Below are positions 1 through 64,000 of a stretch of 64,000 nucleotides of DNA, piece after piece. The position numbers and the translations under genes were made by a program. The stretch is from positions 124,001-188,000 of the forward strand of contig NZ_QAJP01000002.1 in assembly GCF_003852535.1 (NCBI RefSeq). Direction: 5' to 3'. This DNA is from Herminiimonas sp. KBW02 (GTDB lineage: Bacteria > Pseudomonadota > Gammaproteobacteria > Burkholderiales > Burkholderiaceae_D). Numbering within the stretch: the first letter of the stretch is position 1; the number at the start of each line of letters is the position of its first letter. The notes below the pieces were generated by a model, which searched no databases, was not told where the DNA came from, and saw only the letters and a list, made by a program, of their open reading frames with translations.

Positions 1-71
1 TGTAGCCGCAATTCTAACCCAGTCGCACGCATGCACCGAAATAATGCAGCCTTGAGAGCAGATAAATTAAA

Positions 72-926
72 TCAGGCGACGCGCAACGAACTATCCAGCA
101 GATGTGGCTCGTAAATCATGCGCTCCTTGCCGGTCACCAGCAGGAAGTGTTTGCCGGTGCAGCGCGCCAGCAAAGTCATATTCACTTTCTCTGCGACCAG
201 ATGTCCCATCTGCGTAGTACCGGAGCGAGAAATCAAAAACGGCATGCCCATCTGCGCGCCCTTGATCACCATCTCGGAAGTCAGGCGCCCGGTGGTATAG
301 AACACCTTGTCGGCACCGCTGATATTTTCCAGCCACATGATGCCGGCAATCGAATCGACGGCGTTGTGACGGCCTACATCTTCGATGAAATGCAGCAATT
401 CGCCTTCGGCTGTAAACAAACCGCAGCCATGTACCGAACCGGCTTTGGCGTAGACCGAATCCTGCATGCGTATCGTGTTGACGATTTTATACAATGTCGA
501 TTGCCTGAGTCGTGCATCGGTCGGCAAACTTATGCTGTCGATTTCATCCATCAAGCCGCCAAACATCGTGCCCTGGCCGCAACCGGTGGTGACGACGCGC
601 TTGGCTGTGCGTTCTTCGATATTGGCGATGCCGTCACGCGTCGTGACGTGCACCGCATGCTGGTTCCAGTCCACATGGACAGCCACGACTTCTTCTATCG
701 TCTGCACCAGTCGCTGGTTGCGCAAATATCCCAGGGTCAATGCTTCGGGCGCCGCCCCCAGCGTCATTAGCGTGACCAGTTCGCGCTGATCCACATACAC
801 CGTCAACGGACGCTCGGCCGGAATCTCCAGCGGCGTTGTGCGCGCGGTTTCGTCGACCGCATTGACGTCATACGTCAACTTGACCGGTGTACTGGAAAAT
901 TCGGGGCGATACGACATGGCGGTCAC
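72..926 (-). CDS. fdhD: FdhD, formate dehydrogenase accessory sulfurtransferase
   Basis: FdhD moves sulfur from a cysteine desulfurase to the Mo/W-bis-MGD cofactor before it enters formate dehydrogenase; it acts in the cytoplasm. The 284-aa length fits the family. The conserved glycine/cysteine loop is seen as TTGCGQG around residues 113-119, with C116 present, and GCGLF and EDVGRHNAVD follow, which are family hallmarks. The second cysteine of the E. coli CxxC motif is replaced by G119. The frame begins with GTG at 926; an ATG at 917 is an equally good start. It is the last gene of the fdh operon, 212 bp after the exported 108-aa protein. Confidence 0.95.
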   Translation of the reverse strand: MTAMSYRPEFSSTPVKLTYDVNAVDETARTTPLEIPAERPLTVYVDQRELVTLMTLGAAPEALTLGYLRNQRLVQTIEEVVAVHVDWNQHAVHVTTRDGIANIEERTAKRVVTTGCGQGTMFGGLMDEIDSISLPTDARLRQSTLYKIVNTIRMQDSVYAKAGSVHGCGLFTAEGELLHFIEDVGRHNAVDSIAGIMWLENISGADKVFYTTGRLTSEMVIKGAQMGMPFLISRSGTTQMGHLVAEKVNMTLLARCTGKHFLLVTGKERMIYEPHLLDSSLRVA

Positions 927-1092
927 TTATCTTGGACAGGGCAAAACGCCGCTGCTCCATTATCGGGATCATGCAAAACATGATGCGTTCAGGCGTGAAA
1001 TAGCAAATAGTCAGCTCGACTATCCGGTATTCGGTGCTGCAGGTGGGATTATAGCGGTATGCGCGCCATCAGGCTGTTTTCAGCAGATAACA

Positions 1093-1118
1093 CGCATACG
1101 CCCGGACAGGCGTATGCG
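1093..1118. other. perfect 10-bp hairpin
   Basis: CGCATACGCC, a 6-nt loop, then GGCGTATGCG: a perfect stem in the 212-bp gap between the 108-aa gene and fdhD. No T-run follows on the minus strand, so it is not a classical terminator. It could stabilise or partly terminate the fdh transcript before fdhD. Confidence 0.6.
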
Positions 1119-1138
1119 ATGGAAAACCGAGATCTACT

Positions 1139-1465
1139 TTACTTCTTGGCACCGGCAGCAGGTACCGGCTTGGCATCGGCCACACCAACGGTAGATGTGG
1201 CGACTTGCAGTGCTACGTAAGGACCAGGATTGGTACATGGCGGCACCGCAATATCCGGCTTGGCCTTGCCGGTACGTTTGAAGTATAGCGCTGCCACTTT
1301 GTTTTGCGATTCACACAACTGATAAGCAGCAACTTTATCTGACCATCCGGCCTTGTTCTTGGTTTCCGCCGCCTTGGCCTTGGCTTCATCACTCGGCGGC
1401 GGCAATTTCGCTGTAGCACTGGCCATGACCATGGTGCCGAGCAATGCGATCAGTATTTTTTTCAT
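1139..1465 (-). CDS. small exported protein of the formate dehydrogenase operon (unknown function)
   Basis: A 108-aa protein with a Sec signal peptide (MKKILIALLGTMVMASATA) followed by a Lys/Ala-rich region and two cysteines in the mature part (YQLCES and PPCTNPGP) that could form one disulfide in the periplasm. The start is taken at 1465 rather than 1471 because the Shine-Dalgarno TAAGGAG overlaps the stop of the cytochrome b gene and sits 8 nt from the second ATG but only 2 nt from the first. I do not recognise a domain. Its place between the cytochrome b subunit and fdhD suggests a role in the dehydrogenase complex or its assembly. Confidence 0.8.
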   Translation of the reverse strand: MKKILIALLGTMVMASATAKLPPPSDEAKAKAAETKNKAGWSDKVAAYQLCESQNKVAALYFKRTGKAKPDIAVPPCTNPGPYVALQVATSTVGVADAKPVPAAGAKK

Positions 1466-1477
1466 CTGCATATCTCC

Positions 1478-2623
1478 TTAAACAGCCTTGACCGGTGTGC
1501 CTGCTTTTTCCGTCTCTTCGGGCGTACGCACGCGTGGAATCTTGCCGCTTTCGATATCTGCATACCAGAGGTCGTGATGCTCTTTCGCCCATGCGTCATC
1601 GACGTAACCGGTCTTCATCGCTTTGTACGCGCCTTCCATGCCCAGCGTACCGATGTAGATATGCGCCAGCGAAGCACTGAATACCAGCACCGCCGCCACC
1701 AGGTGGATGATGTGTGCAATCTGCATATTGCCGCGGGTGTACAGAATGCCCGGCACCAGCATATCGAGCACGAAGCCGGAAGCGCTGACGATCAGGCCGA
1801 GGAACACCATGCCGCCCCAGAACCAGAGTTTTTCACCGGCGTTAAAGCGCCCTGCACTGGCATGACCGCGCGCACCGCCGAGGTTTTTCAGCCATTGCAA
1901 ATCACCTTTGCCCGGAAAGTTATCCTTCACGAAGATCGCAAACATCACGATCAGTGACACGGTGAACACCGGGCCGACGAAGTTGTGTATGTTTTTACAG
2001 GCGTAAGCGAGCCAGCCGAATACCGTATGCCCGAACACAGGTAATACGATGTACTTGCCGAACAACATCAGCAAGCCAGTGAAAGCCAGCGTCAGGAAAC
2101 TGATCGCCACCGTCCAGTGAGTAATGCGTTCAAGTGAAGTAAAACGTTCGATCAGACGACCGGTACGGCCGCTTTTCAGTTTAATGGTGCCGACTGCGAA
2201 GTAAAACGCGGTGATGCCAAGTATCGCAACAATAATCAGCCAGCCGCCATAAGTGGTCAACGGACCATTACGATACAGACGCCAGGCTTCACCTGCAGTC
2301 GTCGCGCGAGCCTGTCCAGGGAACTGTGCCTTGGGCTGGATCAGCACACCGGACTCAAGTGCCGGCAGACTGGAATAATGCTCGCCGCCTTCTTTGACCT
2401 GTCTGTATACAGGTGCCAGATTACCTGGTTGCACCTGTGTACGTTCAGCCTGGTTCTGCTTCATGTAAAGGATATCGTCAGACTCAATATTCGACATACT
2501 TTGCACGGCAGGTGGTGCCGCAGGCTTGGCGGCTGCGGGATCACTCGCCTGTGCCAGCGCCAGGCCGGAAGTCGCTGCCAGCAGCGTCAGTCCGGCGGCG
2601 AGTTTGGCAAACCATGTTTTCAT
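1478..2623 (-). CDS. fdhC: formate dehydrogenase cytochrome b556 (gamma) subunit
   Basis: Membrane subunit that takes electrons from the periplasmic Fe-S subunit through two b hemes to the quinone pool. The 381-aa product has a signal-like N-terminus (MKTWFAKLAAGL...ALAQA), a periplasmic stretch of about 90 residues, and four to five hydrophobic helices. Candidate heme-ligand histidines are seen in RITHWTVA, HTVFGW, KNIHNFVG and HIIHLVAA...LAHIYIG. The reading frame is open to 2683, but the ATG at 2623 has a good ribosome site (GAGGGGA, 7 nt) and starts the signal peptide. It follows the small lipoprotein gene and ends 12 nt before the 108-aa gene. Confidence 0.93.
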   Translation of the reverse strand: MKTWFAKLAAGLTLLAATSGLALAQASDPAAAKPAAPPAVQSMSNIESDDILYMKQNQAERTQVQPGNLAPVYRQVKEGGEHYSSLPALESGVLIQPKAQFPGQARATTAGEAWRLYRNGPLTTYGGWLIIVAILGITAFYFAVGTIKLKSGRTGRLIERFTSLERITHWTVAISFLTLAFTGLLMLFGKYIVLPVFGHTVFGWLAYACKNIHNFVGPVFTVSLIVMFAIFVKDNFPGKGDLQWLKNLGGARGHASAGRFNAGEKLWFWGGMVFLGLIVSASGFVLDMLVPGILYTRGNMQIAHIIHLVAAVLVFSASLAHIYIGTLGMEGAYKAMKTGYVDDAWAKEHHDLWYADIESGKIPRVRTPEETEKAGTPVKAV

Positions 2624-2645
2624 GATAAATCCCCTCGCGGCTGCA

Positions 2646-2873
2646 TTAATTGGTTTTTGCGTACTCGTTCTGCGTTTGAGCACGCGTACGCATCTGCGTT
2701 TCCCACTCGGTTTTATTCCCGGCGGTCCAGCCTTTGATTACGTAGGGATCATTCTTCGCACCCGACCATGGCGGTGCATCACCGGCGTCGCGGGCGTTGG
2801 CCTGTGACTGGACTTTTTCACCGCAACCGAACAAGGCCAGCGCCATCACGGAGAGCATTAAAGCGCGCATCAT
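2646..2873 (-). CDS. 75-aa predicted lipoprotein in the formate dehydrogenase operon
   Basis: Small protein with a lipoprotein signal ending LALFGC (lipobox Cys17), then about 58 polar residues with three tryptophans (PPWSGAKNDPY, IKGWTAG, TEWETQ). Its start ATG overlaps the fdhB stop as ATGA, so translation is probably coupled to fdhB. It lies between the Fe-S and the cytochrome b subunits. I know of no function. The position suggests a small accessory subunit anchored at the periplasmic face of the membrane next to FdhB/FdhC. Confidence 0.85.
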   Translation of the reverse strand: MMRALMLSVMALALFGCGEKVQSQANARDAGDAPPWSGAKNDPYVIKGWTAGNKTEWETQMRTRAQTQNEYAKTN

Positions 2874-3499
2874 GATTTGCCTCCGTTCGGTGCTTTGGCG
2901 TCAGGATTATGCGACTTGCCGTAGGCAGTACCCCAGCCCCAGACTTCGCTGCCTTTGCCACGCCGCAATACGCGTGTGCGCAGGATATCGGCAATCACAT
3001 CGCCATCGCCGCCGAGCAAAGCCTTGGTCGAGCACATTTCCGCACAGGCTGGCAATTTGCCTTCAGCCAGACGATTACGGCCATATTTTTCAAACTCGGC
3101 TTTGGAACCGTTTTCTTCCGGGCCACCGGCGCAGAAGGTGCACTTATCCATTTTGCCGCGCAAGCCGAAGGTGCCGTTGGATGGGAATTGCGGTGCGCCA
3201 AACGGGCAGGCGTACGAGCAGTAACCACAACCGATGCAGATGTCCTTGTCATGCAGGACCACGCCTTCTTCGGTACGGTAGAAGCAGTCGACCGGGCACA
3301 CCGCCATGCAAGGTGCGTCCGAGCAATGCATGCAGGCGACCGAAATCGATTTTTCCTGGCCGATCACACCATCATTGATAGTGACCACACGACGACGATT
3401 CACGCCCCACGGGACTTCGTTTTCATTTTTGCAGGCCGTTACGCAGCCATTGCATTCGATACAGCGCTCTGCATCACAGATGAATTTCATTCGTGCCAT
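2870..3499 (-). CDS. fdhB: formate dehydrogenase iron-sulfur (beta) subunit
   Basis: Electron-transfer subunit carrying four [4Fe-4S] clusters between FdhA and the cytochrome b. Cysteine groups are seen at C13/C16/C19/C23, C56/C59/C64/C68 (with C72), C88/C91/C94/C98, and C120/C123/C152/C156, the usual ferredoxin-like wire. At 209 aa it is shorter than E. coli FdnH and lacks its C-terminal membrane anchor helix, so it must be held by FdhC or by the small lipoprotein. A strong ribosome site (AAGGAG) precedes the ATG. It starts 65 bp after fdhA and its stop overlaps the lipoprotein start. Confidence 0.95.
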   Translation of the reverse strand: MARMKFICDAERCIECNGCVTACKNENEVPWGVNRRRVVTINDGVIGQEKSISVACMHCSDAPCMAVCPVDCFYRTEEGVVLHDKDICIGCGYCSYACPFGAPQFPSNGTFGLRGKMDKCTFCAGGPEENGSKAEFEKYGRNRLAEGKLPACAEMCSTKALLGGDGDVIADILRTRVLRRGKGSEVWGWGTAYGKSHNPDAKAPNGGKS

Positions 3500-3564
3500 T
3501 TTGATTTCTCCTTAGCTTGGATATCTGTCAGTTTTTACTTCACCGTTATGGCCAGATACCGCGG

Positions 3565-6528
3565 CTATGCAGTCGCTTTTTCAATATTACAAATGGTGGT
3601 CTTGGTTTCCTGCATCATGGTCACCGAGTCATAACCATAGGTGGTCGCCGTATTCACCGCCTCACCACGCACGATAGGATATGCGCCTTCCGGATAGGAA
3701 TCGAGCATGTCCTTGCCCTGCCACCAGCCTGAGAAGTGGAACGGAATAAAGGCCGTGTCTTCTGCTACCCGCACCGTCACCAGCGCCTTGACCTTGATGC
3801 GCGCACCGGTAGGCGTAGAGACGATGACATACTCGTTATTACGTATGCCCCTGGCCTCGGCTGCCTTCGGATTGATCTCGACAAAGTTCTCTTGCTGCAG
3901 CTCAGCCAGCCATGGATTCGAACGCGTTTCTTCACCGCCGCCCTCGTACTCAACCAGACGTCCCGAAGTAAGGATGATCGGGAATTTCTCGTAGAGTTTG
4001 GCGTCGACGTTTTTGTCCTGCAGTGTTTTGTACAGGGTTGGCATGCGCCAGAACGCTTTCTTGTCGTCATGCGTCGGATACTTCGCGACCAGATCAGGGC
4101 GTGTGCCATAGATAGGTTCACGATGCAGCGGTACCGGATCAGGGAAGTTCCAGACCACGGCGCGCGCCTTCGCGTTACCCCATGGATGCACGCCGTGCAC
4201 CTTCATCGTGACGCGCTGGATACCACCGGACAGATCGGTTTTCCAGTTCTTGCCCTCTGCAGCCTTTTTCTCCGCTTCGGTCAGGTCGTCCCACCAGCCC
4301 AGTTTCTTCAGCAGGATGTGATCGAACTCCGGATAACCGGTGGTGATGTCGGCACCCAGCGAATGCGAACCATCTTCCGCCAGCAGACTGACGCCTTCGC
4401 GCTCGACGCCGAAGTTGGCACGGAAGTTACCGCCACCGTCCATCATCGCTTTCGAGGTGTCGTACAGATTAGGCGAGCCCGGATGTTTGAGCTCCGGTGT
4501 GCCGTAGCATGGCCAAGGCAAGCCGAAATAATCACCAGCCATGTCGTAACCGGTTTCCGCATCCTTGCCAGCCTTGCAGCGCAGCGTCTTCACATCAAAC
4601 AGATGCATATTGCGCATGTGCGCTTTCAGGCGCGTCGGCGATTGCCCGGTGTAACCGATGGTCCAGGTACCGCGATTGATTTCTTCCAGCATCGCTTCCG
4701 GTTCCGGTTCCATCATGCCGCCTTTGCCCGGGACCAGTTTGATTCTGGCGACCAGCTCTTTGCCAAAGCCGAGTTTTTGCGCCAGCTGGTACATGATCAT
4801 GTGATCGGTACGCGATTCAAACAGCGGTTCGATAACTTTTTCACGCCACTGGATGGAACGGTTGGATGCGGTCACCGACCCTGATGTTTCGAACTGCGTA
4901 GCCGCCGGCAACAGGTACACCGCACGATTCGGATTCAGTTCCTGGCCATCGACTTTCATCGCCGCCATCGCAGCTGTCGCGGACGGATACGGATCAATCA
5001 CGACCAGCAAATCGAGTTTGTCGAACGCTTTTTTCATGTCCAGACCGCGCGTTTGCGAGTTAGGCGCATGTCCCCAGAACAGCATCGCTTTCACGCTGTT
5101 GTCCTGATCAAGGTTTTCACTTTTCTCCAGCACTGCATCGACCCAGCGCGATACGGTGGTACCGGATTTTTCCATCATCTCTTGCGAGACGTATTGTTTC
5201 TTCACCCATTCGTAATCGACGCCCCACACTGCGCACCAGTGCTTCCAGGAGCCCGTTGCCAGACCGTAGTAGCCAGGCAGCGAATCAGGGTTAGGACCAA
5301 CGTCGGTCGCACCTTGTACGTTATCGTGGCCGCGGAAGATGTTGGTACCACCGCCGGACTTACCGACGTTACCCAAAGCCAGTTGCAGGATGCAGGATGC
5401 ACGCACCATCGCATTACCGATACTGTGCTGGGTCTGTCCCATACACCAGACGATAGTAGAAGGACGATTCATGGCCATGGTTTCAGCGGCTTTATACACT
5501 TGCGCTTCCGGTACGCCGCAAGCCTCTTCGACTTTTTCCGGCGTCCATTTCATGACTTCATCCCTGACCTTTTCCATGCCATAGACGCGGTCGTTGATGT
5601 ACTTCTTGTCTTCCCAGCCGTTTTTGAAGATGTGATACAGCACGCCCCAGAGGAATGGAATATCGGAACCGGAACGGATGCGGATGTATTGATCGGCTTT
5701 CGCAGCAGTGCGCGTATAGCGCGGATCGACCACGATCATTTTGGTACCGGTTTCCTTCGCATGCAGCATGTGCAGCATCGATACCGGATGCGCCTCGGCG
5801 GCGTTCGAACCGATGTACAAGGCCGCCTTGGAGTTCTGCATGTCGTTATAGCTGTTCGTCATCGCGCCATAACCCCAGGTGTTGGCAACACCTGCAACCG
5901 TGGTCGAGTGACAGATACGCGCCTGGTGATCGGTATTATTCGTGCCGAAGAAGGAAACGAATTTGCGCATCAGCGCAGCCTGTTCGTTGTTGTGCTTGGA
6001 CGAGCCGACAAAGTAAACCGAATCCGGACCGCTGGCTTTACGGATCTCCAGCATCTTGGCCGAAATTTCGTTGAGTGCCTGATCCCAGCTCATGCGCTGG
6101 TATTTGCCGTTGACCAGCTTCATCGGATACTTCAGGCGATATTCACCGTGGCCGTGTTCGCGCAGTGCCGCACCTTTGGCGCAATGCGCGCCGAGGTTGA
6201 TAGGCGAATCGAACACCGGCTCCTGGCGCACCCACACACCGTTTTCCACAATCGCATCGGAGGCGCAGCCCACGGAGCAGTGTGTACAAACGGTGCGCTT
6301 GACCTCTATCTTCTTACCGTCGCCACCTTTGGCACCATCTGCCGCCTTGGCTTTCTGGATCAGGCCCAGTTGCGCCGCCGCGATACCGGCACCGATACCA
6401 ATACCGGAACGTTTAAGGAAACCACGTCTATCCATGGTCGGCAGCGCACGCGACAAGCTGTCGGCCAGGCTGGATGAAAAACGTGCAGACGAACGCTCTA
6501 CAGCGTTGCTTTTGCGAGTTAACAGCAT
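3565..6528 (-). CDS. fdhA: formate dehydrogenase catalytic (alpha) subunit, Cys type, Tat-exported
   Basis: Oxidises formate to CO2 at a molybdopterin (bis-MGD) site in the periplasm. The 987-aa protein has a twin-arginine signal (RRGFLKR, residues 34-40) after an unusually long 33-residue lead, then the [4Fe-4S] motif C81/C84/C88/C116. The active-site loop reads QARICHSTT with C206-H207, where selenoprotein homologues have Sec; the codon at 5911-5913 is TGT, so no Sec insertion is needed. The C-terminal molybdopterin dinucleotide-binding domain begins near residue 840. The ATG has a GGGGTGA ribosome site. It lies 15 bp after the small Tat protein. Confidence 0.97.
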   Translation of the reverse strand: MLLTRKSNAVERSSARFSSSLADSLSRALPTMDRRGFLKRSGIGIGAGIAAAQLGLIQKAKAADGAKGGDGKKIEVKRTVCTHCSVGCASDAIVENGVWVRQEPVFDSPINLGAHCAKGAALREHGHGEYRLKYPMKLVNGKYQRMSWDQALNEISAKMLEIRKASGPDSVYFVGSSKHNNEQAALMRKFVSFFGTNNTDHQARICHSTTVAGVANTWGYGAMTNSYNDMQNSKAALYIGSNAAEAHPVSMLHMLHAKETGTKMIVVDPRYTRTAAKADQYIRIRSGSDIPFLWGVLYHIFKNGWEDKKYINDRVYGMEKVRDEVMKWTPEKVEEACGVPEAQVYKAAETMAMNRPSTIVWCMGQTQHSIGNAMVRASCILQLALGNVGKSGGGTNIFRGHDNVQGATDVGPNPDSLPGYYGLATGSWKHWCAVWGVDYEWVKKQYVSQEMMEKSGTTVSRWVDAVLEKSENLDQDNSVKAMLFWGHAPNSQTRGLDMKKAFDKLDLLVVIDPYPSATAAMAAMKVDGQELNPNRAVYLLPAATQFETSGSVTASNRSIQWREKVIEPLFESRTDHMIMYQLAQKLGFGKELVARIKLVPGKGGMMEPEPEAMLEEINRGTWTIGYTGQSPTRLKAHMRNMHLFDVKTLRCKAGKDAETGYDMAGDYFGLPWPCYGTPELKHPGSPNLYDTSKAMMDGGGNFRANFGVEREGVSLLAEDGSHSLGADITTGYPEFDHILLKKLGWWDDLTEAEKKAAEGKNWKTDLSGGIQRVTMKVHGVHPWGNAKARAVVWNFPDPVPLHREPIYGTRPDLVAKYPTHDDKKAFWRMPTLYKTLQDKNVDAKLYEKFPIILTSGRLVEYEGGGEETRSNPWLAELQQENFVEINPKAAEARGIRNNEYVIVSTPTGARIKVKALVTVRVAEDTAFIPFHFSGWWQGKDMLDSYPEGAYPIVRGEAVNTATTYGYDSVTMMQETKTTICNIEKATA

Positions 6529-6543
6529 GTTGTCACCCCGTAT

Positions 6544-6744
6544 TTAGATTGTGGTGGTGCGGTAGTATTTTTTGACGTGCTCAGTCAGCCGGTAGCTTTT
6601 GCCATCAGGCTCTTGCGTAGTAAGCGCATTGGAAACTGCAGTGGTGACTGATTCGGGAGCCAGTTTGGCGGCGACGCCGCCAGCGGCGACCACACCTAAA
6701 CCTGCGAGGAAATTACGGCGAGGGGTTTTGGACTGCTCAGACAT
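6544..6744 (-). CDS. small Tat-signal protein of formate dehydrogenase loci (FdhX-like)
   Basis: A 66-aa protein with a twin-arginine motif (PRRNFLAGLG, residues 8-17), a hydrophobic h-region and a short tail ending KKYYRTTTI. It matches the known 'formate dehydrogenase region TAT target' family, always found just upstream of fdhA. The mature part is only about 30 residues. A small accessory subunit or export partner for FdhA is likely, but the exact job is not established. A good ribosome site (AGGAGACG) precedes it, and a 161-bp AT-rich gap lies upstream. Confidence 0.88.
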   Translation of the reverse strand: MSEQSKTPRRNFLAGLGVVAAGGVAAKLAPESVTTAVSNALTTQEPDGKSYRLTEHVKKYYRTTTI

Positions 6745-6905
6745 GATCGTCTCCTGTAAATTGGGTCAGGACGTAATATGCTTTTTTTATCTTATATCAA
6801 ACTTGACTAGAAGTTAGCATACCTTTTAGCAACTTGCACAATTAAAGTCGTCGAAATGAAAATTAAATTTTCGTTAAAGCCGCAAACCCGGAGAATTAAC
6901 AAATG
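6745..6905 (-). promoter_or_regulatory. AT-rich leader upstream of the FdhX-fdhA genes, possible internal promoter
   Basis: The 161-bp gap between the TorD-type gene and the small Tat gene is clearly AT-richer than the surroundings. On the minus strand it contains a TATAAGAT box about 50 nt before the start codon, with no convincing -35. It is the largest gap between two structural/maturation genes of the operon, so an internal promoter is plausible but unproven. Confidence 0.35.
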
Positions 6906-7526
6906 TCAATCCAGGCTCATATCAAAAGCCTGCATCTCCACCTCAAAGAATTGCCGCGCCAGACGTGCCACCGGCTTATAGAAACGCGCATTTGCACTGT
7001 CTTCTATTGCATTGCAACAATTGACGACCCAGGCTTGCATGTGATCGCTGAAGAATTTTTTTTGCGTGATCAGGTTGGCATTCACCACATCATCCGATGC
7101 AATCAGATAGCGCATGACTTCACACAAGGTGGCCAGATGATCTTCACTTTCCACCACATCGTCCGAGCGTTGCAAACCCAGCTGCATCAGATCAGTACGC
7201 AATTCCGCCAGCGGCTTTTCCATTAAAAATCCGGACAGATAATACGAGCCGTACAGCATCACTTCCGGCTTGCCGACCCCGATGAACAGTTGCTCATACT
7301 CTTCGCGCACTGCTTCCTGCCGCGCGGTTTTGCAGGCGGCGACCAGGTCAGCCCAGGCCAGCTCCAGCCCGCTCTCGCCTTGCATTGGCGCGGCAGCTAT
7401 CGTATCCAGCAAGGTCTGCGCTGGCGGCGCGTACAAGAGCGTCGCCAGCAAACCATAAATATCGGCGCGCGCAGTTTCTTCGCCCTGATCCTGGGATTCA
7501 AATTTAATGGCCTGGGCAGTCGTCAT
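6906..7526 (-). CDS. TorD/DmsD-family chaperone for formate dehydrogenase
   Basis: Cytoplasmic redox-enzyme maturation protein that binds the Tat signal of a molybdoenzyme until its cofactor is loaded. The 206-aa, all-helical sequence has the family pattern: YGLLATLLYAPP near the N-terminus, EYEQLFIGVGKPEVMLYGSYYLSGFL in the middle, and a DHLATLCEVM segment. Its position directly before the two Tat-signal genes makes FdhA the likely client. A ribosome site (AGGA) precedes the ATG. Confidence 0.9.
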   Translation of the reverse strand: MTTAQAIKFESQDQGEETARADIYGLLATLLYAPPAQTLLDTIAAAPMQGESGLELAWADLVAACKTARQEAVREEYEQLFIGVGKPEVMLYGSYYLSGFLMEKPLAELRTDLMQLGLQRSDDVVESEDHLATLCEVMRYLIASDDVVNANLITQKKFFSDHMQAWVVNCCNAIEDSANARFYKPVARLARQFFEVEMQAFDMSLD

Positions 7527-7589
7527 GGCATTCCTGGGTAAATGAATTATTCAAAAACTGCAGCGATGCGGATGTACTTCGCAGCGCAT

Positions 7590-9692
7590 CTATCGTCTCT
7601 TCAAATCGGTGATAAGCGCTTCCTGTTTATTCGCCATCATGTCGACCACACGACAATCAGGACACATCTTGAGCCTGTCTACGTTGCCGGCAAACGCACC
7701 GTGCAAGGACAGCTTGCTCACCATGTTCTCTATCATCTGCGCCGTGCCGAAAGGTTTCTGGCAACTGATGCAATGGAACGGCTGCGCCTCATTCAATACA
7801 ACGGCCTGCTTCACCACATCCGTCAACAACAGGCGCGGCGTCAGGCTAATGGCGTTTTCCGGACAGGTTTTTTCACACAGGCCACATTGCACGCAGTTCT
7901 TTTCGATGAAGCGTAGCTGCGGCAGATTAGCGTTATCCGTCAGCGCAGATTCCGGGCAGGCGCCGACACAAGACATACACAAAGTGCAGCTTTGTTTGTT
8001 GACTGTTACCAGGCCAAAAGGTGCACCTGCAGGCAAGGCTATTTGCTCAACCTGCTGCGGCGCATGGGTTTTCAGGTGATCGATCGCCAGTTCCAGCGCA
8101 CTGCGCTTGTCGGCCGCAATATTGAACAAGGCGCGTTGCTGCGGCACTTGCGCCGGCTGGATGGTGGACAGGCCGGTATCCAGTTGCGCCGGTGTTTGCG
8201 CCTGTATCAGCGACAAGTGCACGCCGGTATAGCCGAGCCCGCTCAATATGGTTTGTGCGATGTCTATCTGCGCATTCAATGCGGTCACATACTGCGGCGC
8301 ATCCTGCTGCGTCACGAGAATGGAGATATGGGTAGTGCCATAAGCCACCGCCGTCAGCCAGAAATCGATGCCGACTGAAGCGATGTGATGCAACTCCAGC
8401 GGGATCACATTGGCCGGCAAACCCTTGAGTTTGCCATTAGCTTTGGCGAGGCGGCCCAACTGATTGACCAGCCCGGCGCCCTGCTCCTGATTATGGATCA
8501 GCAATGCGGGTTGTGTACCGCCTGCCCTGGCATAAGTCGTCAGCATGGTTTTCAGTCTGGTGCCGGTATCGGCAACGCGCGGATAGGCATACGCCAGCGC
8601 ACCGGACGGGCACACCGTGGTGCAGGCACCGCAACCGACACAAAGATTAGGCGTGACTTTAATCTGGTCGCCGTTATGACTGACCGCTTCCGCCGAGCAC
8701 ACGTCTATACACGCGGTGCAGCCAACCTTGCCGTTACGACCATGCGCACAGAGTTTTTCTTTGTAGAGGAAGAATTTAGGCTTGCTGAATTCACCCACCA
8801 TTTGCGTGATGCGCAAGGAATCCGTCATCTGCTGCTGGGTGTCGTTGCCCGGTGCGAAGTAACCTTGCGGTGGTTGATGCAAGGTCAATACAGGTGTATC
8901 CGATAAATCAAAAATCAAATCGAATTCCGCACTGCGTTGCGTGGCGCTGCGCGAGAAATCGATCGCGCCTATGGTGCCGCAAGCCTTGACGCAATCACGA
9001 TGTGATTTACATTTGCTCAGATCGATTTGATACGTCAGGTCGATCGCGTTTTCCGGACAGACATCGACGCAGGCATTACATCGGGTGCACGCTTCAAGGT
9101 CGATAGGATTGGCCTGCTGCCATTGCACCGTGAAAGCACCGAGCCAGCCATTGATAGCGATACGGTTGCCGGAAAAAACCGGGAAGCTATGTTCCTGCAG
9201 CATTTCACCACTCGCGCCGGCGGTCAACAATACGCTGACATCCAGTTGTTCGCCCAGGCGCGTCGCCCATGGCAAGACACGATCTGCTGTTCCTATCAGT
9301 AGTGCATGACCGCCGGACTGGTAATCAACCGTAGGAACAGGATCGGGATCCGGCAAAGCGGCGGCGGCCAGCAAGGCCGCCATTTTAGGTACAGAATTTT
9401 TAGCCTGGGCGCCCCATCCGCCAGTTTCACGGATGTTGACAAACCGGAGTGGCGCGACGGAATTTTTTTGCTGCGCGATTTCACCAAACAGGCTGCGCTC
9501 CTGGGTACAGGCGACCACGACATCATCAACCCCGTCCAGCGCCTGCATATACGAAGTCACTTCGCGTCTGCATAGTTCGCTATGCATGCTCAGTGGCGCA
9601 TCAGTACCAAGCGCTTGCCCCATCTGCACACCCGACTGTGCGTCCAGCGGCATGGTGCGATTGCAATTACATACTTTGAATTCTGTGGTCAT
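7590..9692 (-). CDS. polyferredoxin of formate dehydrogenase operon (multi 4Fe-4S protein)
   Basis: A 700-aa soluble protein rich in Fe-S motifs and lacking a signal peptide, so cytoplasmic. Seen in order: an N-terminal Cys region resembling HdrA-type proteins (VCNCNRT, C41, VVVACTQE); ferredoxin motifs at C202/C205/C208/C212 and C228/C234/C238; C315/C325/C328/C332 and C351/C354/C357/C361; C569/C572/C575/C579 and C600/C603/C606/C610; and a C-terminal pair of CxxC (C641/C644, C677/C680) that may bind zinc or iron. The homologue is a regular member of betaproteobacterial and Shewanella-type fdh loci, but its function is not known. Electron delivery for cofactor insertion or reductive activation is a reasonable guess. 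Confidence 0.9.
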   Translation of the reverse strand: MTTEFKVCNCNRTMPLDAQSGVQMGQALGTDAPLSMHSELCRREVTSYMQALDGVDDVVVACTQERSLFGEIAQQKNSVAPLRFVNIRETGGWGAQAKNSVPKMAALLAAAALPDPDPVPTVDYQSGGHALLIGTADRVLPWATRLGEQLDVSVLLTAGASGEMLQEHSFPVFSGNRIAINGWLGAFTVQWQQANPIDLEACTRCNACVDVCPENAIDLTYQIDLSKCKSHRDCVKACGTIGAIDFSRSATQRSAEFDLIFDLSDTPVLTLHQPPQGYFAPGNDTQQQMTDSLRITQMVGEFSKPKFFLYKEKLCAHGRNGKVGCTACIDVCSAEAVSHNGDQIKVTPNLCVGCGACTTVCPSGALAYAYPRVADTGTRLKTMLTTYARAGGTQPALLIHNQEQGAGLVNQLGRLAKANGKLKGLPANVIPLELHHIASVGIDFWLTAVAYGTTHISILVTQQDAPQYVTALNAQIDIAQTILSGLGYTGVHLSLIQAQTPAQLDTGLSTIQPAQVPQQRALFNIAADKRSALELAIDHLKTHAPQQVEQIALPAGAPFGLVTVNKQSCTLCMSCVGACPESALTDNANLPQLRFIEKNCVQCGLCEKTCPENAISLTPRLLLTDVVKQAVVLNEAQPFHCISCQKPFGTAQMIENMVSKLSLHGAFAGNVDRLKMCPDCRVVDMMANKQEALITDLKRR

Positions 9693-9724
9693 TGGCTGGC
9701 TTCTATGCTGGCTGGGACTACGAT

Positions 9725-10339
9725 TTAAGTTTCGTCAACGTGCGAGGACACGTTGGGCTCCTTGTTTGTATTTGTTGTATTTATTTTTGTATCACTACTT
9801 TCCGCCGCTTCTTCGGACGGCAGGTCTTGCACTGCTCCATCTGCCGCGTTCTGAATATCCGCCTGTTCGATGGCTTCGGTAACGAGCGGCTCAGTTTCAC
9901 CCTTGACCTCATCTTGCTGCATATCCAGCAGCTTCATCAACGGTGATTTCAATTGCGCTAAAGGATCCAGCAAACCCTTGGCATGGCTCAGCCCCGCAAT
10001 AAAGGCTGGCGTCATCGGCTCAAATTTATTGAAGTCTTCAATGTAGACATCCAGCCCGTCCATGATATTGAAATGCGGATCGGTGAATAATTTTTTCATC
10101 GCCGAACGCTTGACCGATTCATCCACACCCTGCGCCATGAAACCCGAGTAATCCGAGTCATGCGTCAGCTTTGCGACGTCATCCATCGTAGGCACAGGCT
10201 GCTGTTCCGGCGCGACATCTGCGGACGCTGCACTATCCGGCACGAGTTCGCTTGCGTCCTTGCCGGACAAGCTCTTGCTCGCCTGGGCGGACTCGGCGTT
10301 CTTCTTTGCCCAACGCGCAAAAAACTCATCAGCGGCCAT
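9725..10339 (-). CDS. DUF3306 protein
   Basis: A 204-aa acidic protein with the family's opening DEFFARWAKKN, a low-complexity middle, a DYSGFMAQGVDESVKRSAMKKLF core, and an acidic Ala/Glu-rich tail that looks disordered. No membrane segment or signal is seen. The start is taken at 10339 (MAADEFF) because a clear ribosome site (AAGGTGA) precedes it; the frame is open to 10357. It overlaps the DUF3305 gene, so the two are probably co-translated. DUF3306 and DUF3305 are known companions of formate dehydrogenase genes, with no established biochemical role. Confidence 0.9.
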   Translation of the reverse strand: MAADEFFARWAKKNAESAQASKSLSGKDASELVPDSAASADVAPEQQPVPTMDDVAKLTHDSDYSGFMAQGVDESVKRSAMKKLFTDPHFNIMDGLDVYIEDFNKFEPMTPAFIAGLSHAKGLLDPLAQLKSPLMKLLDMQQDEVKGETEPLVTEAIEQADIQNAADGAVQDLPSEEAAESSDTKINTTNTNKEPNVSSHVDET

Positions 10340-10847
10340 GTTCGTCACCTTCGGCACGCGCCATCTTGTCTACGCCCTCACCACCTTCAAACGAAGGTTT
10401 CTTGTGTTTGCGCTTCGGTTCCGGATGGTAATACTCGCCGGTAAAATTCGTCAGGAGCGCGATCACTTCCGGCGAAGCCGGCAAGGTATCAACACGCTCG
10501 CCACCATCCATCAGGCGTGCTGCTTCATTATAGGAAAGCGTGACCGACTTCGGAACCGCCAGTTCAACGCCGTCGATTTCTTCGATGCGCCACATGATGA
10601 ACCAGCACGGTGCGGGAGCACTGATATTCAGGAAGTAACCTTCCGCTTCGCTGCTGGAGAGATTGACCTGTATGCCGCTGAACAGCCAGCGCATATCGTC
10701 GGGATCATTGCGCAGGCAACTCGGAGCGTGGTCGTGGGAAACAATAGCGCCGACAATTTCAATGGGGAGCCATTGAAACGGTTGCCAGCGATTGGCAAGT
10801 GGTGTGCGTTGCATGATGACGCCAACGCTGATTGCTTCAGTCTCCAT
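10329..10847 (-). CDS. DUF3305 protein, first gene of the fdh operon
   Basis: A 172-aa protein beginning METEAISVGVIMQRTPLANRW; the VIM.R.PLANRW signature is typical of DUF3305. It is predicted cytoplasmic. A GAGGAAAC ribosome site precedes the ATG. The gene opens the formate dehydrogenase operon and overlaps DUF3306 by 11 nt. The function is unknown; co-occurrence suggests a dehydrogenase assembly factor. Confidence 0.88.
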   Translation of the reverse strand: METEAISVGVIMQRTPLANRWQPFQWLPIEIVGAIVSHDHAPSCLRNDPDDMRWLFSGIQVNLSSSEAEGYFLNISAPAPCWFIMWRIEEIDGVELAVPKSVTLSYNEAARLMDGGERVDTLPASPEVIALLTNFTGEYYHPEPKRKHKKPSFEGGEGVDKMARAEGDEHGR

Positions 10848-10960
10848 GTTTCCTCATGACGGCAAGGCTGCCTGTTCGGATAGGGGCACACGATGTATTG
10901 TGCGCCGAAATTGCAAACCGGATTGAAACTGCAATCGCGGAATGGAACGATGAGTAAACT

Positions 10961-10984
10961 GCGTGGATACCCAAGTATCCACGC
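10961..10984. other. perfect 10-bp stem-loop upstream of the fdh operon
   Basis: GCGTGGATAC, CCAA loop, GTATCCACGC. It lies between mrp and the DUF3305 gene, 114 bp before the DUF3305 start. No T-run follows on the minus strand, so it is not a standard terminator. It may be an RNA control element or a protein-binding palindrome. Confidence 0.65.
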
Positions 10985-11009
10985 CAGAGAAAATTACTTC
11001 GAAACAACC

Positions 11010-11032
11010 ATACCTGCAAACTATGCAGGTAT
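11010..11032. other. 9-bp stem-loop just after mrp
   Basis: ATACCTGCA, loop of 5 nt, TGCAGGTAT, starting 21 bp past the mrp stop. On the minus strand it is followed by GGTTGTTTCG, a poor U-tract. It may be a weak terminator of mrp or, paired with the hairpin 25 bp further on, part of a leader structure. Confidence 0.55.
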
Positions 11033-11053
11033 CAAGTGAAGCGGACGAAAAAA

Positions 11054-12142
11054 TTAATCGTTTTTAACCACGATCGTTGGGAACTTGGACGACATATCCT
11101 TCGCCTTTTCCGCCACCTTGATCGCGATTTTTCGTGCGATCTGTTTGTAGATAACGGCAATAGGACCATCCGGATCGGCGACTACAGTCGGCTTGCCGGA
11201 ATCGGCCTGCTGACGTATCGACATCGTCAATGGCAAGGCACCAAGGAAATCGACGCCGTACTCGCCACACATTTTTTCGCCGCCGCCTTCGCCGAAGATG
11301 GCTTCAGCATGACCGCAGTTGGAGCAGATATGTGTGCTCATGTTTTCGACGATGCCCAAAATCGGGATGCCGACTTTTTCAAACATCTTCAGTCCCTTGC
11401 GTGCATCCAGCAAAGCGATGTCTTGCGGCGTGGTCACGATGACGGCACCGGTGACCGGTACTTTTTGCGACATCGTCAGCTGGATGTCGCCGGTGCCTGG
11501 CGGCATGTCAACGATGAGGTAATCCAGGTCGCGCCAGTTGGTTTGTTCCAGCAATTGCGACAAGGCTTGCGTCACGATAGGACCACGCCAGACCATAGGT
11601 TCGTCCGGATCGATCATGAAACCGATACTCGACACCTGCAAGCCGTAGTTTTCCATCGGCTCCATGGTTTTGCCGTCCATGGTTTCCGGACGACCGGAAA
11701 TACCCATCATCATTGGTTGCGACGGGCCATAAATATCTGCATCGAGAATACCGACCTGCGCGCCTTCGGCAGCCAGCGCCAGCGCCAGATTGACGGAAGT
11801 CGTGGATTTACCGACGCCGCCCTTGCCGGAAGCAACTGCGATGATGTTTTTGACATTGGACATCAGCTTCACGCCGCGTTGTGCGGAGTGGGCGACGATT
11901 TTCGAATGCACATTAGCTGTCACTGCGCCTATGCCTTCGATGGTGCGCACTGCAGCAATCGCTGATTTACGGATACCATCTATCTGGCTTTTCGCCGGAT
12001 AACCCAATTCCACGTCAAAAATGACGTTATCGCCGTTAATCTGGATGTTTTTTGCGGAACGGCTGCTGACCAGATCCTTGCCCGTGTTCGGGTCGATAAC
12101 ACCGGTCAACGCTGCTTTTACTGCATCTATCGTAATACTCAT
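11054..12142 (-). CDS. apbC: Mrp/ApbC family Fe-S cluster carrier ATPase
   Basis: P-loop NTPase that holds and transfers Fe-S clusters in the cytoplasm. The 362-aa protein has an N-terminal MIP18/DUF59-like domain (residues 1-85), the deviant Walker A GKGGVGKST near residue 100, and CSNCG near residue 275, the CxxC that bridges a cluster in the dimer. A strong ribosome site (AGGAGAACC) precedes the ATG. It is divergent from moaA and upstream of the fdh operon on the same strand. Delivering clusters to FdhA/FdhB or MoaA would fit the context but is inference. Confidence 0.95.
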   Translation of the reverse strand: MSITIDAVKAALTGVIDPNTGKDLVSSRSAKNIQINGDNVIFDVELGYPAKSQIDGIRKSAIAAVRTIEGIGAVTANVHSKIVAHSAQRGVKLMSNVKNIIAVASGKGGVGKSTTSVNLALALAAEGAQVGILDADIYGPSQPMMMGISGRPETMDGKTMEPMENYGLQVSSIGFMIDPDEPMVWRGPIVTQALSQLLEQTNWRDLDYLIVDMPPGTGDIQLTMSQKVPVTGAVIVTTPQDIALLDARKGLKMFEKVGIPILGIVENMSTHICSNCGHAEAIFGEGGGEKMCGEYGVDFLGALPLTMSIRQQADSGKPTVVADPDGPIAVIYKQIARKIAIKVAEKAKDMSSKFPTIVVKND

Positions 12143-12355
12143 TGGTTCTCCTGAATTTTATAGCGCAAGTCTAAACTAATTGCCCGCCCTACGCTGCTGA
12201 CTTGCCGCCCGGCATGGTCATATTTTCACTTCCAGGCTTGAGAAATGCTGTTGCAGCCGCCAAATAATGTGATATGAAGCAGTAAGTACAGTCGATGCCG
12301 ATTCGACACGCGCCACGTCTACGACTTACAATGGCGTACTTAGAAGACTTTCCCC
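12143..12355. promoter_or_regulatory. divergent promoter region apbC / moaA
   Basis: 213 bp between two divergently transcribed genes; it must contain both promoters. I find no strong sigma-70 boxes and nothing I can match to a molybdenum-cofactor riboswitch. Confidence 0.4.
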
Positions 12356-13468
12356 ATGACTGAAAAAATCATTCCGCTCGCAGACCTCCGATATCTGAAC
12401 AAGATACCGGTCATTCCTGCACGCCTTGAAGCACCGACGGGCTTGCTGGCGGATACCCGTGCGCGTCCTTTGCACGACTTGCGCATCTCGATCACGGATC
12501 GCTGCAATTTCCGTTGCGTTTATTGCATGCCCAAGGAAGTCTTCGACAAGGATTACGCCTTCCTGCCGCAAAGCTCTTTGCTCTCTTTTGAAGAGATCAC
12601 ACGCATCACTTCCCTGTTCGTCGCCCATGGCGTGGAAAAAATCCGCCTGACCGGTGGCGAACCGCTGCTGCGCAAGAATGTAGAAAAACTGATCGCCATG
12701 CTGAGCGCGCTGCGTACACCGGATGGCCGCGAGCTCGACCTGACGCTGACCACCAACGGTTCCCTGCTGGCGCGTAAAGCACAGGCGCTGAAAGATGCCG
12801 GACTCAAGCGCGTGACGGTTTCGCTGGACGCACTGGACGATAAAGTCTTCAAGCAAATGAACGATGTCGACTTTGCCGTTTCCGATGTACTGGAAGGGAT
12901 AGAGGCGGCACATCGCGTCGGCCTCGGCCCGATCAAGATCAATATGGTCGTCAAAGGCGGCATGAACGATCAGGAAATCGTACCCATGGCGCGCCACTTC
13001 AAGGGCAGCCCTTACATCCTGCGCTTCATCGAATATATGGATGTCGGCGCCTCCAACGGCTGGAAGATGGATGAAGTTATCCCTTCGTCGGAAGTAATAC
13101 GCCGTATCAATGCCGAAATGCCGCTCGAAGCGATTGCACCTAACTACGTCAGCGAAACTGCCGGACGCTGGCGCTATGTGGATGGCGGCGGCGAGATCGG
13201 CGCCATCTCCAGCGTGACGCAAGCTTTCTGCAGCGATTGCAGCCGCGCACGCCTGTCAACTGAAGGCAAGCTCTACACCTGCCTGTTCGCGACTGGCGGC
13301 CACGATCTGCGCGCACTGATGCGCGGCGGCAATACCGATGAAGAAATCTCCACCGCGATTGCGCATATCTGGCGCGCGCGCACCGATCGCTATTCTGAAT
13401 TGCGTACTGCCAATACCGACGGCTTGCAATCCGAGCGCAAGGTCGAGATGTCTTACATCGGCGGCTAA
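12356..13468 (+). CDS. moaA: GTP 3',8-cyclase MoaA
   Basis: Radical-SAM enzyme for the first step of molybdenum cofactor synthesis, turning GTP into 3',8-cyclo-7,8-dihydro-GTP with MoaC as the next enzyme. The 370-aa protein carries the SAM-cluster motif C50/C54/C57 (CNFRCVYC), the GGEPLLR motif, the C-terminal cluster cysteines in FCSDCSRAR...YTCLF, and the essential C-terminal Gly-Gly (SYIGG end). It is about 40 residues longer than E. coli MoaA at the N-terminus, as is common in beta-proteobacteria. It is followed by mobA and moeA on the same strand. Confidence 0.97.
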
Positions 13469-13521
13469 GTCAGCCACCTTCAGCACACCCCACACAACTG
13501 ATATCGGATCAAGACAAGAAA

Positions 13522-14118
13522 ATGGATAGCAGTCAAATTACCGGACTCATACTGGCAGGTGGACGCGGGACTCGTATGGGTACCGTCGACAAGGGTTTGC
13601 AGCTGTTCCGTGATGCGCCTATGGCCTTGCATGTGCTGATGCGCCTGTCACCGCAAGTCGGTTACATCATGATCAACGCCAATCAGAATATTGCGCCGTA
13701 TGAAGCGTTCGGCGTACCAGTCTGGCAGGACGAAATGCAAGGTTTTGCCGGGCCACTGGCTGGCTTGCAAACCGGACTGATCCATTGCGAAACCGACTAT
13801 CTGGTCACTGCACCGTGCGACTCCCCTTTCCTGCCCAAGGATCTGGTCGAGCGACTGGCTGAAGGCCTGGAACAAAACAATGCAGACATTGCAGTTGCCG
13901 TCACTGGCGCGGGCGAAACCAAACAGGCACATCCTGTCTTCTGCCTGGTCAAGGCATCGCTGCTGCCGCATCTGACGCTCTACCTGCAGGAAGGCGGCCG
14001 CAAATTCGACAAATGGTATTCATCGCTGGCGGTGGCCGAAGTTCACTTCGACGATGAAGATGCCTTCCGCAATATCAATACGCTGGATGACTTGCGTAAA
14101 TACGAGACCACCGCATAA
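13522..14118 (+). CDS. mobA: molybdenum cofactor guanylyltransferase MobA
   Basis: Adds GMP to Mo-molybdopterin to give MGD, the form formate dehydrogenases use. The 198-aa sequence has the nucleotidyltransferase signature LILAGGRGTRMG..DKGL at residues 10-26 and the metal-binding APCDSPFL segment. It starts 53 bp after moaA, and its stop overlaps the moeA start (TAATG). Its presence fits the bis-MGD demand of FdhA. Confidence 0.96.
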   Translation: MDSSQITGLILAGGRGTRMGTVDKGLQLFRDAPMALHVLMRLSPQVGYIMINANQNIAPYEAFGVPVWQDEMQGFAGPLAGLQTGLIHCETDYLVTAPCDSPFLPKDLVERLAEGLEQNNADIAVAVTGAGETKQAHPVFCLVKASLLPHLTLYLQEGGRKFDKWYSSLAVAEVHFDDEDAFRNINTLDDLRKYETTA

Positions 14119-15497
14119 TGAATCTGCGCTATTCACACATCCTGCGCGATGCCGCACTTAATGATCTAGACGAACTCATGCCGAACGACACTACAGCAGA
14201 CTCCGATAACAAGCGCACGACACTATCGAATGTCATTAGTTGCCTGTCGGATTACGATCCTGATGCCTTGCCGGTGCCGGACGCACAAACCATCATTCGC
14301 CAGTTCATACAGCCTATCAATGCGGTAGAAAAAGTGGCGATACGCAGCGCACTGGATCGCGTGCTGGCAGCAGATATCGTGTCCCCTATCAACGTACCTT
14401 CGCATGACAACTCGGCAATGGATGGTTATGCCTTCCGCGGCAGCGACCTGCAGAAGGAACAGGATCTGCCACTGAAAATCATCGGCACCGCTTATGCCGG
14501 TCGCGCTTATGAAGGTAGCGTAGGCAGTGGTGAATGCGTACGCATCATGACCGGCGCGGTCATGCCGGTTGAATGCGATACCGTCATCCCGCAGGAATTT
14601 ACGCGCGACGAAAACGAACTAAGCGTCATCATCCCGGCAGGTGTAGTGCGTACTGGTGACAACCGTCGCCTGAAAGGTGAAGATCTCGCTATCGGCACAC
14701 CTGCCCTGCAAAAAGGTCGCATCCTGCGCCCGGCCGATCTCGGCTTGCTGGCTTCACTCGGCATCGGCGAAGTGCCGGTACAACGCCGCTTGCGCGTCGC
14801 TTTTTTCTCGACCGGTGATGAGTTGCGCTCCATCGGCGAAACGCTGGATGAAGGCTGCGTCTACGACAGCAATCGCTACACCTTGCACGGCATGCTGACC
14901 CGCCTCGGTTGCGACATCGTCGATATGGGCGTCATCAAGGATGATCCGGCCGCGCTGGAAGCCGCCTTCCGCACCGCTTGTGAAAACGCCGACGCCATCA
15001 TCACCTCCGGTGGGGTTTCGGTCGGTGCAGCCGACTACACCAAGCAAATGATGGCGGAACTGGGCGACGTCACCTTCTGGAAGATAGGCATGCGCCCGGG
15101 CCGTCCTATGGCCTTCGGCAAGATCCAGTCGCACGGCAAGGAGGCTTATCTGTTCGGCCTGCCGGGTAATCCGGTCGCCGTGATGGTGACGTTCTATTTC
15201 CTGGCACGCCAGGCGCTGCTGCACATGGCAGGCGCGTCGGCCGTAGAAGCGCCACCTATGTTGCGCGTCATCTCCAAAGCCGCGATCCGCAAGCGTCCGG
15301 GCCGTACCGAATATCAGCGCGGCATCCTCAGCGTCAATAGCGATGGCGTACAGGAAGTGCGCATTACCGGCTCCCAGGGTTCGGGTGTGCTGCGTTCCAT
15401 GTCGGAAGCAAACTGCATGGTCGTACTAGAACATGATCGCGCCGAAGTCAAAGCCGGTGATCTGGTCAACGTCATCCTGTTTGAAGGTTTGATTTAA
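14118..15497 (+). CDS. moeA: molybdopterin molybdenumtransferase MoeA
   Basis: Inserts molybdate into adenylylated molybdopterin. The 459-aa protein shows DNSAMDGYAFR, the PxGxG-like ITSGGVSVGAADYTK substrate region, and GLPGNPVAV, all MoeA signatures. It has about 40 extra N-terminal residues; an internal ATG at 14178 would shorten it. It is translationally coupled to mobA by a 1-nt overlap and is last in the moaA-mobA-moeA operon. Confidence 0.96.
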   Translation: MNLRYSHILRDAALNDLDELMPNDTTADSDNKRTTLSNVISCLSDYDPDALPVPDAQTIIRQFIQPINAVEKVAIRSALDRVLAADIVSPINVPSHDNSAMDGYAFRGSDLQKEQDLPLKIIGTAYAGRAYEGSVGSGECVRIMTGAVMPVECDTVIPQEFTRDENELSVIIPAGVVRTGDNRRLKGEDLAIGTPALQKGRILRPADLGLLASLGIGEVPVQRRLRVAFFSTGDELRSIGETLDEGCVYDSNRYTLHGMLTRLGCDIVDMGVIKDDPAALEAAFRTACENADAIITSGGVSVGAADYTKQMMAELGDVTFWKIGMRPGRPMAFGKIQSHGKEAYLFGLPGNPVAVMVTFYFLARQALLHMAGASAVEAPPMLRVISKAAIRKRPGRTEYQRGILSVNSDGVQEVRITGSQGSGVLRSMSEANCMVVLEHDRAEVKAGDLVNVILFEGLI

Positions 15498-15505
15498 GCC
15501 CCTCC

Positions 15506-15531
15506 TGCCCCGCGTTTCTCTGCGCGGGGCA
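15506..15531 (+). terminator. GC-rich hairpin after moeA
   Basis: TGCCCCGCG, short loop, CGCGGGGCA, 9 nt past the moeA stop. There is no T-run straight after; the next bases form a second AT-rich palindrome. It probably ends the moa-mob-moe transcript. Confidence 0.6.
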
Positions 15532-15533
15532 TG

Positions 15534-15557
15534 GAAAATTTCCACATGGAAATTTTC
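15534..15557. other. 11-bp perfect palindrome next to moeA terminator
   Basis: GAAAATTTCCA, CA, TGGAAATTTTC: two 11-nt arms with a 2-nt spacer, 3 bp beyond the GC-rich hairpin. It could act as the U-containing part of a compound terminator or be an operator for the downstream HDOD gene. Confidence 0.5.
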
Positions 15558-15748
15558 ATCCCGGTATTTCCCCATATTTATCAAATTCATTGCAAACATT
15601 TGTCATTTTGCTTATGAGAAATGATGCAAACGGGCACAATTCGTCTATGCTATCTTGCATATAAGTAATCACTTTGCGCGCTCGCCTTAATAAGAACCAA
15701 TAGCGGGAAATAACAGCGCCGCAGCTTAGCTACGTCAGGAGGGAAATC

Positions 15749-16603
15749 GTGGATAAATCACCGGGAACTTCAGCTTCGACGACTGAACTCGCCCGTCCGG
15801 TTAACATTCCGCCGCGCCCGGCCCTGCTCATCGCCGTCCAGCACGAGATGAACAAGGAAGAGCCACACCTCAAAAAAATCGCACGCCTCATCAATCGTGA
15901 TGTCGCCATTTCAGGCAACCTGCTGGGCATCGCCAACTCGGCCATGTTCAATCTGGGACGCCATATAGAAACGGTCGAAGATGCCCTCACACTGATCGGC
16001 CTCAACAACTGCAATGCACTGATGACCAGCCTGATGATGCGACGCACGCTGTCGCACGGCAAGATGATGATGCCGCGCTTCTGGGATGTGTCGGAAAAGC
16101 GCTCGTGGGGCATGATGTACGTGGCCAAACTGACGCGGGTCAGCACACCGGAACTGGCGTATAACTTCGGCCTGTTTTCCGACATCGGCATACCGCTGAT
16201 GATGGCGTCATTCCCGAACTATGCAGAAACACTGAACGCCGCCAATAAAATGGAAGCCAGCGGTTTCATCGAACTGGAAAACCAGTGCCACCGCATCAAT
16301 CACGCGGTCGTCGGCGGCATGCTGGCCGAGCACTGGAGCGTGGATCCCATCGTCGTGCTGGCGATCAAGAAACACCATACGCACAGCATCCTCAACGACC
16401 TGACCTTTTCAGAAAAGCTGAGGCAACTAATCGCGGTCTTCTATCTGGTAGATAAAGCGATACAGGAACACCGCCATGCCATCTCGGTGGAATGGCAGGA
16501 AGGCGGCCAGCAGGCGTGCGAGATACTGAGTTTGTCAGACGAAGAAGTGGAACAGATTTGTGTCGACCTGAAGGCGCGTTTTTCCAGCCCCCTCATGTCC
16601 TGA
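15749..16603 (+). CDS. HDOD-domain protein
   Basis: A 284-aa protein whose core (residues 18-220) is an HDOD domain: PPRPALLIAVQ, then INRDVAISGNLLGIANSAMF and LTLIGLNNCNALM. HDOD proteins are catalytically dead HD relatives used in signalling, often near c-di-GMP, chemotaxis or stress circuits. No receiver or output domain is fused to it. The start is GTG at 15749, supported by a very strong ribosome site (AGGAGGG, 5-6 nt away). It stands alone between moeA and a convergent ankyrin gene, so its pathway is not shown by context. Confidence 0.88.
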   Translation: MDKSPGTSASTTELARPVNIPPRPALLIAVQHEMNKEEPHLKKIARLINRDVAISGNLLGIANSAMFNLGRHIETVEDALTLIGLNNCNALMTSLMMRRTLSHGKMMMPRFWDVSEKRSWGMMYVAKLTRVSTPELAYNFGLFSDIGIPLMMASFPNYAETLNAANKMEASGFIELENQCHRINHAVVGGMLAEHWSVDPIVVLAIKKHHTHSILNDLTFSEKLRQLIAVFYLVDKAIQEHRHAISVEWQEGGQQACEILSLSDEEVEQICVDLKARFSSPLMS

Positions 16604-16618
16604 TTTGAGCGATACGAA

Positions 16619-17278
16619 TTACAGCTTGCCAGCCTTTTTCAGGCGATAGGTCAGGCCATCAACAATATCGGTGCTGCCATTCTCACGCGCGAAATCAATC
16701 GCACTCATACCGACATCATTCTTGATGCTGGCATCGGCACCGGCATCCGACAAAACCTTCACTGAATAGATAAAGCCACCGCGCGCTGCCATCATCATGG
16801 GCGTGGTGTTATTCGGTGAGCGTGCATCCAGTTCCGCCCCTTGCTTGACCAGTACTCTCACGATCTCGCTATCGCCGCACGCCGCAGCGTAATGCAGCGC
16901 CGTCCAGCCACTTTTATTCACGGCGGCGCCCTTTGCCAGCAAAGCCTGCACCGCCGGCATATTCGCCTTGAAGGCGGCGATCATTAAAGCAGTGTCACCA
17001 TTGCGAGCCTGCTGCTCAAGGTCTATGCCACGCGCATTCAGCAGCACCGGGAATACCTTCATCGAGCCTTCACGCATGGCCAGAATCAAACCACTATCGC
17101 CGCGTGCACCCTCTATCGTGTTCGGATCAAAGCCGCGTTTCAGCAAAGCCGTCACCGTCTGCGCATCATCCAGCGACACTGCGCGGAAGTAATCTTCATA
17201 CGCACCGGCACGCGCCAGCGGCGGACATACGGACAAGGCAGCAGCACTCAGCAACACGGCCAGGGTCAGCCTGCGCAT
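16619..17278 (-). CDS. exported ankyrin-repeat protein
   Basis: A 219-aa protein with a Sec signal (MRRLTLAVLLSAAALSVCPPLARA) and about five ankyrin repeats: VTALLKRGFDPN, DSGLILAMREG, DTALMIAAFKAN, WTALHYAAACGD, TTPMMMAARGG, and MSAIDFAREN. It probably binds a protein partner in the periplasm. The frame is open to 17317, but the signal peptide begins at the ATG at 17278. It lies just downstream of tatD on the same strand. Confidence 0.85.
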   Translation of the reverse strand: MRRLTLAVLLSAAALSVCPPLARAGAYEDYFRAVSLDDAQTVTALLKRGFDPNTIEGARGDSGLILAMREGSMKVFPVLLNARGIDLEQQARNGDTALMIAAFKANMPAVQALLAKGAAVNKSGWTALHYAAACGDSEIVRVLVKQGAELDARSPNNTTPMMMAARGGFIYSVKVLSDAGADASIKNDVGMSAIDFARENGSTDIVDGLTYRLKKAGKL

Positions 17279-17321
17279 AGGCAAACATTCAGCAGCTTGC
17301 ATTCTGGTATCCGGCATACGA

Positions 17322-18101
17322 TTAGCGTGCGATCTTGAAGAGATTGAAAAAATTATCGCTGGTCTGTTTTGCCAGCTGTTCCAGTGGCACGTCTTTCAGC
17401 GTCGCCAGGTATTCACCCACATGACGTACCAGAGCAGGCTCATTCACCTTGCCACGAAATGGTACCGGTGCCAGATACGGCGAATCGGTTTCGATCAGCA
17501 TTTGCTCCAGCGGCACTTCACGCGCGACTGCCTGCAAATCCTTGGCGCTCTTGAAGGTGACTATGCCGGAGAACGAAATATAAAAGCCCATCTCCATCGC
17601 AGCACGTGCGACTTCCAGCGATTCGGTAAAGCAATGCATGACGCCAGCCGCACCACCGGCATCGGTGCCTGCACCCTCTTCGCGCATGATGCGTATCGTG
17701 TCTTCCGAGGCAGCGCGGGTATGGATGATTAACGGCTTGCCGGTCGCACGCGAGGCACGGATATGACGACGGAAACGTTCACGCTGCCATTCGAGGTCGC
17801 CTTCGAGACGGTAGTAGTCGAGCCCGGTCTCGCCGATGGCGACGATCTTAGGGTGCTCGGATAAACGAATCAGGTCTTCGACCGATGGTTCAGGCGTATC
17901 TTCGTAGTCAGGATGCACGCCGACCGAAGCGTAGATATGCGGATAGCGTTCTGCCAGTTCCAGCACGCTGGGAAAATCAGGCAGGTCGACCGACACGCAG
18001 AGGGCATGGCTGACTTTATTCTCGGCCATTTTGCCGAGGATTTCAGGCATGCGCGCAGCAAGTTCGGGGAAATTAATATGGCAGTGGGAATCGATAAACA
18101 T
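17322..18101 (-). CDS. tatD: TatD-family metal-dependent hydrolase
   Basis: Member of the amidohydrolase-fold TatD/YcfH family of DNases and related hydrolases. The 259-aa sequence has the metal ligands FIDSHCHINF at the N-terminus, GETGLDYYR, PLIIHTR, GVMHCFTES and ETDSPYLAPVP, all expected. It is the last of the conserved mltG-tmk-holB-pilZ-(GNAT)-tatD series on the minus strand. Confidence 0.95.
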   Translation of the reverse strand: MFIDSHCHINFPELAARMPEILGKMAENKVSHALCVSVDLPDFPSVLELAERYPHIYASVGVHPDYEDTPEPSVEDLIRLSEHPKIVAIGETGLDYYRLEGDLEWQRERFRRHIRASRATGKPLIIHTRAASEDTIRIMREEGAGTDAGGAAGVMHCFTESLEVARAAMEMGFYISFSGIVTFKSAKDLQAVAREVPLEQMLIETDSPYLAPVPFRGKVNEPALVRHVGEYLATLKDVPLEQLAKQTSDNFFNLFKIAR

Positions 18102-18178
18102 AGGCCGAATTGTACGCGTCCGGCGGCTTTACTGCATCCACGCTCTCGACCCGGAACACTTGCTGCCGGGAAGCAGGG

Positions 18179-18676
18179 TCAGGCGATCCGTTTACCGACA
18201 ATGACCAGATCGCGCTCGACACCATCCAGCGTGGCCACGCGTGGCATATTCGCCCAACGCTCAAAGCCATGACGTTCAAACAATTTAAGGCTGGGCAGGT
18301 TATGTCCAAAAATCAGCCCGACCAGCGTATGTATGCCCAGCTTGGGCGCATACGCCATCGCTTCCTGCAGCAGATAAGCGCCCAGCCCCTTGCCGCGTGC
18401 ATCTTCGTGCAGGTAAATCGACAGTTCGACCGTCGCCGCATAAGCGGCACGTGCGTGGAAGTTGGAATAAGACAGCCAGCCGAGGATGCGACCCTGTTCT
18501 TCCATCACCCAGATCGGACGCTGGTCCGGTGTGTGTTCGAGGAACCAGGCATGCCGTGATACGACCGTGACCGGTTCGATATCAGCTGTCACCTGACGCG
18601 ATGGAATGGTGCTGTTGTAGATGGCGACGATGGCGGGCAAATCGTCAAGGGTGGCAAGGCGATACGGCAACGGCAT
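18179..18676 (-). CDS. GNAT-family N-acetyltransferase (phosphinothricin acetyltransferase-like)
   Basis: A 165-aa GNAT fold protein: YRLATLDDLPAIVAIYN at the N-terminus, LSIYLHEDARGKGLGAYLL as the acetyl-CoA loop (RGKGLG), then LIFGHNLPSLKLFERHGF. The pattern resembles the Pat/YwnH group, which acetylates small amines, but substrate cannot be told from sequence. The ATG at 18676 is chosen; the frame extends to a TTG at 18700. It sits between tatD and pilZ, a position usually empty in this cluster, so it may be an insertion. Confidence 0.88.
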   Translation of the reverse strand: MPLPYRLATLDDLPAIVAIYNSTIPSRQVTADIEPVTVVSRHAWFLEHTPDQRPIWVMEEQGRILGWLSYSNFHARAAYAATVELSIYLHEDARGKGLGAYLLQEAMAYAPKLGIHTLVGLIFGHNLPSLKLFERHGFERWANMPRVATLDGVERDLVIVGKRIA

Positions 18677-18715
18677 AGATTGAGAACCTTGCTCCGGCAA
18701 ATGACAGGGGGTGAA

Positions 18716-19093
18716 TTACAGCGTATGCGTGGCGCGCGAAGAACCGAGCGCGGCACCCAGCAATTCTTCTATACGTTGCTTGATGCGCTGGCCGCTTTCA
18801 TCAGCCGAGAATTGCACGCCTATGCCCTGCGCCTTGTTGTTATTCGCACCAGCCGGGGTAATCCAGGCGATCTTGCCGGCGATAGGATATTTGGTCGGAT
18901 CATCCAGCAAGGTCAGGATCAGATAGATTTCATCGCCTATCTTGTACGACTTGGTCGACGGCACAAAGATACCGCCATTCGCAAGGAATGGAATATAGGC
19001 CGCGTAAAGCGCGGATTTTTCCTTGATCGGCAAGGACAGCACCGACGGCCTGCCGACGACCGGGCTTCCTGTAGCCAGCGAGTTATCTGCCAT
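18716..19093 (-). CDS. pilZ: PilZ-domain protein (type IV pilus PilZ type)
   Basis: A 125-aa PilZ protein. The conserved tract reads LPFLANGGIFVPST-like (IPFLANGGIFVPSTKSY), with the GDEIYLILTL and GIGVQFS strands. The RxxxR c-di-GMP-binding motif is absent, as in pilus-biogenesis PilZ, so it is probably a PilB/FimX-type interaction partner rather than a c-di-GMP receptor. The start at 19093 (GAAAGG ribosome site) leaves 10 bp to holB; the frame is open further upstream only because it overlaps holB. Placement after holB is conserved in many proteobacteria. Confidence 0.9.
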   Translation of the reverse strand: MADNSLATGSPVVGRPSVLSLPIKEKSALYAAYIPFLANGGIFVPSTKSYKIGDEIYLILTLLDDPTKYPIAGKIAWITPAGANNNKAQGIGVQFSADESGQRIKQRIEELLGAALGSSRATHTL

Positions 19094-19103
19094 CTCTAAC
19101 CTT

Positions 19104-20138
19104 TCAAGAGAAAATCGTCGAATATTCCAGCAACATATCTTCGATAAAGAGCTTGGGTGCCAAAGGATGCTCGGCGATCGCGCGCCTGTCATTGACGGCC
19201 TTGATCTCCTGCAGCAGGGCTGCAGTCTCGACTCTTTGCGCCAATGCACCCAACTCTTTTTTGTAGCGTGGATAGTAACGGATTGTGCCGGAAAGTTTGA
19301 CGGAAAGCACGTCATACAACCAGCGTTGCAACCACGCGACTAATTCCGGCACTGGTGTCTTTTGCAAGCGGTCTGCCGCCTTCAACGCGTTATCAACACC
19401 CGGCTGCGCCAGTTGCCGCAGGAAGTCGTCCATGGTTTCACGGGTACCGGCTTGCGACGCTTCAAATGCAGCCAGCGGCGCACCGCCCTGCTCGGCCAGC
19501 CAGCCATCGGCCTCGCTGACTTGCTGCGACTTCAGCCATTGCAAGGCCTCATCCCGGCCCGGCATCGCCAGCGCAAATTTACGACAGCGCGACAGTATGG
19601 TCGGCAGCAACCTGTCCAGGCTATTGCTGACCAGCAGGAACATGGTTTGCGGCGGCGGCTCTTCCAGCATTTTCAGCAAGGAATTAGCGGCTGCGGTATT
19701 CAATACCTCTGCCGGATACAGCACGATCACGCGCATGCCGGAGCGGTGCGTGGAAATATTCATGAAGTCGCCCAGCGCACGGATCTGGTCGATCTTAATT
19801 TCTTTGGATGGGGCTTTGGTCGCCTTGGCTTTTTTGGTATCAGCCGCTTCGCCATCCTCACCTTCGGCCGCGTCACCGTCATCCAGAATTTCAGGACGCA
19901 CGCGCCGATAATCGGGATGGCTGTATTGCGTGAACCAGCCGCAGGCAATACAGCTGCCGCAGGCATGGCCATCCGCCGTCGGCGTTTCGCACAGCAAGGA
20001 TTGCGCAAAGGCTTCGGCAAAAGCAGTCTTGCCTATGCCTTCAGCACCATGAAACAGGATCGCATGCGGCAGGCGCTCACGCAGCTGTTGCAACTGCTGC
20101 CAGGATGCCTGCTGCCACGGATAGAGCGTCGTACTCAA
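19104..20138 (-). CDS. holB: DNA polymerase III subunit delta'
   Basis: Clamp-loader subunit. The 344-aa protein has an AAA+ fold: [13 protein letters not shown] (P-loop), a zinc module with [17 protein letters not shown], and [19 protein letters not shown] (SRC-type motif follows as LSRCRKFAL). The start appears to be TTG at 20138, overlapping the tmk stop as TTGA, which implies coupling. An acidic, Lys/Ala-rich insert ([18 protein letters not shown]) lies near residue 95. Confidence 0.94.
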
Positions 20139-20749
20139 GCGTCTATCCCCGCTACGATGGCACGCAACTGTTGCTGGATAGTCGGAATGGCCTGGGTCGA
20201 ATCGATGACGTGGAAGCGTTGCGGGAATTCGCTGGCGCGACGCAGGTATTCAGCGCGCGTGGCAGCGAAGAAGTCCGCTTTTTCCTGTTCGAATTTATCC
20301 AGCGTACGGGTCGCATCCAGACGTGCACGCGCGACATCCAGCGGCACATCGAACAGCAGCGTCAAATCAGGTTGCAAATGCGGATGTACCCACTGCTCCA
20401 GCGCATCCAGTTTGGCGCGCTCCAGCTTGCGACCACCGCCCTGATAAGCAAAGGTGGCATCGGTAAAACGATCCGAGATCACCCAGTCACCGCGTTCCAG
20501 TGCGGGTGCGATCACTTGTGCGATGTGTTCGCGGCGTGCGGCAAACATCAGCAAGGCTTCGGTTTCCAGATGCATTTTTTCGTGCAGCAGGATTTCGCGC
20601 AGCTGCTCACCCAGGCTGGTGCCACCCGGTTCACGGGTGACAACTACTGTCTTGTTACGCGCGCGCAGCAATTCGGCGACGAAGGACAAGTGGGTGGACT
20701 TGCCGGCCCCGTCTATGCCTTCAAATGTGATGAATTTCCCTGTCGTCAT
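20135..20749 (-). CDS. tmk: thymidylate kinase
   Basis: Phosphorylates dTMP to dTDP. The 204-aa sequence has the P-loop [12 protein letters not shown] at residues 8-19, the [14 protein letters not shown] dTMP-binding motif, [16 protein letters not shown], and the [10 protein letters not shown] segment. It is 29 bp downstream of mltG and overlaps holB by 4 nt, in the usual mltG-tmk-holB order. Confidence 0.96.
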
Positions 20750-20778
20750 AAGCGAACCGTCATTATGTATAGGATGAA

Positions 20779-21768
20779 TTATCTGCCGCGCTGGTATTTG
20801 TTGACCGCATTATTGTGGTCATCCAGGGTCGCGGAAAACTGGCTGCTGCCATCCCCGCGCGCGACAAAATACAAGGCATCGGTTTTTGCCGGATTCATCG
20901 CCGCATGCAGCGATTCAGCTCCCGGCAAGGCGATAGGTGTAGGCGGCAAACCCAGGCGAGTATACGTATTGTGCGGGGTGTCGGTCTGCAAATCACGTTT
21001 GCGGATATTGCCCTTGAAGTCTTCCCCCATGCCATAGATCACGGTCGGATCTGTTTGCAGCAACATGCCCTGACGCAGACGATTGACGAACACGCCCGCG
21101 ATCATGTCGCGTTCGGATTTCTTGCCGGTTTCCTTTTCGACGATGGAAGCCATGATCAGTGCTTCGTAAGCCGATGCATACGGCAAATTCTGACTGCGCG
21201 CCAGCCATGCTTCATTCAGACGCTTGAGCATCAGGTTATGCGCCTGCTTGTAGATTTGCAGATCGCTGGAATTTTTGGCGAACAGATAGGTATCCGGATA
21301 AAACAAACCTTCCGGCAGTGTGAAATCTGTGGAGATTTTTGCCATCAGGTCCCGGTCCGACAAACCTGCGGTATCGTGCTTGAGGCCAGGATGTTTGTCT
21401 ATCGCTTGGCGCATCTGGCGGAAACTCCAGCCTTCTATGACGGTCAGCGCTTCCTGTACAAACTCGCCGCGCACTATCTGCTTGATCAGGCCGGTCGGCG
21501 TGGTACCAGGTTTCAATTCATAGGTACCAGCCTTGAGCTTGGTGCTATTCCCGGTAATCTGCGCCAGCGCGATCATGAGCAATGGATTGACCGGGACGCC
21601 GGCTGCTTCGATTTGCTGCATGCTGCTTTTGAGACCGCTGCCGGCAGCGATGGTGAACTCGACGCCGGAGGTTTGTTCCGCCGGGAGGATTGCTTGTTCT
21701 GCCCAAAACATGAAAGATGCGCCGAGGATGATGCCCAGCAGGATGATGCGTCTGAATAATTTTTTCAA
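20779..21768 (-). CDS. mltG: endolytic murein transglycosylase MltG
   Basis: Inner-membrane enzyme that cuts nascent glycan strands and sets their length. The 329-aa protein has one N-terminal helix ([16 protein letters not shown], residues 8-23), a LysM-like region, and the YceG catalytic core with [15 protein letters not shown], where E is the catalytic glutamate, then [21 protein letters not shown]. The apparent start is TTG at 21768 with a weak ribosome site. It is divergent from ygfZ. Confidence 0.94.
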
Positions 21769-21882
21769 AACTAGGTCTCAGTGAAATCCAACACAATCGG
21801 ACGCGTTTTTCCCACGCCACTATAATCAGACCCTAATGATAATCGCTGAACCACCTTACGCTCCAATTTATTGATTGAATTT

Positions 21883-22932
21883 ATGACTACATGGCTTAAT
21901 TTTCTGGCTGAACAAGGCGCAAAAATCAGTGCCGACGCTGTACCCCGCGTCGTGTCTTTCGGTTCAGAAACACCGGGCGAAACCGCTAAAACCAACTTTA
22001 TCACCCCGCTCACCCATCTCGGCCTGATTGCCGCCAGCGGTGACGATGCAGCCCACTTCCTGCACAATCAACTGACCAACGATGTTGAGCACCTGGGCAG
22101 CAAGGAAGCACGGCTGGCCGGTTATTGCTCCCCGAAAGGTCGCCTGCTGGCCAGTTTCCTGATCTGGCAGACTGCGGATCGCATCATGCTGCAACTGCCG
22201 CGCGAACTGCAGGCAGCGATCCAGAAGCGCCTGCAAATGTTTGTCTTGCGCGCCAAGGCCAAACTGGCCGATGTCAGCGAAGAATACGTCATGCTGGGCA
22301 TAGCCGGCCCGGCCGCCGCCAGCGCCCTGATGCCATGGTTCCCGACGCTGCCTGTCGCCATCTATGGCAAGGTCGACAATGAAGCCGGCACCGTCATCCG
22401 TCATTCGAATGCTTTCGAAGTCCCGCGCTATCAATGGATCACCACAGTTGAGCAGGCCATCGAAGCCTGGCCGCATCTGACCGAAATCCTGCAAGCCAGC
22501 GGCGCTGATGCCTGGCAACTGGCCGAAATCGATGGCGGCGTGCCGCACATCACCGCTGCCACGCAGGAGCAATTCGTACCGCAAATGATCAATTTTGAAT
22601 TATTAGGCGGCGTCAACTTCAAGAAAGGTTGTTATCCGGGCCAGGAAATCGTCGCCCGCAGCCAATACCTGGGCAAACTCAAACGTCGCATGCTGCACGC
22701 CAGCGTCGCAGCAACCGAAGTCGCGCCAGGTACAGAAATCTTTTCCGCCGACGATCCGGATCAGCCCTGCGGCATGGTGGTCAATGCCGAACGCTCCAGC
22801 GCTCACCTTACCGACTGTCTGGTCGAGATCAAGCTGGCAGCCACCGATAGCGCCGTGCATCTGGGTAGCGTCAGCGGTCCGCTGCTGTCCTTCCAGCCGC
22901 TGCCTTATCCGCTGACCGACCCGGCAGCCTGA
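21883..22932 (+). CDS. ygfZ: YgfZ folate-binding Fe-S maturation protein
   Basis: Folate-dependent factor for Fe-S cluster enzymes such as MiaB, related to aminomethyltransferase GcvT. The 349-aa protein has the signature KGCYPGQEIVARSQY with its conserved cysteine, and the N-terminal LTHLGLIAASGDDAAHFLHNQLTNDV. The ATG at 21883 is chosen over an upstream in-frame TTG at 21871. It is the first of three plus-strand genes with DUF4936 and NRDE. Confidence 0.94.
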   Translation: MTTWLNFLAEQGAKISADAVPRVVSFGSETPGETAKTNFITPLTHLGLIAASGDDAAHFLHNQLTNDVEHLGSKEARLAGYCSPKGRLLASFLIWQTADRIMLQLPRELQAAIQKRLQMFVLRAKAKLADVSEEYVMLGIAGPAAASALMPWFPTLPVAIYGKVDNEAGTVIRHSNAFEVPRYQWITTVEQAIEAWPHLTEILQASGADAWQLAEIDGGVPHITAATQEQFVPQMINFELLGGVNFKKGCYPGQEIVARSQYLGKLKRRMLHASVAATEVAPGTEIFSADDPDQPCGMVVNAERSSAHLTDCLVEIKLAATDSAVHLGSVSGPLLSFQPLPYPLTDPAA

Positions 22933-22973
22933 GCGTCATCAGCAGACTCCAGACAAATCACGGACAATAGGCG

Positions 22974-23261
22974 ATGGATCTTTACATCTACTATCGGGTG
23001 GCAGTAGCCGATGCGACAGACTTGCGTGCAAAAGTTTTGACTATGCAAGATAATCTCGCCCGGCTGCACGGCATACAGACTGCGCTCAAGCGACGCCCGG
23101 AAGCACAGGATGGCATGCATACCTGGATGGAGGTCTATCTGGATGTGGCCGAAGAATTTGCAGCGGAACTGGAGCAGGCGGTGCAAGCCAGCCAGTTAGC
23201 GGCCTTGATAGATGGCAAACGCCATACGGAACATTTTTTGGATTTATCTTTATGTGCTTAA
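22974..23261 (+). CDS. DUF4936 family protein
   Basis: A 95-aa protein starting MDLYIYYRVAVADATDLRAKV. This beta-proteobacterial DUF4936 family usually follows ygfZ and precedes an NRDE protein, as here. No signal or membrane segment. The stop overlaps the start of the next gene by 10 nt, suggesting coupling. Function unknown. Confidence 0.85.
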   Translation: MDLYIYYRVAVADATDLRAKVLTMQDNLARLHGIQTALKRRPEAQDGMHTWMEVYLDVAEEFAAELEQAVQASQLAALIDGKRHTEHFLDLSLCA

Positions 23262-23986
23262 TCGTCTTTGCATGGCATGTGATACCGGACATGCCCCTGA
23301 TCGCCGCCGGTAATCGCGATGAGTTCTACGACCGTCCGGCCAAACCGGCAGACTGGTGGGAAGACTATCCGCAGATCTACGCAGGTCGCGATTTGCAAGG
23401 CGGCGGTACCTGGATAGGCGTAAGCCGCGAAGGACGCTTTGCCGCATTGACGAATATCCGCGCACCGTCCGAGATGCGCGACGATGCACCGTCGCGTGGT
23501 GCACTGGTGACCAATTTTCTGGCCGGCAGCATGAGTCCGGATGAATACGTCGCCGAACTCAAAACCGCGCAACAGGATTACAACGGCTTCAATCTGCTGA
23601 TAGGCGACAGCAAGCAACTGGTCTGGTACTCGAATCGCGGCGACGGCGATGAGCGCAACGGCAAATCATTGGGCCCCGGCATCTATGGTTTGTCCAACTC
23701 GCTGCTCGATTGCGCGTGGCCGAAGGTCGTACGCACCAAGGCACAATTTGCCAGCCTGCTATGCCAGGGCGCACCGGAAGATGCTTACTTTGAGATGTTG
23801 ACCGATACCACATGCGCCTCGGATTGCCGTCTGCCGAAAACCGGCGTCAGCATAGAGCGCGAACGTTTGTTGTCGGCGGTCTGCATCGAATCGCCAGACT
23901 ATGGCACGCGTGTTTCCACGCTGGTCAAACTGAATGGTGGCACGCAACCTGTGCTGATAGAAAGACCGACACTGGCCATGCGTTGA
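23252..23986 (+). CDS. NRDE (TANGO2-like) family protein
   Basis: A 244-aa protein beginning MCLIVFAWHVIPDMPLIAAGNRDE, the N-terminal-nucleophile-like MCxxxF...NRDE signature of the TANGO2/NRDE family. The Cys2 could be a nucleophile after Met removal. Family members are linked to heme trafficking and lipid metabolism in eukaryotes; the bacterial role is open. It overlaps DUF4936 and ends at a strong inverted repeat. Confidence 0.93.
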   Translation: MCLIVFAWHVIPDMPLIAAGNRDEFYDRPAKPADWWEDYPQIYAGRDLQGGGTWIGVSREGRFAALTNIRAPSEMRDDAPSRGALVTNFLAGSMSPDEYVAELKTAQQDYNGFNLLIGDSKQLVWYSNRGDGDERNGKSLGPGIYGLSNSLLDCAWPKVVRTKAQFASLLCQGAPEDAYFEMLTDTTCASDCRLPKTGVSIERERLLSAVCIESPDYGTRVSTLVKLNGGTQPVLIERPTLAMR

Positions 23987-23988
23987 CA

Positions 23989-24012
23989 GCTGCTGCCTGA
24001 ACAGGCAGCAGC
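23989..24012. terminator. bidirectional stem-loop between NRDE and SDR genes
   Basis: GCTGCTGCCTG, AA, CAGGCAGCAGC: a perfect 11-bp stem between two convergent genes, 3 bp after the NRDE stop. It has no clear T-run on either strand. It likely ends both transcripts but by a less typical route. Confidence 0.65.
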
Positions 24013-24022
24013 GAAGTTTGCA

Positions 24023-24925
24023 TCAGCGCTTCAGCTTAGCCTGCAGCAATTGCTTGATATGCGGTACTTCTTCGTACGGATCGTAAGGATTGCGCTGCTG
24101 CACCAGATCTTCCATACGCTTGCGCACGCTGGCCAGAGGCGCCAGATCCGAATAAATATAAAAACGCTCTTCGCGTATCGCATCAAACGTCAGTTGCGCG
24201 ACCTGCGCAGCTGTAATCTTCCCTGACACCACTGCTTTTTCCGAGAACGCCTGCGCTGCACGCTGGCTGGTAGTCGGTGCTGCATCGTTCTGCATTTCTG
24301 CCGGACGATTGCGTTCCGACTGATGGATGCCGGTCGGCACAAAGTATGGACACAACAAGGAAGTACCGATAGGCGCTTCTATCAATTGCAAATCCTGATA
24401 CAGCGTTTCCGTCACCGATACGACCGCATGCTTGGATACGTTATAAATGCCCATGGTCGGCGCATTCTGTAAACCGGCAACCGAAGCGGTATTGACGATA
24501 TGCCCTTCGTAATCAGGATCGTCTTTCGCGCATGCCAGCATCAGTGGCGTAAAAATGCGCACACCATGAATCACGCCAAACAGGTTAACCCCCAGCACCC
24601 AGTCCCAGTCGCTGGCCGAGTTTTCCCAGATCAGACCACCGGCACCGACACCAGCGTTATTGAATACGAGATGGACCGCAGCAAAGCGCGCCATCGTCGC
24701 ATCAGCCAGCGCCTGTACCTGCTCCGCATTGCTCACATCGCAATGCACTGCCAGCACCGCTACGCCCTGCCCGCTTAACTCTGCTTCCAGTGCAGCCAGC
24801 GCATCCCGCTGCACATCGGCCAGCACCAGCTTCATGCCCAGTTGCGAGGCAACATATGCAAACTCTCGACCAAAGCCGCTGGCGGCACCGGTAATGACCG
24901 CTACCCTGTCCTTGAATTGTTTCAT
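24023..24925 (-). CDS. SDR-family oxidoreductase
   Basis: A 300-aa short-chain dehydrogenase/reductase. The NAD(P)-binding TGAASGFGRE is at residues 12-21, ADVQ follows the second strand, NNAGVGAGG is present, and the catalytic Ser-Tyr-Lys lies in NTASVAG and YNVSKHA. The long C-terminus resembles the CFMR/SDR15 group. Substrate unknown. It is followed upstream by a hotdog thioesterase on the same strand, 30 bp away, so the two may share a fatty-acyl or aromatic pathway. Confidence 0.92.
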   Translation of the reverse strand: MKQFKDRVAVITGAASGFGREFAYVASQLGMKLVLADVQRDALAALEAELSGQGVAVLAVHCDVSNAEQVQALADATMARFAAVHLVFNNAGVGAGGLIWENSASDWDWVLGVNLFGVIHGVRIFTPLMLACAKDDPDYEGHIVNTASVAGLQNAPTMGIYNVSKHAVVSVTETLYQDLQLIEAPIGTSLLCPYFVPTGIHQSERNRPAEMQNDAAPTTSQRAAQAFSEKAVVSGKITAAQVAQLTFDAIREERFYIYSDLAPLASVRKRMEDLVQQRNPYDPYEEVPHIKQLLQAKLKR

Positions 24926-24955
24926 GCCTGCTTTCGGTTAAGGTGTGTGCAGCGC

Positions 24956-25390
24956 TCAGGCTTGCTGCAATTTTTTGGCGACATCGGTACGGCGGATGAA
25001 TTTGAATGTACCGCTGGCTTTCGCTACCAGCTTGTCCGCATTCCACAGTTCGCCTTCGCAAAAGTAAATGCTGGCAGATGCGTGTAGCACTTTGCCTTTA
25101 GCCAGCATGCGGTCGCCTTCAACGCCACCTGGCTGCATAAAGCTGGTTTTCATTTCTATCGTGACGCCGCCGCGTATGCCTGGCTCCAGTGAGCGACCTG
25201 CCAGCGACATCACATTGTCCAGCATGGTCATGACAACGCCGCCATGCGCGACGTGCCAGCCATTCAGATGGCGCGCTTCCAGGGTCAGGGCGATCCGGCC
25301 TTCGCCGCCGCCAAAATCGACAATTTCAACACCAAGTTCCTGCAGGAAGGGAATGACGGGCTGGGTAGACAGAGTGGAAAGATTATTCAT
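24956..25390 (-). CDS. PaaI-family hotdog thioesterase
   Basis: A 144-aa hotdog-fold acyl-CoA thioesterase of the PaaI/YbgC group. The conserved HGGVVMTMLDNVMSLAGRS (residues 45-63) holds the catalytic Asp and HGG motif. Substrate is not shown; the adjacent SDR suggests acyl-CoA metabolism. It is divergent from the MHS transporter. Confidence 0.9.
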   Translation of the reverse strand: MNNLSTLSTQPVIPFLQELGVEIVDFGGGEGRIALTLEARHLNGWHVAHGGVVMTMLDNVMSLAGRSLEPGIRGGVTIEMKTSFMQPGGVEGDRMLAKGKVLHASASIYFCEGELWNADKLVAKASGTFKFIRRTDVAKKLQQA

Positions 25391-25539
25391 TGCTGCTTTT
25401 CGTTACAAAATGGCGTCATTTTAAGCCATCCCTGGCTTTAGCAAGCCTGCAACCGTATTTACCCCTGAATTAGCGCTGCTACGAAGGCTGAGCGAGCTCG
25501 CTTACAGCCATAAATTTACTAATTTGTTGCAATTCAAGC

Positions 25540-25583
25540 ATGTAAGCGTTACGTAAGTTTCACGCAAGTCCCACGTAAGTTTC
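25540..25583. repeat. four 11-bp direct tandem repeats
   Basis: Four consecutive 11-mers: ATGTAAGCGTT, ACGTAAGTTTC, ACGCAAGTCCC, ACGTAAGTTTC. Core A[CT]G[CT]AAG. They lie 80-123 bp upstream of the MHS transporter start in a divergent promoter region. A period near one helical turn suits a regulator binding one face of DNA. Confidence 0.8.
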
Positions 25584-25662
25584 CCGTCGCACACTGCATT
25601 TGCGTACCCGATGTACGAATCCACTCGTGCGTCGAATATCAATAATTATTAAGGAGACGAAC

Positions 25663-27324
25663 ATGGCGACAGTATCCACAACTGATCGCGGTATCACGCC
25701 GGAGGAGCGGAAAGTTATTTTCGCTTCTTCGCTGGGTACCGTATTTGAATGGTATGACTTTTATCTATACGGCTCACTAGCTGCGATTATCGCGAAGCAG
25801 TTCTTTGCTGGTACCGATCCGAACACGGCATTTATTTTCGCCTTGCTCGCCTTCGCTGCCGGTTTCATTGTTCGTCCTTTCGGCGCTATCGTGTTTGGCC
25901 GACTCGGCGACATGATCGGTCGTAAATATACCTTCCTGGTCACCATCGTGATTATGGGTACGTCGACATTTGTCGTCGGCCTGCTGCCGAACTATGCATC
26001 CATCGGCATCGCTGCTCCTATCATCCTGATCATCCTGCGTATTTTGCAAGGTCTGGCTCTGGGTGGTGAGTACGGCGGCGCGGCAACTTATGTTGCCGAA
26101 CATGCACCGCACGGTAAACGCGGCTCATTCACGTCGTGGATTCAAACCACCGCAACCATGGGTCTGTTCATGTCCTTGCTGGTGATTCTGGGTACACGTA
26201 CCGCGATGGGCGAAGAAGCATTTGCTGATTGGGGCTGGCGCATTCCGTTCCTGGTCTCGGTTTTCCTGCTGGGTATCTCGGTCTGGATCCGCTTGTCGAT
26301 GTCTGAGTCGCCTGCCTTCCTGAAAATGAAATCGGAAGGTAAAGCTTCGAAAGCTCCGCTGACTGAAGCGTTTGCAAAATGGGGCAACCTGAAGATCGTT
26401 ATCCTGGCACTGGTCGGTCTGACCGCAGGTCAGGCAGTGGTCTGGTACACAGGTCAGTTCTATGCGCTCTTCTTCCTGACGCAAACGCTGAAAGTTGACG
26501 GTCCGACCGCCAACATCCTGATCGCAGCTTCACTGTTGCTGGCAACTCCGTTCTTCGTGATCTTCGGTGTGCTGTCCGATAAAATCGGCCGCAAACCTAT
26601 CATCATGGCGGGCTGTCTGATCGCAGCACTGACCTACTTCCCGATCTTTGGCGCGCTGACCCACTATGCCAATCCGGCATTGGAAGCAGCACTGAAAAAT
26701 TCGCCAGTGGTCGTGATCGCTGATCCTGCTACCTGCCAATTCCAGTTCAACCCGACCGGCACCAAAAAATTCACCTCGTCTTGCGACATCGTGAAAGCTA
26801 AACTGGCTGCCGCTTCCGTTGCATACTCGAACGAAGCAGCACCAGCAGGTACGGTTGCAACGGTTAAAGTCGGCGACACACTGTTGACATCCTACGATGC
26901 CAAAGGCCTGTCGAAAGAAGAAGCAACTGCAAAAGACAAAGCCTTCTCGAAAGAGCTGGGCGATGCCATCAAGGCCCACGGTTACCCAACCAAAGCCGAT
27001 CCGAACCAAATCAACTATGGTATGACACTGTTGCTGCTGTTCATCCTCGTGCTCTACGTCACGATGGTGTACGGTCCTATCGCTGCCATGCTGGTTGAAA
27101 TGTTCCCAACCCGTATCCGCTACACATCGATGTCCCTGCCTTACCATATCGGTAACGGCTGGTTCGGTGGCTTGTTGCCAACCACAGCATTTGCTCTGGT
27201 CGCATTCAAGGGCGATATTTACTACGGCCTCTGGTACCCGATCATCATCGCGCTGATTACCTTCGTAATCGGTATGCTGTTTGTCCGGGAAACCAAAGAC
27301 AATGATATTTATGCCAACGACTAA
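25663..27324 (+). CDS. MHS-family MFS transporter with large extracytoplasmic insertion
   Basis: Metabolite:proton symporter of the ProP/ShiA-like MHS family: LGTVFEWYDFYLYG, then FGRLGDMIGRKY (loop 2-3 motif), LRILQGLALGGEYGGA. The 553-aa protein has 12 predicted helices. Between helices 8 and 9 there is an insertion of about 115 residues (336-450) with two cysteines (C358, C374) and no hydrophobic stretch; ordinary MHS carriers lack it. The start at 25663 has AAGGAGACG; the frame continues to 25600. A strong terminator follows. Substrate unknown. Confidence 0.93.
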   Translation: MATVSTTDRGITPEERKVIFASSLGTVFEWYDFYLYGSLAAIIAKQFFAGTDPNTAFIFALLAFAAGFIVRPFGAIVFGRLGDMIGRKYTFLVTIVIMGTSTFVVGLLPNYASIGIAAPIILIILRILQGLALGGEYGGAATYVAEHAPHGKRGSFTSWIQTTATMGLFMSLLVILGTRTAMGEEAFADWGWRIPFLVSVFLLGISVWIRLSMSESPAFLKMKSEGKASKAPLTEAFAKWGNLKIVILALVGLTAGQAVVWYTGQFYALFFLTQTLKVDGPTANILIAASLLLATPFFVIFGVLSDKIGRKPIIMAGCLIAALTYFPIFGALTHYANPALEAALKNSPVVVIADPATCQFQFNPTGTKKFTSSCDIVKAKLAAASVAYSNEAAPAGTVATVKVGDTLLTSYDAKGLSKEEATAKDKAFSKELGDAIKAHGYPTKADPNQINYGMTLLLLFILVLYVTMVYGPIAAMLVEMFPTRIRYTSMSLPYHIGNGWFGGLLPTTAFALVAFKGDIYYGLWYPIIIALITFVIGMLFVRETKDNDIYAND

Positions 27325-27356
27325 TCATCGTCACGCATAGACATCTGTCTTGCATA

Positions 27357-27388
27357 AAAAGCTGCCAGTCACCCTGGCAGCTTTTTTA
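27357..27388 (+). terminator. rho-independent terminator after MHS transporter
   Basis: AAAGCTGCCAG, TCACC, CTGGCAGCTTTTTT: an 11-bp stem with a T-run, 33 bp after the stop. Confidence 0.93.
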
Positions 27389-27452
27389 TTTCCGCTTTTA
27401 TTTCCACCGGGTATTTTTTCAATAATTTCCCTCTGGAAATGCGCAACCATCC

Positions 27453-27458
27453 TATAAT
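27453..27458 (+). promoter_or_regulatory. -10 box ahead of purT
   Basis: A perfect TATAAT, 97 bp before the purT ATG, with no good -35 at 16-18 nt. It supports starting purT at 27555, since a longer frame would begin at the box itself. Confidence 0.45.
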
Positions 27459-27554
27459 TTGCGCTGTCCAAAGCAGACAAGATTTGCTATTGTCTGTAAG
27501 TCAATAATCGCGTTCTCACCTGCCCGAGAATGCATCATTTCTATCATCCCCTTC

Positions 27555-28775
27555 ATGACTACAAGCAATACCATCCATCGTATCGGCACCCCTTTGTCTG
27601 CAACCGCAACCAAGGTCATGTTGCTTGGCTCCGGCGAGCTCGGCAAAGAAGTCATCATTGCATTGCAACGGCTTGGCATTGAAGTCATCGCTGTCGATCG
27701 TTACAGCAACGCTCCTGGCCATCAGGTTGCGCATCGTGCTTACGTCATCGATATGACGGACGGAGTCGCGCTGGCTGAATTGATCAACCAGGAAAAGCCT
27801 GATTTGATCGTGCCCGAAATCGAAGCGATCGCCACCGCCAAACTGGTCGAACTGGAAAATGCCGGTACCGTACGTGTCATCCCGACCGCGCGCGCGGCAT
27901 GGCTGACGATGGATCGCGAAGGCATACGTCGCCTGGCAGCCGAAGAACTCGGTTGCGCCACCTCGCCTTATCGCTTTGCCGACAGCCTGAAAGAACTGCA
28001 GGCGGGATGCGCCGAAATCGGCTATCCATGCGTCGTCAAACCTGTCATGTCTTCGTCCGGCAAGGGCCAGTCCAAGCTCAACAGCAGCGCTGATATCGAA
28101 GCCGCCTGGGATTGCGCAGCCGCTGGTGGCCGTGTTGATTCCGGTCGCGTCATCGTTGAAGGCTTTATCGACTTTGAATACGAAATCACTTTGCTGACGG
28201 TACGCGCACTCGGAGCCGACGGTGCAGTTCACACGCACTTCTGCGAACCGATAGGTCACGTGCAGGTGAATGGCGATTATGTTGAATCATGGCAGCCGCA
28301 ACGCATGCATCCGGGCGCGCTGCAAAAAGCACATGAAATTGCAAAACGCGTGACCGACAATCTGGGTGGCCTCGGCCTGTTCGGCGTTGAACTCTTCGTC
28401 AAGGATGATATGGTCTGGTTCTCCGAAGTCAGCCCGCGTCCGCATGACACCGGCATGGTCACCATGGCCAGCCAGGAACAAAGCGAATTTGAATTGCACG
28501 CCAAAGCCATCCTTGGCCTGCCTGTGAATGTCGCACTGAAAACACCGGCCGCTTCCGCCGTCATCTATGGTCGCCACGACGGTAAAGTGGTGTCCTTCGA
28601 AGGCGTGGCAGATGCCTTGCACATCCCCGGCACCGATATCCGTCTGTTCGGCAAACCGGAATCCTTCGCCCGCCGCCGCATGGGGGTCGCATTGGCCAGC
28701 GCTGCCGATGTCGAGACTGCACGCAAGAATGCCAAAGCTGCTGCCGCGAAGGTTAATCCGGTGACATCCAGCTAA
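27555..28775 (+). CDS. purT: formate-dependent phosphoribosylglycinamide formyltransferase PurT
   Basis: ATP-grasp enzyme that uses formate and ATP to make formyl-GAR in purine synthesis. The 406-aa sequence shows [14 protein letters not shown] at the N-terminus, [35 protein letters not shown], and [14 protein letters not shown], matching the family. The start at 27555 ([11 protein letters not shown]) is chosen because the TATAAT lies just upstream of the longer frame. Its stop overlaps the start of a PAS-GGDEF-EAL gene (TAATGA). Confidence 0.95.
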
Positions 28776-31405
28776 TGAAGACGCCGCACATCAGTGGCAT
28801 AGAATTTTTTGCCGGTCGTGATATTTTTCGCACCGTCTCCCTGCTACTGTATGCGGCACTCCTGTTTAATGTTGTCGTACTGATCTATGACAGCGAGCTC
28901 AGCCTGGCGCCCGTCGGCCTCGGCGCAATACTCGTACTGACAGGCTTGCTGCTGGCTTCTTTCGTACGTTATTTCTGGTTACGTACACGCGTTTTCAAGG
29001 AAGCCACTTATTTGTGCGAAATGGCGTTGGCAAGTTGCGTCATCGTCGTGCTTGCCAGCTATCACCCCATGCCCTGGCTCATCGCCGTCGCCGGCATCTT
29101 CCCGCTGGTGCTGCGCGCACGCAGCGCTGTCATTGCAATCGGGATACTCGCAATACTTGGTTACTTCCTCGGTGAGCAACTCGGTGCGGAAACGATAGAC
29201 TTGCTGCCTGACTTCTTTGCCACGGCCTGCATAGGCTGGCTTTCCGTAGTGCTGGCCAAAACCCTGAACCTGAATCGCGTCACGCTGAATCAGGCGCATA
29301 CCAACGAACGCCGCTTCAACGCCATCGCGCGGGTAACGCGTCATATCTTCATCATCACCGACGCGCACTACAAGATCAAATTCGCCAATCCTGCATTGCA
29401 GGAAGTCATCGGCTATAGCATCGATGAAATCATCCGTACCGCGATGAAGCCGGTATTGCACAGCGATGATGAAGCGCAGCATAAGGAAAAACTGCGCGAA
29501 TTGCGCGACACACCACACAGCACGGTTTTTTCACGTCATCGCACACGTCACAAGGATGGTCACTGGATCTGGCTGGAAACACGCGGCTATAACATGCTGC
29601 ACGATGCCGCCATCAATGGCCTGGTCTTCAGCATAGAAGACATCACGCTGCGCAAGGAAGCGGAACACAAGCTGCAGGAAGAAACCGCCCTGCTGCGTGC
29701 CGTGCTCGACCTCAATCCTTCGATGATTTACGCCAAGGACAACGAAGGCCGCTTCACCATCAGCAATCAAAGTTTCCAGAAACGCTTTGGCTTTAATAGC
29801 GAAAGCGAATTGCGCGGCAAAACTGCGCACGAGCTATGCGAGAAGATGGCCCATCCCGGCGATGAACTGAGTCCGCAGGAAATCGCCGATGAAATCCAGC
29901 GGCAAGACCTGCAGATCATGCAAACCGGTGTGCCTATACAAGATATGGAAGTACGCGGCTTCTGGCGTCAGGATATGGATCGCTGGTTCCACACCAGTAA
30001 ATACCCGTTACCGGATCTACGCGGCCAGACCATAGGTGTGCTGGGCGTCACGCGCGACATCACCAAACGCAAGCAGACTGAGTTGCAGATCGAATACCAG
30101 GCCATGCACGATATGCTGACCGACCTGCCGAATCGTCGCTTCCTGGTGAATACCCTCAGCACGGCGATGGAAAACAGTCGTCAGCGACTCTCCAGCCTGA
30201 CCATGCTGTTTTGCGATCTGGACTTCTTCAAAAGCGTAAATGACACGCACGGTCACGACTTCGGCGACCAGTGTCTGGTTGAAATTAGCAAACGCATCAC
30301 CGCAATCCTCCCGGCCGACGACTTCATCGCACGCTTTGGCGGTAATGAATTTGTCATCCTCACCAATTCTTCACTGACAGAAGCCACCATCAAGGCAAAT
30401 GCAGTGATGGCCGCCGTATCTGAACGACTGATCTTCGACAATGTGGTCGTTAAAATACAGACCAGTATCGGCATTGCGCAACTCAACGCCAGCCACCAAA
30501 GTCCGACTGATCTGATACGTGATGCCGACGCTGCCATGTATCAGGCCAAGGAACGTGGCCGCAACCGCACCGAGATTTACGACGCCGCGCTGCAAAGCAA
30601 AACCACCAAACATGCACGCATGGAAGTAGCGCTGCGCTTTGCACTGGAACGCAATGAATTATCGGTGGCTTACCAGCCGAAAGTTGTGCTGGCCGATGGC
30701 AGCGTGCAGGGTTTTGAATTGCTGCTGCGCTGGAACAGCCCTGAATACGGCATGATTTCACCGAATGAATTCATACCGATCGCCGAGACCTCAGGCATGG
30801 TCGTTGCCATCGGCATGTGGGCGATGGAACAGGCATGCAAGCAGCTGGCAGCGTGGCAAAAGCAGTACCCGGAAATGGGCAATATCACGATGGCCATCAA
30901 CGTCTCGATGCGCCAGCTCTTGCAAGCATCCTTCTTCAGCCAGGTGCGCGACATCCTCGACAGCAGCGGCGTGATTCCGCAGATGGTAGAGCTGGAACTG
31001 ACCGAGACCTCGGCGATGGCGAATCCCTTGCAGACAATGGAAAACCTGGCCATGCTGAAAAAGCTCGGCGTACGTCTGGCGCTGGACGATTTTGGTACTG
31101 GTTATTCTTCGCTCGCCTATCTGCAGAAATTGCCTATCGATATCCTCAAGATAGACAAAGCCTTTGTGCGCAGCATAGGCAACAATCAAAGCGATATGGA
31201 AATCATGCGTCTCATGATGGCGCTGGCGCACACACTGAACCTGCAAACAACTGCTGAAGGCGTGGAAACCTTTGAGCAGATACACGAACTGAAGAAAATG
31301 GGCTGCAATCTGGGACAGGGCTTCCTGTTCTCTGCGCCATTGACGGCACAGGAAGCGGAAGCCCTGATTTGTGCATCACATCGTTACCCGCTGGTTCTGG
31401 TCTAA
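28775..31405 (+). CDS. membrane PAS-PAS-GGDEF-EAL protein, probably c-di-GMP phosphodiesterase
   Basis: An 876-aa protein: five to six N-terminal helices (residues 20-165), two PAS domains (about 175-300 and 305-430), GGDEF (440-605) and EAL (615-865). The GGDEF motif reads GGNEF (522-526), so the catalytic acidic residue is lost, and no RxxD I-site precedes it. The EAL site is intact: E648 (FELLLRW), INVSM, ELTET, DDFGTGYSS (771-779), K792, and AEGVET. It is thus likely to degrade c-di-GMP with a regulatory GGDEF. It is coupled to purT by a 1-nt overlap, an odd pairing. Confidence 0.93.
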   Translation: MKTPHISGIEFFAGRDIFRTVSLLLYAALLFNVVVLIYDSELSLAPVGLGAILVLTGLLLASFVRYFWLRTRVFKEATYLCEMALASCVIVVLASYHPMPWLIAVAGIFPLVLRARSAVIAIGILAILGYFLGEQLGAETIDLLPDFFATACIGWLSVVLAKTLNLNRVTLNQAHTNERRFNAIARVTRHIFIITDAHYKIKFANPALQEVIGYSIDEIIRTAMKPVLHSDDEAQHKEKLRELRDTPHSTVFSRHRTRHKDGHWIWLETRGYNMLHDAAINGLVFSIEDITLRKEAEHKLQEETALLRAVLDLNPSMIYAKDNEGRFTISNQSFQKRFGFNSESELRGKTAHELCEKMAHPGDELSPQEIADEIQRQDLQIMQTGVPIQDMEVRGFWRQDMDRWFHTSKYPLPDLRGQTIGVLGVTRDITKRKQTELQIEYQAMHDMLTDLPNRRFLVNTLSTAMENSRQRLSSLTMLFCDLDFFKSVNDTHGHDFGDQCLVEISKRITAILPADDFIARFGGNEFVILTNSSLTEATIKANAVMAAVSERLIFDNVVVKIQTSIGIAQLNASHQSPTDLIRDADAAMYQAKERGRNRTEIYDAALQSKTTKHARMEVALRFALERNELSVAYQPKVVLADGSVQGFELLLRWNSPEYGMISPNEFIPIAETSGMVVAIGMWAMEQACKQLAAWQKQYPEMGNITMAINVSMRQLLQASFFSQVRDILDSSGVIPQMVELELTETSAMANPLQTMENLAMLKKLGVRLALDDFGTGYSSLAYLQKLPIDILKIDKAFVRSIGNNQSDMEIMRLMMALAHTLNLQTTAEGVETFEQIHELKKMGCNLGQGFLFSAPLTAQEAEALICASHRYPLVLV

Positions 31406-31426
31406 ACGGGTAGTACGCGATAAAGG

Positions 31427-32746
31427 TCAGGCACCTAATTTGGTATTAGTCTGATCGAGGATTTTTTCAGGTTCATCAGCGGCTTGCGCACTTTCATTAT
31501 TCAACTCCGCATGCAGCTTATCCATATTCAGATCACCTACCCATTTCGCCACCACTAAGGTCGCCACGCCATTACCGATGGTATTGGTCAGCGCACGTGC
31601 TTCAGACATGAAGCGATCGATCCCCAGGATCAGCGCCAGCCCGGCAACCGGCACGTGGCCGACTGCCGACAAGGTGGCGGCGAGCACGATAAAGCCGCTC
31701 CCGGTAATCCCTGCTGCGCCCTTCGAGGTCAGCAGCAAAACCGCAAGCAAGGTCACTTGCTGCATCAGACTCATAGGCGTATTGGTTGCCTGTGCGATAA
31801 ACACGGCAGCCATCGTCAGGTAAATCGCCGTGCCGTCCAGATTGAAGGAATAACCGGTAGGAATCACCAGGCCGACCACGGATTTCTTCGCGCCCATGTT
31901 TTCCATCTTGGCGATCATGCGCGGCAGCACCGATTCAGACGAAGAAGTACCGAGCACAATCAGCAATTCTTCCTTGATGTACTTAACGAACTTCCAGATG
32001 CTGAAACCATGCAGCCGTGTGACTATGCCCAGCACCACGAAAATAAAGAACAGACACGTCAGATAAAAAGCCCCCATCAGCTTGCCCAGCGACAGCAGCG
32101 AACTGATGCCGTACTTACCGATCGTGAAGGCCATCGCACCGAAGGCGCCGACAGGTGCAGCGCGCATGATGAAACCAACGATGGTGAACAATACGTGCGA
32201 GATTTTTTCAATGAAATCAAACACCAGCGTGCCGCGTCCACCCAACTTTTGCAAAGCGAAACCAAACAGCACCGACACCAGCAAAACCTGCAGCACATCG
32301 CCTTTGGCGAATGCATCTATCATGCTCATCGGGATGATATGCATCGCAAACTCGGTCACCGTTTCCAGCTTGCCGGGTGCGGTGTAGGACGCAAGGCTGG
32401 CGGTATCGAGCGTGCTGACATCGACATTCATGCCGGCACCAGGTTGCAAAACGTTAACAATGATCAAGCCGACCAGCAAGGCAACCGTACTCATGATCTC
32501 GAAATACAGCAGCGCCAGGCCGCCGGTCTTACCAACCTTCTTCATGTCTTCCATACCCGCGATACCAATCACCACAGTACAGAAAATAACGGGCGCGATA
32601 ATCATCTTGATCAGCTTGATGAAACCATCACCCAAAGGCTTCATCGCAGTACCCGTCTCCGGCAGGAAGTGTCCTAGCAGAACACCAATAATGATGGCGA
32701 CGATAACTTGTGCATACAGGGATTTATAAAGAGGCGGCTTTTTCAT
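31427..32746 (-). CDS. dctA: C4-dicarboxylate:cation symporter DctA
   Basis: Imports succinate, fumarate, malate and orotate. The 439-aa protein has eight helices and two re-entrant loops: [14 protein letters not shown], the serine-rich [10 protein letters not shown], and [18 protein letters not shown], all family motifs. The ATG at 32746 ([15 protein letters not shown]) is chosen; the frame runs to 32815. It is convergent with the GGDEF-EAL gene (21 bp) and divergent from nadB. Confidence 0.95.
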
Positions 32747-33157
32747 TTTGTTCTTTTCATTAAAGTTGAACACACCGATTGAGCCTATGTCCGTCGCTGA
32801 CAGGCACATCCTCAATATCTGCCTTTGAATGCCTAGAAAAATGCCATGCTAGACCTCTTTTAGGCAATCTGGATGGAAAAAGATTCATCTGTACAAGACA
32901 AATAATTCCGCCTGTTTTTGTCCCCTCCGCATAGCCAGACCTTAGTAAACAAGCGTATTTACGCTATTTACGTTCGGTCACATTGCGGTAACATAGCGAA
33001 AACCGTTACGCACCATAGCCGCCCATAAGGTCAGGCTCGCATTTTTAACATCTTCCTCACATTCGCCCGGGACAATCCGCGTTTGGCGCACTAAATGCAC
33101 GACATTTAGCCAAATCGAATATATTCATGGGCAAACTTATTTTTACTAAGAATATCT
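32747..33157. promoter_or_regulatory. 411-bp divergent intergenic region dctA / nadB
   Basis: No gene here. It must hold the promoters of dctA and nadB. I looked for a sigma-54 box (GG-N10-GC) on the dctA side, as DctB/DctD control is common; TGGCAT...GGC occurs but the spacing is 11, so I do not call it. No strong sigma-70 pair is seen. Confidence 0.5.
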
Positions 33158-34762
33158 ATGAAATTTGATGTCGCGATTGTCGGCAGTGGGCTGGCAGGTC
33201 TTTCCGTCGCCCTCCACCTCGCCGAAACCCGTAAGGTTGCGGTCATTTCCAAACGTGCATTACTGGATGGTGCCAGCAGTTGGGCTCAGGGCGGCATCGC
33301 CGCCGTACTTGACTCGAATGACAGCGTAGACGAACACGTAGCCGACACCCTGGTAGCCGGCGGTGGCCTGTGCGATGAAGCGGCCACCCGTTTCATCGTC
33401 GAGCACGGCCGTGAAGCCATCGAATGGCTGATCGCGCAAGGCGTCCCGTTTACACCTGATCCGACCGCAGAACTCGGTTTCCACCTGACCCGCGAAGGCG
33501 GCCACGGCCAGCGCCGCATCATCCACGCAGCAGACGCCACCGGCCACGCCGTGCAGGTCACGCTGGAACAAAAAGTACGTGCGCATCCGAACATCACACT
33601 GCTCGAACATCACTACGCGATCGACGTCATCACCTCCGACAAGCTGGACCAAAAGAAAAACGGTCCACGCTGCCTCGGCTTGTATGTACAGGACGTGAAA
33701 AGCGGCAAGGTCATCACCATCGCCGCCGAGCACACCGTGCTGGCCACCGGCGGTGCCGGCAAGGTCTACCTCTACACCACCAACCCTGACACTGCGACCG
33801 GCGACGGCATCGCAATGGCATGGCGTGCCGGCTGCCGTATCGCCAATATGGAATTCATCCAGTTCCACCCGACCTGTCTGTATCACCCGTACGCCAAATC
33901 CTTCCTGATCACGGAAGCGGTGCGCGGCGAAGGCGGTGTACTCAAACTGCCAGCCAGCGCCGGGCGCGACGGCGGCAAGCGCTTTATGCCTGCGCATGAC
34001 GAACGCGCAGAGCTGGCGCCACGCGACATCGTGGCGCGTGCCATCGATGCCGAGATGAAAAAACGCGGTCTGGACTACGTCGACCTCGACATCAGTGATA
34101 AATCGCCGGAATTCCTGAAGGAGCACTTCCCGACCATCATGGCGCGCTGCCTGGAGCTGGGCATAGACATGACCAAGCAACCGATACCGGTCGTGCCTGC
34201 GGCGCACTACACCTGCGGCGGCATCATCACCGACCTCTCCGGTCGCACCGACCTGCCTGGCCTGTACGCTGTCGGCGAAGCCACCTACACCGGCCTGCAC
34301 GGCGCCAACCGCCTGGCCAGCAACTCTCTGCTCGAATGCCTGGTACTGGGTCGCGCGACAGCGAAATACATCGACCAGCAACCACAGCAAAAACTCAGCG
34401 CCCTGCCAGCCTGGGATGAAAGCCGCGTTACCGATGCGGATGAAGAAGTCATCATCGCCAACAACTGGGATGAACTGCGTCGCTTTATGTGGAACTACGT
34501 CGGCATCGTACGCACCACCAAACGTCTGGAACGTGCGCAACATCGTATCCGTTTGCTGAAGGAAGAAATCGACGAGTACTACGCCAACTTCCGCATCACA
34601 TCGGATCTGCTGGAACTGCGTAACCTGGTGGAAGTAGCATCGCTGATCGTCAACAGCGCACTGTCACGCCGTGAAAGCCGTGGTTTGCACTACAGCCGCG
34701 ATTATCCGGATACCTTGCCTAAGGCTTTGCCTAGTGTGTTGTCGCCGGATCGCAAGAAGTAA
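33158..34762 (+). CDS. nadB: L-aspartate oxidase NadB
   Basis: FAD enzyme for the first step of NAD synthesis: L-aspartate to iminoaspartate. The 534-aa protein has [19 protein letters not shown] (FAD fold), [37 protein letters not shown] and [15 protein letters not shown], all expected. It matches the family length. It ends just before a terminator that runs into a palindromic element. nadA and nadC are not in the window. Confidence 0.97.
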
Positions 34763-34779
34763 AATTGTTTGGTTTGATG

Positions 34780-34809
34780 AAAACGCCTCGAGAGATCGGG
34801 GCGTTTTTT
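34780..34809 (+). terminator. terminator of nadB
   Basis: AAAACGCC, ten-nt loop region with partial pairing, GGCGTTTTTT. Its T-run is also the left end of the palindromic element described separately. Confidence 0.85.
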
Positions 34810-34955
34810 ATTGTTTGCTTGGCTTGCGTGTTGAAGGTGCTGATTCGGTTTGCTCTTCGTGGTGAAGTACGTTGCCGGGCCACCCCCGGCAAACCAAGCC
34901 TCCACGGAGTGGAAACTCCATCAGCAACAACTAAACGTAACCCACCAATAAAAAA
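34804..34955. repeat. 152-bp palindromic intergenic element, copy A
   Basis: Lies between the convergent nadB and purL genes. It has a TTTTTTATTG left end and CAATAAAAAA right end, a central hairpin TTGCCGGG-CCACC-CCCGGCAA (34872-34892), and a CTCCACGGAG mini-palindrome. The right half is nearly the same as in copy B at 47005-47158. The two ends merge with the T-tracts of the two flanking terminators. No protein is credible. Confidence 0.8.
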
Positions 34956-34985
34956 TGCCGCTTGATAAAAACCAAGCGGCATTTT
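34952..34985 (-). terminator. terminator of purL
   Basis: AAAATGCCGCTTG, 8-nt loop, CAAGCGGCATTTT; on the minus strand it is followed by a T-rich tract (TTTTTATT). Confidence 0.9.
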
Positions 34986-35029
34986 CAATACGGGCCTGTG
35001 CCAAAAGCACAAACCCAACTACACCTCGA

Positions 35030-38000
35030 TTACCCCACCCACTTCCGCGCATTACGGAACATACGCATCCAAGGCGAATCCTCGCCCCAAGACTCAGGAT
35101 GCCAACTCTGCTGCACGCTACGGAACACACGCTCCGCATGCGGCATCATGACCGTGAAGCGACCATCAGGCGTCGTCACCGACGTGATGCCTTCCGGCGA
35201 ACCATTAGGATTGTATGGATAGCCTTCTGTCGCACGACCTTTGTTATCAATGAAGCGCATCGCTACCAGCGCTTCATTGATATCGCCAGTCAACGAGAAG
35301 TCAGCAAACCCTTCACCGTGCGCCACCGCAATCGCAGTTTGCGTACCCGCCATGTCATTGAAGAATATAGACGGCGAATCCGCTACTTCAACCATAGTGA
35401 AACGCGCCTGGAATTGTTCAGCCTTGTTACGGGTGAATTTCGGCCATGCCTGTGCGCCCGGGATGATGGATTTCAGATTGCTCATCATCTGGCAACCGTT
35501 ACAGATACCCAGTGCAAACGTATCCTGACGGCTGAAGAAGGTCGCGAACTGTTCCGCCAACTGATTGTTGAACAGTATGGTTTTCGCCCAGCCCTCGCCC
35601 GCACCCAGTACGTCACCGTAGGAGAAACCGCCGACTGCGATCACGCCCTTGAAGTCGCTCAAGTGTGCGCGGCCGCTGATCAGGTCGCTCATGTGGACGT
35701 CGACTGCGGTGAAGCCGGCTTTGTGCATGACGTAAGCGGTTTCGATATGCGAGTTGACGCCCTGCTCACGCAGGATGGCCACGTGCGGGCGTACACCGGT
35801 TGCGATGTACGGTGCGGCGATGTCTTCCTGCGGATCGAAACTCAGCTTAGGTGTGATACCCGGATCCAGCTTGTCGAGGATGCGATCATATTCAGCATCT
35901 GCACAATCCGGATTGTCACGCAGACGGGCGATGCGCCAGCTGGTTTCGCTCCAGAAACGATGCAGATCGATGCGCGACTGGCTGTAGATAGCCTTGGCAT
36001 CGCGCGTGAATTCGATCATGTCGTTTTCGTTCGGTTTGCCGATAATGTGGCTGCATGCGCCCAGATTGTATTCACGCAGTACATTCATGACTTCCGATTT
36101 TTGCTCGGCACGTACCTGAATCACGGCACCCAGTTCTTCATTGAACAGCGCGCGCAGAGTCAGATCATTGCGACGTTCCGCCACCTGAGTCGTCCAGTTT
36201 TTCGCATCACCGCCGTCGCTGGCATGCTCGCCTTCCAATGTCAGGATGTCGAGGTTCACCGACAAACCACTGTGACCGGCAAATGCCATTTCACACAATG
36301 TCGTGAACAGGCCGCCGTCGGAACGATCATGGTAGGCCAGCAGTTTGTCTTCCTTGTTCAGGCGCTGGATCGCGTTGAAGAAACCTTTCAGGTCTTCTGC
36401 GCTATCGACGTCCGGCGTTTCATTACCGATTTGCTGCATGACTTGTGCAAACGCCGATGCACCCAGGCGGTTTTTGCCTCGGCCCAGATCGATAGCGATC
36501 AGCACGGTGTCACCTGCATCGGTGCGCAATTGCGGCGTTAACGATTTACGTACGTCATATACCGGCGAGAAGGCTGAGACGATCAGCGAAACCGGCGATA
36601 CGACTGCCTTGTCTGCCCCTTCATCTTTCCATGTCGTACGCATGGACAAGGAGTCCTTGCCGACCGGGATGCTGATGCCAAGTGCCGGGCACAATTCCAT
36701 GCCGACCGCTTTGACCGTATCAAACAAGGCAGCGTCCTGTCCCGGTTGACCGCAAGCAGCCATCCAGTTGGCGGACAGTTTAATGTCGGAGATATCAGCG
36801 ATAGGTGCGGCGGCAATATTGGTCAGCGCCTCGCCGACAGCCATACGGCCGGATGCCGCTGCATTGATGACTGCCAGCGGGGTACGCTCACCCATCGCCA
36901 TCGCTTCACCCAGGTAGCCTTCAAAGCTCATGGTGGTGACTGCGCAATCGGCAACCGGCACCTGCCATGGACCTACCATCTGGTCGCGCACGGTAGTGCC
37001 GCCCACAGTACGGTCACCGATGGTGATCAGGAACGATTTGTCGGCAACTGTTGGCAAGCGCAGCACGCGTACCGATGCTTCCAGCAAGTCGATGCCGGTG
37101 ACGTCTATCGCTGGCAAGTCTTGCTGTACATGGCTGACATCACGATGCATTTTGGGCGGTTTGCCGAGCAATACATCCATCGGCATATCGACCGGGTTAT
37201 TGTCGTGCTCCGGATCGATCACTTTCAACTGACGTTCTTCAGTCGCGGTACCGACGACGGCAAACAGGCAGCGCTCGCGTTCACACAGGTAGGTGAATTG
37301 CGGCAGGCTTTCCGGTGCAATCGCCAGCACATAACGTTCCTGCGATTCATTACTCCAGATCTCCTTCGGTGCCATACCGCTTTCTTCCAGCGGTACTTTG
37401 CGCAGATCAAAGATCGCGCCGCGTTTGGCATCGTTGGTGATTTCCGGGAACGCATTCGACAAGCCGCCTGCACCCACGTCATGGATGGAGAGAATAGGAT
37501 TGTCGTCCTGCATCGCCCAGCACGCATTGATGACTTCCTGCGCACGACGTTCCATTTCAGGATTGCCACGCTGTACCGAATCGAAATCCAGATCAGCAGT
37601 ATTGGTACCGGTTGCCATCGACGATGCGGCACTGCCGCCCATGCCGATACGCATGCCCGGACCACCGAGCTGGATCAGCAGGCTGCCGACTGGCAAGTCG
37701 TGCTTCTTGGTGTGTTTGGCCGAGATGCTGCCGATACCACCGGCGATCATGATCGGCTTGTGATAGCCGTTCACTGTGCCGGCGACGTTTTGTTCGTAGG
37801 TACGGAAGTAACCGCCCAGGTTAGGACGACCGAATTCATTGTTGAAAGCAGCAGCACCGATAGGACCATCGACCATGATTTCCAGCGGTGAAGCAATGCG
37901 GTCCGGCTTGCCGTAAGCAGGCGCAGTGTCAGTGACCGGTTTGGTCACGTCCTGGCTGTTTTCCCAAGCCTGCACGCCGTCCGGCAACATCAGGTTGGAC

Positions 38001-39034
38001 ACGGTAAAGCCGCTCAGGCCTGCTTTCGGCTTGGCGCCGCGACCGGTTGCACCTTCGTCACGGATTTCACCGCCGGCACCAGTCGATGCGCCCGGGAATG
38101 GCGAGATCGCGGTCGGATGGTTATGCGTCTCTACCTTCATCAGGATGTGCGTCAACTCTTGCGAAGCTTCGTACACATTACCGGCAGCAGCGCCGCGTGG
38201 ATAAAAACGGGTGACGGTCGCGCCTTCGATGACGGACGAGTTATCGCTGTACGCCACCACGGTGCCGCGCGGCGCCAGTTGATGCGTATTCTTGATCATG
38301 GCAAACAGCGATTTATCCTGTTTGACGCCGTCTATGGTCCAGTCAGCATTAAAGATTTTATGACGGCAGTGTTCGCTATTGGCTTGCGCGAACATCATCA
38401 GTTCGACGTCGGTCGGATTACGCTTGGCAGTCGTAAATGCAGCCAGCAGGTAATCGATTTCATCATCGGACAAAGCCAGACCGAGTTCTGTATTGGCATT
38501 CACCAGTGCCGCTTTGCCACCTTGCAGCAAATCGATGAAGGCCAGAGGTTTGGCTTCCAGCTCACCGAACAGGCCCGCCGCTTCATCGGCGCTGCGCAAT
38601 ACCATTTCTGTCATGCGGTCGTGCAGGAGCGCTTGTACCGCCACGGTGCTTTCTTCAGACAGATGGCGCGCACCGCCGAGCAAACCTGATTTCACATGTA
38701 CGACGTAGACAATGCCGCGCTCTATGCGACGGATACCGGCCATGCCGCAGTTATGCGCGATGTCGGTCGCCTTGCTGGCCCACGGCGAAATCGTGCCGAA
38801 ACGCGGAATCACGACAAATTCGTCACCTTCCAGCTTGGCACTGAACGGTTCACCATAAGTCAGCAGCGCATCCAGGCGCTTGACGTCGACTTCTGCGAGC
38901 GGCGCCGCCGAGTCGACAAAATGCAGGTAACGGCCGGTAACACCGACGATGGCATGATCGACTTGTTGCAGTTGGGTTAAGAGGCGTTCAGTACGAAAAG
39001 CAGACAGGGCGTTGGAACCTGGCAAAATCAGCAT
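35030..39034 (-). CDS. purL: phosphoribosylformylglycinamidine synthase PurL (long form)
   Basis: ATP- and glutamine-dependent FGAM synthase of purine biosynthesis. At 1334 aa it is the fused large form: N-terminal linker, two synthetase halves ([51 protein letters not shown]) and a C-terminal class I glutaminase with nucleophile Cys in GICNGCQM and a catalytic HGEG. The length fits the family (E. coli 1295). A terminator follows on the minus strand. Confidence 0.97.
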
Positions 39035-39183
39035 GGCGAGAAGGTAGTTGAGGCGAAAAAACGGTCAAAATCGGCCGTCGCTCCGCGAGTTGGATCAGAA
39101 ACCGTGATTATACCGCGACCGGGCGTCTTTACCTCCGAATTCATGGCTAAAGCAGCAAGCCATGCTTAGTCAGAAATGCAATA

Positions 39184-39209
39184 AAGGGGCACATTTTCAT
39201 GTGCCCCTT
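39184..39209 (-). terminator. terminator of the doxX gene
   Basis: AAGGGGCACA, six-nt loop, TGTGCCCCTT, 34 bp past the stop; a CTTTATT tract follows on the minus strand. It is AT-flanked on both sides and may also block readthrough the other way. Confidence 0.75.
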
Positions 39210-39243
39210 CATCTATAAGCATCAAATCCGGCTTATCGCAGCG

Positions 39244-39648
39244 TTAATTCCACCTGCCGCCACGCCCGCCCATGCTGAATCGCCCGGCGCCCAGCAAGAC
39301 CAGCGCCAGTGCCGCAACCAGGAACATGCCCTGTAATTCCAGCGACCAGCCACCCGTTTCATTGAGTGTAAACAGCTGTTTGGTATGCACCAGCACAATG
39401 GCAAAAACCATATTACCGGCAATAATCAGCGCCGCCAGCCGCGACCAGATGCCGACGATCAGCAGGATGGGGGCAATCACCTCACCCAGATACACCAGGT
39501 AGCCCACCGCTGCCGGCAATCCTGCGCTGGTCGTCGCACTAATCACAAAAGCGGGTCCGGCAATGATTTTTGCAATCCCGTGTAACAGGATCAAACCACC
39601 CAGCACTACCCGCAAAATCAGTTTGCCAAGATCGTCAGTATTTTGCAT
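39244..39648 (-). CDS. DoxX-family membrane protein
   Basis: A 134-aa integral membrane protein with four helices, the DoxX/YphA pattern LGKLILRVVLGGLILLHGIAKI at the N-terminus and LGEVIAPILLIVGIWSRLAALI in the middle. The C-terminus is glycine/arginine-rich (GRFSMGGRGG). Family members are tied to redox and stress responses, but this one has no context clue. A ribosome site (AAGGAT) precedes the ATG. Confidence 0.9.
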   Translation of the reverse strand: MQNTDDLGKLILRVVLGGLILLHGIAKIIAGPAFVISATTSAGLPAAVGYLVYLGEVIAPILLIVGIWSRLAALIIAGNMVFAIVLVHTKQLFTLNETGGWSLELQGMFLVAALALVLLGAGRFSMGGRGGRWN

Positions 39649-39799
39649 ATCGCCATCCTTGTTTGAGATTGATGACCAGCGCTCCGGGGCTATGTACCAG
39701 GCCGGGACGCTACCACTGCGTAGTCATATTGCCATAGCAATAATACTCCCGACAAACAGGAAATGTGGTGTCAGATATATATGCGCTTATTAGTTTTAA

Positions 39800-40972
39800 T
39801 TATTCGCCCAGCAATTCGGCAATCACCTGCAAACCATCGACGTGTTCGCAAATGACCTTGATGATGACGATAATCGGAATTCCCAGCAACAAGCCACATA
39901 CGCCCCACAACCAGGCCCAGAACAACAGCGAGACGAAAACCGCGACCGCATTCATCTTGGCGATACGCCCCGTCATCCAGGTAGTAACAAAGGTACCGAC
40001 GACGGTGGCGATCAGCAGCGTCGCTCCGCCCACGGCCAGCACTGAAGAGAAAGTACCGAACTGCATAAAGGCCGTGACCCCGGTAGCGGCCATGATCAGC
40101 AGCGGACCGAAGTAAGGAATGATATGCAGGACGCCTGCTGCCAGTGCCCAGGCGCCTGCATTCTCCAGCCCTATCCAGTGCAGGGCACCCCACATCAGCA
40201 AGCCGAACAGGACATTGGTAACCAGCAGCATGAACATATAGTTCTGGATCGAGGTATTGATCGCATCCAGTATCTGCACCGTGATCTTGCGCGTATGCAG
40301 GGTACGCCCACTGATCTTGACCAGCTTGCGCCGGAACATATCGCCGGACTGCAGGAAAAAGAAGACCAGGAAAATCACCATCGTGGCCTGCCCCAGAAAG
40401 CCGACCACTCCTATCGAGCTGGCCCACAGCCATTGACTGAGGTTAAAGACGGATTGCTCTACCGGGCTTTTTGCAACAGGCCGGCCACCGGCAGCCTGGT
40501 TCGTTGCTTTTTCAATTTCCGTCGCTGCCGCCTGCATTTGCTGGATGGTGCTGCCCTGCCCCCTTTGCAGATTCTTTACCGCACGCGCCAGCTTTTGCGT
40601 AGCGGTCGGCAGACTGACCAGGATGGAATTGAACTCGTCACGCAAATTATTCGCGGTCAGCGCCGCGCTGCAGACGATCGCAATAATCACCACTGAGGTT
40701 CCCAACAGTCGCGGTACCCGGATACGCTCCAGCCAGACCACCAGTGGATTCAGCGTATAGGCAATAAAGATACCGAAGAGCAGCGGAATGAAGAAGGCAT
40801 GCGCCACCGACAAGGCAAACACAAAGGCAACCGTGGCAATAATCGTCAAGGCCACTCCACGCGCATTCACCGGCAGATGGATCACTCCGGCTGGCGCCAC
40901 CGGATCATGCGGCATCCTGACCGGGCTAGTCGCATGTTCAGGCGTAGCCGCTTCTTTATTTTTATCAGTCAT
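39800..40972 (-). CDS. AI-2E family (PerM-like) transporter
   Basis: A 390-aa membrane protein with about eight helices. It has the family shape: N-terminal pair (FVFALSVAHAFFIPLLFGIFIAY), a soluble helical segment with SLPTATQKLARAVKNLQ, and the C-terminal block IIPYFGPLLIMAATGV plus FWAWLWGVCGLLLGIPIIV. The family exports AI-2 or acts in Na+/H+ exchange; substrate unknown. It has no close operon partner. Confidence 0.92.
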   Translation of the reverse strand: MTDKNKEAATPEHATSPVRMPHDPVAPAGVIHLPVNARGVALTIIATVAFVFALSVAHAFFIPLLFGIFIAYTLNPLVVWLERIRVPRLLGTSVVIIAIVCSAALTANNLRDEFNSILVSLPTATQKLARAVKNLQRGQGSTIQQMQAAATEIEKATNQAAGGRPVAKSPVEQSVFNLSQWLWASSIGVVGFLGQATMVIFLVFFFLQSGDMFRRKLVKISGRTLHTRKITVQILDAINTSIQNYMFMLLVTNVLFGLLMWGALHWIGLENAGAWALAAGVLHIIPYFGPLLIMAATGVTAFMQFGTFSSVLAVGGATLLIATVVGTFVTTWMTGRIAKMNAVAVFVSLLFWAWLWGVCGLLLGIPIIVIIKVICEHVDGLQVIAELLGE

Positions 40973-41227
40973 ATGGATACCCGGAAATAAATCCTGCGAG
41001 CAACAAACTCACAGTAAAACGATGGCTTAAGAGACAAAGATTGTCCCATATGCATAACAAGAAAGCATGTTGATTTCAGTCTTGCAGACATCTGCAAACA
41101 ACAAATTGCCCTTATGTACGATAACGTACGGACAACATTCCCGGCCCGGCGCATACTGCAATTGAAGGTGCATAACCATATGCGGCAAGAACTCCGCATC
41201 TACCGATCGAATTAACAAGGAGACCTT

Positions 41228-41377
41228 ATGCTCTATACCATTGCAGTCGTACTCGTCATCCTTTGGCTGGTTGGCCTGGTCAGTTCCTATACCATCGGCG
41301 GTTTCATCCATATCCTGTTGGTGATTGCCGTTGTGCTGATCCTGTTGCGCATTATCAGTGGGCGAAAACCGTTCTGA
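41228..41377 (+). CDS. 49-aa lmo0937-family membrane protein
   Basis: A very small protein reading MLYTIAVVLVILWLVGLVSS..., with two hydrophobic helices separated by a SSYTIGG turn and a short basic tail (SGRKPF). It matches the lmo0937/DUF5670 family of tiny stress-linked membrane proteins. The ribosome site AAGGAG lies 7 nt before the ATG. A terminator follows 41 bp after. It stands alone between AI-2E and dadA genes. The function is unknown. Confidence 0.85.
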   Translation: MLYTIAVVLVILWLVGLVSSYTIGGFIHILLVIAVVLILLRIISGRKPF

Positions 41378-41417
41378 CGACATCAGCAGCAACCACGCGG
41401 CCTGTTCTGGCCGTGAC

Positions 41418-41449
41418 AAAAACCGCACCAGTTGGTGCGGTTTTTTTAT
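41418..41449 (+). terminator. terminator after the 49-aa gene
   Basis: AAAAACCGCACCA, GT, TGGTGCGGTTTTTTTA: strong stem with a T-run, confirming the small gene is transcribed as its own unit. Confidence 0.93.
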
Positions 41450-41658
41450 GCCGCCAACAAATCTGCCGACCATCTGCAATCGGACGGCTTAAGTACTGGA
41501 TTCGGGCTAACTTCCTGCATTGATCTGCTTGCAAGGCCCGATATGAGCCGCTTTGCCACGCTTTTTTGCTAATTTTCAAAAATTTGCACGACTACTGCTG
41601 GCACAGCCATGTGTCCGCTTGGTAACATGACGGGCTAATTCTGGGAAGGATAGAAGTA

Positions 41659-42903
41659 ATGCAAGTAGCGGTTATCGGTGCAGGCGTCATTGGGGTAAGT
41701 ACCGCCTATTTTCTGGCCGAAGCAGGACACGAAGTGGTCGTCATCGAACGCCATAACAATGTGGCAGAAGAAGCCAGCTACGGCGACTCCGGCATCCTCG
41801 CCGCCAGCAGCATTGCACCATGGGCAGCACCAGGCGTCCCGCGCTCCTTCCTCTCCCATCTGTTGAAATCCGAAGCGCCGGTCATGCTGAACCAGCCCTG
41901 GCGGCCATCCATGCTGAGCTGGATGCGGCGCTGGATGAAGGAAGCGGACATAGAACGCTACCGCGTCAATCGTGAACGCATGCAGCGTATTGCGTTTTAC
42001 AGCCGCGACGTCATGCAAATGCTGCGTGAGCGCCATCAGCTTGATTACGAACAAACACCCGGTTACCTGCAACTGTTCCGCACCGAACGTGATCTGCAAC
42101 TGGCGCAAAGCGCTTTCGATTACCTGAGCGAACATAACATCCCGCACAAAAAACTGGACGCGGCCCAGGCGCACGCCATCGACTGCGCGCTGAATCCAAA
42201 CACACCACTGGCCGGTGCCTTGTACTTCCCCGAAGATGAAGCGGGTAACTGCCCTTTGTTCACACGTCAGATCCGCGCGCAGGCGCAGGCGATGGGCGTG
42301 GAGTTCCATTTCGGCAGCAAAGTCAAATCCATCGAAGAATCGAAGCGCGGTGTGCACCTGCAAATCGATGATCACAGCTTCTCCGCCGAATGCGTAGTCG
42401 TTGCAGGCGGTGCAGACAGCGCCAAGCTACTGACACCATTGGGCTTGCATTTACCGTTGCGCGCGGTGAAAAGCTACTGCGCCACGGCGACCATCCGCAA
42501 CTTCGAGTCAGCACCGGTTGCTGCAGTCGTGGACGAAGCCTACAAGATTGCCATCACGCGCATGGGCAAACGCATACGCGTGGCCGGCACGGCAGAACTA
42601 GGATCACACACACCTGAATTGCGCCAGAAGGCCTTGAACACACTGCTCAAGGTCGGCTACGACTGGTTCCCTGATGCCTGCAACTACAACACAGCAACCT
42701 TCTGGTCCGGCAGCAGCCTGGCCTTGCCTGATGGCCCGCCATTACTGGGTGCGTGCCGGGTGCGCAATGTTTACATCAACATCGGCCACGGCAGCACCGG
42801 CTGGGCGATGGCGGCAGGTTCCGGCAAAGTGGTAGCCGATGTTATTTCGGGTCGCACACCGGATATCGATCTCGATGGTTTAACACCTACGCGTTATTCC
42901 TGA
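41659..42903 (+). CDS. dadA: D-amino acid dehydrogenase small subunit (DadA type)
   Basis: FAD-dependent, membrane-associated dehydrogenase that deaminates D-amino acids into the respiratory chain. The 414-aa protein has VIGAGVIGVSTAYFLAEAGHEVVVIE at residues 4-29, the SYGDSGIL glycine-rich loop, GALYFPEDEAGNC and HGSTGWAMAAGSGKVV. It is near the usual 415-435 aa. A ribosome site (GGAAGG) precedes the ATG. alr, the alanine racemase that supplies its substrate in other bacteria, is 20 kb away. Confidence 0.9.
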   Translation: MQVAVIGAGVIGVSTAYFLAEAGHEVVVIERHNNVAEEASYGDSGILAASSIAPWAAPGVPRSFLSHLLKSEAPVMLNQPWRPSMLSWMRRWMKEADIERYRVNRERMQRIAFYSRDVMQMLRERHQLDYEQTPGYLQLFRTERDLQLAQSAFDYLSEHNIPHKKLDAAQAHAIDCALNPNTPLAGALYFPEDEAGNCPLFTRQIRAQAQAMGVEFHFGSKVKSIEESKRGVHLQIDDHSFSAECVVVAGGADSAKLLTPLGLHLPLRAVKSYCATATIRNFESAPVAAVVDEAYKIAITRMGKRIRVAGTAELGSHTPELRQKALNTLLKVGYDWFPDACNYNTATFWSGSSLALPDGPPLLGACRVRNVYINIGHGSTGWAMAAGSGKVVADVISGRTPDIDLDGLTPTRYS

Positions 42904-43004
42904 TACCTCTTTGCTGGTACCTCTTTCATTGAGTAGGGTCTAATTGGACTAAAATCAAATGCATCAGCACTCTGTGCCCGCACCCATTTGATTAAGCCGC
43001 CGAT

Positions 43005-44519
43005 ATGACCGACACCCACGCACTCTGCACCGTCAACGAAATACGCCAGGTAGAACAGGCAGCACTGGCCAACTCGCCGTCTTATGCCCTGATGCAACGC
43101 GCCGGCACCGCCGCTGGTGAGCTCGCCTATGAACTGCTGCAAAGCAGTGAAAAGGAAAGACGCGTATTGGTTCTGGCAGGCCCTGGCAACAATGGGGGCG
43201 ATGCTCTGGAGGCAGCCAGCCAATTGATGAACGCCGGACTCAAGGCATTCATCGTACTCCCCTTCTCCACCGATAGCTTGCCAGCCGATGCACAGCAAGC
43301 GCTGCAACGAGCCAAAGCCAGCAGAGCGACTTTCATCGGGATCAATGACGCAGCGATCACTAACACTGACTGGGCCATAGTCATCGACGGCTTGTTCGGC
43401 ATAGGACTAAGCCGCGCCATCAGCGGCCCGCTGTACGACCTGATCGCAAACGTCAATCAACTCAGTTGTCCGATACTGGCGCTCGACGTGCCCAGCGGCT
43501 TGAATGCAGACACCGGCGCCATCGTCGGTGACGCAGAGGGCATCGCCATACAGGCAACGCATACCATCACCTACCTCGCCGACAAAGCCGGCCTGCACAC
43601 GTGTGAAGGCCGGGATCATGCCGGCGTCGTTCATGTGGCGACATTGAATATTTCTGCGGAGCGCTTCCCGCCAGCATCCATGCAATTGAATCATCGTGAG
43701 CTATTCGCCAAATGCCTGCGCCCACGTCGCCACAATACGCATAAGGGCAGCTACGGTGATGTCAGCGTACTGGGTGGTTCACATGGCATGGTCGGGGCGG
43801 CAGTACTCGCGGCACGCGCTGCGGCCAAATGCGGTGCGGGACGGGTCTTCATAGCCTGCCTCGCTGACTCGCTGTTATACGACAGCATGCAGGCAGAGCT
43901 GATGAGCCGTCTTGCCAGCAACATCGATTACAGCAGCACAACCACCGTTGCTGGCCCCGGCCTTGGCACCTCGCGGCTGGCGCGCGACACTCTGGGCAAA
44001 GCCATCATCGCCAACACGCCGCTGGTGATAGATGCCGATGCACTCAACCTGATCGGTAACGAACCGGCCCTGCAGGAAAAGTTACTGGCACGTAGTGCCG
44101 CCACCATCATCACGCCGCATCCACTGGAAGCGGCACGCCTGTTAGCCAGCACGACGCAGCAAATCCAGGGTAACCGGATCGCTGCTGCGCGCGCACTGGC
44201 CGCTACTTTCCGCGCAACGACGATACTAAAAGGCTCAGGTACTGTTATCGCGGCACCGGACGGCACCATCGTCATCAACACTACCGGCAACCCGGCACTG
44301 GCGACTGCGGGTTCCGGCGATGTGTTGGCGGGATTGTCGGGAGCCTTGCTGGCGCAAGGTTGCCCGGAATGGGAAGCGGCGCTGGCGGCCGTCTATCTGC
44401 ACGGTCTGGCAGCGGATGAACTGGTCAAGCGCGGCATCGGCCCGATCGGCCTGACGGCAGGTGAACTGATACCGGAAATCCGCTCGGTACTGAATCAACT
44501 GGTCAATGGCGAAATATAA
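43005..44519 (+). CDS. nnr: bifunctional NAD(P)HX epimerase / ADP-dependent dehydratase
   Basis: Repairs hydrated NAD(P)H. The 504-aa protein has an N-terminal YjeF epimerase domain (GPGNNGGDA near residue 60, LDVPSGLNADTG near 160) and a C-terminal ribokinase-like dehydratase domain with NTHKGSYGDVSVLGGS, TPHPLEAARLLA and TAGSGDVLAGLSGALLAQG. Length fits (E. coli 515). It is convergent with ybbA across 13 bp. Confidence 0.95.
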   Translation: MTDTHALCTVNEIRQVEQAALANSPSYALMQRAGTAAGELAYELLQSSEKERRVLVLAGPGNNGGDALEAASQLMNAGLKAFIVLPFSTDSLPADAQQALQRAKASRATFIGINDAAITNTDWAIVIDGLFGIGLSRAISGPLYDLIANVNQLSCPILALDVPSGLNADTGAIVGDAEGIAIQATHTITYLADKAGLHTCEGRDHAGVVHVATLNISAERFPPASMQLNHRELFAKCLRPRRHNTHKGSYGDVSVLGGSHGMVGAAVLAARAAAKCGAGRVFIACLADSLLYDSMQAELMSRLASNIDYSSTTTVAGPGLGTSRLARDTLGKAIIANTPLVIDADALNLIGNEPALQEKLLARSAATIITPHPLEAARLLASTTQQIQGNRIAAARALAATFRATTILKGSGTVIAAPDGTIVINTTGNPALATAGSGDVLAGLSGALLAQGCPEWEAALAAVYLHGLAADELVKRGIGPIGLTAGELIPEIRSVLNQLVNGEI

Positions 44520-44532
44520 CTAAAGTACTTCC

Positions 44533-45222
44533 TTAAACCTGAACCAGACGCCCGGCTGAAATCGTAATCGTGCGTTTGCACAAGGCGGCAATCGAAGGAT
44601 CATGCGTCACCAGCACCAGCGTCGAACCGCGTTCGCGGTTCAATTCAAACATCAGTTGTATCACTGCCGCCCCGGTTGCTGCATCCAGGCTGCCGGTCGG
44701 CTCATCGGCAAATAGCAATGGCGGTTCACTGACGAAGGCACGCGCCAGCGCGACCCGTTGCTGTTCGCCACCAGACAGATATTTGGGGTAATGCTTCAAG
44801 CGCGTACTCAGGCCCACCCGCGCCAGCATGGCCTCGGCCTTTTCTTTCGCCTTACCGTCACCACGCAACTCCAGCGGCAACATCACATTTTCCAGTGCGT
44901 TCAAATGCCCGAGCAACTGAAACGACTGGAACACGAAACCAAGCCTGGACTTGCGCAAACCAGCGCGACCATCTTCATCCAGTGCAAAAATATCAGTACC
45001 ATCCAGCTTGACCGTGCCATCTGAAGGCGTATCCAGGCCTGCCAGCAAGCCCAGCAAGGTAGACTTGCCGGAACCCGACGCGCCTATGATGGCAAGCGTA
45101 TCGCCCGCTTGCACGGTAAAATCAACTGATTGCAGAATAGTCAGCTCACCGGTCGCATCTGCCACACGTTTGGTCAGATTGATAGCTTCAATTGCAGGAT
45201 ACAAAGTAGAGGATTCAGGCAT
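44533..45222 (-). CDS. ybbA: ABC transporter ATP-binding protein YbbA, without an adjacent permease
   Basis: A 229-aa ATPase: Walker A GASGSGKSTLL, Q-loop FVFQSFQLLG, signature LSGGEQQRVALARA, Walker B LLFADEPTGSLD. It resembles E. coli YbbA (LolD/MacB-type). In E. coli it is followed by the permease ybbP; here the next gene is the convergent nnr, so no permease is adjacent. The ATG at 45222 is preferred; TTG at 45237 is in frame. It is divergent from tesA across 40 bp, as in E. coli. Confidence 0.93.
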   Translation of the reverse strand: MPESSTLYPAIEAINLTKRVADATGELTILQSVDFTVQAGDTLAIIGASGSGKSTLLGLLAGLDTPSDGTVKLDGTDIFALDEDGRAGLRKSRLGFVFQSFQLLGHLNALENVMLPLELRGDGKAKEKAEAMLARVGLSTRLKHYPKYLSGGEQQRVALARAFVSEPPLLFADEPTGSLDAATGAAVIQLMFELNRERGSTLVLVTHDPSIAALCKRTITISAGRLVQV

Positions 45223-45262
45223 GCCGATTAATTTCAAGTTTTCGTATCAAGTAGAGACAGTA

Positions 45263-45889
45263 ATGAAAGCGCTAATGAGAGCGTTGGCGTTGCTCATGCT
45301 CGCCTCGTTCACGATGAGCGCTTATTCTGCATCAAAAACCGTACTCGTGCTTGGTGACAGCCTGTCTGCAGAGTATGGTCTGGCGCGTGGCGAAGGCTGG
45401 GTCAGCCTTTTGCAGAAGAAACTGGAGGCAGAAAAAATCACGGCTCCTATCGTCAATGCCAGTATCAGCGGAGAAACTACCAGCGGTGGCGCAGCGCGCC
45501 TGCAAACCTTGCTCGACAAGCATCAGCCTGCAGTCGTCGTGATAGAACTCGGCGCGAATGACGCGCTGCGCGGCCTGTCCTTGATTGCTACCCAGCAGAA
45601 CCTGCGCAATATGGTCGCCGCGGCAAAAAAAGCCAAAGCCAAAGTACTACTGATAGGTATGCAGATTCCACCCAATTACGGCACCGATTACACCCGTCAA
45701 TTCGCTGACCTGTTTCCCAAGATTGCCAAAGAAAGCAAATCGGCACTGGTTCCGTTCATGCTGAAAGACGTCGCGGACAAAGCCAATCCCAGCCTGTTTC
45801 AGGCTGATCGCATCCACCCGGCAGCAATAGCGCATCCGATCATACTCAACAACATCTGGCCGCAACTCAAACCTTTGCTCCCCGGGTAA
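45263..45889 (+). CDS. tesA: arylesterase / acyl-CoA thioesterase I TesA
   Basis: Periplasmic SGNH hydrolase. The 208-aa protein has a signal peptide (MKALMRALALLMLASFTMSAYSA) and the four SGNH blocks: VLGDSLSAEYG (Ser), ISGETTSGG (Gly), ELGANDALRG (Asn), and DRIHPAAIAH (Asp/His). The start is at 45263; the open frame extends far upstream only because it overlaps ybbA in antisense. It is 2 bp from mnmH, which is likely co-transcribed. Confidence 0.94.
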   Translation: MKALMRALALLMLASFTMSAYSASKTVLVLGDSLSAEYGLARGEGWVSLLQKKLEAEKITAPIVNASISGETTSGGAARLQTLLDKHQPAVVVIELGANDALRGLSLIATQQNLRNMVAAAKKAKAKVLLIGMQIPPNYGTDYTRQFADLFPKIAKESKSALVPFMLKDVADKANPSLFQADRIHPAAIAHPIILNNIWPQLKPLLPG

Positions 45890-45891
45890 AT

Positions 45892-46962
45892 ATGAAAAAG
45901 TATCCTGCCCTGCTCCGCTTTGCCGATCTCCTGCCAGGGCTGGAGCAGTTCGATACGATCATCGATGTGCGCAGCCCTGCCGAATTTGCCCTTGATCATA
46001 TTCCCGGCGCAATCAATTGTCCGGTGCTGGATGATAAAGAACGGCATCGCATCGGTACCTTGTACAAGCAAACCGGTGCGTTTGAAGCGAAGAAACTGGG
46101 CTCAGCGCTCGTCGCACGTAATATTGCACACCACATAGAAACCGCATTCATCGACAAACCTCAGGGCTGGAAGCCGCTGATTTATTGCTGGCGCGGTGGT
46201 AATCGCAGTGGTGCAATGACATTAATACTGGCACGCATAGGCTGGCCTGCCGTGCAACTGGACGGCGGTTACAAAGAGTACCGTCGTCATGTCAATGCAG
46301 ACCTGACTGAACTACCCTCACACTTTCAATTCCATGTGATCTGCGGCCCTACCGGCAGCGGTAAAAGCCGTTTGCTGCAAACGCTGGCGACTGCAGGTGA
46401 GCAGGTACTTGATCTGGAAAAACTCGCGGCACACAGAGGCTCGGTGCTGGGACATCTGCCGACAGAACAGCAACCGTCGCAAAAGAAATTTGAGACCGAC
46501 ATCTGGCAAACACTGCGCCGCTTCGACCGGCAAAAAGTCATCTACATAGAATCGGAAAGCAAGAAAATTGGTAACTTGCGTGTACCCGACAGCTTGATAG
46601 AAAACATGCGTAAATCAGCATGCATCTCGCTGGAACTGAAGCATGACAAACGCATTCAGCTTCTCATGCAGGATTACCAGCATTTCCTGAATGATCCTGA
46701 TCTGCTGAGTAGCCAGCTTAGCTGTCTATTGCAACTGCATGGCAGAGAAAAAATCGCGCGCTGGCACAAGCTTGCCGCGGATGGAGAAATGGAAGTGTTG
46801 GTCGGAGAGTTACTGGAAGAGCATTACGATCCGGCTTATGGCCGCTCGATAGAGCGTAACTTCAGGCGGGTCAAGGATGCGAGGATTGTACGCCTGGCGG
46901 ATTTGTCGATGGAGGCGTTTCGGGCAGCTGCTGGAGATGTGGTTGGGTTTGTTCGGATTTAG
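45892..46962 (+). CDS. mnmH: tRNA 2-selenouridine synthase MnmH (SelU/YbbB)
   Basis: Exchanges the sulfur of 2-thiouridine in tRNA wobble positions for selenium, using selenophosphate from SelD. The 356-aa protein has an N-terminal rhodanese domain with active Cys99 in IYCWRGGNRSGAM and a C-terminal P-loop (GPTGSGKSRLLQTL) near residue 145. It follows tesA within 2 bp, so an operon. Of interest because the formate dehydrogenase here needs no selenocysteine. Confidence 0.95.
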   Translation: MKKYPALLRFADLLPGLEQFDTIIDVRSPAEFALDHIPGAINCPVLDDKERHRIGTLYKQTGAFEAKKLGSALVARNIAHHIETAFIDKPQGWKPLIYCWRGGNRSGAMTLILARIGWPAVQLDGGYKEYRRHVNADLTELPSHFQFHVICGPTGSGKSRLLQTLATAGEQVLDLEKLAAHRGSVLGHLPTEQQPSQKKFETDIWQTLRRFDRQKVIYIESESKKIGNLRVPDSLIENMRKSACISLELKHDKRIQLLMQDYQHFLNDPDLLSSQLSCLLQLHGREKIARWHKLAADGEMEVLVGELLEEHYDPAYGRSIERNFRRVKDARIVRLADLSMEAFRAAAGDVVGFVRI

Positions 46963-46982
46963 GTGATGTAAGTCATTGGATT

Positions 46983-47009
46983 AAAAGGTCCGCTTATGTG
47001 GGCCTTTTT
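46983..47009 (+). terminator. terminator of mnmH
   Basis: AAAAGGTCC, eight-nt loop, GGGCCTTTTT, 20 bp after the stop. Its T-tract is the left end of palindromic element copy B. Confidence 0.82.
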
Positions 47010-47158
47010 ATTGTCTGTCTGGTTTCGTTTAGTGTTGTTGGCGCTGTTCTTTCTTCGATCAGCCTTGGCTTGCCGGGCCACTCCCGGCAAACCAACTCTC
47101 CACGGAGAACAAACAGCATCAGCACCACAAAACTGAAAACAAACCCACCAATAAAAAA
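47005..47158. repeat. 154-bp palindromic intergenic element, copy B
   Basis: Lies between the convergent mnmH and ppiD genes and matches copy A at 34804-34955: same central hairpin TTGCCGGG-CCACT-CCCGGCAA (47070-47090), then AACCAA, CTCCACGGAG, CATCAGCA and AACCCACCAATAAAAAA in order, though the left halves diverge more. It too ends in the T-tracts of the flanking terminators. Confidence 0.8.
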
Positions 47159-47179
47159 GCCGCTAAAAGCGGCTTTTTT
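47153..47179 (-). terminator. terminator of ppiD
   Basis: AAAAAAGCCGC, TAAAA, GCGGCTTTTTT: an 11-bp stem 23 bp past the ppiD stop, with a T-run on the minus strand. Confidence 0.93.
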
Positions 47180-47201
47180 AAATACCAAATTCACCCAACA
47201 A

Positions 47202-49118
47202 TTACTCGGCCCCATCAGCCTTGGCAACCGCCGGCTTCAATATCTTAACCTTGGCTTTCTCTTTCAACACATCCAGATAAGCCTGCATTTCTTCCTGTGC
47301 CAAAGCAGCAGTGATCTGTTGTTGCTCAGCCTGACGCTTGGCCTTGTCTACAGTAGTTGGCTGCACCACGCGTATCACACGCAATACGCCATAACCCTGA
47401 CCCGGCACTTCAACACCGACATACGATGGCAGCTTGCTGGTATCTGCTTTCATCACTGCCAGGAACAGAGCTGGATTCACACCCTGGCTCTTCGCACGTG
47501 AAACAGTTTGCGTAGCCGAGAAGCCAGTCGCATCGTCTTTAGCTTTCAGAGCCGCCAGTTTTTCTTCACCCGCTTTTTTCGCCAGCGCCAGCGCTTCTAC
47601 CTGTACTACGCGATCACGTACCTGTGCTTTAACTTCATCAAAAGGACGTTTGCTCGCTGGTTTGTAATCAACGACACGACCTGCGATCAGCGTATTCGGT
47701 GCAACTTCTACCGCTTCCGTATTACGTTTGTTTTTCAGCGAATCATCCGAGAACAAAGCGCTCAGGAATTTAGGGCTATTGAAAGGAGCCGTTGCTGCCA
47801 CCGCCGGGTTAGGCTGACGCGACAGATTGTTGACCGTTTCAATTTTCAGTTTCAACTTGTCAGCAACCGATTTCAGACTGTCCGATTGCTCGTAGACTGT
47901 GTTGCTGAAGACGTCTGCTGTTTCTGCATACTTCTTGCTCACCAGTTGCTTACGGATGTCGTTCGCAATCTCGCCTTTGACTTGTTCCAAAGGTTTCAGT
48001 GTCGCTGGTTTAATGGCGGTCACTTTGATGATGTGGAAACCGAAATCCGATTCAACCAGATCGCTCAATTCGCCCTGCTTCAGTTTGAATGCAGCATCCT
48101 CGAAAGGTTTGACCATCATGCCTTTGCTGAAGAAGTCGAGATCACCACCACGTTCAGCTGAACCTGGATCGTTCGAATTTTCTTTCGCCAGCTTGGCAAA
48201 ATCCTGTGGCGACTTGCGCAAGGTTTCCAGCAATTTTTCAGCCTTCGCTTTAGCTGCCGCTTTTTCTGCAGCAGGCGCATCTTTGTTGGCAGCGATCAGA
48301 ATGTGGCTGGCACGACGTTGTTCATCCACGCCATACTGCTTCGCATTTTGCTCGTAATAGGATTTGACATCAGCATCGCTGACGCTGATTTGCGCCGTCA
48401 GCGCATCAGCGGTCAATACAACGTACTCCGCTTTTACCTGTTCCGGTACCGAGAACTCATTGCTCTTGTCGTAGTAAGCCTTGAGCATGTCATCCGTTAC
48501 CTTGACTTGCGCTGCGTAATCCGCCGCCTTGAAAGTCAGGTACTGAACTTCGCGCTCTTGCTCGCCCAGCTCGGACAAACGTTTGGCCAGTGAATCAGGG
48601 GCAAATGCGGTCGACTGAATCGCGGCATTGACTTGCTGCACGACCAGGTCCTGACGCAGGCTGGCTTCGTACCCGGCAGGTGTCATGCCTTGCGCTGCCA
48701 GCAGCGATTTGTAACGCTCTACATCGAACTTGCCATCAGCAGTGGTCAGGCCTGCGATGCCCATGATGGTTTGTTGCAGGGTCTGGTCAGAGACCGATAA
48801 TTTATTGCGTTTTGCTTCAGCTGCCAGTACACGCTCAGCGATCAGACCATCCAATACATCTTGCTTGGCTTCCGGCGTATCGAACATTTTCGGATCGAAC
48901 TGACCGCCGAACATTTGACGGAAACGCTCCATCTGTTCGCGCTGTGCCGCATCCCATTCCGGTTGTGTAATCGCCTGGCCGTCTACCTTGGCCACGGTGG
49001 TCGACGAATCGCCCATGCTGGTATAGCTTTCCAGACCGAACAAGGCGAACGATGGGAAGATGACCAGCAGCAGCAGGAACTGCATCAGACGTTGGTGTGT
49101 GCGGATAAAATCAAACAT
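47202..49118 (-). CDS. ppiD: peptidyl-prolyl isomerase / chaperone PpiD
   Basis: Inner-membrane-anchored periplasmic folding factor. The 638-aa protein has one N-terminal helix (LMQFLLLLVIFPSFALFGL, residues 12-30), a SurA-like N-terminal chaperone region, a parvulin domain starting RRASHILIAANKD (near residue 265) with GDLDFFSKGMMVKPFEDAAF, and a C-terminal second PPIC-like region. Length matches E. coli PpiD (623). It sits last in the lon-hupB-tRNA-ppiD block, as in E. coli. Confidence 0.94.
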   Translation of the reverse strand: MFDFIRTHQRLMQFLLLLVIFPSFALFGLESYTSMGDSSTTVAKVDGQAITQPEWDAAQREQMERFRQMFGGQFDPKMFDTPEAKQDVLDGLIAERVLAAEAKRNKLSVSDQTLQQTIMGIAGLTTADGKFDVERYKSLLAAQGMTPAGYEASLRQDLVVQQVNAAIQSTAFAPDSLAKRLSELGEQEREVQYLTFKAADYAAQVKVTDDMLKAYYDKSNEFSVPEQVKAEYVVLTADALTAQISVSDADVKSYYEQNAKQYGVDEQRRASHILIAANKDAPAAEKAAAKAKAEKLLETLRKSPQDFAKLAKENSNDPGSAERGGDLDFFSKGMMVKPFEDAAFKLKQGELSDLVESDFGFHIIKVTAIKPATLKPLEQVKGEIANDIRKQLVSKKYAETADVFSNTVYEQSDSLKSVADKLKLKIETVNNLSRQPNPAVAATAPFNSPKFLSALFSDDSLKNKRNTEAVEVAPNTLIAGRVVDYKPASKRPFDEVKAQVRDRVVQVEALALAKKAGEEKLAALKAKDDATGFSATQTVSRAKSQGVNPALFLAVMKADTSKLPSYVGVEVPGQGYGVLRVIRVVQPTTVDKAKRQAEQQQITAALAQEEMQAYLDVLKEKAKVKILKPAVAKADGAE

Positions 49119-49166
49119 GGCTAACCAATCACAGGCAAAACGCGATCAATACGTCGCATATATGAA

Positions 49167-49192
49167 AAAAGGCGAACTCTCGTTCGCCTTTT
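49167..49192 (-). terminator. terminator after tRNA-Asp
   Basis: AAAAGGCGAAC, TCTC, GTTCGCCTTTT: perfect 11-bp stem 6 bp beyond the tRNA CCA end, ending the tRNA transcript before ppiD. Confidence 0.92.
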
Positions 49193-49198
49193 ATTTTT

Positions 49199-49275
49199 TG
49201 GCGGAGTGGACGGGACTCGAACCCGCGACCCCCGGCGTGACAGGCCGGTATTCTAACCAGCTGAACTACCACTCC
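49199..49275 (-). tRNA. tRNA-Asp (GTC)
   Basis: 77 nt with encoded CCA. Minus strand: acceptor GGAGTGG pairs with CCACTCC, D-arm AGTTCAGCTGGTTAGAA, anticodon loop CTGTCAC (GTC), T-arm GGGTTCGAGTCCC. Confidence 0.97.
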
Positions 49276-49310
49276 TAAACTACTTGATGATTATTTGCGA
49301 GTTTGACTGA

Positions 49311-49386
49311 TGGTGGGTGCTGACGGGGTCGAACCGCCGACCTACGCCTTGTAAGGGCGCCGCTCTACCAACTGAGCTAAGCACCC
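49311..49386 (-). tRNA. tRNA-Val (TAC)
   Basis: 76 nt with encoded CCA. Acceptor GGGTGCT/AGCACCC, D-arm AGCTCAGTTGGTAGAG, anticodon loop CTTACAA (TAC), T-arm CGGTTCGACCCCG. It lies 35 bp before tRNA-Asp. Confidence 0.97.
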
Positions 49387-49471
49387 TAATCTTGCTTAAC
49401 CAGCCAAACATACAGCGTTGTCACCACGCCGCAAAAGAAAATATTTTACAGCATGTTGAATCAATTTGCTA

Positions 49472-49744
49472 CTAGTTAACCGCGTCTTTCAATGCTTTGC
49501 CTGGTTTAAATTTAGGCACTTTAGCTGCTTTGATTTTGATCGCTTCACCGGTACGTGGGTTTCTGCCTGTGCGTGCTGCACGTTTTCCTACGGAAAATGT
49601 ACCGAAACCAACCAGGGTTACGGAACCATTTTTCTTCAATGTGGTTTTGACTGCGCCAATCACTGAGTCGAGCGCGCGTGCTGCAGCTGCTTTGGAAATA
49701 TCGGCGGAACCAGCAATGTGGTCAATCAATTCAGTTTTATTCAC
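49472..49744 (-). CDS. hupB: nucleoid protein HU
   Basis: A 90-aa histone-like protein: [27 protein letters not shown], then [27 protein letters not shown], the DNA-binding arm with the conserved RNPRTGE. The start codon is GTG at 49744 after GAGGGGACGTAA. A strong promoter lies upstream. It is followed on the same strand by tRNA-Val and tRNA-Asp. Confidence 0.96.
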
Positions 49745-49838
49745 TTACGTCCCCTCACAAAGGTTGAATGCCGCATCTCGTGCTTTACGCAGTATTGCTA
49801 AAACGATGATGCGGACGCAGAAAAAATCTGCAGCAAGT

Positions 49839-49867
49839 ATTAAACAAGCCGCAAAGCCTTGTGTCAA
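49839..49867 (-). promoter_or_regulatory. sigma-70 promoter of hupB
   Basis: On the minus strand TTGACA (49862-49867), 17 nt, TTTAAT (49839-49844): a consensus -35 and a 5-of-6 -10, about 95 bp before the hupB start. Confidence 0.85.
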
Positions 49868-49966
49868 GCGCTTTGCAAGCTTTTCCCCTCTGAAAATTAA
49901 CATTTTTTATGTTTAGGATTCCTCCTTCGCACTTCTAAGAATATTTTTTTTGATGCGCATGTGAAA

Positions 49967-49994
49967 AAAAAAGCGCTCCGAAGAGCGCTTTTTT
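49967..49994 (-). terminator. terminator of lon
   Basis: AAAAAAGCGCT, CCGAAG, AGCGCTTTTTT: an 11-bp stem 47 bp after the lon stop, with a T-run. Confidence 0.93.
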
Positions 49995-50041
49995 AAACTG
50001 CAAAATTACTTCTGCGTTACATCTGCCAGTGCATCAAATCA

Positions 50042-52456
50042 TCAATGCTTGACGACAGTCGGATCGTTCGACTCAGCAGGTTTCGCAACGGCAGTATCAA
50101 CCACTGCGACCTCTTCATCCGTCAATGGTACTGGCGCGCGTTCCAATGCGATCTCAAGCACTTTATCGATCCAGCGCACTGGTACGATTTCAAGCTTGTT
50201 CTTCACATTGTCCGGAATCTCAGCCAGATCCTTCACGTTTTGTTCAGGTATCAAAACAGTTTTGATACCACCGCGATGCGCTGCCAGCAGTTTCTCTTTC
50301 AAGCCACCGATAGGCAACACTTCACCACGCAAAGTAATCTCACCAGTCATCGCCACATCAGCACGCACCGGAATACCGGTGAACACCGAGACCATCGCCA
50401 GCGTCATCGCTACACCAGCCGATGGACCATCCTTCGGTGTTGCGCCTTCAGGAACGTGAATATGAATATCGCTCTTCTCGAAAACATCGGCTTTGATACC
50501 GAGTTTCTTCGCGCGGCTGCGCACAACAGTGCGTGCAGCCTCGATCGATTCCTTCATCACATCGCCCAAGGTACCGGTACGGATGATGCCGCCCTTGCCT
50601 GGCACTGCAACCGATTCGATGGTGAGCAAATCGCCACCGACTTCGGTCCATGCCAGACCGACCACCTGACCAACCTGGTTTTCTTTTTCGGCTACACCGA
50701 AATCGAATTGACGTACGCCCAGGAATTTGTCGAGGTTCTTGGTCGAGACCGTGACTTTTCTGTCCTGCTTTTTCAGCAGCAGCATTTTTACGACCTTGCG
50801 GCAGATCTTCGAAATTTCCCGTTCCAGCGAACGCACACCGGCTTCACGCGTGTAGTAACGAATGATGTCGCGGATTGCGGATTCAGCCACGCTGATCTCG
50901 TCTTCCTTCAGACCATTGTTCTTGATCTGTTTCGGCAAGAGGTAACGTTGCGCAATGCTGGTTTTTTCATCTTCGGTATAACCCGACAGACGAATAACTT
51001 CCATACGATCGAGCAAGGCTGGCGGAATGTTGTACGAGTTTGAAGTCGCAACAAACATCACGTCAGACAAATCGAAATCAACTTCGACGTAGTGATCCGA
51101 GAACGTATGGTTTTGCTCAGGGTCCAGCACTTCGAGCAAAGCCGACGACGGATCGCCACGGAAGTCCATGCCGAGTTTGTCGATCTCATCCAGCAGGAAC
51201 AATGGATTGCGCACACCGGTTTTTGCCAGGCTTTGCAAAATCTTGCCAGGCATGGAGCCGATGTATGTACGACGATGGCCACGGATCTCGGCTTCATCAC
51301 GTACGCCGCCCAAAGCCATACGCACAAACTTGCGGTTCGTGGCGCGTGCGATCGACTGGCCGAGCGAGGTTTTACCCACGCCTGGAGGACCGACGAAGCA
51401 CAGGATAGGCGCTTTCAGTTTGTCGACGCGCTGTTGCACGGCAAGATATTCCAGGATGCGTTCTTTAACCTTCTCAAGACCGTAGTGATCGTCTTCCAAT
51501 ACTTTTTCAGCATTGGACAGATCGTTGTTCACTTTCGATTTTTTCTTCCAAGGCAAACCGAGCAAGGTGTCGATGTAGTTACGCACGACAGTTGCTTCAG
51601 CCGACATCGGCGACATCAGTTTAAGTTTTTTCAACTCATTCTGAGCCTTGGCCAATGCTTCCTTAGGCATCTTGGCAGCAATGATTTTCTTCTCGAGGTC
51701 TTCGAGATCTGCGCCCTCTTCGCCTTCGCCCAATTCTTTTTGAATCGCTTTGACCTGCTCGTTCAAATAGTATTCGCGTTGCGATTTTTCCATCTGGCGT
51801 TTAACGCGACCACGGATGCGCTTCTCGACTTGCAGAATATCGAGTTCGCCTTCGAGCTGGCCGAGCAAATGCTCATAGCGTTTCGCTACGTTGAAAATTT
51901 CGAGGATAACTTGCTTCTGCTCAAGTTTGAGCGGCAAGTGCGCAGCGATGGTGTCAGCCAGGCGGCCGGCATCATCGATACCTGCCAGCGAAGTCAGGAT
52001 CTCTGGCGGGATTTTTTTGTTCAGTTTTACGTATTGATCGAACTGTTGCACGATCGCGCGGCGCATTGCTTCCACTTCGGACTCGTCGCCCGCTTCAGAT
52101 TCAATCGGCGTCAGATCCGCGACGAAATGCGTATCCAGCTCACTGATGTGATGGATACGTGCACGTTGTGCGCCTTCGACCAGTACTTTGACCGTACCGT
52201 CAGGCAGCTTCAACATTTGCAGGATGTTCGCGACACAGCCGATTTCGTAGATATCGTCAGCTGATGGTTCGTCTTTGGCGGCGGCCTTTTGCGCAGCAAG
52301 CATGATGCTCTTGCCTTGCTCCATCGCAGCTTCTAAGGCTTTGATTGATTTAGGACGACCGACGAACAGAGGGATCACCATATGCGGGAAGACAACAACA
52401 TCACGCAACGGTAACAGCGGCAGTTGGGTTTGTTCAGTGGAAATAGTAGTCGTCAT
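50042..52456 (-). CDS. lon: ATP-dependent protease Lon (LonA)
   Basis: Cytoplasmic AAA+ serine protease for misfolded and regulatory proteins. The 804-aa protein has the LAN N-terminal domain (LPLLPLRDVVVFPHMVIPL), a Walker A GPPGVGKTSLGQ near residue 355, sensor/arginine elements, and the Ser-Lys protease site with PKDGPSAGVAMTLA (Ser near 680) and GLKEKLLAAHRGG (Lys). Two terminators separate it from clpX upstream, and its own promoter must lie in the 88 bp before the start. Confidence 0.97.
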   Translation of the reverse strand: MTTTISTEQTQLPLLPLRDVVVFPHMVIPLFVGRPKSIKALEAAMEQGKSIMLAAQKAAAKDEPSADDIYEIGCVANILQMLKLPDGTVKVLVEGAQRARIHHISELDTHFVADLTPIESEAGDESEVEAMRRAIVQQFDQYVKLNKKIPPEILTSLAGIDDAGRLADTIAAHLPLKLEQKQVILEIFNVAKRYEHLLGQLEGELDILQVEKRIRGRVKRQMEKSQREYYLNEQVKAIQKELGEGEEGADLEDLEKKIIAAKMPKEALAKAQNELKKLKLMSPMSAEATVVRNYIDTLLGLPWKKKSKVNNDLSNAEKVLEDDHYGLEKVKERILEYLAVQQRVDKLKAPILCFVGPPGVGKTSLGQSIARATNRKFVRMALGGVRDEAEIRGHRRTYIGSMPGKILQSLAKTGVRNPLFLLDEIDKLGMDFRGDPSSALLEVLDPEQNHTFSDHYVEVDFDLSDVMFVATSNSYNIPPALLDRMEVIRLSGYTEDEKTSIAQRYLLPKQIKNNGLKEDEISVAESAIRDIIRYYTREAGVRSLEREISKICRKVVKMLLLKKQDRKVTVSTKNLDKFLGVRQFDFGVAEKENQVGQVVGLAWTEVGGDLLTIESVAVPGKGGIIRTGTLGDVMKESIEAARTVVRSRAKKLGIKADVFEKSDIHIHVPEGATPKDGPSAGVAMTLAMVSVFTGIPVRADVAMTGEITLRGEVLPIGGLKEKLLAAHRGGIKTVLIPEQNVKDLAEIPDNVKNKLEIVPVRWIDKVLEIALERAPVPLTDEEVAVVDTAVAKPAESNDPTVVKH

Positions 52457-52544
52457 GGCGAGCCTTATCTATAAACGTGTTAATGATGTTGGCGCTAACG
52501 GCCAAAACACAAGCCCGGACAGCAACAAAAATCATCCAGAAAAA

Positions 52545-52581
52545 TAAAAAAGCCACCCGCGAAGTTGTCTTCGAAGTGGCT
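52545..52581 (-). terminator. second terminator between clpX and lon
   Basis: Minus strand: GAGCCAC, TTCGAAG, ACAA, CTTCG, GGGTGGCT, then TTTTTTATTTTT. A two-part stem with a T-run, 57 bp downstream of the first clpX terminator. Confidence 0.8.
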
Positions 52582-52637
52582 CTACTATGGAAGCCTGAAT
52601 GATCCCTGCTGGTTTTAATTGTACTGCGTTTTAAATG

Positions 52638-52664
52638 AAAAACGGGCTAAAAAAGCCCGTTTTT
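52638..52664 (-). terminator. terminator of clpX
   Basis: AAAAACGGGCT, five A's, AGCCCGTTTTT: an 11-bp stem, 53 bp after the clpX stop. Confidence 0.93.
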
Positions 52665-52717
52665 GATAATTTCCGCCTATTTTTACAAAACTTTACTGTT
52701 TTCCGGCGGCATCCCGA

Positions 52718-53986
52718 TTATTTCGCACCGGAAACTTTAGGTTGCTCGTGATAGATCAGCAATGGTTTGGCGCCATGGTTAATGGTGCCTTCGTCAATGA
52801 CGACTTTTTCCACGTTTTGCTCATTCGGCAATTCAAACATAACGTCCAGCAATGCATGCTCCAGAATCGAGCGTAAACCACGTGCACCAGTTTTGCGTGC
52901 AATCGCCTTTTTCGCAATCGCCTGCAAGGCAGCCGGACGAATTTCCAGTTCCGCGCCTTCCATTTGCAAGAGTTTCGAATATTGCTTGATCAGCGCATTC
53001 TTAGGCTCGAGCAAGATCTGGATCAGCGCTTCTTCATCCAGTTCACGCAAGGTTGCCACTACCGGCAAACGACCAACCAGTTCAGGAATCAGGCCGAACT
53101 TGATCAAATCTTCAGGCTCGGTGTCCATCATGACCTGACTCGCGGTACGTTCTTCGCGGCTCTTCACGCTGGCGGAGAAACCGATACCACTCTTCTCCGA
53201 ACGCTCGGAAATAATCTTCGCCAGACCATCAAACGCACCACCGCAAATGAACATGATGTTGGTAGTATCGATTTGCACGAAATCCTGATTCGGATGCTTG
53301 CGGCCACCTTGTGGCGGCACCGATGCCATCGTGCCTTCGATCAGTTTCAGCAAAGCCTGTTGTACACCTTCACCCGATACGTCGCGGGTAATCGATGGAT
53401 TGTCCGACTTGCGTGAAATCTTGTCGATTTCATCGATGTAAACAATACCTTTTTGCGCGCGCTCGACTTCGTAGTTACAGTTCTGCAAGAGCTTCTGGAT
53501 GATGTTTTCCACATCCTCGCCCACATAACCGGCTTCGGTGAGCGTGGTTGCATCTGCAATCACGAACGGCACGTCCAGCGTGCGCGCCAGGGTTTGCGCC
53601 AGCAAGGTTTTACCGGAACCGGTAGGACCGACCAGCAGAATATTACTCTTGGCCAGCTCGACGTCGTCTTTCTTGCCGAGATGCTTGAGGCGTTTGTAGT
53701 GGTTGTAGACCGCGACCGACAAAATACGCTTGGCGGGATTTTGTCCGATCACATATTGATCCAGCAACTCGCACAATTCCTGCGGCGTAGGCAGATCGGT
53801 ACGTGGACCGGCTACGGTTTCCACGCTCGATGCTTCATCGCGAATGATGTCATTGCACAGGTCTATACACTCATCGCAGATAAAGACGGATGGCCCAGCG
53901 ATGAGCTTTTTTACCTCGTGTTGGCTCTTGCCGCAGAACGAGCAATAGAGCAGTTTTTCGCCGCTTGAGGATTTTTTCTCTGACAT
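52718..53986 (-). CDS. clpX: ATP-dependent Clp protease ATP-binding subunit ClpX
   Basis: Unfoldase partner of ClpP. The 422-aa sequence has the zinc-binding N-terminus C15/C18/C37/C40 ([11 protein letters not shown]...CDECI), Walker [13 protein letters not shown], the IGF loop (KSGIGF) that docks to ClpP, and [21 protein letters not shown]. Length is standard. It is 157 bp after clpP. Confidence 0.97.
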
Positions 53987-54093
53987 GGTGCGCGTTATCT
54001 ATGGTTAGCTATGGATTGATATTACCTGCGAATTACAAATTCGTCACGCCGTTCAAAAAAACCGACTTGCACACACAGAGCCTATAAAGCAAA

Positions 54094-54121
54094 ACGCCCG
54101 AACGTTGTTGCGCCCGGGCGT
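54094..54121 (-). terminator. weak terminator after clpP
   Basis: ACGCCCG, a 14-nt loop, CGGGCGT, then a TTTTGCTTT tract on the minus strand, 23 bp after the stop. The long loop suggests partial readthrough into clpX. Confidence 0.65.
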
Positions 54122-54143
54122 CCAATAATACCTACGAACTGGC

Positions 54144-54776
54144 TTAAGCGCGCGTTGCCAAAACTTTATCGATCATGCCGTATGTCACTGCAGCATCTGC
54201 TGACATAAAGTTATCACGATCAGTATCTTTAGCGATTTCTTCGACAGATTTGCCGGTTCTTTCAGCAAGAATGGCATTCAATCTTTCGCGCAAATACAGG
54301 ATCTCGCGTGCCTGGATTTCGATATCCGAAGCCTGGCCCTGAGCACCACCCAATGGCTGGTGAATCATGATGCGGGAGTTAGGCAGGGAAAAACGTTTGC
54401 CCTTCTCGCCCGCTGCCAGCAGGAAAGCACCCATCGACGCCGCCAGGCCAGTACACAAAGTCGAAACATTCGGCTTGATGAACTGCATGGTGTCGTAAAT
54501 CGCCATGCCAGCCGAAACCGAACCGCCAGGCGAATTAATGTAGAGGGAGATATCCTTGTCCGGGTTTTCGCTTTCCAGGAACAGCAATTGCGCAACGATC
54601 AGGTTGGCCATTTGGTCATTGACCGGACCAACCAGAAAAATAATGCGCTCTTTCAGCAAACGCGAATAAATATCATACGCGCGCTCACCGCGACCACTCT
54701 GTTCAATCACCATCGGAACCATACCGAGCATGTCGGTATCGAGAGCGGAAGTACGAGTCATGCTTGTGGTGATCAT
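54144..54776 (-). CDS. clpP: ATP-dependent Clp protease proteolytic subunit ClpP
   Basis: Serine protease core of ClpXP/ClpAP. The 210-aa protein has the catalytic Ser114 in [11 protein letters not shown], His139 in IMIHQPLGG and the probable Asp188 in DTDRDNFMS. The N-terminal propeptide-like stretch ([17 protein letters not shown]) is as usual. It follows tig by 30 bp. Confidence 0.97.
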
Positions 54777-54806
54777 CTGCTTTCCTTATGGAGAGCGCAC
54801 AAGTTA

Positions 54807-56156
54807 TTACGCTTGTGCGTTATTGCTCATCAATTCATCGAACGCAACCGGTTTCTCGGTTACTTTGGCTTTGCCTAGCACGTAATTGACGACGTTTTCT
54901 TCCAATACAAGGGCTTCAACTTCAGCCAAACGGCTACGGTCGCTGAAATAATACTTCAGAACTTGTTGCGGGTCTTCGTAGCTCTGTGCGAACTCTTCAA
55001 CTTGCGCTTTAACCTGTTCTGGTTTTGCTTGCAGATCGTTGGCTTTTACTACTTCAGCCAGGATCAGGCCGAGGCGTACGCGACGTTCAGCTTGCTCTGT
55101 GAACAATTCCGGTGGGAATGGCAGGTCGCTGACTTTCATGCCGCGCTGGGTCATATCCTGGCGGGTCATTTCCATCAGGCGTTCTACGTCCTGGTCAATC
55201 AGTGCTTTAGGCACGTCGAGGTCGCTGATTTTGATCAGTGCATCCATCACGCTGTCTTTGGTGCGTGCCTTGATGCGGCTGCTGACTTCACGTTGCAGGT
55301 TGACTTTGATGTCTTCGCGCATTTTTTGCAGGTCGCCGTCAGGGATACCCAGCGATTTTGCGAATTCAGTATCAACTTCCGGCAGGTGCGCCCATTCGAT
55401 TTGCTTCAGGGTAATGGTGAACTCAGCAGTTTTGCCTGCGACGTCTTTACCGTGGTAATCAGCAGGGAAAGCCAATGGGAAAGTTTTGGACTCGCCTACT
55501 TTCAAGCCGATGGTACCGGCTTCGAATTCAGCCAGCATGCGGCCTTCGCCCAGTACGAAAGCGTAGTCTTCCGCTTTGCCGCCCTGGAATTCAACGCCGT
55601 CGATGGTGCCGACGAAGTCGATGGTAACGCGATCACCATTTTTAGCCGACAGATCAGAGCCGCCGTCGCCGTGCGCGCTTTGCTCGCCTTTGACGTGGTA
55701 GTGCACGCGTTGTTTGCGCAGGATATCGATAGTTTTATCGATTTCTGCATCGCTGACGTCAACCGTGGTTTTTTCCACGTCGGCTGCAGCCAGGTCACCC
55801 AATTTAACTTCCGGGTAAACTTCAAACGTTGCGTTGAAAACGATGGTGCCTTCAGCAGCAGCGTCATCAGTCTTCGGTTCGATTTTCGGGAAACCGGCAA
55901 CGCGCAGATTGTTTTCTGTAGCCGCGTCGTTGAATGCACGACCGACTTTGTCGTTCAGTACTTCGTTTTCGACTTGATAGCCGTATTGTTGCGCGACCAT
56001 CTTCATCGGCACTTTGCCAGTGCGGAAGCCAGGCGCCTTCACCGTACGAGCACGGACTTTCAGGCGTTTTTCAACTTCCGCTTGTACATCGGCGAGTGGC
56101 ACCGTAATCGTGATACGGCGCTCAAGTTTGTCCAGAGTTTCGACTGCAGTTGCCAT
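54807..56156 (-). CDS. tig: trigger factor
   Basis: Ribosome-bound chaperone and prolyl isomerase. The 449-aa protein has the ribosome-binding signature [10 protein letters not shown] (residues 43-52), an FKBP-like PPIase region ([14 protein letters not shown] near 170-185), and the long C-terminal helical arms. It follows tRNA-Leu by 29 bp and precedes clpP. Confidence 0.97.
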
Positions 56157-56185
56157 GTGAATCGTCCAAAAAATAAAAAATTCTG

Positions 56186-56272
56186 TGGTGCGAGGAGGGG
56201 GACTCGAACCCCCACACCATTGCTGGCGTCAGGACCTAAACCTGGTGCGTCTACCAATTTCGCCATCCTCGC
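56186..56272 (-). tRNA. tRNA-Leu (TAG)
   Basis: 87 nt with encoded CCA and a class II variable arm. Acceptor GCGAGGA/TCCTCGC, D-arm GGCGAAATTGGTAGACGC, anticodon loop GTTTAGGT (TAG), T-arm GGGGTTCGAGTCCCC. It heads the tig-clpP-clpX block. Confidence 0.97.
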
Positions 56273-56633
56273 GGGAATGAGTGCGCTAGCGAATACAAAA
56301 GCGCAAAAGCAAAGGGCGACCACGAAGTGAATATAGGGTCGCCCTGCACTGCCTTTTGTATCGGCTGTTCAACTTCAACCCGGGATTTTACTGGATTTTG
56401 CGCAAGCTGCGCTGATTTTTGACACTTTGCCTACTTGCACCCAATAAACGCCCGGCCACTAGCGGAATTTTCCGCAGTTTGCGGCCCTGGAACGAGGAAG
56501 ACAGAACAATCAATTTGGCTGTCTTTTCGACATTTTCAATTACTATGCGGGCTGTATCCGATATTCGCGCAGGAAACTTTCATCACCAGCGATATTGTCC
56601 CTGCGCCATTGCCCTACCTTCACCCTAGCCTTC
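56273..56633. other. 361-bp intergenic region between tRNA-Leu and hpnC
   Basis: Divergent region with no gene I can support. It holds a hairpin GGGCGACC...GGTCGCCC (56314-56344) near the tRNA end and a TTGACA box at 56419-56424 pointing to hpnC, but its -10 is poor. The promoters for the tRNA/tig block and for hpnCDE must lie here. Confidence 0.5.
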
Positions 56634-57452
56634 ATGCCTGTAGAACATTACGAAAATTTCCCGGTTGCATCCATCCTCCTGCCGGCGCGCCTGCGCCCTG
56701 CGGTCGAAGTCATCTATGCGTTTGCGCGCAGTGCCGATGACCTGGCCGATGAAGGCGATGCCAGCGACGAAGAAAGACTGGCGGCACTGACAGAATATGA
56801 ATACGGGCTGGATCAGATCGCGGCAGGCACATATCCGGACAGCGCGCTGTTCCAGAAGCTGGCTGTTGTCATCGCCGCCTATAAGCTGCCACTGCAACCC
56901 TTTCGCGACCTTTTGTCCGCCTTCAAACAGGATGTTGTCACCAAGCGTTATGCCAGCTTTACCGACTTGCTCGATTATTGCCGGCGCTCGGCCAATCCGG
57001 TAGGCACGCTGATGCTGCATCTGTATGGCGCAGCCGATGTCGATAATCTGCGTGCGTCCGATGACATTTGCTCAGCGCTGCAACTGATCAATTTCTGGCA
57101 AGACGTGGCGATAGACTGGCAAAAAGAACGCATTTACCTGCCGCTGGCCGATTTGCAGACGTTCAATATTGCGGAACAACAGATCGCCCGCCAGAAGGTC
57201 GATGCGGCCTGGCGCCTGCTCATGAAATTTGAAGTGGAACGTGCACGCGCCCTGTTGCTGGCCGGCGCACCCTTGGCCTTGCGCCTGCCTGGCCGTATAG
57301 GTTGGGAGCTTCGCCTGGTGGTGCAAGGCGGCTTGCGCATACTCGAGTGCATAGAAGCTTCCGGCTATGACATGTTCCGCCACCGGCCCAAGCTCGGCAA
57401 AAGCGACTGGCTGCTCCTGTTGCTGCGCGCACTCCGCATGAAAGCAAAATAA
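56634..57452 (+). CDS. hpnC: squalene synthase HpnC (hydroxysqualene synthase)
   Basis: Member of the trans-isoprenyl diphosphate synthase family; in the HpnCDE route it converts presqualene diphosphate to hydroxysqualene. The 272-aa protein has the first Asp-rich motif SADDLADEGD near residue 35 and the second NFWQDVAIDWQKERIYLP near 155. The ATG at 56634 (MPVEHYENFPVA) is preferred to 56595. It is followed by hpnD 151 bp away on the same strand. Confidence 0.92.
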   Translation: MPVEHYENFPVASILLPARLRPAVEVIYAFARSADDLADEGDASDEERLAALTEYEYGLDQIAAGTYPDSALFQKLAVVIAAYKLPLQPFRDLLSAFKQDVVTKRYASFTDLLDYCRRSANPVGTLMLHLYGAADVDNLRASDDICSALQLINFWQDVAIDWQKERIYLPLADLQTFNIAEQQIARQKVDAAWRLLMKFEVERARALLLAGAPLALRLPGRIGWELRLVVQGGLRILECIEASGYDMFRHRPKLGKSDWLLLLLRALRMKAK

Positions 57453-57510
57453 GTAGTCAAGCGCAATCTGCACCAAGAACTGCAGAAGGCATTTTGATAC
57501 GACAGATTTA

Positions 57511-57532
57511 TGCGTATCGATAAAGATACGCA
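57511..57532. other. 8-bp hairpin between hpnC and hpnD
   Basis: TGCGTATC, GATAAA, GATACGCA in the 151-bp gap. No T-run follows. It may protect the hpnC mRNA end or be a minor control site. Confidence 0.5.
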
Positions 57533-57603
57533 GACATTATTTGTTCCTACAGCCTTAGTCGGCTAGCATAGCGGCTTAATTCAGCGTCCAGCGCCTTATT
57601 TTT

Positions 57604-58437
57604 ATGTCCCCCGACGAATACTGCCAACAAAAAGCCGCACAAAGCGGCTCCAGCTTTTACTACAGCTTCCTGTTCCTGACACCGGATCGTCGCCGTGCGA
57701 TTACTGCGCTCTACGCCTTTTGCCGTGAAGTCGACGACACCGTTGATGAATGCACCGACATCACCATAGCCCGTACCAAGCTGGTGTGGTGGCGTAAGGA
57801 AGTCGGCGCGATGATGTCAGGCGAGCCGACGCATCCTGTGACCAAGGCCTTGCAGCCGCATATGGCGATCTATGCACTCGACAGCGAACATCTGATGGCT
57901 ATCATCGATGGCATGGAGATGGATCTCGACCAGAATCGCTATCTCGACTTTATTGGTTTGCAAAAGTATTGCTGGCATGTCGCCAGCGTGGTCGGCATTC
58001 TGTCGGCCAAAATCTTTGGCGCCAGCAGCCCGCAGACTTTGCAATACGCAGAAAAACTGGGACTTGCCTTCCAGCTCACTAACATCATTCGTGATGTCGG
58101 CGAAGACGCCCGTAAAGGCCGCATCTATCTGCCGGTGAATGAGTTACAGCAATTCAACGTCACCGCTGCAGATATCCTGAACGCGCGTCATGGCGAGAAC
58201 TTTGAAAAGCTGATGCAATTCCAGGCAGCGCGTGCACAAAAATTGTACGACGAAGCGTTTGCCTTGCTGCCGAAAGAAGATCGCCGTGCGCAACGTCCCG
58301 GCCTGATCATGGCGGCTATCTATCGTGCGGTATTGAATGAAGTTGAGCGGGACGGCTTCCACGTGCTGAACCAGCGCATCTCGCTCACGCCTATACGCAA
58401 GCTTTGGCTGGCGTGGATTACCTACGTGCGCGGCTGA
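57604..58437 (+). CDS. hpnD: presqualene diphosphate synthase HpnD
   Basis: Joins two farnesyl diphosphates to presqualene diphosphate. The 277-aa protein has both Asp-rich motifs: CREVDDTVDE near residue 45 and TNIIRDVGEDARKGRIYLP near 160, plus the YCWHVASVVG segment. No good ribosome site is seen before the ATG. It overlaps the frame of hpnE slightly but not the chosen start. Confidence 0.93.
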   Translation: MSPDEYCQQKAAQSGSSFYYSFLFLTPDRRRAITALYAFCREVDDTVDECTDITIARTKLVWWRKEVGAMMSGEPTHPVTKALQPHMAIYALDSEHLMAIIDGMEMDLDQNRYLDFIGLQKYCWHVASVVGILSAKIFGASSPQTLQYAEKLGLAFQLTNIIRDVGEDARKGRIYLPVNELQQFNVTAADILNARHGENFEKLMQFQAARAQKLYDEAFALLPKEDRRAQRPGLIMAAIYRAVLNEVERDGFHVLNQRISLTPIRKLWLAWITYVRG

Positions 58438-58448
58438 CGAAGTCGCTT

Positions 58449-59795
58449 ATGCACGTACTCATGTCAGACGCGAAAAAAATTGCCGTCGTCGGCGCCGGCT
58501 GGGCCGGATGCGCAACGGCAGTTGAACTGGCGAGCGCAGGACATGCAGTCACTCTCTTCGAATCATCCCGCACCTTAGGCGGCCGTGCGCGCGCCGTCGA
58601 GATACAGGGACAGGTGCTCGATAATGGTCAGCACATATTGCTCGGCGCCTACAGCGCGACTTTAAGCCTCTTGAAAACAATAGGCGTCGCGGCGGATCAG
58701 GCATTGCTGCGCCTGCCACTGCAAATGCGCTATCCGTCAGGCTGCGACGGTATGGATTTTATCGCCCCTCGCCTGCCTGCGCCGTTACACATGTTAACCG
58801 CACTGTTACGCGCGAGTGGATTGAGCGGCGCAGATAAAATGGCGCTGGCGCGTTTCTCCACTACGGCACGCTGGATGGAATGGCGCTTGCACACCGATTG
58901 CAGCGTCAGTGAACTGCTGGAGCGTTACGACCAGACTGAACGCCTGATTAAACTAATGTGGCAACCGTTGTGTATCGCCGCCCTCAATACGCCGCCAGAG
59001 CGTGCGTCGGCCCAGGTCTTCCTGAACGTATTGCGCGACAGCCTGGGAGCCAAGCGTGCGGCATCCGACATGCTGCTGCCGCGCACAGATCTGACCTCAT
59101 TGCTACCGCAACAAGCCGCCGCTTTCGTCACAGCACGCAAAGGCAACGTGCGGACTGGCTGCACCGTACAAGCGATTACTGCAAGCGACCAGAAATGGGC
59201 ACTCGGCTTAAGCAATGCGGAAGCGGCAGAAGAATTATTTGATGGCGTCGTCATCGCCACACCTGCGATCACAGCTGCTAACTTGTTGGCTGGTTCTGTA
59301 GCCGAAGCGCATATCCCTGCCTTCAACTACGAACCGATCACGACTTGCTATTTACAATATCCGGCAGGCACACGATTAAGCGCTCCGTTCTTTGCATTGA
59401 CTGATGATGAAGATAAAGGACACTGGGGACAGTTTGTCTTTGATCGCGGCCAACTGGATAGCAGGCAGGATGGTTTGTTCGCTGTAGTGGTCAGCGTCTC
59501 GAGCGCCGCGACGGAGCTGGGACAGGAAGCCTTGTCTGCCGCAATTGCACAGCAGTTGGTGCAAGCGCTGCAGATGCCGCAACTGACAGCGCCGCTATGG
59601 AGCAAGGTCATCACAGACAAGCGCGCAACATTTTCCTGCACGCCCGGCCTGCAACGCCCGACCGAACAAACCGCATTGCCGCATCTGGTAATCGCCGGTG
59701 ATTACGTTGCCAGCGATTACCCGGCGACGCTGGAATCAGCTGTGCGCAGCGGCGTTAAAGCTGCGGACTTGCTGAACCAGCATTTCCACGGCTAG
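58449..59795 (+). CDS. hpnE: squalene-associated FAD-dependent desaturase HpnE
   Basis: FAD/NAD(P)H reductase that turns hydroxysqualene into squalene. The 448-aa protein has the FAD motif VVGAGWAGCATAVELASAGH (residues 13-32), the GGRARAVE loop, QHILLGAYSATL, and the C-terminal VIAGDYVASDYPATLESAV. It starts 11 bp after hpnD; starts at 58449 or 58461 are possible. With hpnC and hpnD it forms a complete squalene route. No hopene cyclase gene is in the window, so the end product is unknown. Confidence 0.93.
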   Translation: MHVLMSDAKKIAVVGAGWAGCATAVELASAGHAVTLFESSRTLGGRARAVEIQGQVLDNGQHILLGAYSATLSLLKTIGVAADQALLRLPLQMRYPSGCDGMDFIAPRLPAPLHMLTALLRASGLSGADKMALARFSTTARWMEWRLHTDCSVSELLERYDQTERLIKLMWQPLCIAALNTPPERASAQVFLNVLRDSLGAKRAASDMLLPRTDLTSLLPQQAAAFVTARKGNVRTGCTVQAITASDQKWALGLSNAEAAEELFDGVVIATPAITAANLLAGSVAEAHIPAFNYEPITTCYLQYPAGTRLSAPFFALTDDEDKGHWGQFVFDRGQLDSRQDGLFAVVVSVSSAATELGQEALSAAIAQQLVQALQMPQLTAPLWSKVITDKRATFSCTPGLQRPTEQTALPHLVIAGDYVASDYPATLESAVRSGVKAADLLNQHFHG

Positions 59796-59835
59796 CGCAT
59801 TCGCGTACGGGCTTACTTACGCATTACTCACGCAT

Positions 59836-61206
59836 CTACTCATGTTCGCGCACGCGATTCAACGCTTCATCTATCCGCTCTACGCCGATGATGGTCAGGC
59901 CTTCTATCTTTTGCTTGGGCGCATTCGATTTCGGAATCAACGCAAGTGAGAAGCCCAGCTTCGCAGCTTCACGCAAACGTTCCTGACCGCGTGGTGCAGG
60001 ACGTATTTCACCCGCCAGCCCCACTTCACCAAACACGACCAGACCTCGCGGCAAAGGGCGGCTGCGCATGGAGGAATGTATCGCCAGCAGCACGGCCAGA
60101 TCAGCCGCCGGCTCCGTGATCTTCACGCCACCTACTGCATTGATGAATACATCCTGATCGAAGGCTGCAATACCTGCGTGTCTATGTAGCACCGCCAGCA
60201 ACATCGCCAGGCGATTTTGTTCCAGTCCGACTGAAAGGCGGCGTGCATTCGGCAAATGTGAAGTGTCGACCAAAGCCTGGATCTCGACCAGCAAGGGACG
60301 TGTGCCTTCCTGCGTCACCATCACGCAGGCTCCAGGCACGGGATTATCGTGTTGCGACAGGAATAGCGCGGAAGGATTCGATACGCCCTTCAAGCCTTTC
60401 TCCGTCATGGCAAACACACCCAGTTCATTGACTGCGCCGAAACGGTTCTTGATCGCCCGCACCAGACGGAAGCTGGAATGCGTATCGCCTTCGAAATAGA
60501 GCACGGTATCGACGATGTGTTCAAGTACACGCGGGCCGGCCAGTGCGCCTTCTTTGGTGACATGCCCAACCATGATGATGGTGATACCGGTTTGCTTGGC
60601 GATGCGCGTCAACTGCGCCGCGCATTCGCGCACCTGTGCAACCGAACCGGGGGCCGAACTCAATGCATCTGAATAGACGGTCTGGATGGAATCGATGACA
60701 GCAACATCAGGTTTGTGTTCAGCCAAAGTCGTCAGAATTTTTTCCAGCTGGATCTCGGCCTGCAGTTTCAAATCCTTGGCATCCACCGCCAGCCGCTTGG
60801 CCCGCAACGCGATTTGCGCGCCTGATTCTTCGCCACTGACATACAAAACTTTTTTGATACGCGAAAGATTCGCCAGCGCCTGCAACAACAGCGTTGATTT
60901 ACCGATACCAGGATCACCACCGATCAGCACGACACCGCCGGCCACCAGGCCGCCGCCCAGCACGCGATCGAATTCCTCTATGCCGGTACCAAAGCGCGGC
61001 ACATCAATCGCTTCAATATCAGCCAGGCTCAGTACGGGCGCAGTTTGCGCCAGCCCCTGATGTTGCACGGAAAAGCGGTTAGAGCCCGATTCGACGATGG
61101 TTTCGACCAGCGTATTCCAGGCGCCGCAGGCCGGGCATTGTCCGCCCCACTTACTGGTAATGCCGCCGCAGTCGCTACAGGTGTAATTGGTTTTGGCTTT
61201 TGCCAT
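59836..61206 (-). CDS. radA: DNA repair protein RadA (Sms)
   Basis: RecA-like helicase in branch migration of recombination. The 456-aa protein has a zinc finger C10/C13/C24/C27 (CSDCGG...CPAC), Walker A GGDPGIGKSTLLLQ, the KNRFG motif (AIKNRFGAVNELG), and a Lon-like C-terminal domain. The ATG at 61206 is chosen since the frame upstream is open to 61410 through the inserted element. The ribosome site is weak and only 20 bp separate the start from the element. Confidence 0.95.
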   Translation of the reverse strand: MAKAKTNYTCSDCGGITSKWGGQCPACGAWNTLVETIVESGSNRFSVQHQGLAQTAPVLSLADIEAIDVPRFGTGIEEFDRVLGGGLVAGGVVLIGGDPGIGKSTLLLQALANLSRIKKVLYVSGEESGAQIALRAKRLAVDAKDLKLQAEIQLEKILTTLAEHKPDVAVIDSIQTVYSDALSSAPGSVAQVRECAAQLTRIAKQTGITIIMVGHVTKEGALAGPRVLEHIVDTVLYFEGDTHSSFRLVRAIKNRFGAVNELGVFAMTEKGLKGVSNPSALFLSQHDNPVPGACVMVTQEGTRPLLVEIQALVDTSHLPNARRLSVGLEQNRLAMLLAVLHRHAGIAAFDQDVFINAVGGVKITEPAADLAVLLAIHSSMRSRPLPRGLVVFGEVGLAGEIRPAPRGQERLREAAKLGFSLALIPKSNAPKQKIEGLTIIGVERIDEALNRVREHE

Positions 61207-61226
61207 CTGGATAAATTTCGCTTTAT

Positions 61227-61495
61227 TAGAACTCATTTCACAAATATCCGCGAGTGCGAACGCGGCTATTTGGGAGGTAGTGCAAGGCGTGTCGCGCGGC
61301 CAAGGGTGGTCCCCTTGGCAAGCGGCGCAACGCAGCAATACGCCCAAATAGCCCGTTCCCTTCGGGTTCTTACCAAAAGCGGCGCTGGCCGCGTTGTGCT
61401 CCTTGCGCATAGACCACTATGCGACGCGTCGCACGCCTTACCAGCACCGCTTTTGGTAAGAACGCATCTCACGGATATTTGTGAAATGAGTTCTA
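61227..61495. mobile_element. 269-bp element with 28-bp terminal inverted repeats (MITE-like)
   Basis: Ends TAGAACTCATTTCAC... at 61227-61254 and its inverted copy at 61468-61495 (27 of 28 match). Inside are two further perfect inverted repeats: GGCTATTTGGG/CCCAAATAGCC (61264-61353) and TTCTTACCAAAAGCGG with its complement (61367-61382/61447-61462). A small stem CGCATAG-ACCA-CTATGCG is at 61406-61423. No transposase. The alr stop codon TAG is in the right terminal repeat. It sits between alr and radA. Confidence 0.85.
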
Positions 61496-62572
61496 GTTAA
61501 CTTCGACTACCTTCACGCGCGACGCCAGGCCGCACATCAACTCATAGCCTACGGTACCGGCTGCATTTGCCACTTCGTCTATCGGCAAGCCTGCGCCCCA
61601 CAAGGTGACTTTGCTGCCTACACGCGGCTTCGCCACCGGCGTCAGATCTACCGTGATCATATCCATGGATACACGTCCAACCATACGCGTCTTCATACCA
61701 TCGACAATCACTGGTGTGCCGCTAGGCGCATGACGGGGATAGCCATCAGCATAACCACATGCAACCACACCTATGGTCATAGGACCAGTCGCGACGAAAG
61801 CACTGCCATAACCGACCGCGTCGCCGGCTACGATATGCTGCACACCGATGATTTCGCTGCTCAGACTCATCGCTGGCCGCAAGCCGAACTGCTCTGCGCT
61901 TTGCCCGCCTGGTGTCGCGCCATACAGCATGATGCCGGGACGTATCCAGTCCGCCGCCGAACCTGGGTGTAATAAATCAGTCGCCGAATTGGCCATGCTT
62001 TGTTCGCCCGGCAAATCGCGGGTCGCTTCCCTGAAGCGGCGCAACTGCTCCTGCACCGGCAATACCGGGTTGTCCGGATCTTCCGCGTTGGCGAAGTGCG
62101 TGACAAAAGAAATATGGTCTACTGCCGGAATAGCGCGCAGGCGCTCGTAAGCCGCCCGATATTTCGCTGGCGTAAAGCCGAGTCTATTCATCCCGCTATT
62201 CAGTTTCAGATGAACGTCGATTTTCGTCTGTAAACGTGCCTGCTCCAGCATCGTCAACTGTTCTTCGCAGTGTATGACGGTATCCAGCTGATACTCAGCC
62301 AGCAGTTGCGGATCGGAAGCATCAAAGAATCCTTCCAGCAACAGGATGCGTTTGTTCCAGCCGAGTTCACGCAAGCGCGCCGCTGCATCCAGTTCTATCA
62401 ATCCCAGTCCGTCCGCTGCGGCAAAGCCACGCATGCCGCGCTCCAGCCCGTGCCCGTAAGCATTAGCTTTCACTACCGCCCATGCCCTGGAATGTGGCGC
62501 ACGTGCTTTGGCCAGCGCAAGATTACTGCGCAATGCGGCGATATCTATGGTAGCAATAAGGGGTCTGGGCAT
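61493..62572 (-). CDS. alr: alanine racemase
   Basis: PLP enzyme making D-alanine for peptidoglycan. The 359-aa sequence has the PLP lysine K35 in AVVKANAYGHG, the catalytic Tyr in VGYGSAF, and VSMDMITVDL. Length is standard. The reading frame ends VVEVN just at the repeat, and its TAG stop is contributed by the element. It is divergent from lplT. Confidence 0.96.
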   Translation of the reverse strand: MPRPLIATIDIAALRSNLALAKARAPHSRAWAVVKANAYGHGLERGMRGFAAADGLGLIELDAAARLRELGWNKRILLLEGFFDASDPQLLAEYQLDTVIHCEEQLTMLEQARLQTKIDVHLKLNSGMNRLGFTPAKYRAAYERLRAIPAVDHISFVTHFANAEDPDNPVLPVQEQLRRFREATRDLPGEQSMANSATDLLHPGSAADWIRPGIMLYGATPGGQSAEQFGLRPAMSLSSEIIGVQHIVAGDAVGYGSAFVATGPMTIGVVACGYADGYPRHAPSGTPVIVDGMKTRMVGRVSMDMITVDLTPVAKPRVGSKVTLWGAGLPIDEVANAAGTVGYELMCGLASRVKVVEVN

Positions 62573-62747
62573 ACGACAATGTAAAGAAAGTTAAATCGTG
62601 ACATTCGATCAAGGCGATTTTTTGACGAATCTATTTGCGAATTTATTTATTTTACCGGACGCATTGCATTAACGATGCGCAAATCAATTGAAGCCGCCGA
62701 GATTCATGGTATAAAGTCAGCCAGAGACACACTGCAAAAATAGATTA

Positions 62748-64000
62748 ATGCGAATGAATCGCGGTTTTTATACCATCATGGCGGCGCAGTTTTTTTCCTC
62801 GCTCGCCGACAACGCCCTCCTGATAGCGGCCATAGCCTTATTAACGGTAATGAAGTCACCCGAATGGATGACTCCATTGCTGAAGCTATTCTTTGTCCTG
62901 TCTTATGTATTACTCGCCGCTTTTGTCGGTGCTTTCGCGGATGCGCTGCCCAAGGGACGCGTCATGTTTATCACCAACCTGATCAAAATTTTCGGTTGCG
63001 GCATGATGTTCTTCGATGTCCATCCGCTGATTGCCTATGCCGTGGTCGGTTTTGGTGCAGCAGCTTATTCACCGGCCAAGTACGGCATCCTCACAGAATT
63101 ACTACCGGCGGAGAAACTGGTCGCCGCCAATGGCTGGATAGAAGGCTTGACCGTTTCCTCCATTATCCTCGGCACCGTAATGGGAGGTGCACTCATCAAT
63201 CCCAACGTTGCCGCCAAACTACTCGCCTTCGATTTCCCCATCATTAACTTTGGCATAGATACACCAGCCGAAGCAGCACTCTGCATTATCACCGTCTCTT
63301 ACCTGCTCGCCGCACTCTTCAATCTCCGCATCCCTGACACCGGCGCCCGCTACCAGCATCAGGAACGCAACCCCATCAAACTCATCGGCGACTTTGCCAA
63401 CTGTTTCACCACTTTGTGGCGTGATCGCCTCGGGCAGATCTCGCTGGCTGTGACCACGCTGTTCTGGGGTGCCGGTGCAACCTTACAGTTCATCGTTTTG
63501 AAATGGGCTGAGAAATCACTGAATATGCCGCTCGACAAGGCTGCGATCCTGCAAGGTATCGTGGCTGTCGGCGTCGCACTCGGTGCAGTTGCTGCCGCAC
63601 GCTTTGTACCGTTGAAGAAATCGCTGACGGTGATGCCGCTCGGCGTCATCATGGGTGTGGTCGTCATCATCATGACCATGGTGCACACAGTGTGGCTGGC
63701 GTATCCGCTGCTGGTATTGGTGGGCGCCTTGTCAGGTTACTTCGTAGTGCCTATGAATGCACTGCTGCAGCATCGCGGCCACGTCCTGATGAGTGCGGGT
63801 CACTCGATTGCGGTGCAGAACTTCAATGAGAATTTGTCAGTACTGACCATGTTGCTGCTGTATGCGCTGATGGTCAAACTGGATCTGAACATCAATATCG
63901 TCATCATCATGTTTGGCCTGTCGGTCTCCGGCATCATGTACCTGATCATGCGCAAGCATGCCGCCAACCAGCGTGAACATGATTCGCTGTCACTGATAGG
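62748..64000 (+). CDS. lplT: lysophospholipid transporter LplT (partial, cut by window end)
   Basis: MFS protein that flips lysophospholipids into the cell for re-acylation. The 417 visible residues begin MRMNRGFYTIMAAQFFSSLADNAL and show about 12 hydrophobic helices with GAAAYSPAKYGILTELLP (loop motif) and ANGWIEG, as in LplT/YgeD. No stop is reached, so the 3' end lies outside. Starts at 62748 or 62754 are both in frame. The partner acyltransferase (aas) would be expected next but is not visible. Confidence 0.9.
   Translation, partial: MRMNRGFYTIMAAQFFSSLADNALLIAAIALLTVMKSPEWMTPLLKLFFVLSYVLLAAFVGAFADALPKGRVMFITNLIKIFGCGMMFFDVHPLIAYAVVGFGAAAYSPAKYGILTELLPAEKLVAANGWIEGLTVSSIILGTVMGGALINPNVAAKLLAFDFPIINFGIDTPAEAALCIITVSYLLAALFNLRIPDTGARYQHQERNPIKLIGDFANCFTTLWRDRLGQISLAVTTLFWGAGATLQFIVLKWAEKSLNMPLDKAAILQGIVAVGVALGAVAAARFVPLKKSLTVMPLGVIMGVVVIIMTMVHTVWLAYPLLVLVGALSGYFVVPMNALLQHRGHVLMSAGHSIAVQNFNENLSVLTMLLLYALMVKLDLNINIVIIMFGLSVSGIMYLIMRKHAANQREHDSLSLI

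Follow-up and report, generated by a model that had tools for sequence, protein, structure and literature searches.

A MITE-type element between alr and radA of Herminiimonas sp. KBW02 contains a conserved hairpin core that recurs between unlike ends in Pseudomonadota

The 269-bp sequence at positions 61227-61495 of the window (the whole 64,000-nucleotide stretch of Herminiimonas sp. KBW02 DNA that was analysed), between alr and radA, is very probably a non-autonomous transposable element of the MITE type, a judgement that concerns its identity and mode of movement and not a role as RNA. Its interior consists of two inverted copies of a ~74-nt hairpin module around a CCC(TNC/GNA)GGG mini-hairpin. 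As an element it is of a known kind, while its shared core appears to be new: a TA-flanked, gene-less, IS-matched repeat is known as a MITE, and the apparently new part is the conserved core common to elements with unlike ends. The accessible parts of the literature, mostly outside subscription journals and including PMC2229807, PMC2267715, PMC4853749 and PMC10969869, contained no account of this core that we recognised. The features are as follows.

61227..61495, no strand: whole element, MITE-type, TA at both ends (nine full-length copies in its own genome; 35 aligned copies whose flanks differ; empty sites at other copies)
61226..61228, no strand: T-TA target context at the left end (Y-TA-R preference in 34 copies)
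61227..61257, + strand: left terminal inverted repeat, helix 1 (pairs with the right end; 19 of its 20 outer letters are those of the IS in G014)
61258..61358, + strand: arm A, a long hairpin (consensus helices 2-5, many two-sided changes)
61272..61345, + strand: conserved hairpin module, copy A, sense on + (89.1 bits with model R1, of which it is itself a seed)
61359..61365, no strand: paired part of the central mini-hairpin CCCTTCGGG between the arms (helix 6; linker of the CCC(TNC or GNA)GGG type)
61366..61463, + strand: arm B, a long hairpin (second inverted repeat pair; helices 7-10)
61380..61450, - strand: conserved hairpin module, copy B, sense on -, inverted relative of copy A (70.3 bits with R1, also a seed)
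61464..61495, - strand: right terminal inverted repeat, whose outermost TAG is the alr stop codon (pairing, alr frame, aligned copies)

The flanking genes are co-directional. alr occupies 61493-62572 on the minus strand and its frame stops on the element's own terminal TAG, while the likely radA start, CAT at 61204-61206 on the minus strand, lies 20 bp from the element; an earlier reading made from the sequence alone was thus right that the right end supplies the alr stop codon and right about the distance to radA. It was also right that there is no transposase gene inside, judged by ORF length: the longest ORF fully within the element (ATG, GTG or TTG starts) has 68 aa. The outer inverted repeat (61222-61254 and 61468-61500) is 91% identical over 33 nt and a second (61366-61388 and 61441-61463) 96% over 23 nt. 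The element is unique in the window, where its end sequence (up to two mismatches) was found solely at its two ends. In a genome of the same genus that lacks the element here (G001), the same alr codon reads TAA by eye, so the position of the stop is not new, and insertion at its TA would give TAG. An element that enters a stop codon at its TA would restore a stop. Among 26 copies (20 full copies and six solos; 52 boundaries), seven have an ORF of at least 98 codons that stops on the terminal TAG (L001, L036, L038, L025, L026, L013 and L018); the other two frames gave 5 of 104 such ORF stops at element boundaries.

The window's own genome (G000, 3.64 Mb in 16 contigs) contains nine full-length copies of 94-100% identity, two partial copies (184 and 147 positions) and many end-only matches. 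Of 100 genomes searched as relatives, 16, own included, match the element at E<=0.001. Full copies of 89-98% identity are present in three genomes of the same genus (G001, G002 and G005), one full copy of 89% in G039, and full-length copies of 68-76% in G035 and G037; the remaining nine have partial or short matches. No match to the window element was found in plasmid and phage collections. When 35 full copies were aligned end to end, their flanks differed (L053 is the orthologue of the window copy, L001), and all of them start with TAG and end with CTA or are one change away. The nine full copies, the boundaries of the aligned copies and a fold far beyond shuffles establish the proposed 269-bp stretch and its boundaries as real. 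In the 34 copies other than L053, TA is preceded by C or T in 29 and followed by G or A in 28.

We searched for empty sites by joining the flanks of 14 G000 sites (eight full copies and six solos; L008 was left out) at one TA and searching 12 genomes of the genus. Of the 20 relative stretches read, 11 show one TA where the flanks meet, in many cases next to minor differences in length; the clearest case is G005 against copy L005, ATGGGGC[TA]GTGTAACG. The other nine stretches lack a single TA: AA or TG is present in four of them, another four show a deletion or different letters, and a related solo palindrome occupies the last. Since the empty sites of sister species have one TA, the target duplication is TA, and a 2-bp TA duplication is the simplest reading. 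A 4-bp YTAR duplication was rejected, the fourth base differing between the sides in four of the seven G037 copies read. The numerous copies at different sites, the single-TA empty sites and an IS with nearly the same ends (see below) sustain the suggestion of a mobilised non-autonomous element made in the sequence-only reading.

Palindromes of 38-60 bp that consist of the ends only, with TA at both sides, occur in the own genome (L012-L014 and L016-L018) and as L048 and L105. Solo L016/L105 is orthologous in G005, and solo L018 is absent at that site in G005 and G002. Most simply, the 38-60-bp solos would be deletions between the AGAAC repeats that flank the core, an event that would explain the 38-bp kind. 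L048 (G002), in which two end palindromes lie 2.6 kb apart, was considered as a composite transposon and rejected, as each place has its own end sequence; no transposase-like frame was seen by eye between the two.

At the alr-radA site itself, Herminiimonas contaminans (G005) carries the element in the same orientation (L053), G002 retains only a short footprint with both end tips left (L253), and G001 has no element. Given the G005 element and the G002 footprint, the insertion probably predates the divergence of G000, G002 and G005. The elements of G000 and G005 differ at 9 of 269 positions and their flanks at 40 of 444 (P=0.003), a slower divergence that could reflect constraint or copying among copies. 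Such copying may explain it, because L001 is nearer to L002 (four changes) than to its orthologue (nine). The orthologue has also lost one letter of the AGGCG motif and one linker C, and the site is therefore not strictly constrained. Since sister species offer an orthologous copy, a copy lost by deletion and a site without the element, this locus is a natural experiment on insertion into an operon.

A search with the end sequence in 13 genomes, for which all 75 sites in G037 were listed, gave in that genome 21 pairs at the spacing of the passenger, 11 at 859 bp and one at 167 bp; the seven passenger-spaced copies that were read are near-identical. An 857-859-bp IS in G037 and G014 has ends nearly like those of the passenger, and the two have only their ends in common. 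Its transposase is a single intact frame of 267 aa in L069, which scores 211.2 bits against the IS5 transposase model NF033580 (cut-off 110) and also matches DUF4096 and DDE_Tnp_1. In L068 it is split into two overlapping frames (111.2 and 116.6 bits), and the G035 element L070 has an in-frame stop. This IS is a putative member of the IS427 group, judged by its TA target, size and split frame. Mobilisation of the family by an IS5 transposase appears well supported by the shared ends. A search of nine genomes with the L069 protein at E<=1e-20 gave matches in G014, G035 and G037 and none in G000, G001, G002, G005, G039 or G292, and no pair at IS spacing was found among the 40 end sites of G000. 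With neither a transposase match nor an IS-sized end pair there, the element now looks orphaned in the window's genome.

IS5_3 transposases were sought in 16 genomes, nearly all with other end types, and five matched at E<=1e-10 (18 loci). None of the 13 loci tested carries the tested MITE ends. One locus, L234 in G072, has an IS5-like transposase in two pieces and inverted repeats TCTTAGAAGCTGTTTTAAAAAATC unlike the tested passenger ends of that genome. Because partners of the other end types were not found, it is the ends themselves that suggest that one core may use many transposases.

Both strands of the element, which the sequence-only reading had proposed to fold, are far more stable than expected. 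One strand folds at -162.2 kcal/mol against a shuffle mean of -91.3 (z -14.4) and the other at -172.9 kcal/mol against -93.5 (z -16.9), with none of 200 dinucleotide shuffles as stable on either strand; the whole window element is slightly more stable on the minus strand. The nested inverted repeats described earlier were borne out, namely the outer 33-nt pair, the 23-nt pair and the 11-bp arm GGCTATTTGGG/CCCAAATAGCC, which is part of the predicted fold. The nested fold therefore stands, but the junction is predicted to be four-way (outer stem, arm A, mini-hairpin CCCTTCGGG, arm B) and not three-way as first thought. An alignment of 31 distinct copies (A1) gave a consensus structure of 103 pairs, in which 98.0% of 3181 cells are paired against 90.5% in shuffled alignments. 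Compensatory changes, sought as had been suggested, are abundant: 45 of the 103 pairs are changed on both sides, against 21.1 in shuffled and 5-9 in slid controls, and cells with two-sided changes number 194 against 37.1 and 7-25, the structure having been derived from A1 itself, which favours it over the slid controls. The two-sided changes are far outside both controls. A local structure found as a single copy, at this locus only and with no compensatory changes, the outcome that had been named as speaking against an element, failed on each count. Template switching, in which one hairpin arm is copied from the other, can also produce covariation in the absence of selection on RNA. No match to Rfam 15 at gathering score was found in 19 loci, and the single match of the window scores well under its own threshold (E 0.53).

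Arm A and arm B, the latter read as its reverse complement, follow one common plan, P1-[WA]G[GC]-P2-[GCR]-P3-loop-P3'-[AA]-P2'-[AA]C[RNN]-P1', with internal loops WA-G-GC / AA-C-RNN between P1 and P2 and GCR/AA between P2 and P3. The plan is visible in most of 20 modules folded singly and is less clear in some, for example those of L083 and L032. Model R1, built from an alignment of 16 modules (A2) that come from TAGAAC elements and from elements with other ends, detects modules in elements whose ends are quite different. R1 E-values are rough, and the weakest of the following matches may be chance. The model has matches in 138 of 300 genomes of the order (E<=1e-3; 71 of 135 genera), in 79 of the 369 genomes that sample the class (1e-6; three in the own order and 76 outside it) and in 31 of the 299 that sample the phylum (1e-7; six in the own order, seven elsewhere in the class and 18 in other classes). 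One exact pattern scan (15 stretches) gave as carriers Herminiimonas, Collimonas, Herbaspirillum, a Gallionellaceae bacterium and a Burkholderiaceae bacterium. A plasmid of Azotobacter chroococcum also carries the module, and viral contigs gave no match to one exact module pattern.

The modules are enclosed by inverted repeats (score of at least 13) in 30 of 37 loci, with none found in the other seven, and the enclosed span is 266-280 bp in 26 of the 30. At least eight types of end can be told apart by eye, several of them with a GRGCCT-like start, and R1 found the convergent pair of modules between still other ends in five of nine class loci and all three phylum loci. Counted over the best 150 of 172 R1 matches (96 sources) and six loci added by hand, adjacent modules are convergent in 59 cases, divergent in none and on the same strand in four, and 37 loci have one module among the best 150 matches. 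In 52 of the 59 distinct convergent pairs the linker is CCC(TNC or GNA)GGG or has one C/T or G/A stem variant; read with the longer module first, 31 of the 59 have a TNC loop and 21 a GNA loop. Some arm modules contain an extra nested double-hairpin, seen by eye as about GCAGGGAATTCG-palindrome-CCTGCGCAAC-palindrome-GCGCCCTGCAAGG (L074, L076, L079, L080, L081, L049 and L065, the last with other ends).

The pairing within P2 differs between the strands. When the AGGCG and CAAC-type anchors were used to set its register, 127 of the 141 distinct modules were readable, and their 762 cells comprise 559 Watson-Crick, 72 G.T, 5 A.C and 126 other, the geometry of P2 having been taken from sense-strand RNA folds, a possible lean. 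In 37 non-redundant modules the counts are 26 G.T and 2 A.C (14 and 1 in A-like, 11 and 0 in B-like modules). P3 in its own register shows no strand bias (5 G.T and 5 A.C; 9 and 74 when counted out of step, in the register of P2), nor do the end repeats (10 and 8). The G.T/A.C counts of arms A and B (71/7 and 43/13) are not taken as evidence, because they rest on a structure predicted for the + strand, which favours G.T. When folded as RNA, the sense strand is the better one in 118 of the 141 modules; among the 45 non-redundant modules it is so in 35 (P=1.9e-5), with four long modules leaning the opposite way, 1 to 3. That G.T is tolerated in P2 and A.C hardly at all points to a fold of one strand, and we prefer a strand-specific module fold to a symmetric cruciform. 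By itself the linker does not distinguish RNA from DNA, because one strand has a UNCG RNA loop and the other a GNA DNA loop, and the UNCG RNA tetraloop and the GNA DNA loop are both very stable. RNA is our first choice, since both inverted modules keep the bias and transcription in either direction gives one sense module. We therefore propose, tentatively, that the fold may act as RNA in read-through transcripts. The earlier suggestion of a structured RNA under selection thus gains from the covariation and from the G.T excess in one stem; the RNA role itself is what we infer. The recurrence of the folded core with unlike ends suggests that it may be useful to bacteria.

The mechanism that we propose has two parts. 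An IS5-family transposase made elsewhere would recognise the ~20-bp ends and insert the element at Y-TA-R sites in either orientation. The interior would be a conserved device, two inverted hairpin modules around a mini-hairpin, and not a shrunken transposase gene, with selection keeping the one-strand fold of each module. As the modules are inverted, a transcript from either side would have one sense module, so that the element would work either way round. The folded core would be expected to protect, process or insulate the transcript and could make operon insertions, here that between alr and radA, tolerable. A point against this proposal is that no promoter-like site was found in 61100-61650.

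It is rather unlikely, in our view, that the core instead works as folded single-stranded DNA or as an extruded hairpin in transposition or replication, where it would unite the ends or recruit a host factor and be selected only for spreading. Its retention with many unlike end types is as expected if it aided spreading, and the linker is CCC-GNA-GGG on one strand or the other, GNA being a DNA mini-hairpin loop. An excess of G.T over A.C is expected of DNA pairing as well; in DNA, too, G.T pairs better than A.C. To our knowledge, however, IS5-family DDE transposases do not require a folded interior, and a cruciform would expose both strands alike, whereas P2 is strand-biased. We consider it improbable that the core has no function and is an ancient passenger whose nested palindromes correct themselves by template switching, so that mutation keeps the pairing. 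The unpaired WAGGC and AAC and the linker loop are conserved with unlike ends, where template switching fails, and it leaves the G.T excess of P2 over A.C unexplained; on the other side, quasi-palindrome correction is a known mutation process, and end pairs 15-289 and 16-288 vary among the copies and are in part unmatched. Least probable is that the host has recruited the element as a bidirectional terminator or for transcript stability, in the manner of Correia/NEMIS, for although the element lies between co-directional genes, is orthologous in two species, and RNase III is reported to act on Correia/NEMIS RNA in the part of PMC2229807 available to us, the two terminator-like sites in 61100-61650 (0.7 expected) have 5-pair stems only, and with only a footprint in G002 and no element in G001 hosts evidently manage without it.

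A wider reading, which we put forward as a possibility, is that a class of ~270-bp selfish elements extends across Pseudomonadota, in which a single-strand fold that is conserved and modular has repeatedly been joined to the ends of different ISs. The fold would comprise two inverted modules and a UNCG/GNA mini-hairpin, and in some cases further modules nested inside. They would be an RNA or single-stranded DNA chassis that changes transposases, and not a decayed IS. MITEs are usually regarded as remnants of ISs in which the interior is irrelevant. Here the interior is the conserved part, the module and a near-constant size recurring with unlike ends in many genera. This makes testable a long-standing question, whether non-autonomous elements need a functional core at the RNA or DNA level, and R1 allows such elements to be annotated across Pseudomonadota.

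Among known systems, REP and ERIC resemble the element, by description, as dispersed intergenic palindromes. The CIR repeats of Caulobacter likewise have two hairpin arms joined by a linker; in the accessible part of their description (PMC2229807) they are set apart by a length of ~110 bp, GANTC and the lack of end-to-end pairing. The Correia (NEMIS, CREE) repeats of Neisseria share the TA ends and the small folded form. The Correia copy L251 (Neisseria gonorrhoeae NZ_CP119142.1) has two AGGCG motifs like the anchors of the module, both on the same strand, whereas the modules of the element are inverted. The ends differ, TATAGTGG-type ends being absent from the element, and R1 gave no match to L251 at E<=10. 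Correia repeats were rejected as relatives, since the model does not match; the anchor motifs, chosen after inspection, look alike, and two or more such motifs occurred in 9 of 5000 simple shuffles. Two N. gonorrhoeae records labelled as plasmids are 2.17 Mb long and are probably chromosomes.

The IS5-family IS of G037 and G014, 857-859 bp long, is alike in having nearly the same ~20-bp ends and TA at the site. The element has the terminal inverted repeats, the dispersed copies at unrelated sites, the TA duplication and the absence of an internal transposase gene that mark a MITE, and in G037 and G014 it shares its ends with an autonomous element; in G000 no autonomous partner was found, although the usual definition does not ask for one in the same genome. 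Bacterial MITEs, as far as the available part of a review describes them (PMC10969869), are alike in terminal inverted repeats, target duplication, lack of a transposase, several copies and a stable hairpin. That part gives MITEs as typically AT-rich, in contrast to the GC-rich modules here (0.69 and 0.68 GC), and the element further differs from the MITEs that it describes in having a core that is common to elements with unlike ends and is not derived from the partner IS.
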